Made by a program: the position numbers and the translations under genes. The notes beneath the pieces are model-generated. The model ran no database searches and was not told where the DNA came from. It worked only from the letters and a program-made list of their open reading frames with translations. Of a DNA stretch of 27,816 nucleotides, positions 1 to 27,816 are shown in pieces; positions within the stretch are counted from its first letter, which is position 1, and every line of letters starts with the position of its first letter. Where the stretch lies: positions 1 through 27,816 of the IMG/VR virus record IMGVR_UViG_3300001533_001179, one strand, 5' to 3'. This DNA comes from a virus.

Positions 1-75
1 ATCATTCGCCTTTTCGAATGCTGATTTCAACGTATCGGGGCTTGTATCTGTATTATTTATAACTTGTTTTGCCAT
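1..75 (-). CDS. 5' end of a probable phage structural gene (truncated by window edge)
   Basis: An ATG at 75 opens a frame of 25 codons that runs off the left edge of the window. The visible N-terminus begins MAKQVINNTDTSPDTLKSAF. Short N-termini of this 'INN-D-S-x-x-L-x-x-A/K' type are common in phage tail or fibre-associated proteins, but 25 residues cannot settle that. The ATG shares its A with the TAA stop of the upstream gene (TAATG), so translation is probably coupled and the gene belongs to the same minus-strand operon. Confidence 0.6.
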   Translation of the reverse strand, partial: MAKQVINNTDTSPDTLKSAFEKAND

Positions 76-263
76 TACGTATAAATTTCATATAATTTGT
101 CAAATTCACTATTCATCCAATCAAACCATAGCTTGATGCTTTGCTTTGTATCATCTGCTGTGACTTCATATAGACTGTCTGCTGTGATTCTCTCGCTATT
201 TGCACGTAGGTTCAACAATGAGCCTTGTCGTGTTATTCCGTATCCTAATCCAAGTGGTCTCAT
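75..263 (-). CDS. Small hypothetical protein in the structural operon
   Basis: This 62-residue protein begins MRPLGLGYGITRQG and ends acidic and aromatic (FDKLYEIYT). It has no signal peptide, membrane segment or family motif that I recognise. It starts 1 nt after the stop of the gene at 265-816 and its stop overlaps the start of the next gene, so it sits tightly inside a late operon. The position suggests a small virion or assembly protein, which is inference only. Confidence 0.6.
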   Translation of the reverse strand: MRPLGLGYGITRQGSLLNLRANSERITADSLYEVTADDTKQSIKLWFDWMNSEFDKLYEIYT

Positions 264-264
264 A

Positions 265-816
265 TTAGCCTTTTATTAAAATCATACTCCCGGCCGAAAG
301 TGTAATAGTAGAAAACCCTCCCGGAATTTCTATGAAAATACCTGCCGGAAGAGTAACTTCACTAAAATCACTATCCCCAGTGACTTTACTGCTATCAGTA
401 AGAGTGATAGCACTTACCGTTGCTTCCTCTAATACTAAAAATCCTGTGTAAGTTCCAGAAGTAGCTGCTCCTGTCCCTTCTAATACATGAATACCTACAT
501 TTGGAAATTGCTTTCCAAGTAAAGTATCTTGATTTTCTTCTGTCGCCACTCCTGAAGGAGCTGTGTCAGCTCCCACATCCAAAGCCTTCCACCAATTTAC
601 CCAAGCTGTAATATTAGCGTACCCATCACCATTGTCATCTTCAATCTCTGTCAAAGGAGTATCACTTACCCCTGTCGAATGAGTTTTGCTGTGAATACTT
701 ATCAAATCCCCGCTTTGTAATGAAGTAGTGTACTCCATTACCAAGTCTTCTATGGAAAACTCTTGGTTATTTATCCAAAGCCTTCCTGCTGTTGTTTGAT
801 GAATTACTTTTGTCAT
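265..816 (-). CDS. Probable phage structural (fibre- or decoration-like) protein
   Basis: The protein has 183 residues from the ATG at 816; an in-frame TTG at 822 is possible but less likely. The middle is acidic and rich in G, T and D. The C-terminal 60 residues alternate hydrophobic and polar residues with glycine turns (for example AGIFIEIPGGFSTITL and AGSMILIKG), a beta-rich pattern typical of the last domain of phage appendage and head-decoration proteins. No enzyme motif or membrane segment is visible. The gene lies downstream of the terminase genes on the same strand and almost abuts the next gene. Structural role is an inference from composition and context; the exact family is not recognised. 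Confidence 0.55.
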   Translation of the reverse strand: MTKVIHQTTAGRLWINNQEFSIEDLVMEYTTSLQSGDLISIHSKTHSTGVSDTPLTEIEDDNGDGYANITAWVNWWKALDVGADTAPSGVATEENQDTLLGKQFPNVGIHVLEGTGAATSGTYTGFLVLEEATVSAITLTDSSKVTGDSDFSEVTLPAGIFIEIPGGFSTITLSAGSMILIKG

Positions 817-827
817 AATCAAATATT

Positions 828-968
828 TTACCAGTTATTTACTTTTCTCTTCACCCAGTCTTTAAAACTTTGCCAAGTACCTTTTACCAACTCTGAGAAT
901 AAATGAGTTCTCCATTGAATTAAAGCAATCCAAAGTATCGTTGCAGTTAAAAATCCCCATCCAAACAT
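828..968 (-). CDS. 46-residue single-span membrane peptide
   Basis: A complete short frame starts at ATG 968 and ends with TAA at 828-830. The product begins MFGWGFLTATILWIALIQWR, a hydrophobic stretch of about 15 residues flanked by aromatic residues, and then a basic amphipathic tail (KGTWQSFKDWVKRKVNNW). It starts 12 nt after the TerL stop and ends 12 nt before the next ATG, so it fills a gap in the late operon exactly. A small one-span protein with a basic tail beside phage structural genes could be a holin-like or membrane-anchoring peptide, but nothing specific proves that. Confidence 0.6.
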   Translation of the reverse strand: MFGWGFLTATILWIALIQWRTHLFSELVKGTWQSFKDWVKRKVNNW

Positions 969-979
969 ATCATTATTAT

Positions 980-2539
980 TTAAGTTATTCTTCTAACGTT
1001 TCTTTTTCGAGTCAAATAATTAAATCCCTGAGCTGCTGCATCCACTTGGTCTTTATAAGTCGAAGCCGGAAACAGCATGTGCTCGTCAATAAAATCCTTG
1101 TTCCAGTTTGCAGTCCTGAGCATCACATTTCCATTATTCACTTGCACACTGTACGGGTCTGCCCTTGCCACCTTGTCCCCGGTAGGATTTTTTATCTCCA
1201 CGTGAAACCCAGCCAAGTTACGAACAGTACTCTCCGCACTCTCTTTTCCTCCACTTCCACCTTCCTGCTCAATTACAATATCCACTTTTCCTCCGTCTAC
1301 TTCCGCAGTCTGCCGGATTATCTTCTCTCTCACATCACTACTCCATTGTCCACGCTTTACATCGTCAATCAGAAACTTCCCGTCTTTCATTCTACTTATC
1401 CTGACTCCTACTGTGTAAGTCCCACTTTTCTGACTTCCTGCCTTGTCCCAAGACCGAACACTACGCAAGTAATCTTTTTCTTTAAAAATTTCACTTGTCA
1501 TTTGAAAGAAGTCGGTTTTGAACATCCCACCTCCCGCAGGAGCAGGGGACTGTCCGATCTGCCCGGCATAACCATATTGTCCCAAGTCAGATTCGAGTTC
1601 TTGAAGCACTTTCCAACTCAAACGATTTACGTCAAACAACCCATCCTTGTAATACTTGACAAGTTCTTTGGGTTTTACCATGTGTTTATAACCTCTTATT
1701 TCTCCGGGCATACAAATATGACGGGTGTTTTCTTTCTTTTTACTTAAAATGTGTCCGGTAGGATCTTCCCGGCTAAGTCTTTGCATAATCCCGATAGTCA
1801 CACTCACTTCTTTGTTTGTCTTACGAGTAGGAAGTGTTTCATCAATCCACCGGTTAGCTATGTCAAGTTGAATTTCACTAAAAGACTGTTGAGGGTTAAT
1901 CGGATCATCCCAGATAATAATATCACCGTGAAAACCGGTAAGAGTACCTCCTACTGAAGTACTAAACCGGTTTCCTCCTGACTTCTCTCTGGCAAAATAA
2001 TTATTAATTAAACTCGGAATTTTCTTGACTATCTTAAAGTTTCCTTTCGTGTCTTTGTCGGACTTAATGTCAATGTCGGGATAAATCTCTTTAAACTTTT
2101 GTGATTTTACCAAATCCCGGCAATACTCTGCACTTTCCAATGATAAAGCACTTGAGTAACTCGCCGTAATAAATCTCATCCAGTACCATTGTGTCCAACA
2201 CCAAACCGGGAATACTATACTACACAGAATTGTTTTGGTGCTTCCCGGCGGTACATTGATAAGCAAGTCATGTTTCTTTCTTTCCCTTCTGCCTACTCTC
2301 CTTGCCACTTCCTCCAACTCATCACACAAGTATTTAATATGCCAGTTATCCACGAATGGTTGGCCACTGAGTTCCGGCCAAGCCCACCGTAAAAAGTGGT
2401 ACAAGCTCCTGTTATTAAGTTCACGGGTAATCAACCGGGGATTTTCCACAGCTTTTTTGAGCGTGGGACTTCTTAACAACTCCTGTACTACTTCGTTGTT
2501 CTCGACTTTCTCTTTCAATATTTCGGTTTCGCTACTCAT
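980..2539 (-). CDS. terL: Terminase large subunit (TerL), packaging ATPase-nuclease
   Basis: TerL translocates DNA into the prohead and cuts the concatemer. The 519-residue length is typical. The ATPase half has a Walker A at about residues 97-103 (PPGSTKT, the deviant form without the usual GK pair that is common in this group) and a Walker B at about 205-213 (GDIIIWDDP). The RNase H-like nuclease half has acidic residues in the expected order: D365 in RSWDKAGS, E424 in IVIEQEGG, and D500 in KDQVDAAAQGF. The start codon follows the stop of the upstream TerS gene directly with no spacer. It is probably read from the same promoter as TerS. Confidence is high; the packaging strategy (cos or pac) cannot be read from this gene alone. 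Confidence 0.93.
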   Translation of the reverse strand: MSSETEILKEKVENNEVVQELLRSPTLKKAVENPRLITRELNNRSLYHFLRWAWPELSGQPFVDNWHIKYLCDELEEVARRVGRRERKKHDLLINVPPGSTKTILCSIVFPVWCWTQWYWMRFITASYSSALSLESAEYCRDLVKSQKFKEIYPDIDIKSDKDTKGNFKIVKKIPSLINNYFAREKSGGNRFSTSVGGTLTGFHGDIIIWDDPINPQQSFSEIQLDIANRWIDETLPTRKTNKEVSVTIGIMQRLSREDPTGHILSKKKENTRHICMPGEIRGYKHMVKPKELVKYYKDGLFDVNRLSWKVLQELESDLGQYGYAGQIGQSPAPAGGGMFKTDFFQMTSEIFKEKDYLRSVRSWDKAGSQKSGTYTVGVRISRMKDGKFLIDDVKRGQWSSDVREKIIRQTAEVDGGKVDIVIEQEGGSGGKESAESTVRNLAGFHVEIKNPTGDKVARADPYSVQVNNGNVMLRTANWNKDFIDEHMLFPASTYKDQVDAAAQGFNYLTRKRNVRRIT

Positions 2540-3148
2540 TTACTGCTCTTCAAAGTCCACGTCCTCGACTTCTCCTTGTCCAAGCTTACTTAACACCTCA
2601 AGTTCTTCTATTGAAAACTGTGATAAGTCCACTTGGTGGTGCATGGTAATGTTTCCTTTAACTTCCACCCGGTCACTCCACACTTCCGGTTGACGGGCTT
2701 TTAGCCACTTAATAGCTGCTGTAACGTTGGGCGGGTAATGTTTTACCGTGTCCACTTCCAAAGGCTCCACCCATTCCCTGATTGTACGTCCTTTGCTATC
2801 AAATTCCCTTTGTTTGTTTGAGATAATCACTTTGTCCGGGTGACTGTAACCGAGTGCTGCTTCGTACAATGCCTTAGCCACTTTCGCATCAGCCAAATCC
2901 CTTCCTTTGATTATTGCTTTTCTGAACTTCGGATACTTGTTCTGCCATGTATTAATTGTCTCAACAGTAACTTCAAATACTTGGGCAAGTTGCACTAAAG
3001 TACATCCCATAAGTGTAAAGTAATATGCGTGCCTTGCAAACTCTTCCTGATACTTCACGTTTACCACACCGACTTCTTTTCGTTTACTTGGCAAAAACTT
3101 TGGTTCCGGTAACTTACGTATACGCTTATTTTTCCTCGTTCTTTTCAT
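2540..3148 (-). CDS. terS: Terminase small subunit (TerS), DNA recognition
   Basis: TerS proteins bind the packaging site and hand DNA to TerL. This 202-residue protein has a basic N-terminus (MKRTRKNKRIRKLPEPKF) and then a helix-turn-helix stretch at about residues 40-75 (GCTLVQLAQVFEVTVETINTW). A helical region follows with the typical A-L-Y-E-A-A-L-G-Y-S-H sequence, and the C-terminus is acidic. The ATG at 3148 is preferred to the in-frame TTG at 3157 because the TTG lies inside the palindrome that overlaps the promoter. Placement directly before TerL supports the call. Confidence 0.82.
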   Translation of the reverse strand: MKRTRKNKRIRKLPEPKFLPSKRKEVGVVNVKYQEEFARHAYYFTLMGCTLVQLAQVFEVTVETINTWQNKYPKFRKAIIKGRDLADAKVAKALYEAALGYSHPDKVIISNKQREFDSKGRTIREWVEPLEVDTVKHYPPNVTAAIKWLKARQPEVWSDRVEVKGNITMHHQVDLSQFSIEELEVLSKLGQGEVEDVDFEEQ

Positions 3149-3149
3149 A

Positions 3150-3172
3150 TTTCCCAAAAAACTTTTGGGAAA
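3150..3172. promoter_or_regulatory. 10-bp palindrome overlapping the terminase promoter (candidate operator)
   Basis: The arms TTTCCCAAAA (3150-3159) and TTTTGGGAAA (3163-3172) are perfectly complementary around a 3-nt centre. The right arm covers most of the -7 box, and the left arm reaches 2 nt from the TerS start codon. The arm sequence TTTCCCAAAA recurs exactly at 3427-3436. A repressor or activator site controlling late transcription fits this position. In RNA it could also form a hairpin masking translation initiation. Confidence 0.6.
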
Positions 3173-3199
3173 GGTACAGTTTAATAATTAAAAAGCAAA
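3169..3199 (-). promoter_or_regulatory. Bacteroidota-type promoter for the late/terminase operon
   Basis: On the minus strand, TTTG (3199-3196) is followed after 19 nt by TACCTTTC (3176-3169). This matches TTTG-N19-21-TAnnTTTG except for the last base. Transcription would start near 3162, about 14 nt before the TerS ATG, inside the palindrome. Confidence 0.6.
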
Positions 3200-3776
3200 C
3201 TCTTTTACTACCCTAAAAGTAAACTTTACTCTCACTTCTTAAATCACTCCGCTATTACTCATCCTTTTTAACAAAATATTTAATTATATGGACAAGTTAC
3301 TCTCCTATACTTCCCTGTACTTCCCTTAAAATCCCCAATAACTTACGATTTGAAAGTTGTCCCTATTGGTGACAACAACTAAATTGAAAGTAAAAACACA
3401 ATATTACTATCAATATGAAAGTTCCCTTTCCCAAAAGTCCCAAAATTTTTCCAGAAATTTTTTTAAAATCCACTAAAATCCAACTTTTTTCAAAAAAATA
3501 TGGAAAAGTTGTATTAAAAGTAACACAAGTAATGGTAATAATATCAAAACTTACCATACATATCTCTGTACATTCCCTATAATCCTTGTAATCCATACAT
3601 ATTCCCTGCTACTTGATACAAATCCAAATTCCTGTAAGCCCTGTAAACAAGTCCAAATTTCCTTAAAAGTTCAAAAAATACGGCAGATTTTTTTAGGGGT
3701 TCGTCCGCCCACTCACGTTCCCGCACCCGCCACTTGCATGAGTTGGTCTTGGTGTTTGTGTTATCGGATTGTGCCG
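3200..3776. other. Non-coding divergent region with scattered TTCCCTRTA-like motifs
   Basis: No convincing gene is present between the two divergent operons. The stretch is A/T-rich with short motifs of the type TTCCCTGTA or TTCCCTATA at about 3311, 3321, 3422, 3573 and 3602, plus related CCCTGTA and TCCCTATT forms at about 3639 and 3360. A TTTCCCAAAA element lies at 3427-3436, and a short C-rich stretch at about 3700-3735 comes before the tandem array. These may be protein-binding sites for an origin, packaging site or regulator, which is inference. The minus-strand frame at 3363-3596 shows no protein-like composition. Confidence 0.45.
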
Positions 3777-3980
3777 GGTATCTGGGACTGGTATCTGGGA
3801 CTGGTATCCGGGACCGAGTATCGGGGTTTGGTATCCGGGACCGAGTATCGGGGTTTGGTATCTGGGACTGGTATCCGGGACCGAGTATCGGGGTTTGGTA
3901 TCTGGGACTGGTATCTGGGACTGGTATCCGGGACTGGTATCTGGGACTGGTATCCGGGACTGGTATCTGGGACTGGTATC
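3777..3980. repeat. 13-bp tandem repeat array (iteron-like)
   Basis: Twelve copies of a 13-bp unit, GGTATCTGGGACT or its variant GGTATCCGGGACT/C, are mostly head to tail. Three are followed by a 14-bp variant GAGTATCGGGGTTT (3816-3829, 3843-3856, 3883-3896). The last partial unit ends at 3980. The array is much richer in G than its surroundings and carries a GGG run every 13-14 bp. All three plus-strand frames stay open through it only because the unit lacks stop codons. The location in the divergent non-coding region, upstream of a strong promoter, suits an origin iteron, a centromere-like site or a G-quadruplex-prone element. Confidence 0.85.
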
Positions 3981-4177
3981 TTTTATTCAGGTTTGTTTAT
4001 CCGTTCTGGATTATTCCCTGTTCTGGATTGTTTGTTATATTGCCGTATGGTAACATATAGGACAATGTAATGACATAACCGTATTATATTGGTGTATTGG
4101 TATGGATTGATTTTTTTGCAGTGGTGCAAATTTGATTGAATGAATATCGGTCATATTCCGTTAACGTTTTTTAACAA

Positions 4178-4208
4178 TTGACGTGCATTTTTTAACGTTA
4201 TATATTTG
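4178..4208 (+). promoter_or_regulatory. Strong Bacteroidota-type promoter
   Basis: TTG (4178-4180) is followed after 20 nt by TATATTTG (4201-4208), a perfect match to TAnnTTTG. The spacer ends in the palindrome TAACGTTA (4193-4200), and a related TTAACG element starts at 4161, so the promoter may be controlled by a regulator. Transcription would start near 4214, about 55 nt before the ATG at 4269. Confidence 0.75.
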
Positions 4209-4268
4209 CAGGTATGGATTAATACCCCGATATTGTACGTATTGTTTAACCATTCTAATTTATTTGTT

Positions 4269-4850
4269 ATGAGTACACCAATTGACGTTACGAAATTGAC
4301 CGCTGAGCAATTCGCAGAATTGCAGGCACAGGTTACCGCACGCGCTGAAGAGCTGGCACGGATTGAAGCAGAACGCACCGAACAGGAACATGTTCAGAAC
4401 TGGATTGACGACCTGACCAAAGGTCTGACCGAAATGAAGGACGTTAACCGAGAATCCGTTTTGACGTTCGTATTTGAATCCGTTAAAGGTTTGGTGAACG
4501 ACGACAACAAAGAGGCGTTCACCGAATCCATTGTGGAATATTTGAAAGATTTGAACCCTAAAAAGGTCCGCAGAAGTGTCGGCAGTGGCAAAAGCTATTT
4601 TGAACCAGTGGATCCGAAACCCGGATCAAAGATGGCAGTTATTCGTGACCTTTTGCAGGCTAAACCAGTCACAAAGGACGAATTGACTACCGCAGTGGAA
4701 ACTAAATTTCCGGACATGGCCAAAAAGAACATATCTTGGGCTGTAAAACGTGCCCTCGGAGGTGCGCTGGCGGGGGTTGCCGAAAAGGACGGGAAGTATC
4801 ATATTCTCGCTGAGGGTCCGAAACCAACTGATCCGAAACCTGAAAAATAG
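4269..4850 (+). CDS. Putative DNA-binding protein: coiled coil plus C-terminal winged-helix-like domain
   Basis: This 193-residue protein starts at ATG 4269; the upstream in-frame TTG at 4206 lies in the promoter and is rejected. Residues about 5-40 are an Ala/Glu-rich coiled coil (LTAEQFAELQAQVTARAEEL). A helical middle follows, then a short linker with PVDPKPGSK. The last about 70 residues (AVIRDLLQAKPVTKDELTTA onward, ending WAVKRAL and a G-rich wing) read like a winged-helix domain. The coding sequence is noticeably richer in G and C than its neighbours, which may mean high expression or separate ancestry. It has its own promoter and a strong terminator. The architecture (oligomeriser plus wHTH) resembles nucleoid-type or partition adaptor proteins. 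Binding to the tandem array just upstream is a reasonable but unproven guess. Confidence 0.65.
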   Translation: MSTPIDVTKLTAEQFAELQAQVTARAEELARIEAERTEQEHVQNWIDDLTKGLTEMKDVNRESVLTFVFESVKGLVNDDNKEAFTESIVEYLKDLNPKKVRRSVGSGKSYFEPVDPKPGSKMAVIRDLLQAKPVTKDELTTAVETKFPDMAKKNISWAVKRALGGALAGVAEKDGKYHILAEGPKPTDPKPEK

Positions 4851-4867
4851 ATTTTTACCGGAGTTAT

Positions 4868-4898
4868 CCCGGACTGACTTTTCAGTCCGGGTTTTTTT
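4868..4898 (+). terminator. Intrinsic terminator
   Basis: A perfect 10-bp stem, CCCGGACTGA (4868-4877) with TCAGTCCGGG (4882-4891), has a 4-nt loop and is followed by seven T residues. It ends the transcript of the gene at 4269-4850. Confidence 0.93.
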
Positions 4899-4935
4899 GT
4901 GCTCAAAAGTATTCAAATGAGTAAAATTGAAAAGA

Positions 4936-5112
4936 ATGAAAAAATATAAAATTAAAATAGATGGAGAGGACTATATGATGACTCGCGAGGAAATAACTGG
5001 TATTTTGAATAAAAGATCAGCTAAAATATTCTTTAGAACTGTAAAACAGGGTGGAGAAATTAGTTTTCCATTCAATGCTATAAAACCCGAATATCGGGAA
5101 GTGGAGGCCTGA
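4936..5112 (+). CDS. Small hypothetical protein
   Basis: This 58-residue basic protein (MKKYKIKIDGEDYMMTREEI at its start) is read from ATG 4936; the in-frame TTG at 4927 gives three extra residues and is less likely. It looks like a compact alpha/beta fold with several lysines, but no family is recognised. Its last codons overlap the 5' strand of the tRNA-like hairpin at 5106-5153. Confidence 0.6.
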   Translation: MKKYKIKIDGEDYMMTREEITGILNKRSAKIFFRTVKQGGEISFPFNAIKPEYREVEA

Positions 5113-5153
5113 CTTGGTAGTTTTGCCGGAGTTCAATTCTCCGGCAGGCCACA
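5106..5153 (+). ncRNA. tRNA-like element lacking an anticodon arm (possible tRNA relic)
   Basis: GGCCTG (5106-5111) can pair with CAGGCC (5145-5150), followed by ACA like a discriminator and a partial CCA. A canonical T-arm sits inside: stem CGGAG/CTCCG with the loop TTCAATT (5132-5138), which fits TTCRANY. A D-loop-like TTGGTAG occurs at 5114-5120. There is no room for an anticodon arm. It might instead be a simple hairpin, since the stem GCCGGAG/CTCCGGC lacks a following T-run. Confidence is moderate that the resemblance is not chance. Confidence 0.4.
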
Positions 5154-5175
5154 AAAGTATTAAAACAAGTAAAAA

Positions 5176-5391
5176 ATGACAATAGAAAGACAAGAGTTCG
5201 GGCACTTGATTTTCCCAACTCTGAATGTACTGTTTATAATTGCACTCTTTATGCTCTTTTGTCTGGCAATTGATCTGCAAGAGTATGAAAGAAAAGCAAA
5301 AGAAAAACAGGAGTGGCTTAAAACTCACACTCCTGACGGGTTGAAATATACTTACACAAATGAAAACTTAAAAGACTATGAACTCAACTGA
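5176..5391 (+). CDS. Small single-span membrane protein
   Basis: The product has 71 residues. A hydrophobic helix at about residues 12-32 (IFPTLNVLFIIALFMLFCLA) is followed by a charged tail (QEYERKAKEKQEWLK), suggesting an N-out/C-in or similar topology. The 3' end overlaps the next gene by 14 nt. It is the first of four consecutive tiny genes, three of which encode membrane-spanning peptides. Function is unknown; holin, spanin-like or superinfection-exclusion roles are possible but not shown. Confidence 0.65.
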   Translation: MTIERQEFGHLIFPTLNVLFIIALFMLFCLAIDLQEYERKAKEKQEWLKTHTPDGLKYTYTNENLKDYELN

Positions 5392-5563
5392 AATCAAAAC
5401 CATTTTCAAGTACTTTATGGAACCTCACCAACTCCATGAAGAAGTTTGGATTATGAGACCGAAGTACAAAAACTTTGAACTCATCGTGTGCTGCTCCTAT
5501 AACAAGTGTTTTGAACTTGCTCAAAAACAGATTGAGGAAAACTTTAAATTTGTAAAGCCTTAG
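5378..5563 (+). CDS. Small hypothetical protein
   Basis: This 61-residue protein contains several aromatic residues and a pair of cysteines (LIVCCSYNKCFELAQKQIEE). It is probably soluble. It overlaps the end of the preceding gene by 14 nt, which indicates coupled translation. The composition is protein-like, but no family is recognised. Confidence 0.55.
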   Translation: MNSTEIKTIFKYFMEPHQLHEEVWIMRPKYKNFELIVCCSYNKCFELAQKQIEENFKFVKP

Positions 5564-5580
5564 AAAGGAGGTGTAAAGTA

Positions 5581-5685
5581 ATGTTCTCAGGTATATTTGC
5601 AGTAACTACTGCCGCAATACTTATCATTGCAGCAACAGTAGAAGTAATAATCATATTAAAAGAAAACCATGAAAAAAGAAACTAA
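5581..5685 (+). CDS. 34-residue membrane peptide with a true Shine-Dalgarno site
   Basis: ATG 5581 opens a 34-residue frame (start MFSGIFAVTTAAILIIAATV) that is almost entirely one membrane helix plus a short charged tail. It is preceded by GAAAGGAGGTG (5564-5574), an extended Shine-Dalgarno sequence with suitable spacing, which is rare among the A/T-rich leaders of this genome and supports real translation. The stop overlaps the next start by 17 nt. Confidence 0.6.
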   Translation: MFSGIFAVTTAAILIIAATVEVIIILKENHEKRN

Positions 5686-5782
5686 AAAACTTATCTGGCA
5701 AGCGATATTGTTCTTGGCAATATTGCTTTTCGCTATGATAGGAGAAAGTCTTATTGAAAAACTTTTAAAAGTCATACTATGA
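5669..5782 (+). CDS. 37-residue membrane peptide
   Basis: The frame starts at ATG 5669 within the end of the preceding gene and stops at TGA 5780-5782. A lysine-rich N-terminus (MKKETKKLIWQ) is followed by a hydrophobic helix (AILFLAILLFAMIG) and a short amphipathic tail. Its stop overlaps the next ATG in an ATGA arrangement, the signature of coupled translation, so this is likely a real gene of the small-protein cluster. Confidence 0.6.
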   Translation: MKKETKKLIWQAILFLAILLFAMIGESLIEKLLKVIL

Positions 5783-5964
5783 AAACTTTTTATCACTTGA
5801 AAATCTTTATGCGGGAATGTCGTATAGAAGATGTTCACGATTGGAATGAGAGAAGGGATCAAGCTAAAAAACTTTTCCCGCAAAAGTTAATAAACCGGCT
5901 CGACATGAGTGGGTTTATTAAAAGTGTAGTAAACCAAAAATCAAAACACTCTGACGAGTCCTGA
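5779..5964 (+). CDS. Small hypothetical protein whose 3' end overlaps a hammerhead ribozyme
   Basis: This 61-residue protein (start MKTFYHLKIFMRECRIEDVH) is charged and probably soluble. It is coupled to the preceding gene by an ATGA overlap. Its last seven codons and the TGA stop (5962-5964) form the stem I strand, catalytic core and stem II loop of the hammerhead at 5944-5999. Translation to the stop would therefore unfold the ribozyme, and cleavage would occur 28 nt beyond the stop. Function is unknown. Confidence 0.6.
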   Translation: MKTFYHLKIFMRECRIEDVHDWNERRDQAKKLFPQKLINRLDMSGFIKSVVNQKSKHSDES

Positions 5965-5999
5965 AAGGACGAAACCGGTGTGAAAGCCGGTAAGTGTTT
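5944..5999 (+). ncRNA. Hammerhead ribozyme (type I arrangement)
   Basis: All conserved parts are present in order. Stem I is AAACACT (5944-5950) with AGTGTTT (5993-5999), 7 bp. The core is CTGACGA (5951-5957). Stem II is GTCC/GGAC (5958-5961 and 5967-5970). GAAA lies at 5971-5974. Stem III is ACCGGT with GCCGGT (5974-5979 and 5986-5991), closed by the loop GTGAAA. The A15.1-U16.1 pair is A5974-T5991, and the cleavage triplet GTA (5990-5992) predicts a cut after 5992. Stem I is the open stem. Cleavage would give the downstream mRNA (gene at 6022) a 5'-hydroxyl end about 29 nt before its start codon. Confidence 0.93.
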
Positions 6000-6021
6000 A
6001 AAACTTTTAAAATTTATTGAT

Positions 6022-6600
6022 ATGAAAAAGACTTTTATTAGATTTCAACATGGCAAAAATACACTCGGGCATCCCGAAGTATATTGCCAAGTAATTGAAA
6101 AGTTCCCTCCAACTATTGCATGGGACGTGATCGGAACTCTGACTTTTACAAAGTTCAGAGAGCAATTCACTTTCAATACTGCCGAAGTTCGCAGTGACAA
6201 GCACGAAAACTTCTTGAAAATGACTAAAATTGTCAAAACTTTGAATGAAAACACATTCTTTGATTCGGATATTATTGAGTGTTTGAATGTTCTCAACTAT
6301 GAAGAACAGATTATTTTCGGACAAGAACTTGTTGGTTTGTCCGATAACGGGAAGTTCATTTATAATCTTTTCGCAGATGAGAAAATGGAAAAGATTTATA
6401 CTCGGTTTGTAGCTACTAATGATTTTGAAGCTGCAAAGTTTGTGAGAAAACATTATCCGCAATACGAGGGTTTGTGGCAATCTTACAAAAGAATATCCGT
6501 TGAGTCAGTACTTTTCAACTCAGGGAATTATTCTTTATCAAAACTGGTACTCAATCACCCGTTCTTTGCTTCGATTGCACTTCGTATGAAATACGTTTAA
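6022..6600 (+). CDS. Hypothetical protein with a C-terminus captured from the VWA/metallopeptidase gene
   Basis: The 192-residue product starts at ATG 6022, just downstream of the hammerhead; the in-frame GTG at 5980 lies in ribozyme stem III and is rejected. The first about 170 residues (MKKTFIRFQHGKNTLGHPEV onward) are soluble and helical with no family I recognise. The last 18 residues (LVLNHPFFASIALRMKYV) are identical to residues 11-28 of the protein at 11745-12911, because the DNA at 6540-6597 exactly duplicates 11771-11828. The original C-terminus has therefore been replaced or extended by recombination. Whether the chimeric protein is functional is unclear. Confidence 0.65.
   Translation: MKKTFIRFQHGKNTLGHPEVYCQVIEKFPPTIAWDVIGTLTFTKFREQFTFNTAEVRSDKHENFLKMTKIVKTLNENTFFDSDIIECLNVLNYEEQIIFGQELVGLSDNGKFIYNLFADEKMEKIYTRFVATNDFEAAKFVRKHYPQYEGLWQSYKRISVESVLFNSGNYSLSKLVLNHPFFASIALRMKYV
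6540..6597 (+). repeat. 58-bp direct repeat, copy 1
   Basis: The sequence is identical to 11771-11828, in the same orientation and reading frame (LVLNHPFFASIALRMKYV). Here it forms the last codons of the gene at 6022-6600; at the other site it lies inside the start of the VWA/metallopeptidase gene. The direction of copying is inferred: the downstream gene is complete, so this is the derived copy. Confidence 0.95.
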
Positions 6601-6624
6601 AACTATTAATGAAAATTAATCGCT

Positions 6625-6795
6625 ATGGAAGGGCAATATTCAAACGAAGAGATGTTACAGATGAGTAATATTATTTCGTCTGTAAGTCAGTTACTCGATG
6701 GACTTATTATAAGAAAAGTTGGGAAGACTATTAATTACTATTGTCAGCACAGCGACAAAAGTTGGACTAACTTCAAATGTATAACAGTCGATTAA
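6625..6795 (+). CDS. Small hypothetical protein
   Basis: A 56-residue frame runs from ATG 6625 to TAA 6793-6795 (start MEGQYSNEEMLQMSNIISSV; end WTNFKCITVD). It has a helical N-terminal half and a basic beta-like second half (IIRKVGKTINYYCQHSDKSW). It is the last gene before a promoter-bearing inverted repeat. No family is recognised; the amino acid composition looks like a real protein. Confidence 0.55.
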   Translation: MEGQYSNEEMLQMSNIISSVSQLLDGLIIRKVGKTINYYCQHSDKSWTNFKCITVD

Positions 6796-6805
6796 TTCTA
6801 TTTTA

Positions 6806-6858
6806 AGGGACTTTTGTGTCAAAACGATAAAATGTATTACTTTGATATAAAAGTCCCT
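6806..6858 (+). promoter_or_regulatory. Promoter enclosed by a 10-bp inverted repeat
   Basis: AGGGACTTTT (6806-6815) and AAAAGTCCCT (6849-6858) are perfect inverted arms. Between them lies a promoter-like pair: TTTTG at 6812-6816 and TACTTTG at 6838-6844, about 21 nt apart, close to the Bacteroidota consensus. The arms overlap the -33 box and the expected transcription start, so regulation by a dimeric protein or an RNA hairpin is plausible. It would drive the SNF2-containing operon. Confidence 0.5.
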
Positions 6859-6892
6859 GTAAACGGCTTAAAATGGTCTTAAAAATGATTTT

Positions 6893-7171
6893 ATGGACAC
6901 AATAGTCATCTCTCAGACAAATAACTCAACGTTGCATATTAAGAGTTATCGGGTTAGCGGGAAGTTTGATCCGAATTTCTTAATAAAAGAAACCGGGGAA
7001 ACTTTCAGAACTCACAAAGGAGCGTTCAAAAGATGTCGCAAGTTGCTCAAAAAAGATCGTGATGAGTATTATAAAACTCATCCTAAAAGATTGAAACGAA
7101 GGAGAACTAAACCTGTGAAAACAGAAGTTAAAACAGAAAAGAATGTATGGACTCAAGTAAATATAGGATAA
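6893..7171 (+). CDS. Hypothetical basic protein
   Basis: This 92-residue protein begins MDTIVISQTNNSTLHIKSYR. The second half is strongly basic (LKKDRDEYYKTHPKRLKRRR), which suggests nucleic-acid contact. The last 25 nt overlap the start of the SNF2 gene in another frame, indicating coupling. No family is recognised. Confidence 0.6.
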   Translation: MDTIVISQTNNSTLHIKSYRVSGKFDPNFLIKETGETFRTHKGAFKRCRKLLKKDRDEYYKTHPKRLKRRRTKPVKTEVKTEKNVWTQVNIG

Positions 7172-8880
7172 GAACTGCCGGAATTGCAGGGAAGTACCTA
7201 AGAGTGTGCTTCCCTGACAATGACTTTTCAGCAAAAAAGCAACTTCAACATGTTCCAAAAAAGCATGATGGGGCTGCTTATTTGTTGCCACTTGAGAAAA
7301 GATACGTAAAAGAACTTGAAAGATTAAAATTTGAGTTCAGCAACGGACTTAAAAAGTGGATTAATGAAGTAAGAGTTGCAGAAAGCAGGAAAGTTACAGT
7401 AAAAAACATTCCTAAACTCGGTGGGACTTTGTACCCTTACCAGTTAGAAGGAGTCAATTTTATTGAGTACAAAAACGGGAGAGCACTCATAGCAGACGAA
7501 ATGGGACTTGGCAAAACAGTACAGGCACTCGCTTGGGTTCAATTAAAAAAGCCTGAGTGTTTACCTGTACTTGTCATTTGTCCCAGCTCACTTAAAATAA
7601 ACTGGGAACGGGAATCTGAAAAGTGGACTACCGGGACTGACATTGAAGTACTTTTCGGACAAACCCCAAAAGAAATCGAAGGCAATTTAATTATAATAAA
7701 CTATGATATATTGCCTTACTGGGTAGAAGAACTGAAAAGAGTTGAACTGAGTACTATCATATCGGATGAGGTTCACATGATCAAGAACAATAAAGCACTG
7801 AGAACCAAAGCTTTTAAACGTCTTATAAAAAATGTGCCTTACCTAATAGCACTTACCGGGACTCCTATTGAAAACAGACCAATAGAGATTTTTAATATTC
7901 TCTATGCACTTGATAACAATATCTTTCCAAATTACTTTGTTTTCACTAAAAGATATTGTGGAGCAAAACCCGGTGCTTTCGGATGGGATGTGAGTGGCTC
8001 GAGTAATTCAGCCGAGTTAAACAGGATACTCACAGATACTGTGATGATCCGCAGAAAGAAGAAAAATGTACTTAAGGAACTTCCACCAAAACAAATTGCA
8101 AAAGTTACCCTTGAGATAAATAACAGACTTGATTATCAAAAAGCTGAGGATGAGTTTGTCCAATACTTAAAAGACAGGTTTCAGTCATACTCAACCGATC
8201 TTGACGAACAAGTCAAAAAAGAACTCAGACAATACGCAAAAGATCACGAAATTGAGATTGAAGACGAGGAACTTTCAGCGAGTGATCTTGAAAATATAAA
8301 GAAAGAAAAGATTAAAAATGCAAGGAACGCTCCAATGTTTGCCAAAATTGAAACTTTGAAGCAACTTGCAGTTCAGGGAAAGTTAAAACAGATAATTGAC
8401 TGGATTGATGACTTCCTTGAGAGTGATGAGAAACTTGTGGTTTTCGCTATTCATAGAAAAGTAATTGATTTACTTATGAAACACTTCCCGGATGCCGTAA
8501 AAATTGATGGGAGTGTGAGCATGAAAAAGCGACAATTAGCAGTTGACTCATTCCAAAACAATCCAAAAGTCCGGTTACTTATCGGAAACATTAAAGCTGC
8601 CGGAGTAGGAATTACTTTGACTGCCGCTTCAAACGTGGCAGTAATTCAGTTTCCCTGGAGTCCCGGTGAACTTGTTCAGGCAAGTGACCGGGTTCACAGA
8701 ATTTCACAGACCAAGCAAGTAACCATTTGGCACTTGGTAGGTGAAAACACCATTGAGGAAAAGATAATTGATATTCTTGTCAGGAAAGAAAAAGTAATAA
8801 ATGAAATTCTTGACGGGGAGTTCAGAAAAGACGAATCAATATTAAGTGAGTTAATCAAAAATTATAGAAAGGAAAAATGA
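7147..8880 (+). CDS. SNF2-family DNA-dependent ATPase (helicase-like)
   Basis: SNF2 enzymes translocate on double-stranded DNA and remodel protein-DNA complexes or reverse forks. The 577-residue protein has a short N-terminal region (RIRTAGIAGKYLRVCFPDND) that may be a DNA-binding substrate-recognition element. Two RecA folds follow: motif Q/I DEMGLGKT at about residues 117-124, motif Ia VICPSSLKINWE, motif II DEVH, motif III LTGTPIENRP, motif V GVGITLTAASNV, and motif VI QASDRVHRISQ. A charged insertion separates the lobes. SNF2 ATPases are frequent in phages of gut and environmental Bacteroidota and usually accompany replication genes, as here. The start at ATG 7147 overlaps the preceding gene. 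Confidence 0.93.
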   Translation: MDSSKYRIRTAGIAGKYLRVCFPDNDFSAKKQLQHVPKKHDGAAYLLPLEKRYVKELERLKFEFSNGLKKWINEVRVAESRKVTVKNIPKLGGTLYPYQLEGVNFIEYKNGRALIADEMGLGKTVQALAWVQLKKPECLPVLVICPSSLKINWERESEKWTTGTDIEVLFGQTPKEIEGNLIIINYDILPYWVEELKRVELSTIISDEVHMIKNNKALRTKAFKRLIKNVPYLIALTGTPIENRPIEIFNILYALDNNIFPNYFVFTKRYCGAKPGAFGWDVSGSSNSAELNRILTDTVMIRRKKKNVLKELPPKQIAKVTLEINNRLDYQKAEDEFVQYLKDRFQSYSTDLDEQVKKELRQYAKDHEIEIEDEELSASDLENIKKEKIKNARNAPMFAKIETLKQLAVQGKLKQIIDWIDDFLESDEKLVVFAIHRKVIDLLMKHFPDAVKIDGSVSMKKRQLAVDSFQNNPKVRLLIGNIKAAGVGITLTAASNVAVIQFPWSPGELVQASDRVHRISQTKQVTIWHLVGENTIEEKIIDILVRKEKVINEILDGEFRKDESILSELIKNYRKEK

Positions 8881-8881
8881 A

Positions 8882-9145
8882 ATGAAAAATTATTTAAAAA
8901 ACTTTTTTGGTGGAGTATTAATAGTAATGATTCCACTTGTTATTATTTCTGTCATTGGATATATGTTTTATGATATATCTCAAGACATGAAAAGAATGAG
9001 TTACCCTATCGGTAAAGAGATCGTTGTAGGCAAAGATACATTAATCGTTGTCAGACATGAATTTTTTAAAAGTAGTTATCAAATGAATAACGGAATTTCG
9101 GTAAGTAGTAATTTAGTATGGGAACAACTTGAAGAAGAAAAATAA
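8882..9145 (+). CDS. Small membrane protein
   Basis: The product has 87 residues. A membrane helix at about residues 9-32 (GGVLIVMIPLVIISVIGYMF) follows a short basic N-terminus, and a soluble domain of about 50 residues with alternating beta-like segments (VVGKDTLIVVRHEF) completes it. The ATG lies 1 nt after the TGA of the SNF2 gene, so it is in the same operon. Function is unknown. Confidence 0.6.
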   Translation: MKNYLKNFFGGVLIVMIPLVIISVIGYMFYDISQDMKRMSYPIGKEIVVGKDTLIVVRHEFFKSSYQMNNGISVSSNLVWEQLEEEK

Positions 9146-9170
9146 ATGAACAGAAAAAAGTAATTGCGTA

Positions 9171-9365
9171 ATGGGCAGAAGAAGGAAAAAAGCTGGGATG
9201 ACTCTTACCATTATAAGTGGAAGAATCGGGTACAAAGAAATCACAAGTTACTTGTACTCTGATAAAAGATACAACCACTATGTTTATAATGGCAGGAGAA
9301 GTTCCGGTGCTTTTCAAAAAGAAGATTTTGATGACGTATTTAGTATAGAAAATTTAACACTTTAA
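9171..9365 (+). CDS. Small basic hypothetical protein
   Basis: This 64-residue protein begins MGRRRKKAGMTLTIISGRIG. The N-terminus is strongly basic and the rest is rich in tyrosine and charged residues (KEITSYLYSDKRYNHYVYNG). A nucleic-acid-binding role is possible. No known family is recognised. Confidence 0.5.
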   Translation: MGRRRKKAGMTLTIISGRIGYKEITSYLYSDKRYNHYVYNGRRSSGAFQKEDFDDVFSIENLTL

Positions 9366-9380
9366 AAATTACTTATTATG
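9359..9380 (+). repeat. Recurrent translation-initiation leader
   Basis: The sequence TTAAAAATTACTTATTATGG, with ACT before it and AAAA after it, occurs identically at 9359-9385 and 9647-9673. It recurs one A shorter before the ATG at 10283. It takes in the start codon each time. Related shorter forms (AAATTTACTGTTATGG, AAATTTACGTTATGG) come before the genes at 12923 and 17419. The A/T-rich, SD-less motif appears to be the standard start signal of this phage. Confidence 0.7.
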
Positions 9381-9644
9381 GAAAAAGATGAATTTCAAAA
9401 GTTAAAAGACATTTGTCCCGGAACTTATGAACAAGTTAAAAATAAAGGATTTGTTTGTCCTCATTGCAGGCAAGTTTTTCAGGGAAAAGAGGTTGTACTT
9501 ACCATTAAAAACGATACACGACATGATGGAAGTCCTGAATTTAAAGCAGTGCAAGTCAATGGAAACATTTATCTATTAACTTGCCCTCATTGTAAATCAA
9601 CTGCTCTTCATGGATTTGGAGAAGCTTATGGATATTTTGATTAA
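9378..9644 (+). CDS. Zinc-ribbon protein
   Basis: This 88-residue protein contains two CPHC knuckles (FVCPHCRQVFQG at about residue 26 and LLTCPHCKSTALHG at about residue 68). They are separated by about 40 residues of beta-like sequence, the layout of a four-cysteine zinc ribbon. Such domains usually bind nucleic acid or act as protein interfaces. It is translated from the recurrent leader described for 9359-9380. The specific role is unknown. Confidence 0.7.
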   Translation: MEKDEFQKLKDICPGTYEQVKNKGFVCPHCRQVFQGKEVVLTIKNDTRHDGSPEFKAVQVNGNIYLLTCPHCKSTALHGFGEAYGYFD

Positions 9645-9665
9645 TAACTTTAAAAATTACTTATT

Positions 9666-10271
9666 ATGGAAAAGATCAATTTTAACGGGGCTTTCCCAAA
9701 CTTGTCAAGAGCTTACGAAATAGCAAAGTTTGGAAACTTCTCAATTACAGTATTTTATTCTGCTGACACTTTGGATTATCCAAAAGCAGATGAGGACTAC
9801 CAACTCCTTAAAGAGTTCTACAATGACGTAGAGTTCAAATCTGAAGGAAATATCTTTGTTCAGATAATCAAACCAAGAGATTATAAGTCTTTTGAGCATT
9901 GTGAAACTATTGAAGATATTCACAAAAGAGTTGAGAAAGCAAAAAGTAATCAAATTCCTATGAAGTATGATAACAACTCAGCTTGTTATGAACTTCTGAA
10001 AAATGCCACACAAAGATTGAATTTCTCATCTAAAGATGTTGAGATTATAGATAGGATGGCTTTGAAAATTGCACAACTCGATAGCACTAAAGAAATAGAA
10101 GCTCATCATATTGCAGAAGCAATCCAGTATAGGATAAAAGACAATTATCAATATCCTTTGATTACTGCGGAAGACAATACAATCGAGTTCGGGGACTCAA
10201 TTAAAATCAAGCGAGGAGATATTGAGTCTGAGTATGTTGAACAAGCTATTGATTACTTGAAAACACTTTAA
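9666..10271 (+). CDS. Protein with a Mg-chelatase/ComM-type C-terminal lid-like domain
   Basis: The product has 201 residues. Residues about 108-158 (LLKNATQRLNFSSKDVEIID, then ALKIAQLDSTKEIEAHHIAE and AIQYR) closely follow the helical lid of Mg-chelatase I subunits and ComM/YifB (pattern R-x-L-x-x-A-R-T-I-A-D-L-x-G-S-x-x-I-x-x-x-H-I-x-E-A-I-Q-Y-R). No Walker motif is present, so it is a free-standing lid with unrelated N-terminal (about 100 residues) and C-terminal (about 40 residues) extensions. A MoxR AAA ATPase and a VWA protein, the analogues of the chelatase I and D subunits, are encoded about 0.5-1.5 kb downstream, so it may be an accessory subunit of that machine (inference). Confidence 0.65.
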   Translation: MEKINFNGAFPNLSRAYEIAKFGNFSITVFYSADTLDYPKADEDYQLLKEFYNDVEFKSEGNIFVQIIKPRDYKSFEHCETIEDIHKRVEKAKSNQIPMKYDNNSACYELLKNATQRLNFSSKDVEIIDRMALKIAQLDSTKEIEAHHIAEAIQYRIKDNYQYPLITAEDNTIEFGDSIKIKRGDIESEYVEQAIDYLKTL

Positions 10272-10282
10272 AATTACTTATT

Positions 10283-10666
10283 ATGGAACTAAAAGATTTA
10301 GTAGGAAAACACTTATTATCAGGAGTTGATATTACTTCTGAAAAGGGCAATGATCTTTGGGATGAAACTTGTGATGTAGTTCGGTTTGTTATAGATGGAA
10401 TTACTTATAAAGCTATTGAAGATCCAGAAGACGGGTATAGATCATACATAAAAGAACTAAGTATTACCAAAGAAAAGGTAAGCAACACATTCCCTCCTCA
10501 AAAAGTTATAGGAGTAATGAAAGAAGAAAGTGATTGTGATACTATTCAATTCTTTGATAGTAAGACGAAAAACATAGTATTGGAAGTAGGTACAGAAGAT
10601 ACAAATACATACTATCCAATGTGTATCATGAGATGGCATCCTGAGAATCTTGCCATAAACAATTAA
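10283..10666 (+). CDS. Hypothetical protein
   Basis: This 127-residue acidic protein (start MELKDLVGKHLLSGVDITSE) has alternating beta-like segments (VVRFVIDGITYKAIEDPEDG) and no cysteine cluster or membrane helix. It is translated from the third copy of the recurrent leader and lies in the operon between the chelatase-lid protein and the MoxR gene. Its family is not recognised. Confidence 0.6.
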   Translation: MELKDLVGKHLLSGVDITSEKGNDLWDETCDVVRFVIDGITYKAIEDPEDGYRSYIKELSITKEKVSNTFPPQKVIGVMKEESDCDTIQFFDSKTKNIVLEVGTEDTNTYYPMCIMRWHPENLAINN

Positions 10667-10684
10667 CCTTATCCCGGTGGAGTA

Positions 10685-10709
10685 AAAAGCAGGTTCAACT
10701 CCTGCTTTT
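10685..10709 (+). other. 9-bp hairpin with a T-loop sequence (tRNA T-arm-like or weak terminator)
   Basis: AAAAGCAGG (10685-10693) and CCTGCTTTT (10701-10709) are fully complementary around the 7-nt loop TTCAACT. The inner part, GCAGG-TTCAACT-CCTGC, is a textbook tRNA T-arm and is followed by GGTACA. A GGTGGAG stretch resembling a D-loop lies just upstream (10676-10682). I find no matching acceptor strand, so it is not a complete tRNA. The four T residues in the stem could alternatively make a weak terminator before the MoxR gene. Confidence 0.45.
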
Positions 10710-10749
10710 GGTACAAATTCACTTATTGTTTAACTTAAAATTATATGTT

Positions 10750-11748
10750 ATGAGAGCAAAAAAGTTAGCGAGTTTGTTGGAGTTTTCACTCCAAAACAAT
10801 CTTCCGGTACTCGTAAAAGGAAAACCCGGAATTGGTAAGAGTGATATAGTCACTCAAGCTTGCAACAAACTCGGTTATGAGTTAATCATATCTCATCCGG
10901 TTGTTGCTGATCCTACTGACTACAAAGGTTTACCTTTTGTAGTAAAAGACGGTGCGGAGTTTCTGCCCTTCGGTGACTTGAAAAAGTTACTGAATGCAGA
11001 AAAACCCATTGTTTATTTTCTTGATGATTTGGGACAGGCTACTCCTGCTGTTCAGTCTGCTGTAATGCAATTACTGTTAGCAAGGCAGATAAACGGACAC
11101 AAGATCAGTCCTGAAGTGCGTTTTGTGGCAGCTACAAACCGCAGGGAAGACCGGGCAAATGTTTCCGGGATACTTGAACCGGTTAAAAGCCGTTTCGCAA
11201 GTATTGTAGAACTTGAAGTAAACACTGAGGATTGGGTAAGTTGGGCTTTACAGAACAATATGCCTACCGAAGTGATAAGTTTCATTCAGTTCAGACCGAG
11301 AATGCTTGATGACTTTAAAGCTACACGGGACATTGAAAATTCACCAAGTCCACGTACTGTGGCTTACGTTGGTAAAATGCTTAATGCCGGAGTTCCTTCC
11401 GATATTCGTTTTGAAACAATCAAAGGGGCAGCCGGAGAATCATTCGCTATTGAATTTGAAGCGTTCCTGAAAGTGTTTATGACACTTCCGTCATTTACAC
11501 AAATTGTACTCGATCCTAATAACTCCCCTGTACCGGACGAAATCTCAGGCAGGTTTGCAGTTACGGGACTTATCAGTGAAAAAATGGGTAAGGACAACGT
11601 TGGATCGTGTATTACTTACCTGAAAAGGGTTGGTGAGGAGTTTACAGTAGCTGCTATGAAAAACTCGGCTATTAAAAACCCAAGTATTTGTTCAACTCGT
11701 GAATTTATTACTTGGGGAAGTGAAAACGGTGAATTATTTATGTCTTGA
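10750..11748 (+). CDS. MoxR-family AAA+ ATPase
   Basis: MoxR ATPases act as chaperones that work with VWA-domain partners to activate or remodel target proteins. The 332-residue protein starts at ATG 10750. It has Walker A GKPGIGKS (about 24-31), Walker B VYFLDDL (about 88-94), sensor 1 AATNRRED (about 128-134), and an arginine-finger region KSRFASIVEL. A helical lid follows. The 3' end overlaps the VWA gene by 4 nt, the classical MoxR-VWA operon arrangement. The upstream in-frame TTG at 10708 lies in the T-arm-like hairpin and is not favoured. The substrate is unknown. Confidence 0.88.
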   Translation: MRAKKLASLLEFSLQNNLPVLVKGKPGIGKSDIVTQACNKLGYELIISHPVVADPTDYKGLPFVVKDGAEFLPFGDLKKLLNAEKPIVYFLDDLGQATPAVQSAVMQLLLARQINGHKISPEVRFVAATNRREDRANVSGILEPVKSRFASIVELEVNTEDWVSWALQNNMPTEVISFIQFRPRMLDDFKATRDIENSPSPRTVAYVGKMLNAGVPSDIRFETIKGAAGESFAIEFEAFLKVFMTLPSFTQIVLDPNNSPVPDEISGRFAVTGLISEKMGKDNVGSCITYLKRVGEEFTVAAMKNSAIKNPSICSTREFITWGSENGELFMS

Positions 11749-12911
11749 GCACACTAAAGAAAGCAAAATTAAAACTGGTACTCAATCACCCGTTCTTTGC
11801 TTCGATTGCACTTCGTATGAAATACGTTGAGGACGAGTCTGTGGGAACTATGTCTATTGGCAAAGATACCATAAAGTACAGTCCTGACTTCGTGAACAAG
11901 TTGAGCACTGATCAGTGTGTAGGGTTACTTGCACATGAAGTACTTCACTACACGTTATGTCATCACACAAGGATGGGTGATCGTGAGTTCAAAGATTGGA
12001 ATAAAGCGTGTGACTACGCTGTAAATTCCATTCTTTTGAAGTCTAAATTCTATTTGCCTGAAGGATATTTGTACAATCCTGACTTCGCAGAGAAAGCTGC
12101 GGAAGATATTTACAAAGCAATTCACCAAGAACCTGAAAAAGGTGATCAGGGTGACCAAAGTGAAAACGAAAGTGGGGATGATCAGGGTGACCAAAGTGAT
12201 CAAAGTAATCAGGGGGATGGGAAAAATGACTCCGGTGATGAAAATTCACCTGAAAACTGGGGAAAAGTTGAATCCGTTTCACAGGAAGAAACACAACAGG
12301 CAGAAGCAGAAGCAAAACAGGCTGCTGTGGAAGCTATAAATGTTGCCAAGCAAGCCGGAAGTATGCCCGGTGGTTTGGAAGAAATCATTTCTGAACTTAT
12401 TGAACCCAAAAAGAATTGGCAGGAGTTACTTCAAAAGTTTGCTGCTGAATTAGCTAAAAATGATTACAGTTGGAGTAAACCGAATAACAGGTACTTACCT
12501 TCCGGTTTATATCTTCCTAAACTTGAATCATTGGAAATTGGCAAGTTTGCATTTGTTATTGATACAAGTGGTTCAGTAAATAAACCAGCATTGATTATAT
12601 TCTTTTCTGAGTTAAAAGAAATTGCTTTAACATTCAACTTTTCAGTAACTGTGTTGTATTGTCATACAAACGTATGGAAAGTTGAAGAGTTTACTGATGA
12701 CTATGAAATTCCTCCATTAGAACGTGGCGGAACTTCATTTAAACCCGCCTTTGACTATGTTAATGATGAGATGCCCGATACTAAGGCATTGGTGTACTTT
12801 ACAGATGGTGAATGTTACGAAAAGTTACAGGAACCTGAATATGAAACTCTTTGGGTTATTTATGACAACAAAAGGTTTAAACCGCAATTTGGACAAGTTA
12901 TTTATATTTAA
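11745..12911 (+). CDS. VWA-like protein with an N-terminal metallopeptidase-like domain (DUF2201 type)
   Basis: This 388-residue partner of the MoxR ATPase has three parts. Residues about 12-130 are a metallopeptidase-like domain with HEVLH at 64-68 and a further HH at 73-74. Residues about 130-175 are a Gly/Asp/Gln/Ser-rich linker with an exact 20-nt repeat at 12144-12163 and 12180-12199. Residues about 255-388 are a VWA-like domain with the MIDAS motif DTSGS at 273-277 and a later YFTDGE. The start is a TTG at 11745 overlapping the MoxR stop (TTGA); the next in-frame ATG would delete the conserved N-terminus. The first 28 codons include the 58-bp repeat shared with 6540-6597. Confidence 0.85.
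   Translation: MSTLKKAKLKLVLNHPFFASIALRMKYVEDESVGTMSIGKDTIKYSPDFVNKLSTDQCVGLLAHEVLHYTLCHHTRMGDREFKDWNKACDYAVNSILLKSKFYLPEGYLYNPDFAEKAAEDIYKAIHQEPEKGDQGDQSENESGDDQGDQSDQSNQGDGKNDSGDENSPENWGKVESVSQEETQQAEAEAKQAAVEAINVAKQAGSMPGGLEEIISELIEPKKNWQELLQKFAAELAKNDYSWSKPNNRYLPSGLYLPKLESLEIGKFAFVIDTSGSVNKPALIIFFSELKEIALTFNFSVTVLYCHTNVWKVEEFTDDYEIPPLERGGTSFKPAFDYVNDEMPDTKALVYFTDGECYEKLQEPEYETLWVIYDNKRFKPQFGQVIYI
11771..11828 (+). repeat. 58-bp direct repeat, copy 2 (likely the source copy)
   Basis: Identical to 6540-6597. Here it encodes residues 9/10 to 28 of an intact VWA/metallopeptidase protein, in the family's usual N-terminal HPFF sequence, so this is probably the parental copy. Confidence 0.95.
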
Positions 12912-12922
12912 AATTTACTGTT

Positions 12923-13747
12923 ATGGAATCACTAAAAGAAAAAGTAATGATTGTCAACTTAAACATCTCACAGTGGGGTGCAAGAAAGTATGACGCAAAT
13001 GCTACTCGTGAAGTGGAGCAGTTCCACAACGCTCACGAAGCTGGCAGGTTTAACAAAATGCTTATCAAATCCGATACTATGAAAGAAATCGGAAAAGCAG
13101 CCAACAGGGCAAGAACCTTTCACTATTACAACACACTCCCTTGGGGGGACAATGGTGATCGAATCCTGAGTACTGAAAACTACTTCCAATATGTTTCCGA
13201 AATGGGAAAGATCAAAAACGAGTTTGACGAATTTGTCAAAGACTTCATTCAGGAATATATCGGACTGAAAGAAGAAGCTAAAATCCGTTTGGGCACATTG
13301 TACCACGAGCAGGACTACCCGAACATCGGAAGTATTGAAGGAAAGTTCAAATTCAAAAATCATTTCATGCCTATTGCAGAGACAGATGATTTCCGGGTAA
13401 ACATTTCGGAAGATGCTGTAAAGATGATCAAAACACAGATCACAAGCGAAATGGAAAGACGGGTGAACGAAGCAGTCGAGGAAATGCTAACAAGAATACG
13501 TGAAGCAGTTCTGAGAATGACTGAAACTTTGAGTGAACCGGGTAAAATCTTCCGGGATAGCTTGGTAGGAAACCTGCAAAATTTGTCCGAAACAATCCCG
13601 CTGATGAACTTCACCAACGATCAGAGGGTAGTTGACACGGTTAAAATGATCAAGCCTTTGATTGTGAACCCGGATATGCTTAGAAACAATGACGGTTTCC
13701 GGCAGGAAATTGCAACCAAAGCAAAACAAGTATTAAATAACATTTAA
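12923..13747 (+). CDS. MoxR-operon third protein (DUF3150-like)
   Basis: This 274-residue, mainly helical protein starts MESLKEKVMIVNLNISQWGA. The N-terminal pattern 'I-x-I-S-x-W-x-x-R-K' and the long helical body (VNEAVEEMLTRIREAVLRM) resemble the DUF3150 proteins that accompany MoxR-VWA pairs in phages. That identification is from memory and only moderately sure. It follows the VWA gene by 11 nt from an A/T-rich leader and most likely forms part of the same complex. No catalytic motif is visible. Confidence 0.6.
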   Translation: MESLKEKVMIVNLNISQWGARKYDANATREVEQFHNAHEAGRFNKMLIKSDTMKEIGKAANRARTFHYYNTLPWGDNGDRILSTENYFQYVSEMGKIKNEFDEFVKDFIQEYIGLKEEAKIRLGTLYHEQDYPNIGSIEGKFKFKNHFMPIAETDDFRVNISEDAVKMIKTQITSEMERRVNEAVEEMLTRIREAVLRMTETLSEPGKIFRDSLVGNLQNLSETIPLMNFTNDQRVVDTVKMIKPLIVNPDMLRNNDGFRQEIATKAKQVLNNI

Positions 13748-13758
13748 AAGTAAAAGTT

Positions 13759-14058
13759 ATGAAATTAAGTAACAAAGATTCTGATGGGACTTCGTGGTTC
13801 ATGGACACATTCACTACCTCAGTAAGATATTTGAGGGAAAAGGTAGGTGATCCTCAATGTGAGTGCAACACAGGGGAGGATAAAGTGAACTTTGATTGGA
13901 CTTGCGAAACAAATTCAGGTGAAGTATTTACGATCTATGATTGGAAGCATTACAGACCGCTTTCAGAAGATGAACTGATTAGATTCCATATTGGAGGACA
14001 TTCACAAAAAGTAACTCGGCAAGCTGTCAAGGAGTTAAATGAATTATTTAATAAGTAA
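13759..14058 (+). CDS. Hypothetical protein
   Basis: This 99-residue protein (start MKLSNKDSDGTSWFMDTFTT) has a mixed alpha/beta pattern, with tryptophan-containing strands (VNFDWTCETNSGEVFTIYDW) and an amphipathic C-terminal helix. The composition and length are typical of conserved phage early proteins, but I cannot name a family. It lies 11 nt after the preceding gene. Confidence 0.6.
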   Translation: MKLSNKDSDGTSWFMDTFTTSVRYLREKVGDPQCECNTGEDKVNFDWTCETNSGEVFTIYDWKHYRPLSEDELIRFHIGGHSQKVTRQAVKELNELFNK

Positions 14059-14061
14059 GTT

Positions 14062-14355
14062 ATGGCAAATTATTTTAATTTTACAAAAGATCAAGTTAAA
14101 AAAGTAGGGACTTATTCAAATGGTAGAATTGCACTTCAGATAATAGATGAAAGTAAATGTTACCCTAAAGAAGTTGCAACAGTTACCGTTAATATTCCTC
14201 AAGTAGACTTGAAAGAGGATGAAGTACTGATTAAAGATTGGTCTGAAAATGAAGGGGTACTTGATGATCTGATTAAATTTAATATCATCAGTAAGCCAAT
14301 AAGCACAGTTCCCACAGGATTTGTTGTTGCTCACAAGTGTAAATTATTAATCTAA
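14062..14355 (+). CDS. Hypothetical protein (DUF4313-like)
   Basis: The product has 97 residues. The pattern 'nGRIALQIID...PKEVATVTVNIPQVDLKEDEVLIKDWSENEGVLDDL' (given here as the key residues of positions about 20-74) resembles DUF4313 proteins common in Bacteroidota mobile elements and phages. That match is from memory and moderate. It immediately precedes the primase gene (no gap), so it may be co-translated with it. Confidence 0.55.
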   Translation: MANYFNFTKDQVKKVGTYSNGRIALQIIDESKCYPKEVATVTVNIPQVDLKEDEVLIKDWSENEGVLDDLIKFNIISKPISTVPTGFVVAHKCKLLI

Positions 14356-14919
14356 ATGGACATAATCCGCTTGTATCAGGACTACGGGATTGACTTTGTT
14401 ACAGAAGGACACAGGCACGCTCAACCCGGATGGGTAAACTGTGCTTGTCCCTTCTGTACGGGCAATCCGGGCTATCATTTGGGGTTTAATTTAGAGAGTG
14501 ATTATTACTTTTGTTGGCGGTGTGGGAGTCACCCGGTCAACAAAACAGTTTCAACACTCCTGAAAATCCCTGAAAGTGAAGTCAGGGAACTCCTGAAATC
14601 TTACGGTGCTAAATATCGTGTACCGAGAATAAAAAGTAACAGACAAAAGGAAAGCAAGGTATTTAAACTACCAACAAATTGTCAGGTGTTATCTGCTCAA
14701 CACAGAAAATACATGACTCAACGAGGTTTTGATGCTGAAAAAATTGAGCGGCTTTGGAACCTGCAAGGCACAAAACACGTAAGCTTTCTTGATAAATCTG
14801 ACTATCGCTTTCGGATTATTATTCCATTCTTTTGGGAAGGTGAAATGGTGAGTTTTGACAGCCGGGATAAAAATACACCGAAAAGAAATCCTGTACGGCA
14901 AACAAGAACATTGGACTGA
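14356..14919 (+). CDS. DnaG-type primase, N-terminal part (zinc finger), frame ends prematurely
   Basis: DNA primases make the RNA primers for lagging-strand synthesis. This 187-residue product has the zinc-binding CHC2-type finger (VNCACPFCTGNPGYHLGFNL, then YYFCWRCGSHP) and the start of the catalytic region (RFRIIIPFFWEGEMVSFDSR). It then runs into RNPVRQTRTLD and a stop at 14917-14919, which does not look like primase. The TOPRIM half is read in the +1 frame from about 14855. See the next feature. The two halves together would be a normal phage primase of about 285 residues, apart from a probable small deletion at the junction. Confidence 0.8.
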   Translation: MDIIRLYQDYGIDFVTEGHRHAQPGWVNCACPFCTGNPGYHLGFNLESDYYFCWRCGSHPVNKTVSTLLKIPESEVRELLKSYGAKYRVPRIKSNRQKESKVFKLPTNCQVLSAQHRKYMTQRGFDAEKIERLWNLQGTKHVSFLDKSDYRFRIIIPFFWEGEMVSFDSRDKNTPKRNPVRQTRTLD

Positions 14920-15208
14920 TACCGGGATTTGTGTGGAAGGCCCTGCTGATGTTTGGAGATTGGGAGTTCATAGTTTTGCTGTAAGTGGAATTGAATACAC
15001 TCATAAACAAGTCAGATTAATGGCAACCACGTTTAAACGTGTTGCTGTAATATTTGACGATGAGTACCAGGCACAAGTTCAGGCAAAAAAACTTGTGGCT
15101 GAATTGAAGTTTAGAGGGGTTGACGCTTGGAATATTGAAATTAAGGGTGATCCCGGAAGTATGAAACAAAGTGATGCAGATGAATTAATTAAAAGTATAA
15201 TGAGATGA
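14855..15208 (+). pseudogene. Primase C-terminal part (TOPRIM), in the +1 frame relative to the N-terminal part
   Basis: The frame from 14855 (a TTG) contains LYGKQEHWTDTGICVEGPAD, the TOPRIM motif EGPADVW, and FKRVAVIFDDEYQAQ, where FDDE supplies the acidic metal-binding residues. It overlaps the N-terminal frame by 65 nt. Dropping one A from the AAAAA run at 14869-14873 joins the frames as SRDKIHRKEILYGKQ. Possible explanations are a sequencing or assembly indel, a genuine disrupting mutation, a programmed shift, or two separately translated halves. Related primases usually have about 15-25 more residues between the SRD and the LYG segments (recalled, not measured), so a short deletion may be involved as well. 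Confidence 0.7.
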
Positions 15209-15432
15209 AAAAAAGCATATTTTTAATAGAAAGAATGTGGCTTGATCCTTTGGAAAATGAGTCATGCAGAGCAATGGGTTATGAGTGTTTTCGTTATGTA
15301 GAAACATTAGAAGAAGCAGAAAAATTCTGTAAGGAAAGTAGCAAACTTACTAACAAAGATTGTTGGGCTATTGGAAGAAATAAAGAATTACCTCGGTTTA
15401 GATATAAGGAAATTAAAAATTTAATGAAATGA
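15205..15432 (+). CDS. Small hypothetical protein
   Basis: This 75-residue protein (start MKKSIFLIERMWLDPLENES) has four cysteines spread along its length and an amphipathic helix (VETLEEAEKFCKESSKL). It is coupled to the TOPRIM frame by an ATGA overlap and to the next gene by another. No family is recognised. Confidence 0.55.
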   Translation: MKKSIFLIERMWLDPLENESCRAMGYECFRYVETLEEAEKFCKESSKLTNKDCWAIGRNKELPRFRYKEIKNLMK

Positions 15433-15611
15433 AAAAATTAAGTAAAGCGTTAACTTGGGATGATCTTGCTAATGAATACGACAAATCACATACTGAAAGA
15501 CCTGCCCGAACATTGCCTATGGACTATGTGTTTGAATGGGCAGAAAAACAAACTGATAAGTTTAAAGTATCAAAAAACGGGACAATGCATAAAAAATTAA
15601 AAATACAATGA
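15429..15611 (+). CDS. Small hypothetical protein
   Basis: This 60-residue, lysine-rich protein (start MKKLSKALTWDDLANEYDKS) is probably soluble and helical. It begins in an ATGA overlap with the preceding gene, which supports translation. No recognisable motif is present. Confidence 0.5.
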   Translation: MKKLSKALTWDDLANEYDKSHTERPARTLPMDYVFEWAEKQTDKFKVSKNGTMHKKLKIQ

Positions 15612-15612
15612 G

Positions 15613-15864
15613 ATGAGAGAAAAGATAAAATTAGTAGTGTTTAATGAACACACTTTGGGTTATATATTACCCGAACTCCCGGATTTTGTTCAAATATTAC
15701 ATAGTTCTATTTTAAAAGGAGCTGTGTTCTCAGTACAGCAAAGCAATTTCCTGATTGGAAAAAATGACAAAGTAAGACTTGCGAGTAAACAGGACTTTGC
15801 AGATTATCGAATATCTTTTGAAGGTTATGAAAAAGATAGTATATACTTATTTAATGAAAAATAA
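15613..15864 (+). CDS. Small hypothetical protein
   Basis: This 83-residue protein (start MREKIKLVVFNEHTLGYILP) has alternating beta-like segments and resembles small conserved phage proteins with the 'FNEHTLGYI' start. Function is unknown. It starts 1 nt after the stop of the gene before it. Confidence 0.55.
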   Translation: MREKIKLVVFNEHTLGYILPELPDFVQILHSSILKGAVFSVQQSNFLIGKNDKVRLASKQDFADYRISFEGYEKDSIYLFNEK

Positions 15865-15870
15865 AAAGTT

Positions 15871-16095
15871 ATGGAGGCAATAGAGTTTGTAATCAATTAT
15901 CAAAACTACTTGGATGAAATAAGACAAGTAGTAAAAGAGGAGTACTATCCTGTATTAGATTCAATGGAAACAAACGATCCTCATGATATTATTCCTTGTG
16001 ATCATTGGTTTAAGAACGAGAACCATGCTAAAGGATTGGTATGGCATATATTTATTCAAACAGTTAAAAAGTTAAAAGAAATTCATCATGAGTAA
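15871..16095 (+). CDS. Small hypothetical protein
   Basis: This 74-residue acidic, helical protein (start MEAIEFVINYQNYLDEIRQV) has the pattern PCDHWFKNENHAKGLVWHI, with histidines and a cysteine that could bind metal, although this is not established. It overlaps the next gene by 8 nt. Confidence 0.5.
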   Translation: MEAIEFVINYQNYLDEIRQVVKEEYYPVLDSMETNDPHDIIPCDHWFKNENHAKGLVWHIFIQTVKKLKEIHHE

Positions 16096-16573
16096 AAAAT
16101 CAGAAAAATTATTAAGTTTTACAGTAGAAAATACATGGTCAAGTTCTGCTCATGCAGATCATGGGTGGGGCAATGGATATGTAGCTGTACCACCGAGTCA
16201 CCCTCTTTATAGGAAAAAATATAGTAACAAAGTAAAAGTAAAGAACCCTGATAAAATTAAATTCAATGGTAATTACTTAGGATTACTATCTGCTTGGGCT
16301 GACGATGAGTCTGATTGGATTGACGATGAGAAAGAAGAAAGTTTATTGCCAATAGACTTGGTGATAAATGTTCATGGAGGAATTACGTTTACTGAATCCG
16401 CAAAAGATATGAAAAATCTGCCTAAAAGAATACCTGATCATTACTGGGTATTTGGATTTGATACCGTTCATGCAGGAGATGATATTTATAATTGGACAAA
16501 GGAAAAGGTCAGAAAAGAGACAGATAAATTTAAAAAAGAACTTGAAAACATTCACAAAATTATTGAATTATGA
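16088..16573 (+). CDS. Conserved phage protein of unknown function
   Basis: This 161-residue protein contains the segments GWGNGYVAVPPSHPLYRKKY, LPIDLVINVHGGITFTES and YWVFGFDTVHAGDD. The arrangement G-W-x-N-G-Y-V-x-V-P-x-x-H-P-L-Y, V-H-G-G-I-T and F-D-x-x-H is familiar from many phage hypothetical proteins. The conserved histidines and aspartates suggest a metal site or an enzymatic role, but no activity is known to me. The stop overlaps the next start (ATGA). Confidence 0.65.
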   Translation: MSKKSEKLLSFTVENTWSSSAHADHGWGNGYVAVPPSHPLYRKKYSNKVKVKNPDKIKFNGNYLGLLSAWADDESDWIDDEKEESLLPIDLVINVHGGITFTESAKDMKNLPKRIPDHYWVFGFDTVHAGDDIYNWTKEKVRKETDKFKKELENIHKIIEL

Positions 16574-16725
16574 GTAGAAAATTAGTTATTACATACGAAG
16601 AAAATGAAGATGAATCCAATCTTTTAATTGAAAAAGATGAGTTTACTGTCCCTGAGATTGTAACTCTATTGGAAGCAATCAAATTAAGAATTATTACCGA
16701 TTACACAACAATAAAATCCAAATGA
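16570..16725 (+). CDS. Small hypothetical protein
   Basis: A 51-residue acidic frame runs from ATG 16570 to TGA 16723-16725 (start MSRKLVITYEENEDESNLLI; end RIITDYTTIKSK). It overlaps both neighbours by 4 nt in ATGA arrangements, which strongly supports a real gene despite its size. No family is recognised. Confidence 0.65.
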   Translation: MSRKLVITYEENEDESNLLIEKDEFTVPEIVTLLEAIKLRIITDYTTIKSK

Positions 16726-17150
16726 TAAAGTTGTCAAACGCAGCGGTTACTTCAAAAGCAATTAAAAAAGAACTTGGAGAATTATTTCCTGACACGAAAT
16801 TCTCAGTCAAATCACAAACTTTTGAAGATGGTGATGCAGTAAATGTGACTTGGACTGATGGCCCTACCAAACCAATGGTTGAGTCAATAATTAAAAAGTA
16901 CCAGTCCGGCAAATGGAATAACGATGAGCAGGAATATGAAGTAACTAATAAAAGAAATGATATCCCACAAGTTAATTATGTTAACATTCCCTGCCGGAGA
17001 TTGTCACATAAAGTTGAAGAAGAAATACTAAGTAAACTTCGAGTTAACTACAAAGAGTGTGCAGACTTGAACCGGGATGGTTGGGTTGAGAGCTTAGATA
17101 AGAGTATGTTACAAATGATTTGGGAAGTTTTTAATGTCACTTCTTATTGA
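16722..17150 (+). CDS. LPD29-like (large polyvalent protein-associated) domain protein
   Basis: The product has 142 residues. Residues about 8-75 read AAVTSKAIKKELGELFPDTK, then a beta-rich section with VNVTWTDGPTKPMVESIIKK and the later EYEV, matching the LPD29 pattern (K-x-L-K-x-x-F-P-x-x-K-F-S-V, D-V-x-W-x-D-G-P-T). LPD29 is usually found inside very large polyvalent mobile-element proteins; here it is the main part of a small protein, followed by a helical tail (SHKVEEEILSKLRVNYKECA). The role is unknown. It ends the small-gene operon. Confidence 0.65.
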   Translation: MIKLSNAAVTSKAIKKELGELFPDTKFSVKSQTFEDGDAVNVTWTDGPTKPMVESIIKKYQSGKWNNDEQEYEVTNKRNDIPQVNYVNIPCRRLSHKVEEEILSKLRVNYKECADLNRDGWVESLDKSMLQMIWEVFNVTSY

Positions 17151-17172
17151 TTTTCAGGTATTTAAAAATAAA

Positions 17173-17204
17173 TTTGGAAATGTCAAAAAATTTCATTATA
17201 TTTA
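17173..17204 (+). promoter_or_regulatory. Bacteroidota-type promoter for the replication module
   Basis: TTTG (17173-17176), a 20-nt spacer and TATATTTA (17197-17204) match the consensus except for the last base. The start would be near 17210, more than 200 nt before the ATG at 17419, giving a long structured leader. Confidence 0.75.
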
Positions 17205-17280
17205 AACTCTAATTTCATAAATGCGGATATGGAAAGTCTCAAAATTTTTGCTGTATTTCATAATAGGTAAATTTTAAGTG

Positions 17281-17336
17281 AAGTGAAAGGGTGAGTAACG
17301 GCCGCATACGTGAAAGCCCCTTCACTTATTTTTTTT
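17281..17336 (+). terminator. Leader hairpin with a T-run (candidate attenuator)
   Basis: AAGTGAAAGGG (17281-17291) pairs with CCCCTTCACTT (17317-17327) with one mismatch. It encloses a 25-nt loop that contains ACG/CGT pairs. ATT and then a T-run to 17336 follow. It lies about 75 nt after the predicted start and 80 nt before the replication gene, so it would stop transcription of that gene unless relieved. Two tiny frames occur in the leader (13 codons from 17229 and 14 codons from 17356). Confidence 0.6.
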
Positions 17337-17418
17337 ACAAGTAAATTAAACAATCATGGACAAAAGCAAATCATTAAACTTGCCAGATGCTATTATCTAA
17401 TAATTAAAAATTTACGTT

Positions 17419-18267
17419 ATGGGAAAACTCACTGTAAAAAACAGATTCGCAACTATTCCTAATGAAATTTTAAATTCAAAGGAATTATCATTTAAGGCTA
17501 AAGGTATTTATGGTTATATTCAGTCTAAACCAGACGATTGGAACTTTAGTGTTAAGAGAATAAGTACTCAAACAGGGGAAGGTGTTACAAGTGTCACTTC
17601 CGGTATAGAAGAATTAGAAAATCTTGGTTATTTACGAAGGCAAAAATATCAGGATAGCAACGGTTATTGGGGGATTGAGTACCTTTTGTATTCTGAAAAA
17701 AATTCAGAAAACCCTGAGTCGGAAAACCCAACACAGGATTTTCCAATACAGGATAATCCAATGAAGGAAAACATACCAAACAATAGTAATACAGAGTACA
17801 GTAAAAAAGAATATAGTAATAAAGAGAAGAATAGTAAAAAAGAAGAAGAATTAAATTACATTGTTTCACGTTCAAAAAACGTGAAAACAGATAGCTCCAA
17901 AAATAATAAAGAGTATCTACATTTAGCTGATCAATTGAAGCGAATAATTATCTCCAAAAAGAATGTTAAGGTTGACGGCCGGAAGCTGAACAATTGGACT
18001 AATTCAATTCGCCAATTGGTTAAAACCGATGGCGTGGAAATTTCCAGAGTAGAGAAAGCCCTTGACTGGTATGAGGAACATTATATGGATGACTTCGTGC
18101 CGGTCATAGAAAGCGGGAAAAGTCTCAGGGACAAATTTTTGCGTTTGGAGGATGCTGTTGAACGGGACAAGAAACCAATCCGGGGTTCACGCCGGCGAGA
18201 GCAGTCTTCAGGTTACCGGAGTGACCGGACAAAATTAACTTACCAACGACCAAAAAGAATTGATTGA
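17419..18267 (+). CDS. Replication initiator / replisome organiser with an N-terminal winged helix
   Basis: The product has 282 residues. Residues about 7-75 (RFATIPNEILNSKELSFKAK, then GIYGYIQSKPDDWNFSVKRI and a second helix pair) match the HTH_36-type winged helix of phage replication initiators. A low-complexity Asn/Ser/Lys/Glu linker (about 95-165) follows. A C-terminal basic region (PIRGSRRREQSSGYRSDRTK) completes a typical lambda O/replisome-organiser layout. It is followed by a loader ATPase and a DnaB-like helicase, the usual order. It has its own promoter and leader. The linker is low complexity and its length varies in such families. Confidence 0.8.
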   Translation: MGKLTVKNRFATIPNEILNSKELSFKAKGIYGYIQSKPDDWNFSVKRISTQTGEGVTSVTSGIEELENLGYLRRQKYQDSNGYWGIEYLLYSEKNSENPESENPTQDFPIQDNPMKENIPNNSNTEYSKKEYSNKEKNSKKEEELNYIVSRSKNVKTDSSKNNKEYLHLADQLKRIIISKKNVKVDGRKLNNWTNSIRQLVKTDGVEISRVEKALDWYEEHYMDDFVPVIESGKSLRDKFLRLEDAVERDKKPIRGSRRREQSSGYRSDRTKLTYQRPKRID

Positions 18268-18284
18268 AATAGTTAAACGGCCCG

Positions 18285-18312
18285 GTGCAAATACAGTGCG
18301 CTTATATTGCAC
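18285..18312. repeat. Short inverted repeat after the initiator gene
   Basis: GTGCAA (18285-18290) and TTGCAC (18307-18312) are inverted around 16 nt. A similar pair, TTGCA/TGCAA, occurs at about 4117-4130. It could be a protein-binding site or a weak hairpin, but a chance occurrence is also possible. Confidence 0.3.
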
Positions 18313-18355
18313 AACAAATGATTAGAATTACGAACAAATTTTAAATATTTTAGAG

Positions 18356-18607
18356 ATGGAAACACCAAGAGAATTTGCAGACAGAATTTGGAAAACAAAA
18401 GGAATGGACGAAAACAACTTGCAAGAGTTTACTATTCCATTGAGTACGGCAATAGGCATGATTGAAACTTATTGTAAAAAGAAAGATGAAGCCATATCGA
18501 AGGCTTTAGATACGTTTCAAAACTACTGGAAGGATGGGCAGTTTTATGGAGCGGGGATACATGTAGCTGTTGATTTGTTAAAAGAAGCACAAACTGAAAA
18601 ATGTTGA
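18356..18607 (+). CDS. Small hypothetical protein
   Basis: This 83-residue protein (start METPREFADRIWKTKGMDEN) is mostly helical (PLSTAIGMIETYCKKKDEAI). It lies alone between the initiator and loader genes, with a leader typical of this genome. No family is recognised. Confidence 0.55.
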   Translation: METPREFADRIWKTKGMDENNLQEFTIPLSTAIGMIETYCKKKDEAISKALDTFQNYWKDGQFYGAGIHVAVDLLKEAQTEKC

Positions 18608-18645
18608 TTCTTTGAGAAAGCGCGGGTGGGTGGGCTGTAAAAGTT

Positions 18646-18744
18646 ATGACATATTGCTATGGTTGTAAAAAAGAAAAAATATTCACAGGTGTAACTAAAA
18701 AGGAAATTGAAAAATATAAGGTTGGTTATAGTTGGATGGAGTAG
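18646..18744 (+). CDS. 32-residue peptide with a CxxC pair
   Basis: A short frame from ATG 18646 to TAG 18742-18744 encodes MTYCYGCKKEKIFTGVTKKE followed by IEKYKVGYSWME. The CYGC pair and basic residues look like half a zinc ribbon. The A/T-rich AAAAGTT leader resembles that of neighbouring genes. It may be a real micro-protein or a remnant. Confidence 0.35.
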   Translation: MTYCYGCKKEKIFTGVTKKEIEKYKVGYSWME

Positions 18745-18842
18745 CATTACGCCTAATGGACGAGTATATGGCAAGGTGGATTTAAAAGTGATGACCTATC
18801 AAGCTGCAACAAACTAAATAAGTTGAAACAAAATAAATAGAA

Positions 18843-19127
18843 ATGAAAGTAACATTAAAAAAGGCTTTTTCAATATTGGATGGTAGGTTATCTACTGAAA
18901 TGGATGATGTTTATGAGATGTTAAATTACATTTTTGATGATGACCTTATGACTCATCAATTGCCGTCTGCTATGCGAAAATTAAAAGAAATAAATCCTGA
19001 ATGGTTCAAGGATGCAGTTAGCACGATTGATGAAATTAAACACATTGAAGGAACAAATGATTTCGAGCATTTAATGAAAATAATAGATCGAGAATATTCA
19101 AATTTTGAAATTGAGCTTAAAAAGTAA
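18843..19127 (+). CDS. Conserved phage hypothetical protein
   Basis: This 94-residue acidic, helical protein begins MKVTLKKAFSILDGRLSTEM and contains DDLMTHQLPSAMRKLKEINP. This start and the 'H-Q-L-P-x-A-M-R-x-L' segment recur in small phage proteins of unknown function that I recall from replication regions. No catalytic motif is visible. Confidence 0.6.
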   Translation: MKVTLKKAFSILDGRLSTEMDDVYEMLNYIFDDDLMTHQLPSAMRKLKEINPEWFKDAVSTIDEIKHIEGTNDFEHLMKIIDREYSNFEIELKK

Positions 19128-19207
19128 ATTTTAAAATTGATATTTTAGCGGGAATAGTTTAGTTCACCTATTAACGAAGGATAACCTTTAAATATTAAAA
19201 TCTAAAT

Positions 19208-19768
19208 ATGCGAACAAAACAAAACTGGGAGCAGAACTGGGAGAAAAAAGCAATAGAGAAATATTTCACCCCACGAATAACTAAAGATTTACTCACACTA
19301 AACTTTCCACAGTTACCCGATGAGCAACCAAACAGCACTTTTATTTGCGGGAAAATCAAAACCGGCAAGACCATTCACGCAGCATGCTTAGCACTCCAGC
19401 AGGTAAAGTACGATTACCTGAATGAACTGCCGGTTAATTTACTGTTTGTTTCATTCCCGGAAATGCTGGCAGAAATCAAAGACACTTACAACAACAAGGG
19501 CAAAACCGAAAGCGAGGTAATGAAAAAGTACCTTGACGTGCCGTTTCTTGTTATTGACGACTTTCTCACTACCCGTCCGACTGATTGGGTGATGGATGTG
19601 CTTTACTACCTGATTAATCATAGGTACGAGTACTTGCTGACCACAGTGATTACGAGTAATTATACACTCGAGGAGTTGGAGGAGTTGTTAAATGACCAAA
19701 GAATCACAAGTCGGATTGACCGGATGTGTGAGGTCGTAGAAAAAACAGGATTCAAAAATGCCGTGTAA
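19208..19768 (+). CDS. DnaC/IstB-like AAA+ ATPase, helicase loader
   Basis: Loaders place the replicative helicase onto DNA. This 186-residue protein has Walker A CGKIKTGKT (about 47-55), Walker B LVIDDF (about 113-118) and the sensor TSNYTLEEL. The second half ends soon after the arginine-containing helix (RITSRIDRM). It is shorter than bacterial DnaC (about 245 residues), lacking a long N-terminal helicase-binding domain, as is common in phages. The DnaB-like helicase gene follows about 120 nt later. Confidence 0.8.
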   Translation: MRTKQNWEQNWEKKAIEKYFTPRITKDLLTLNFPQLPDEQPNSTFICGKIKTGKTIHAACLALQQVKYDYLNELPVNLLFVSFPEMLAEIKDTYNNKGKTESEVMKKYLDVPFLVIDDFLTTRPTDWVMDVLYYLINHRYEYLLTTVITSNYTLEELEELLNDQRITSRIDRMCEVVEKTGFKNAV

Positions 19769-19886
19769 ATATTTCAGTTTAAAATCGTTTTTAAGGCTAT
19801 TTTCGGTCGATTACAGGACGTTTTATATGGTGTGTGGTATATTGTATTATTTTAGGGGTAAAATCGTTTAAAACGGAAATTTTAGG

Positions 19887-21416
19887 ATGATCGAAAGAAA
19901 AGTATTGATAGGACTTATAACAAGTACAAATTACTTGCAACAACTCAATTCGGAGTGGAAACCGGAATACTTGGAAAGTCCTACGGCAAGACTTCTGTCC
20001 GGTTGGTGTTGGGAATACTTTGACAAGTATCACAAAGCACCGATGAGGGACATTGAAGGGATTTACATTGAAAAACTGAAAAAAGGAATTAATGAGGAAC
20101 TTGCCAATGAAATAGAAAGTGAGATACTCCCTGAACTGAGTGAGCAGTATGAAAATGAAAATCCTGACATTGAATATTTACTTGACCAGACAAGGGCTTA
20201 CTTAAAGGAAAGACAAATTGCCATACACGTTGAAACGGTTGGTGGATTGATTGAAAAAGGGGATGTTCAGCAAGCACAAAATGAAATTGAAAAGTTCAAT
20301 ATTGTAGAAGGCGGGAAAGTTGAAGGACTTGATTTGAGTAGTCCTGAGATGCTTGAAAAAATAGATGTTGTATTTGATACAACTTATCAAAATGTGATAA
20401 AGTTTCCCGGAGCTTTGGGTGATTTTTGGAATGATCAGCTTGTCAGGGGAGGGTTTGTATCACTTATGTCTCCTGACAAACGTGGAAAAACTTACATGCT
20501 ATTGGAATTTATGATGAGAGCATATAAGCAAAAACGCAAAGTTGCATTTTTTCAGGCAGGGGACATGACAGAGAACCAGCAATTAGCTCGTATCTGTATT
20601 TATCTTGCCAAAAAATCAAATCTGGAAAAGTATTGTGGAACTCTTTACGTTCCTGAACAGGACTGCATAAAAAACCAGTTGGATATGTGTAGCAAAAAAG
20701 TCAGGGAATGTAAGTTTGGTGTATTCGAGGACAAGTCTGATCGAAAAGATATTACCAAGCAGGATTTAATTGAAGCGTTGAAAGATTACCCGGATTACAA
20801 ACCCTGTTACAACTGTGTGGAGTGGCAAAAGAACAAGTGGGGAAGTGTATGGCTTAAAAAAATAGAAGTAAAAAATCCTTTAAGTAAAAGGGAAGCTAAA
20901 AAGTGGATTAAAAAGTTTTTCATAGACACTAAACGGAGCATTAAAATGACTACATATTCTAATGATACTTTGACTTTATCTGAAATGAAAAGGGTTTTGC
21001 AAAAATGGAAACGTGAGGAGAATTTTGTACCGGATGTTGTGATAATAGATTATGCTGATTTGTTAGTGGCTGAAAAAGAAAGAGAACATAGGCACAAGGA
21101 AAATGAAATTTGGAAAGGACTTAGGGGGCTGTCACAAGAACTTGATGCTTTGGTTATTACAGCTACTCAGACTGATTCGGATAGTTACAGTAAAGACAGG
21201 TTGGAGATGAGAAACTTTAGTGAGGATAAAAGAAAACTTGCACACGTGACAGCAATGTATGGATTAAATCAGGATTCAAAGGGCAGGGAAAAAGAAATAG
21301 GTGTACTTAGAATAAATAAAATTGTTGTGCGTGAAGGTGATTTTCACAGTTCACAGGAAGTAAATGTGTTGCAGAGATTAGAGATCGGAAGACCATTTTT
21401 AGGGAGTTATTATTAG
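19887..21416 (+). CDS. DnaB-like replicative helicase with a cysteine-rich insertion
   Basis: The product has 509 residues. The C-terminal RecA fold has Walker A SPDKRGKT (about 195-202), FFQAGDMTENQ (about 221-231), Walker B VVIIDYAD (about 384-391), and the later ITATQTDSDSY segment. The N-terminal part (about 1-150) is a helical domain. Between Walker A and B, about 60 residues (about 250-310) carry six cysteines (C250, C260, C268, C275, C307, C310) in a pattern able to bind zinc, which ordinary DnaB lacks. Similar inserts occur in some phage helicases. It follows the loader gene, and a short SD-led gene follows. Confidence 0.82.
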   Translation: MIERKVLIGLITSTNYLQQLNSEWKPEYLESPTARLLSGWCWEYFDKYHKAPMRDIEGIYIEKLKKGINEELANEIESEILPELSEQYENENPDIEYLLDQTRAYLKERQIAIHVETVGGLIEKGDVQQAQNEIEKFNIVEGGKVEGLDLSSPEMLEKIDVVFDTTYQNVIKFPGALGDFWNDQLVRGGFVSLMSPDKRGKTYMLLEFMMRAYKQKRKVAFFQAGDMTENQQLARICIYLAKKSNLEKYCGTLYVPEQDCIKNQLDMCSKKVRECKFGVFEDKSDRKDITKQDLIEALKDYPDYKPCYNCVEWQKNKWGSVWLKKIEVKNPLSKREAKKWIKKFFIDTKRSIKMTTYSNDTLTLSEMKRVLQKWKREENFVPDVVIIDYADLLVAEKEREHRHKENEIWKGLRGLSQELDALVITATQTDSDSYSKDRLEMRNFSEDKRKLAHVTAMYGLNQDSKGREKEIGVLRINKIVVREGDFHSSQEVNVLQRLEIGRPFLGSYY

Positions 21417-21428
21417 GAGGAAAAAGCT

Positions 21429-21602
21429 ATGAAAACAGAAAACTGGGTAAAAGATGATGTATTAAAAGATTATCAGAAAAGGGCAATGAAATCGGTGGAG
21501 GACAGGGAAAAGTGGGAAAAAGAACAGATTAAAAAAGGAAAAAAGAAAGTGTATGTTTCTCATCCTGAAATTGATAAAACGTTCATTATCAAATTTGTTT
21601 AA
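21429..21602 (+). CDS. 57-residue basic protein with a strong Shine-Dalgarno site
   Basis: ATG 21429 is preceded by AGGAGG (21416-21421), an exact Shine-Dalgarno core that starts at the helicase stop codon. The product (start MKTENWVKDDVLKDYQKRAM) is lysine- and glutamate-rich and helical, and ends with a beta-like KKVYVSHPEIDKTFIIKFV. It is likely co-translated with the helicase. Function is unknown. Confidence 0.65.
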   Translation: MKTENWVKDDVLKDYQKRAMKSVEDREKWEKEQIKKGKKKVYVSHPEIDKTFIIKFV

Positions 21603-21641
21603 TATTTGGTTAAAAATAATTTTAAAAATGTTATTAAAATA

Positions 21642-21673
21642 TTTGGTAAATTCAATTTTTTGTGGTATATTTG
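21642..21673 (+). promoter_or_regulatory. Bacteroidota-type promoter of the RNA gene unit
   Basis: TTTG (21642-21645), a 20-nt spacer and TATATTTG (21666-21673) are a perfect consensus match. Transcription would begin near 21679, about 55 nt before the conserved tmRNA 3' region. Confidence 0.85.
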
Positions 21674-21803
21674 ATTTTGAATTTATAAAATCAGTTCATT
21701 GAAAATATTGAATTTCGTTGAAGTTATTTGAAACTGTTTGGACACGGGTTCGATTCCCGTCTGCTCCACACCACGTAGCAAGCGTGTTTTCGTCAATTAA
21801 TCA

Positions 21804-21833
21804 GGAGGGAAACAAGTAGTGTGTTGTCCCTCC
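21804..21833 (+). other. Hairpin in the segment between the two tmRNA halves
   Basis: GGAGGGA (21804-21810) pairs with TCCCTCC (21827-21833), with a further CAA/TTG pair inside. It sits in the spacer that would be removed when a permuted tmRNA precursor matures into two pieces, and may guide processing. Confidence 0.55.
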
Positions 21834-21897
21834 ACATTTGGGGCAGATTGGCTTAGACAGGCAGAGGTAGGGTAATGGAGAGATTCAGGTGATAACA

Positions 21898-21945
21898 GGC
21901 AAAACTGTTAATCTTTTCAATGCTCCTGTGAGACAGGCAGCATAG
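21898..21945 (+). other. tmRNA tag reading frame (GKTVNLFNAPVRQAA, stop TAG)
   Basis: Starting at GGC, the frame encodes a 15-residue peptide ending in AA before TAG. Bacteroidota tmRNA tags start with glycine, and almost all tags end in two small residues (typically AA) for ClpXP recognition. The end of the frame lies in a hairpin (TGCT-CCTG with CAGG-AGCA, 21921-21942), the position of helix P5. There is no start codon or ribosome-binding site, as expected for a tag. The last residues (VRQAA rather than ALAA) are atypical. Confidence 0.65.
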
Positions 21946-21975
21946 AAACGTCTGCCCCACGAGACGGGGCAATTT

Positions 21976-22124
21976 GGCAAGGTGGCGGAATTGGTAGACG
22001 CTGTAGGAAGAAGGCGTGAATCCTTTAAGTGAACTCCGATAGTAAGGAAGTTCTGCCTATAATAGACGATAAGTAAGTGTACATAGCTGACAATATAATG
22101 CAGGTTCGACTCCTGCCCTTGCCA
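21976..22124 (+). ncRNA. tRNA-Leu-like RNA with an insertion of about 60 nt
   Basis: The acceptor stem is GGCAAGG (21976-21982) with CCTTGCC (22117-22123) and discriminator A22124. The D-arm TGGCGGAATTGGTAGACGC (21983-22001) is characteristic of tRNA-Leu, and the T-arm GCAGG-TTCGACT-CCTGC (22100-22116) is canonical. The region between is about 98 nt, where a normal leucine tRNA has about 35. GTAGG (22003-22007) can pair with CCTAT (22056-22060) as an anticodon stem, leaving a 48-nt loop holding two hairpins (AAGG/CCTT and GAACTCC with GGA-GTTC). No conventional anticodon loop with U33 is found and no CCA is encoded. It may be a tRNA with an intron-like insert, a tRNA-derived RNA, or a decayed gene. 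Confidence 0.65.
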
Positions 22125-22171
22125 CGTTGCTTAACCACAGAGCTCTGACTGATGAAATATTAGTGGTGACA

Positions 22172-22196
22172 TGCCCGGAGAGACGGGCACTTTTTT
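22172..22196 (+). terminator. Intrinsic terminator of the RNA gene unit
   Basis: TGCCCG (22172-22177) and CGGGCA (22184-22189) form a stem with loop GAGAGA, followed by C and six T residues. It closes the unit that starts at the promoter 21642-21673. Confidence 0.85.
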
Positions 22197-22219
22197 AAAT
22201 TAATTTAAAATTTTTATTT

Positions 22220-22903
22220 ATGGCAAAAGAATTATTACAAGGGCAGTTGATTGATGCCTACAATGAACTCGACAAGATTGCAGGGATTAATCCCCCTGTT
22301 AAGTGGAAAACCCAAGATCAGTTTGAAAGGGAATTATGGAGCTGTGTTTATGGTGGCACGGATCAGAAAGTAGCTGAAGAAGGTGATAAGTTTACAGAAG
22401 AAGCTCAGGCTGTGTTTGATGAATTAGGTAGGAAATATGGCAAAGGATTTGAATTGTATGATCCTGATGATGTGCCGAATGTAATTGAACCTAAAGAACC
22501 TGAATCTGAAGAATCCGATCCTGAACCCGAACCGGAGGAAAAACCCGCACCAAAACCAAAATCCAAAGCCAAACCAAAAGCAAGTTCAAAGAAACAACCT
22601 GCTAAAAAAGTTGAAAAAGAACCCGAATCTGAGCCGGAGGAAAAACCTGCACCAAAACCCAAAGCTGAAAAGAAAGTTGAAGTGGACATGGAAAATGTTC
22701 AGATCACAGACAGGGTTGATGCTTTATGTATGGCACTTGAAATGAACCCGGATTCGATTGATGACTGGTCACGTAGGGCTAATTCAATCCTTGAAATAAA
22801 AGGTGGGAAAATCAAACCGAATAACCTTGCAAACAAGTTTGACATCGGGTATTTTTACAAGATTGCAAAACATTTTGATTTGGGTGAATTACCCAAGTCG
22901 TAG
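22220..22903 (+). CDS. Protein with a Pro/Lys/Glu-rich linker and two folded ends
   Basis: This 227-residue protein begins MAKELLQGQLIDAYNELDKI. Residues about 1-90 are a helical, acidic domain. Residues about 93-155 are a low-complexity linker with repeats of EEKPAPKPK and EPESEPEE. Residues about 158-227 are a second helical domain (RVDALCMALEMNPDSIDDWS) that could be a small DNA- or protein-binding unit. Flexible EKP linkers usually tether two binding modules. It has its own terminator directly after it. No family is recognised. Confidence 0.6.
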   Translation: MAKELLQGQLIDAYNELDKIAGINPPVKWKTQDQFERELWSCVYGGTDQKVAEEGDKFTEEAQAVFDELGRKYGKGFELYDPDDVPNVIEPKEPESEESDPEPEPEEKPAPKPKSKAKPKASSKKQPAKKVEKEPESEPEEKPAPKPKAEKKVEVDMENVQITDRVDALCMALEMNPDSIDDWSRRANSILEIKGGKIKPNNLANKFDIGYFYKIAKHFDLGELPKS

Positions 22904-22920
22904 TGTGTATCCATGACAAC

Positions 22921-22951
22921 AGCTCGGGGACTTTGTTCTCCGGGCTTTTTT
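22921..22951 (+). terminator. Intrinsic terminator
   Basis: AGCTCGGGGA (22921-22930) pairs over 10 bp, two of them wobble, with TCTCCGGGCT (22937-22946), followed by a T-run to 22951. It ends the transcript of 22220-22903. Confidence 0.85.
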
Positions 22952-22970
22952 CGTATTTAAAATTTGAATA

Positions 22971-23132
22971 ATGAAAAAACTAAATTATGATCCTGAAGAT
23001 GAATACTTTCGTAAGAATTTACACCCAATGTGTAGGTGTATTATAATACATACTCATCTGACTTTTCCTAAATTTATAACCAAAGAAATAGCATTTGCAA
23101 GTAATCTTTACATCCACAAGTTTAAAAATTAA
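22971..23132 (+). CDS. Small hypothetical protein
   Basis: A 53-residue frame from ATG 22971 to TAA 23130-23132 (start MKKLNYDPEDEYFRKNLHPM) contains CRCIIIHTHLTFPKF and ends KFKN. The CRC pair and the histidines hint at a metal site, but this is weak. It sits 6 nt before the clamp gene and is probably co-transcribed with it. Confidence 0.5.
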   Translation: MKKLNYDPEDEYFRKNLHPMCRCIIIHTHLTFPKFITKEIAFASNLYIHKFKN

Positions 23133-23138
23133 AAGTCA

Positions 23139-24161
23139 ATGAAAGTAAATAAAGACAAATTAAAAACAGCTTTAGAAGCTGTAAAACCCGGACTGTCAAA
23201 TAACGAAATTATAGAGCAGTCAACTGCCTTTGCTTTTACCAATGGCAGGGTAATAACATATAATAATGAATTGTGTGTTTCATACCCGTTGGAAGGAGTT
23301 GACATTGAATGTGCAGTGGAAGCGAGTGAACTCTATGATTTTATTGGCAAAGTCAAAAAAGAGGAGATTGATATTGAACTGACCGATGATGTTTTGGTTA
23401 TCAAAGCGGGCAGGGCTAAAGCCGGATTCCCGGTTGAAAGGGAAATAAAAATGCCGGTTGATAGCGTGTTCGAGAGAAAGGAATGGAAATGGATACCCGA
23501 GAACTTTTTAAAAGCCTGTAAGTTTGCAATTCAAAGCTGTTCAAAAAATGAAATCCATTTTAATCTTATGTGTGTTCATGTAAAAGATAATGGTGAGATT
23601 GAGGCTACGGATAACACAAGATTGTCACATTGGGACTTGGGGGATTTACTAAAAATTGAAACTTCATTTTTAATTCCTGCAAATTCAATCCGTGAAGTAA
23701 TAAAACTTAATCCTAAATACATCACAGTTGAGGAAGATTGGGTTCATTTTCAAAATGAAACTTCTGCAATTATTTCATGTAGGACAGTTGATGATAATTT
23801 CCCTGATATTTCAAAAGTTTTAAATCGCAAAAAGAAAGGAACCGAATTAAACTTCCCTGAGAATATCAATGAAGTATTGGATAAGGCTCAAGTGTTTTTG
23901 AGCAAAGAGATTGAATCGGCAAGGTCAGTGAATATCATATCAAAAGGTAATTTATTATTGGTTGAAAGTAAATCTGACAGGGGATGGTTCAAGGAAGAAA
24001 TTGACTTGGAAGAAAATATTGACGAATTTGAATTTATAATTAACCCGGTTTTCCTGAAAGATATTTTGAAAGAAAGCAATCAGTGTAAGGTTTACAATGA
24101 TATGCTCGAGTTTAGGGGGGATGATTGGGTTTATATGACTATGGCCAAACAAAAAGTATGA
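23139..24161 (+). CDS. DNA sliding clamp (DnaN-like polymerase III beta subunit)
   Basis: This 340-residue protein has the layout of a beta clamp, with three repeated beta-rich lobes. The first starts MKVNKDKLKTALEAVKPGLS. The middle contains FLIPANSIREVIKL and YITVEEDWVHFQNE, and the last part ends FIINPVFLKDILKES, as in DnaN. Length is slightly shorter than bacterial DnaN (about 366). Clamps tether the polymerase for processive synthesis, which suits the downstream family A polymerase. The gene overlaps the next by 4 nt (ATGA). Confidence 0.8.
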   Translation: MKVNKDKLKTALEAVKPGLSNNEIIEQSTAFAFTNGRVITYNNELCVSYPLEGVDIECAVEASELYDFIGKVKKEEIDIELTDDVLVIKAGRAKAGFPVEREIKMPVDSVFERKEWKWIPENFLKACKFAIQSCSKNEIHFNLMCVHVKDNGEIEATDNTRLSHWDLGDLLKIETSFLIPANSIREVIKLNPKYITVEEDWVHFQNETSAIISCRTVDDNFPDISKVLNRKKKGTELNFPENINEVLDKAQVFLSKEIESARSVNIISKGNLLLVESKSDRGWFKEEIDLEENIDEFEFIINPVFLKDILKESNQCKVYNDMLEFRGDDWVYMTMAKQKV

Positions 24162-25372
24162 CCGGATTTTTCTCTAAAAAAGAAATACGATCAGTAAACA
24201 GTCCTGAAATAAAATCACTCGGTTGTCATTCGTGTGGACTTTACCAATACGTGAAATCACCCAAAATGGAACCTTACGGAAATTTCAAAAAGGGGATTTT
24301 GAATATTGGGGAAGCACCGGGGGAAACTGAAGATACAAACGGCAAACCTTGGCAGGGAAAAGCCGGTACACTACTCAGGAAAACTTACCGCAGTCTTGGT
24401 ATTGATCTGTTCGAGGATTGTTTGAATATCAATGCTGTTTCATGCAGACCTATGACTGACAGGGGATCAAACCGGACTCCTACAAACCATGAAATTGAAT
24501 GTTGCAGGGTAAATGTACTGAAAGCAATCGAACAGTATAAACCAAAAGTGATAGTCCTGTTAGGGAATATTCCGATTCAATCCGTGATAGGACACAGGTG
24601 GAAAAAGGATTTAGGGGGAATAACCAAATGGAGAGGTTGGCATATTCCCGATCAGGACTTCAAAGCGTGGATTTGTCCGGTATTTCATCCGAGTTTTATT
24701 ATGCGTTCTGAAGCGGAAGAATTGATTACTGTATGGGAGCAGGACTTGGATAATATTTTCTCAATAAATGATCCTGTTCCTGTTTACCGGGAACCAAATA
24801 TACAATACATTGATGATTTATCGGTACTTGATAAAATACCAAATGGAAGTTCTATTGCTTTTGACTATGAAACTACTGGACTGAAGCCTTATGCAAAAGG
24901 ACATGAAATTGTAAGTGCAAGTATAGCTACAAATGAAAACGAAGTGTATGCTTTTTTGATGCCAAAAGATGAAGATCAACTCAATCATTTAAGAAAATTA
25001 CTTCGCAACAAGTTGATTAAGAAGATGGCAGCAAACTGTAAGTTTGAGGAGACGTGGAGTTACGTTAGGATTGGCACAAGAGTAAAAGGTTGGTATTGGG
25101 ACAGTATGCTATCAGCACATGAATTGGATAACAGGAGTGGTATTACCGGGTTGAAGTTTCAAGTTTTTGTGCAGTTTGGCGTGGCTGATTATAGTAGTGA
25201 AGTAGATAAATGGTTGCAGGCAAAAGATTCTAAAAATGCAAATAGTCTGAACAGGGTAAATGAATTGATTAAGACTGAAAGCGGGAAAATGAAACTGTTA
25301 AAGTACAATGCGCTTGACAGTATATTTGAATACAGATTATCTATGAAACAAATGAAACAGTATGACATATAA
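24158..25372 (+). CDS. Uracil-DNA glycosylase (family 4-like) fused to a 3'-5' exonuclease domain
   Basis: The 404-residue product starts at ATG 24158, which overlaps the clamp stop; the upstream TTG is rejected. Residues about 20-195 are a uracil-DNA glycosylase: GEAPGETED (51-59), the HPS motif in CPVFHPSFIMR, and iron-sulphur cysteines C23, C26, C96 and C115 or C116 in the family 4 spacing. Residues about 230-404 are a DNA polymerase I-type proofreading domain: FDYETTGL (exo I with D236 and E238), MAANCKFEETW and YNALDSIFEY (exo III). The polymerase domain itself is in a separate gene downstream. UDG domains fused to phage polymerases are known (for example SPO1-type). Here the fusion is with the exonuclease only. 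Confidence 0.85.
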   Translation: MTGFFSKKEIRSVNSPEIKSLGCHSCGLYQYVKSPKMEPYGNFKKGILNIGEAPGETEDTNGKPWQGKAGTLLRKTYRSLGIDLFEDCLNINAVSCRPMTDRGSNRTPTNHEIECCRVNVLKAIEQYKPKVIVLLGNIPIQSVIGHRWKKDLGGITKWRGWHIPDQDFKAWICPVFHPSFIMRSEAEELITVWEQDLDNIFSINDPVPVYREPNIQYIDDLSVLDKIPNGSSIAFDYETTGLKPYAKGHEIVSASIATNENEVYAFLMPKDEDQLNHLRKLLRNKLIKKMAANCKFEETWSYVRIGTRVKGWYWDSMLSAHELDNRSGITGLKFQVFVQFGVADYSSEVDKWLQAKDSKNANSLNRVNELIKTESGKMKLLKYNALDSIFEYRLSMKQMKQYDI

Positions 25373-26006
25373 CAGAAATACACTTTTTGGAGGAAAAATA
25401 ATTGCTTCCGTAGGATTTGATGAACAGGAAATGATCAGGGACATTTTACATCTTCATGCTAAAGATGGGAACATTGATTGTGATCCTACTTATTCGATAG
25501 GCAATTTTTATAAGAAAGGACTAAAAGAACCAAAATATAAGTTTGATATTTTACCTCAAGTGACAGGAGTTGAAAAAGCTTCGTCTGAAAATCTTCCATT
25601 GGAAAACGAAAGTATAAATGTCATTATGTTTGATCCTCCATTTATAGCTCATTATCTTACCGGAAGTCATGGAATAATAAACAAACGGTTTACCGTGTTT
25701 GACACTTGGGATGATTTAAAAAAAATGTATGCAAGCTCTATGAAAGAGTTTTACCGGATATTGAAACAAAAAGGGATAGTAATATTCAAGTGCCAAGACT
25801 TTAACGGTGACGGAAATATTCAGTACTTTACTCATGCTTGGGTTATGCAAATTGCTGTTGATGCAGGGTTTTATCCAAAAGACCTTTTCATTTTACTAAA
25901 CAAAGTACGGCCTATCATAAAAGGAGTTCAGAAAATAGCCAGAAAATATCATTGTTATTACTGGGTTTTTCAAAAAGTAAAAAACAGAGTTGATTACTAT
26001 GATTAA
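25362..26006 (+). CDS. Methyltransferase-like protein between exonuclease and polymerase genes
   Basis: This 214-residue protein has VIMFDPPFIAH, a DPPF motif IV of N6-adenine or N4-cytosine type amino-methyltransferases, preceded by CDPTYSIGNFYKKG and followed by a helical C-terminal region with FYRILKQKGIVIFKCQD (a motif common in such enzymes). The glycine-rich AdoMet motif I is not obvious in the usual position, so the class or activity is uncertain. It overlaps the exonuclease gene by 11 nt and the polymerase gene by 8 nt, so it is tightly embedded in the operon. It may protect phage DNA or modify it at replication. Confidence 0.7.
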   Translation: MTYNRNTLFGGKIIASVGFDEQEMIRDILHLHAKDGNIDCDPTYSIGNFYKKGLKEPKYKFDILPQVTGVEKASSENLPLENESINVIMFDPPFIAHYLTGSHGIINKRFTVFDTWDDLKKMYASSMKEFYRILKQKGIVIFKCQDFNGDGNIQYFTHAWVMQIAVDAGFYPKDLFILLNKVRPIIKGVQKIARKYHCYYWVFQKVKNRVDYYD

Positions 26007-27381
26007 GCATGACATAGAAGCATACAAACTACTACATGATGGGGTACTTGCCTTTTCACGTGCCGAGCAACAGGGACTGAGAATTGATATGGATTATATC
26101 AACAAACAGAATACTATAATAGCAAAGCAAATAACTGACTTGGAAAGTGAGTTTTATGATTCTGAATTTTACAGGGATTGGCAAAAATCGGAGCACAGTA
26201 AAAAAATAAACATTTACAGTCCGGTTCAGCTTGGTAAATACCTGTATAAAGTCAGGAAAATAAAACCGCCTAAAGAAACAGCCACAGGTTCGGGTTCGAC
26301 CGATGAGGAAACTCTAAAACGATTAGGACTTCCTGAACTTAGCGCTTACCTGAAAATAAAGAAATTAAAAAAACTGAAAGACACTTACATTGCTTCGTTG
26401 GCAAGAGAACAGCATGATGGTTGGATTCATCCTTTCATTAATTTGCACACTGTTAAAAGTTACCGCTCTTCGGTAAACTCTCCTAATTTCCAAAATTTAC
26501 CCAACAGGGATGAGGAATCAATGAATTTAATACGTGGTGCAATTTTCCCAAGAAAAGGACACCAATTACTTGAACTTGATTTCAGCCAGTTGGAAGTTTC
26601 CATAAGTGCTTGTTACAATAAAGACGATCAGCTCATACATGACATTCTTGAAGGTGATATGCACAAAGATATGGCTTGCCAGATATTCAAAATCAAAAAA
26701 TTTGATAATGAAAATTCAGATCACAAAACACTAAGGAGAGCTACCAAAAACGGTTTTGTGTTCCCGGAGTTTTACGGGGATTACTATAAAAACTGTGCAG
26801 ACAGACTCGCCTCAATTTGGGGGGAATTACCTAAAACAAGATGGAAGGAGGGACAGGGAATAAAATTTAATGACAAACACTTGTCGGATCATTTGATAGC
26901 CAACGGTATCAAGTCATTCAATGCTTTTGAGCGCCATATTGAAAAGATTGAGGATGTGTTTTGGAATGATCGGTATTTTAAATATGCCAAGTGGAAAGAA
27001 AACTGGTGGAAAAAATACCAATTAAAAGGGTATGCAAAATCCAAAACCGGATTTGTTTTTCAGGGAGTAATGAGACGAAATGACGTTATCAATTACCCGA
27101 TTCAGGCAAGTGCTTTTCATTGCCTGTTATGGAGTTTTATTCAGGCTACTCAGGCACAGGTCAGGGATAGGTGGAAAACAAGGTTAGTGGGACAAATACA
27201 CGATTCAATTATATTGGACGTTTATCCCGGTGAGTTGGATAAGGTAATTAAGATAATGAAATGTATTATGTGTAATGACGTGCGCCAGCATTGGAAATGG
27301 ATTATAGTACCATTGAAAGTAAAAGCGGAGTTGTGTCCGGTTGATGGGAGCTGGTCGCAAAAAAAGGATTATGCAATATGA
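25999..27381 (+). CDS. polA: Family A DNA polymerase (polymerase domain only)
   Basis: The 460-residue product starts at ATG 25999; the in-frame TTG at 25990 is less likely. Motif A is LLELDFSQLEVSISA (D194), motif B is RRATKNGFVFPEFYG (about 246-260), and motif C is GQIHDSIILDV (HDS at 401-403). In Escherichia coli Pol I, motif C is HDE; the S form is common in phage polymerases. The protein begins directly with the thumb/palm region and has no exonuclease domain of its own, which is supplied as a separate protein by the gene at 24158. It is thus a split Pol I with a methyltransferase-like gene between the halves. Confidence 0.9.
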   Translation: MIKHDIEAYKLLHDGVLAFSRAEQQGLRIDMDYINKQNTIIAKQITDLESEFYDSEFYRDWQKSEHSKKINIYSPVQLGKYLYKVRKIKPPKETATGSGSTDEETLKRLGLPELSAYLKIKKLKKLKDTYIASLAREQHDGWIHPFINLHTVKSYRSSVNSPNFQNLPNRDEESMNLIRGAIFPRKGHQLLELDFSQLEVSISACYNKDDQLIHDILEGDMHKDMACQIFKIKKFDNENSDHKTLRRATKNGFVFPEFYGDYYKNCADRLASIWGELPKTRWKEGQGIKFNDKHLSDHLIANGIKSFNAFERHIEKIEDVFWNDRYFKYAKWKENWWKKYQLKGYAKSKTGFVFQGVMRRNDVINYPIQASAFHCLLWSFIQATQAQVRDRWKTRLVGQIHDSIILDVYPGELDKVIKIMKCIMCNDVRQHWKWIIVPLKVKAELCPVDGSWSQKKDYAI

Positions 27382-27716
27382 AACGCAGGAGATTTAAAAC
27401 AGTTGACGAGCCTGAATTTACTGAACCGTTAGGACTTGTGGTTTACAAAAACACAGTACGTGAAATACTTGACAAAGAAGAAGATGGTGTGTTTTTAGTA
27501 AACGATTATGGTGAAGTTGAAAAGATTCCAAACAGGGAATTTAAACCTGTTCTGAGCGAATTGTTTGCTTATCGGTTGTATATGTATCTGATTTGGCGAA
27601 AATGGTACGTTACACGGTTTTATGCCGGTTTACAGCACGATTATTCAATGGCTGAAATCAATTCATTGCTATTGCAGGTTGAACGTGAAATACTGGATAA
27701 AATCAGCATTTTATAA
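27378..27716 (+). CDS. Hypothetical protein following the polymerase
   Basis: This 112-residue protein begins MKRRRFKTVDEPEFTEPLGL. It has a basic N-terminus and a helical C-terminal half with an aromatic cluster (FAYRLYMYLIWRKWYVTRFY). It is coupled to the polymerase gene by an ATGA overlap, so it may be a replisome accessory protein (inference). No family is recognised. Confidence 0.6.
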   Translation: MKRRRFKTVDEPEFTEPLGLVVYKNTVREILDKEEDGVFLVNDYGEVEKIPNREFKPVLSELFAYRLYMYLIWRKWYVTRFYAGLQHDYSMAEINSLLLQVEREILDKISIL

Positions 27717-27740
27717 TGTTTAAAATTAATGTTTAAAAAA

Positions 27741-27772
27741 TTTGTTAAATTGGATATTTTTGATTATATTTA
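27741..27772 (+). promoter_or_regulatory. Bacteroidota-type promoter
   Basis: TTTG (27741-27744), 20 nt and TATATTTA (27765-27772) repeat the pattern of the promoter at 17173. It would drive the gene beginning at 27788. Confidence 0.7.
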
Positions 27773-27787
27773 TATAAAATTTACAAA

Positions 27788-27816
27788 ATGAAATCACCTG
27801 AAAAATATGCTCAAGA
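27788..27816 (+). CDS. Start of a gene cut by the window edge
   Basis: ATG 27788 opens a frame MKSPEKYAQ that runs off the end. It sits about 16 nt after the -7 box of the promoter, so the leader is very short. Nothing can be said about the function. Confidence 0.5.

Follow-up and report, generated by a model that had tools for sequence, protein, structure and literature searches.

Permuted tmRNA is known from three described bacterial lineages, and a merged model has been built from those three (PMC11915505). Two-piece tmRNAs have also been published in marine phages, namely the OM43 phage Melnitz and its relatives, and the Melnitz tmRNA, which is accompanied by a glutamine riboswitch, was assigned by its authors to the alphaproteobacterial lineage (PMC9004378). 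In addition, we found that the annotated tmRNA of the Crassvirales phage cr50_1 (MT774375) is permuted (RF04321, 60.3 bits; ARAGORN call tmRNA*), and many more permuted genes are present in IMG/VR. Because of these three groups of examples, the premise of a first-pass annotation of the DNA analysed here, that such a gene in a phage had no precedent, was too strong. In the openly accessible literature that we searched, no permuted lineage in Bacteroidota phages is described. We report here a phage gene which, judging from sequence comparisons, very probably encodes a functional two-piece tmRNA of circularly permuted type and belongs to a lineage carried by Bacteroidota phages and prophages.

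The gene lies at 21734-21945 on the plus strand of the window, by which we mean the whole 27,816-nucleotide stretch that was analysed, taken from a virus record in IMG/VR whose full length is 40,369 bases. The non-coding stretch holding it is flanked by a DnaB-like helicase gene (19887-21416) with a small ORF on one side and by a gene at 22220 on the other. When the whole window was scanned with all Rfam families, the sole match was RF04321 (tmRNA_permuted), with a score of 55.9 bits (E = 1.5e-8) at a curated cut-off of 47 bits, and ARAGORN independently called a permuted tmRNA (tmRNA*) with the tag GKTVNLFNAPVRQAA*. The ordinary tmRNA model (RF00023) scored the gene at 19.9 bits, below its cut-off of 47, and beta_tmRNA (RF01850) at 44.4 bits, below its cut-off of 84, while neither alpha_tmRNA (RF01849) nor cyano_tmRNA (RF01851) appeared at or above its cut-off among the best Rfam matches reported for the window. 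The claim that a phage carries a circularly permuted tmRNA is upheld by both programs and, among the permuted models, by RF04321.

The order of the gene is the one which the first-pass annotation had read: the 3' tRNA-like half, with GGACACGGGTTCGATTCCCGTCTGCTCCAC at 21740-21769, stands upstream of the 5' half, which opens with GGGGCAG at 21840-21846, and both halves form one acceptor stem. The acceptor (tRNA-like) piece (21734-21769, plus strand), delimited by the RF04321 alignment and a pairing test, begins with the 3' strand of P2, CTGTTTG (21734-21740), whose last G doubles as the first G of GGAC. It continues, in the same alignment, with the T-stem ACGGG/CCCGT (21744-21748 and 21756-21760) and its T-loop and with the acceptor 3' strand CTGCTCC (21761-21767), followed by the A discriminator; CCA is not encoded at the acceptor end. 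An intervening sequence of 70 nt (21770-21839, plus strand) comes next, which is expected to be excised; its fold shows two hairpins (21772-21786 and about 21804-21833), and spacers in the family measure 50-145 nt. The coding (mRNA-like) piece (21840-21945, plus strand; Rfam alignment and ARAGORN) consists of the acceptor 5' strand, the D-loop ATTGGCTTAGACAGG, the 5' strand of P2, CAGGCAG (21858-21864), and, as had been claimed, a tag frame downstream (21898-21945, plus strand), which starts with the resume codon GGC, ends in VRQAA and is closed by the stop TAG, as read by ARAGORN and by codon comparison with relatives. The acceptor strands GGGGCAG and CTGCTCC pair at all seven positions across the spacer, just as previously noted, and the G3-U70 pair and the A discriminator are the identity elements for alanine. 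The two P2 strands pair at 7/7 positions, G-U allowed.

One further pairing was seen in this region. GGGGCAGAT (21840-21848) can pair with GTCTGCCCC (21950-21958), just past the tag, rivalling the acceptor stem. Co-folding of the window RNA still favoured the two-piece form, and a competitor resembling GTCTGCCCC was found in the window only, with no counterpart discernible by eye in the related phage L007. It is possible that this pairing with the 5' acceptor strand is regulatory, or that it is accidental.

A generic permuted-tmRNA pattern matched at least 119 stretches in IMG/VR, and most of the matches listed resemble known types with AND... tags. A second set of about 25 sequences from viral contigs, the window included, is marked by non-AND tags and by a D-loop in which GAC is preceded by T; it was picked by eye from tags and sequence, and these traits are thus not independent evidence. 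Further members score above the RF04321 cut-off (L086, 69.3 bits; L109, 62.8; L128, 61.6; L025, 61.4). In 22 non-redundant members, P2 strands paired with their own partners at a mean of -4.9 kcal/mol vs -2.1 kcal/mol with swapped partners (p = 5e-5, 20,000 permutations), and P2 had played no part in choosing the members. The acceptor stem takes 8 different sequences in these members and forms 154 of 154 pairs, always keeping G3-U70 and the A discriminator, although this count is partly circular, as six of the seven pairs were demanded at selection. Pairing of both the acceptor and P2 is thus kept and covaries among the 22 members, as the comparison with related phages proposed in the first-pass annotation was meant to establish. 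These data also bear on the idea that two fragments of tRNA genes were joined by chance and make no tmRNA, for which one may point to the T-arm/acceptor part, which alone resembles many tRNA genes, and to short BLAST matches, which are tRNAs and tmRNAs. A chance combination is refuted by the comparative data and has a negligible probability in our estimation, given the E-value of the full permuted model (1.5e-8), a homologue at the same site in L007 and the preference of P2 strands for their own partners (p = 5e-5). None of the outcomes named beforehand as damaging to the tmRNA reading (no permuted match, unconserved pairing, a conventional RNA explaining each half) occurred.

The family is not confined to viral contigs. 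A scan of 84,980 prokaryote species with a related pattern yielded a single genome, that of Sphingobacterium alimentarium (Bacteroidota), and of the 395 Bacteroidota genomes in a sample, two scored above the RF04321 cut-off, S. alimentarium and G235, the latter with 63.1 bits and the tag GKVIQMNNAPVRLAA. Both copies are surrounded by phage genes (DnaB, terminase, portal and tape measure at one; DnaB, polymerase and exonuclease at the other), an arrangement of prophage type. Both genomes also hold a one-piece tmRNA, with the tags GEENYALAA and GEDNYALAA, and the two forms thus coexist there; a one-piece tmRNA is present in 40 of 41 Bacteroidota genomes. Two pattern matches were not retained. 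The one in G031/L150, beside a standard tmRNA of a Bacteroidota genome, was dropped, as its GGGG lacks a matching D-loop and the one-piece tmRNA explains it. The one in G941 was not counted, as its spacer begins with a hairpin resembling a terminator, which is what would follow an ordinary gene. Some members show peculiarities of their own. A cluster of tRNA-like genes, whose anticodon arms are in some cases shortened or abnormal, adjoins the permuted tmRNA of a Sphingobacterium prophage (L128, 6301-6865 and upstream). The spacers of the permuted tmRNAs in L089 and L112 are long (130-138 nt), and a stretch conserved between them, GGGGTAGCCTAA-AAAGAATGACAAAA, resembles a tmRNA 5' piece.

The tags of this family differ from those of the hosts. 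Host tags mostly end in YALAA or YAMAA, with a few in RLAA or RMAA, and the window tag, ending in VRQAA, is not of the host type GE(E/D)NYALAA or any form ending in ALAA. At position -4, all 19 phage tags compared, a set which leaves out the GEHVEMAMAA-type group, carry a basic residue (Arg in 13, Lys in 6). In a comparison of the window with L086, the nine final codons (NAPVRQAA*) showed four base differences, all of them synonymous. In the 13 long-tag members, the last codons fold into a hairpin with a three-base NAG loop; in the window it is ATGCTCCTGT-GAG-ACAGGCAGCAT (21920-21943, plus strand), identified by folds and by covariation in the long-tag subgroup, with 10 of 10 pairs. Over the 13 members 101 of 130 pairs form, whereas 2000 synonymous recodings of the tag end averaged 77.6 pairs and never exceeded 90; in the members themselves, several pair types occur at the inner positions. 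The hairpin was, however, defined on the window and its nearest relatives, and these show the most pairs. In L011, no tag-end hairpin beyond chance was seen. The tag end of a one-piece tmRNA lies in a helix (P5), and by analogy the phage hairpin may be its counterpart. Selection on the peptide alone, as a reason for Arg at -4, is weakened by the fact that its codon, invariably AGA or AGG, lies inside the hairpin loop; therefore, RNA structure, the peptide or both together might be what maintains this residue.

It is plausible to ask whether the RNA could act merely as a decoy or inhibitor, binding SmpB or stalled ribosomes and so blocking trans-translation by the host. A tmRNA of phage DS6A, reduced to the tRNA-like domain, is reported to inhibit tmRNA (PMC4131195, PMC11915505), and the host already owns a tmRNA. 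A pure decoy would need no tag, however, and here the tag frame, the resume region and the stop are all retained, tag ends are conserved as amino acids through synonymous changes, and so is the tag-end hairpin. We therefore consider a decoy improbable and favour a tmRNA which would tag proteins. The proposal that the phage tag could redirect host rescue fits with tags unlike host ones.

As for transcription, a promoter of Bacteroidota type, TTTG-N20-TATATTTG (-33/-7), was located by a pattern scan, and also by a sigma-70-like scan, at 21642-21673 (plus strand). The first-pass annotation had called it perfect, and it does fit the Bacteroidota consensus. By chance, nevertheless, 27.8 kb should contain about two occurrences of a looser TTG form on each strand, and the window has about as many as that, so that the motif alone is modest evidence. 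We thus counted it at the level of the family only: TAnnTTTG occurs within 110 bases upstream in 6 of 21 family members vs 1.2 expected, and upstream of other viral permuted tmRNAs in 3 of 78 vs 4.3 expected. The terminator that had been placed at 21949-21971 did not hold up, as this is a G+C hairpin with just three T after it and no T-run. An intrinsic terminator found by a terminator scan at 22172-22195 (plus strand) is the likely end of the transcript of the tmRNA and the tRNA-like element (the scan found 5 terminator-like sites vs 0.4 expected), and therefore the tRNA-like element at 21976-22124 is probably co-transcribed with the tmRNA. This element has a perfect 7-bp acceptor, a Leu-like D-arm and a perfect T-arm, with an insert of 65-72 nt in the anticodon region, which is less than the usual length of a group I intron; ARAGORN calls it solely with introns allowed, and its anticodon is ambiguous.

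The window phage is sparsely represented in databases. An exact search of IMG/VR for its T-arm/acceptor string gave no match, nor did a nucleotide search of the tmRNA region against named phages at the default threshold. Its relative L007, with a polymerase 52% identical, carries a permuted tmRNA (65.1 bits with RF04321, tag GKTQKMAA) at the same site, after the same helicase and beyond an inserted methyltransferase gene. The relatives L129 and L005 have no permuted tmRNA at the corresponding site, and the gene is thus dispensable cargo that comes and goes. A more distant relative, L130, has a one-piece tmRNA instead (19635-19963, tag ATPMKMAA); with the one-piece gene of the Cellulophaga phage Calle, this means that related phages or phages of the same phylum carry either form. 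One could suppose that the gene is decayed and simply travels with phage tRNAs, since it is missing from some close relatives and the neighbouring tRNA-like element looks abnormal. Yet all helices are intact in the window copy, including the complete tag hairpin, and RF04321 scores it above the cut-off, which makes decay very unlikely and a functional gene the preferred reading.

Elsewhere in the window, a direct repeat of 61 nt (98% identity; 6537-6597 and 11768-11828), in which the beginning of a vWA/HNH-type gene recurs at the end of one ORF, suggests recombination or mis-assembly. A tandem 13-nt unit (GGTATCTGGGACT) is present in about 15 copies at 3777-3981, apparently an intergenic region. 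The leader ACTTTAAAAATTACTTATTATGGAA, repeated at 9352-9385, 9640-9673 and 10257-10290, contains an ATG at which at least two genes start, and it is possibly a shared promoter or translation signal.

The phage probably infects Bacteroidota. The nearest relatives of its terminase are those of Croceibacter and Cellulophaga phages, and its tag is nearly identical to a tag encoded in a prophage-like part of the Bacteroidota genome G235. Together with the TAnnTTTG box of the family, this speaks for the earlier assignment to a Bacteroidota phage, but the terminase alone was informative among the proteins: the polymerase, helicases, RecA and vWA/HNH protein pointed to mixed hosts and gave no phylum signal.

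How such an RNA might work can be outlined as follows. Transcription from the host-type promoter would start near 21680 and cover first the tRNA-like half, then the spacer and finally the coding half. Host RNase P would cut just before G21840, 3' processing together with CCA addition would complete the acceptor end (21768), and the spacer would be lost, the two pieces being held together by the acceptor stem and P2. As no SmpB gene was found in the 40-kb phage record, which may be incomplete, host SmpB, along with host alanyl-tRNA synthetase acting via G3-U70, would be expected to deliver the tmRNA to stalled ribosomes. These would resume at GGC 21898, adding Ala and GKTVNLFNAPVRQAA. The likely benefit in infection, which we infer along with the fate of the tagged proteins, would be that ribosomes are kept free and unfinished proteins are marked with a tag chosen by the phage.

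The two origins that the first-pass annotation had considered, a separate one or a transferred gene, were approached with a tree of the tRNA-like part, which, at 71 columns and 117 rows, is too short to separate them. The tree tests rejected three constraints to about the same degree (p-AU 0.037-0.040): all permuted genes kept in one group, the family grouped with core Bacteroidota one-piece genes, and the family kept as a group by itself. The D-loop, GTTTGGAC and the GGC resume codon match those of some Bacteroidota one-piece tmRNAs, which hints at an independent permutation. A more ambitious scenario, a fourth lineage independently permuted from a Bacteroidota one-piece tmRNA, with a distinct tag constrained by RNA structure and partly overriding the host system in infection, might be entertained as a tentative and rather doubtful proposal.

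The permuted form thus circulates, by way of phages and prophages, in a phylum for which it is not known, while the hosts keep one-piece genes. A cell that has two tmRNAs whose tags differ offers a natural experiment, and, if the phage RNA is active, a tag chosen by the phage confronts the protease and rescue machinery of the host.

Compared with the known systems, the gene shares with the RF04321 tmRNAs of Caulobacter, Betaproteobacteria and Cyanobacteria the order of 3' half, spacer and 5' half, the acceptor pairing with G3-U70, P2, the T-arm and the tag frame; the D-loop of the family is, however, usually TTTTGAC rather than TTTCGAC, and the tags are not of the AND... type. The Melnitz tmRNA is likewise phage-encoded and permuted, whereas the window gene has a promoter of Bacteroidota type and a different tag family. 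Crassvirales phages infect Bacteroidales, and the tmRNA of cr50_1 resembles that of the window in its permuted form, with a tag starting in GN, but has a much longer spacer with tRNA-like sequence and a tag, GNNFVTDYTAIGA, without a basic residue at -4; a RAGATH-22 RNA (155.6 bits) was noticed in cr50_1 (L182, 869-1035) a few hundred bases upstream of it. Calle (MT732433; L181, 1521-1882) also carries a tmRNA, in a cultured Bacteroidota phage, though in ordinary gene order and in one piece (RF00023, 86.6 bits). The tmRNAs of Bacteroidota hosts (Sphingobacterium, G235) are like the window gene in their D-loop, TTTTGACAG or AATTGACAG, in GTTTGGAC before the T-arm and in a GGC resume codon after AACT or AAAT, and differ from it in being one piece, in having pseudoknots and in the tag GE(E/D)NYALAA. 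Permuted tmRNA and phage copies of it were already known; the lineage, its tag and the tag-end hairpin are new here.

What the first reader, a model, noticed from the sequence alone, without database searches (positions are those of the whole stretch)
21976..22124. 149-nt tRNA-Leu-like RNA with an inserted double hairpin
Acceptor, D-arm and T-arm are good matches to tRNA-Leu, but the anticodon region is replaced by about 60 extra nucleotides that fold into two hairpins. This is too short for a group I intron. It lies in the same transcription unit as the permuted tmRNA. It could be a novel tRNA-derived RNA, a tRNA with an atypical intron, or a sponge or mimic of leucyl-tRNA synthetase.
Basis: partly seen in the sequence, partly recalled or inferred. 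Interest (0 to 1): 0.8.

Follow-up and report, generated by a model that had tools for sequence, protein, structure and literature searches.

The report
Phage tRNA mimics lacking anticodon arm
This viral gene makes an RNA that copies the outer shape of a leucine transfer RNA but swaps the part that reads the genetic code for another folded structure; such RNAs turn out to be common in bacterial viruses, including the classic laboratory phage SPP1, and I found no annotation or description of them.

Summary
Window 21976-22124 is a 148-nt tRNA-Leu-like RNA plus discriminator A73, with perfect acceptor, D and T arms. In place of the anticodon arm it has a stem closing two hairpins. It is one member of a large, apparently undescribed phage RNA class. 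In fetched viral DNA I found 164 distinct relatives with Leu-type D arm, A15-U48, T arm and mostly A73; only 12 keep any 5-bp/7-nt anticodon arm, against 34 of 36 ordinary tRNA-Leu genes. The interiors are structured: one helix typically ends 2 nt before the T stem and often makes a pseudoknot (tail-swap z = -7.9), with covariation in subfamilies. The double hairpin itself recurs in a distant contig, with eight compensated pairs and none broken. Unannotated members lie in cultured phages: SPP1, nitunaviruses such as SBSphiJ5, Leuconostoc phiLM33_01, Lactiplantibacillus Gut-P1. An intron is unlikely: intron-mode ARAGORN of 200 shuffled interiors. The window RNA keeps the published determinants of leucylation, which does not need the anticodon arm. 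Best explanation: a non-decoding tRNA mimic, matured by host tRNA enzymes and probably leucylated, acting as decoy or competitor. What it is: about 0.9. Decoy function: about 0.4, untested.

The parts
21976..21982 (+). acceptor stem, 5' strand (GGCAAGG)
   Evidence: 7 of 7 WC pairs with 22117-22123; 3 pairs compensated versus L015
21985..22001 (+). D arm, tRNA-Leu type (GCG GAATTGGTAGA CGC) with A14, A15 (21990), G18G19 (21993-21994), A20a (21996)
   Evidence: identical to the D arm of ordinary phage tRNA-Leu genes and to the head shared by 119+ viral contigs
22002..22061 (+). domain replacing the anticodon arm: stem S1 22002-22007/22056-22061 (TGTAGG/CCTATA) closing two hairpins
   Evidence: same fold for window and L015 when tRNA arms are enforced; 2 of the shared S1 pairs compensated
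22011..22025 (+). hairpin A (AAGG CGTGAAT CCTT)
   Evidence: L015 has ACGG/CCGT: A-U to C-G compensated
22031..22053 (+). hairpin B (GAAC-TCC ... GGA-A-GTTC) with a bulged A
   Evidence: GAAC/GTTC and the bulged A conserved; inner pair U-A versus G-C compensated in L015
22062..22099 (+). long variable region (38 nt) ending in U48 (22099); no clear V-arm helix in this copy
   Evidence: U48 present; tail-helix score not better than swapped tails for the window (rank 0.90)
22100..22116 (+). T arm (GCAGG TTCGACT CCTGC)
   Evidence: 5 of 5 pairs, canonical T loop; first pair compensated versus L015
22117..22124 (+). acceptor stem 3' strand (CCTTGCC) and discriminator A73; CCA not encoded
   Evidence: sequence; family: A73 in 147 of 164, CCA encoded in 4 of 164
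22172..22189 (+). intrinsic terminator-like hairpin (TGCCCGGAGAGACGGGCA, tail CTTTTTT), probable end of the transcript
21711..21945 (+). permuted tmRNA (neighbour, probably same transcript)
   Evidence: Rfam RF04321, 55.9 bits, above gathering 47; ARAGORN tmRNA* tag GKTVNLFNAPVRQAA

Best explanation
It is a phage-encoded, non-decoding tRNA mimic. Supported here by sequence comparison: an intact acceptor/T/D body with tRNA tertiary contacts, and a structured domain in place of the anticodon arm. Inferred from established tRNA biochemistry: host RNase P, RNase Z and CCA-adding enzyme trim it and add CCA; LeuRS can charge it with leucine, because charging needs A73, A15-U48, G18G19 and A20a but not the anticodon arm; it cannot read codons. 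Guess: during infection it acts as a decoy or competitor. It occupies a host tRNA-binding factor (LeuRS, or a tRNA-attacking defence enzyme) while offering no anticodon to cut or decode, and the fast-changing interior tunes which factor it holds or evades. Estimates: what it is, 0.9; tRNA-type maturation, 0.75; leucylation of the window type, 0.6; decoy function, 0.4.
For: Acceptor helices covary between subfamilies (SPP1 versus SBSphiJ5). U48 is kept in 158 of 164 and A73 in 147 of 164, but a 5-bp/7-nt anticodon arm in only 12 of 164 versus 34 of 36 ordinary genes. Interiors carry a helix typically ending 2 nt before the T stem, well above tail-swap controls (z -7.9; 0 of 2000 permutations), with covariation. 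The double hairpin of the window is conserved in L015 with eight compensated and no broken pairs. Elements are intergenic, on the coding strand, mixed with ordinary tRNA genes, up to 12 matches per record. E. coli leucylation determinants and dispensability of the anticodon arm: PMC9976931.
Against: No expression, processing or charging data. No target is known. SPP1 and nitunavirus members have T73 and a TGCAAAT T loop, which argues against leucylation there. About 45% of the AGTCAGG-ended elements in one listing have other D arms (105 of 235). The window copy lacks the V-arm-position helix seen in many relatives, and the phages closest to the window by helicase lack any such RNA in the stretches fetched. 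The same data fit a scaffold role.
Confidence: 0.45

Rival explanations
1. Stabilised small-RNA scaffold: the tRNA ends serve only for maturation and stability (RNase P/Z, CCA), and the variable interior is the working part, for instance a regulatory, antisense or protein-binding module.
For: Interior is hyper-variable but structured while the ends are near-constant; many copies per phage with different interiors. Precedent: B. [quoted passage not shown]
Against: The Leu-specific D arm with U48 and A73 is kept in more detail than processing alone seems to need. I did not search for antisense targets.
Confidence: 0.3
2. Processing punctuation: tRNA-like modules placed between genes are cut out by RNase P and RNase Z to separate or stabilise mRNAs in phage operons, as mitochondrial tRNAs do.
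For: Elements are intergenic and on the coding strand, including SPP1 between genes 9 and 11. Much shorter acceptor + T-arm elements occur at window 5106-5150 and in SPP1-like phages.
Against: Punctuation does not explain a structured, covarying interior or clustering in tRNA arrays.
Confidence: 0.15
3. Ordinary tRNA with a small atypical intron that is removed to give a functional tRNA.
For: ARAGORN in intron mode proposes tRNA-Met(CAT) with a 72-nt intron at 21976-22125.
Against: 188 of 200 shuffled interiors are also called. Homologue L015 would be tRNA-Ile(AAT). In subfamilies a covarying helix joins the would-be intron to the variable region. No Rfam intron or ribozyme hit here.
Confidence: 0.04
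4. Decaying tRNA pseudogene with random insertions.
For: The window copy has no clear variable-arm helix.
Against: All acceptor, D and T pairs intact; compensatory changes throughout; the same kind of RNA is conserved in SPP1, SPO1-like and environmental phages.
Confidence: 0.04

Closest known systems
Bacillus cereus tRNA-Other and other pseudo-tRNAs (PMC3399842)
   Same: tRNA-like RNA that does not work in translation; proposed as structural element of a regulatory RNA
   Different: tRNA-Other has an anticodon (CCA, Trp) and is chromosomal; the phage RNAs have no anticodon arm and occur in many different copies per phage
Staphylococcal non-proteinogenic tRNA-Gly for pentaglycine bridges (PMC8007984)
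   Same: charged but poorly recognised by EF-Tu, with D- and T-loop variations. From memory, untested: their T loop reads UGC instead of TpsiC, as in the SPP1-type RNAs (TGCAAAT)
   Different: keeps a normal anticodon arm and length; host gene, not phage
tmRNA, including the permuted tmRNA next door (RF04321)
   Same: tRNA-like acceptor/T body carrying an extra structured domain; phage copies exist
   Different: here the D stem is intact, no tag reading frame was identified, the body is tRNA-Leu type and much shorter; Rfam tmRNA matches only the T-arm hairpin at 9.8 bits
Plant-virus tRNA-like structures
   Same: viral RNAs that mimic tRNA, with pseudoknots, some aminoacylated (from memory)
   Different: there the mimic is the 3' end of an RNA genome; here it is a separate element of a dsDNA phage, with canonical acceptor and D/T arms
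Phage T4 stable RNAs of the tRNA cluster (RNA C and D; from memory)
   Same: stable RNAs of unknown function in a phage tRNA cluster
   Different: I could not compare the sequences here and found no open paper on them

Membership tests
tRNA-Leu (decoding) | 7-bp acceptor, Leu-type D arm, T arm | tested here: met
tRNA-Leu (decoding) | 5-bp anticodon stem with 7-nt loop bearing a Leu anticodon | tested here: not met
   absent in the window; 12 of 164 relatives versus 34 of 36 ordinary genes have any such arm
tRNA-Leu (decoding) | E. coli LeuRS charging determinants A73, A15-U48, G18G19, A20a (PMC9976931) | tested here: met
   all present in the window RNA; U48 158 of 164 and A73 147 of 164 in the family
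tRNA-Leu (decoding) | actual leucylation | not testable with these tools
   needs in vitro charging or acid gel
intron-containing tRNA | removal of the insert yields a paired anticodon arm | tested here: not met
   ARAGORN intron call equalled by 188 of 200 shuffles; by inspection its Met(CAT) solution leaves three WC pairs, one G-U and one mismatch
group I intron in tRNA-Leu | recognisable group I core | tested here: not met
   only 98 nt between D and T arms; no Rfam intron hit even at E 5
tmRNA | tRNA-like domain plus tag reading frame, match to tmRNA covariance model | tested here: not met
   only 9.8 bits over the T-arm hairpin; gathering score 47
phage anticodon-arm-less tRNA-Leu mimic (class proposed here) | acceptor + Leu D arm + T arm + U48, no anticodon arm, structured interior | tested here: met
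phage anticodon-arm-less tRNA-Leu mimic (class proposed here) | helix ending about 2 nt before the T stem (common, not universal, feature) | tested here: not met
   window rank 0.90 among swapped tails; L015 has a local variable-arm hairpin with a 4-nt spacer instead. The window belongs to a double-hairpin subtype.

The most novel reading that the evidence does not exclude
A new class of phage RNA: modular, anticodon-free tRNA mimics that are charged or bound like tRNA-Leu but act as rapidly diversifying decoys in the arms race with host tRNA-targeting factors, made in up to a dozen variants per phage and overlooked even in the model phage SPP1.
Probability: 0.35. Interest if true: 0.93.

Novelty: new variant of a known kind. 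Interest (0 to 1): 0.8.

Why it matters
Phage tRNA genes are usually read as codon-supply or defence-evasion devices. A large class that keeps the tRNA body but discards the anticodon arm cannot serve codon supply, so it points to other uses of tRNA shape during infection. Annotation tools miss it: default ARAGORN of 164 members and gives those scattered identities. It is present in laboratory systems (SPP1 and SBSphiJ5-type phages of B. subtilis), so the function can be tested directly. It could also supply natural pseudoknotted tRNA-Leu variants for studying LeuRS, since charging does not need the anticodon arm while editing does (PMC9976931).

Tried and rejected
Chance or pseudogene: rejected by compensated pairs and by conservation of U48 and A73. 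Intron: rejected by the ARAGORN shuffle control and the covarying cross-helix. tmRNA piece or known Rfam family: no significant hit. Finding closer relatives of the window RNA through its neighbours failed: helicase and clamp relatives (L002-L005, L251) carry no recognisable tRNA-like RNA in the stretches held. A pattern for the double hairpin behind the tRNA head found only L015 and its copy L233. Unannotated tRNA-Leu heads in RHEph01, MT835602 and ABPH49 proved to be ordinary tRNA-Leu. A stem starting right after the D arm is hardly more frequent than in shuffled interiors (81 of 164, or 49%, versus 43%), so I do not claim it as a general feature; the helix near the T stem is the general one. 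Nested as well as crossing two-helix folds are more stable than shuffles (mean z -0.72 and -0.62), so not every interior need be a pseudoknot. Literature searches found no description, but the library holds only open-licence papers. A family search around the Chitinophagaceae MAG failed on a handle format and was not repeated, so hosts of the AGTCAGG phages remain unknown.

Full report
WHAT IS THERE. The window is part of a 40,369-base virus record with phage terminase, DnaB-like helicase, sliding-clamp-like and polymerase genes. At 21976-22124 lies a tRNA-Leu-like RNA: acceptor GGCAAGG/CCTTGCC, D arm GCG-GAATTGGTAGA-CGC, T arm GCAGG-TTCGACT-CCTGC, discriminator A, no encoded CCA. Where an ordinary phage tRNA-Leu has 30-36 nt between D and T arms, this has 98. 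Default ARAGORN and Rfam do not call it. It sits 30 nt after a permuted tmRNA (RF04321) and before a terminator-like hairpin.

THE DOUBLE HAIRPIN. A homologue, L015 (second copy in L233), has the acceptor AGTCAGG/CCTGACT and the same kind of interior. Enforcing only the tRNA arms, RNAfold gives stem S1 closing hairpins A and B for both. Comparing pair by pair, eight pairs change on both sides and none is broken: acceptor 3, T stem 1, S1 2, hairpin A 1, hairpin B 1. S1 is two pairs longer in L015. These counts were made by hand from the helices printed, on two independent sequences only. The L015 variable region makes an ordinary small hairpin; that of the window does not.

A LARGE PHAGE CLASS. 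Most loci in which both ends could be paired had interiors longer than an ordinary tRNA-Leu, most with the acceptor AGTCAGG/CCTGACT. The AGTCAGG head occurs in only 3 stretches in 84,980 species genomes, all on small contigs. In the fetched loci I collected 164 distinct insert-type and 36 ordinary Leu-type RNAs. U48 is present in 158 of 164 (36 of 36 ordinary), A73 in 147 of 164, encoded CCA in 4 of 164 (13 of 36). The search pattern itself required A15, the D-loop GG and a T-loop core, so those are not independent evidence; U48, A73 and the missing anticodon arm (12 of 164 versus 34 of 36) are. The ends AGTCAGG...CCTGACT also occur with other D arms (105 of 235). Twenty records carried up to 12 matches each; elements are intergenic, on the coding strand, often among normal tRNA genes.

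STRUCTURE OF THE INTERIORS. The best helix between the last 12 nt before the T arm and the rest of the interior is stronger than when tails are exchanged between members (mean -7.5 versus -5.6 kcal/mol, z -7.9, none of 2000 permutations). Among 69 such helices the spacer to the T stem is 2 nt in 31, the place where the variable arm of a class II tRNA ends. The 5' strand often lies inside another stem, making an H-type pseudoknot (for example L012 and L219 with the same spacing). In subfamily L070/L211/L241 two pairs of this helix exist as three different WC pairs each; in L175/L194/L235 the interior stem and the acceptor covary.

CULTURED PHAGES. Unannotated members occur in Bacillus phage SPP1 between genes 9 and 11, in nitunaviruses such as SBSphiJ5, BSP10 and BSP9, in Leuconostoc phage phiLM33_01 and in Lactiplantibacillus phage Gut-P1; candidates also lie in Flavobacterium phage FL-1 and in a 735-kb megaphage. 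SPP1 has AACACGG/CCGTGTT where SBSphiJ5 has TGTGTGG/CCACACG: four acceptor pairs compensated; both keep GTACGGG/CCCGTAC followed by 2 nt and the T arm. These firmicute members have T loop TGCAAAT and, in SPP1 and the nitunaviruses, T73. The 2018 reannotation of SPP1 does not contain the words tRNA or ncRNA (PMC6316719), and the paper on its relatives ran tRNA finders without reporting such RNAs in the passages found (PMC9607348).

MECHANISM. Shown by sequence only: a tRNA body under selection, no anticodon arm, a structured replacement. Inferred: maturation by RNase P, RNase Z and CCA enzyme. Predicted: leucylation of the window type, since E. coli charging depends on A73, A15-U48, G18G19 and A20a, anticodon-arm-less tRNA-Leu stays chargeable, and the anticodon arm is needed for editing only (PMC9976931). 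I favour a decoy or competitor for a host tRNA-binding factor, because the tRNA-specific surface is conserved while the code-reading part is lost and the interior diversifies within single genomes. A stabilised scaffold for a variable functional module is the main rival; punctuation of mRNAs may apply to the shortest elements. The SPP1 type shows that leucylation is unlikely to be the whole story.

WHY NOT AN INTRON. ARAGORN in intron mode calls tRNA-Met with a 72-nt intron, but also of 200 shuffled interiors. The family would get nearly every amino acid, and homologues would disagree.

NOVELTY. tRNA mimics and pseudo-tRNAs are a known kind. An anticodon-arm-less, tRNA-Leu-type, modular class in dsDNA phages was not found in Rfam 15, in the annotations of the phages above, or in the open literature searched. 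I rate it a new variant of a known kind; it may prove to be a new class.

Noticed in passing
window 5106-5150: 45-nt mini tRNA-like element: acceptor GGCCTG/CAGGCC, linker ACTTGGTAGTTTTG, T arm with a 6-bp stem, followed by ACAAA; begins at the stop codon of a short ORF. Same layout as a conserved element of SPP1-like phages (ACGGACGGCTGGTGTCAG...GTCCG).
   Followed up: partly
window 10675-10712: Intergenic T-arm-like hairpin AAAGCAGG-TTCAACT-CCTGCTTT followed by TGGTACAAA; only a 3-bp acceptor is possible.
   Followed up: partly
window 5943-6000: Hammerhead-ribozyme-like element: AACACT-CTGACGA-GTCC..GGAC-GAAA-CCGG..CCGG-TA-AGTGTT, all three stems closed; Rfam Hammerhead_3 scores it below gathering (18.8 versus 48.5).
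   Followed up: partly
L261 421-863, L262 215-970: The intergenic cassette after gene 9 of SPP1-like Bacillus phages (279BB001, PM1) differs between phages and holds other tRNA-like elements, for example GTGAAAG...CTTTCAC and the 61-nt GCGAAGG...CCTTCGC.
   Followed up: partly
L234 1300-1535: crAss-like phage cr4_1 has an unannotated tmRNA-like sequence (GGGGCATTATGGTTTTGACAGC...) followed by a T arm and acceptor, a second case of a tmRNA next to a tRNA-like end.
   Followed up: no
L140 4124-4186: A freshwater-1 RNA (RF02979, just under gathering) lies inside the same phage tRNA array as AGTCAGG elements.
   Followed up: no
window 3734-4070: Repetitive short ORFs (repeated WYLGLVSGTGIRD-type units in all three frames) between the terminase genes and the early region.
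   Followed up: no
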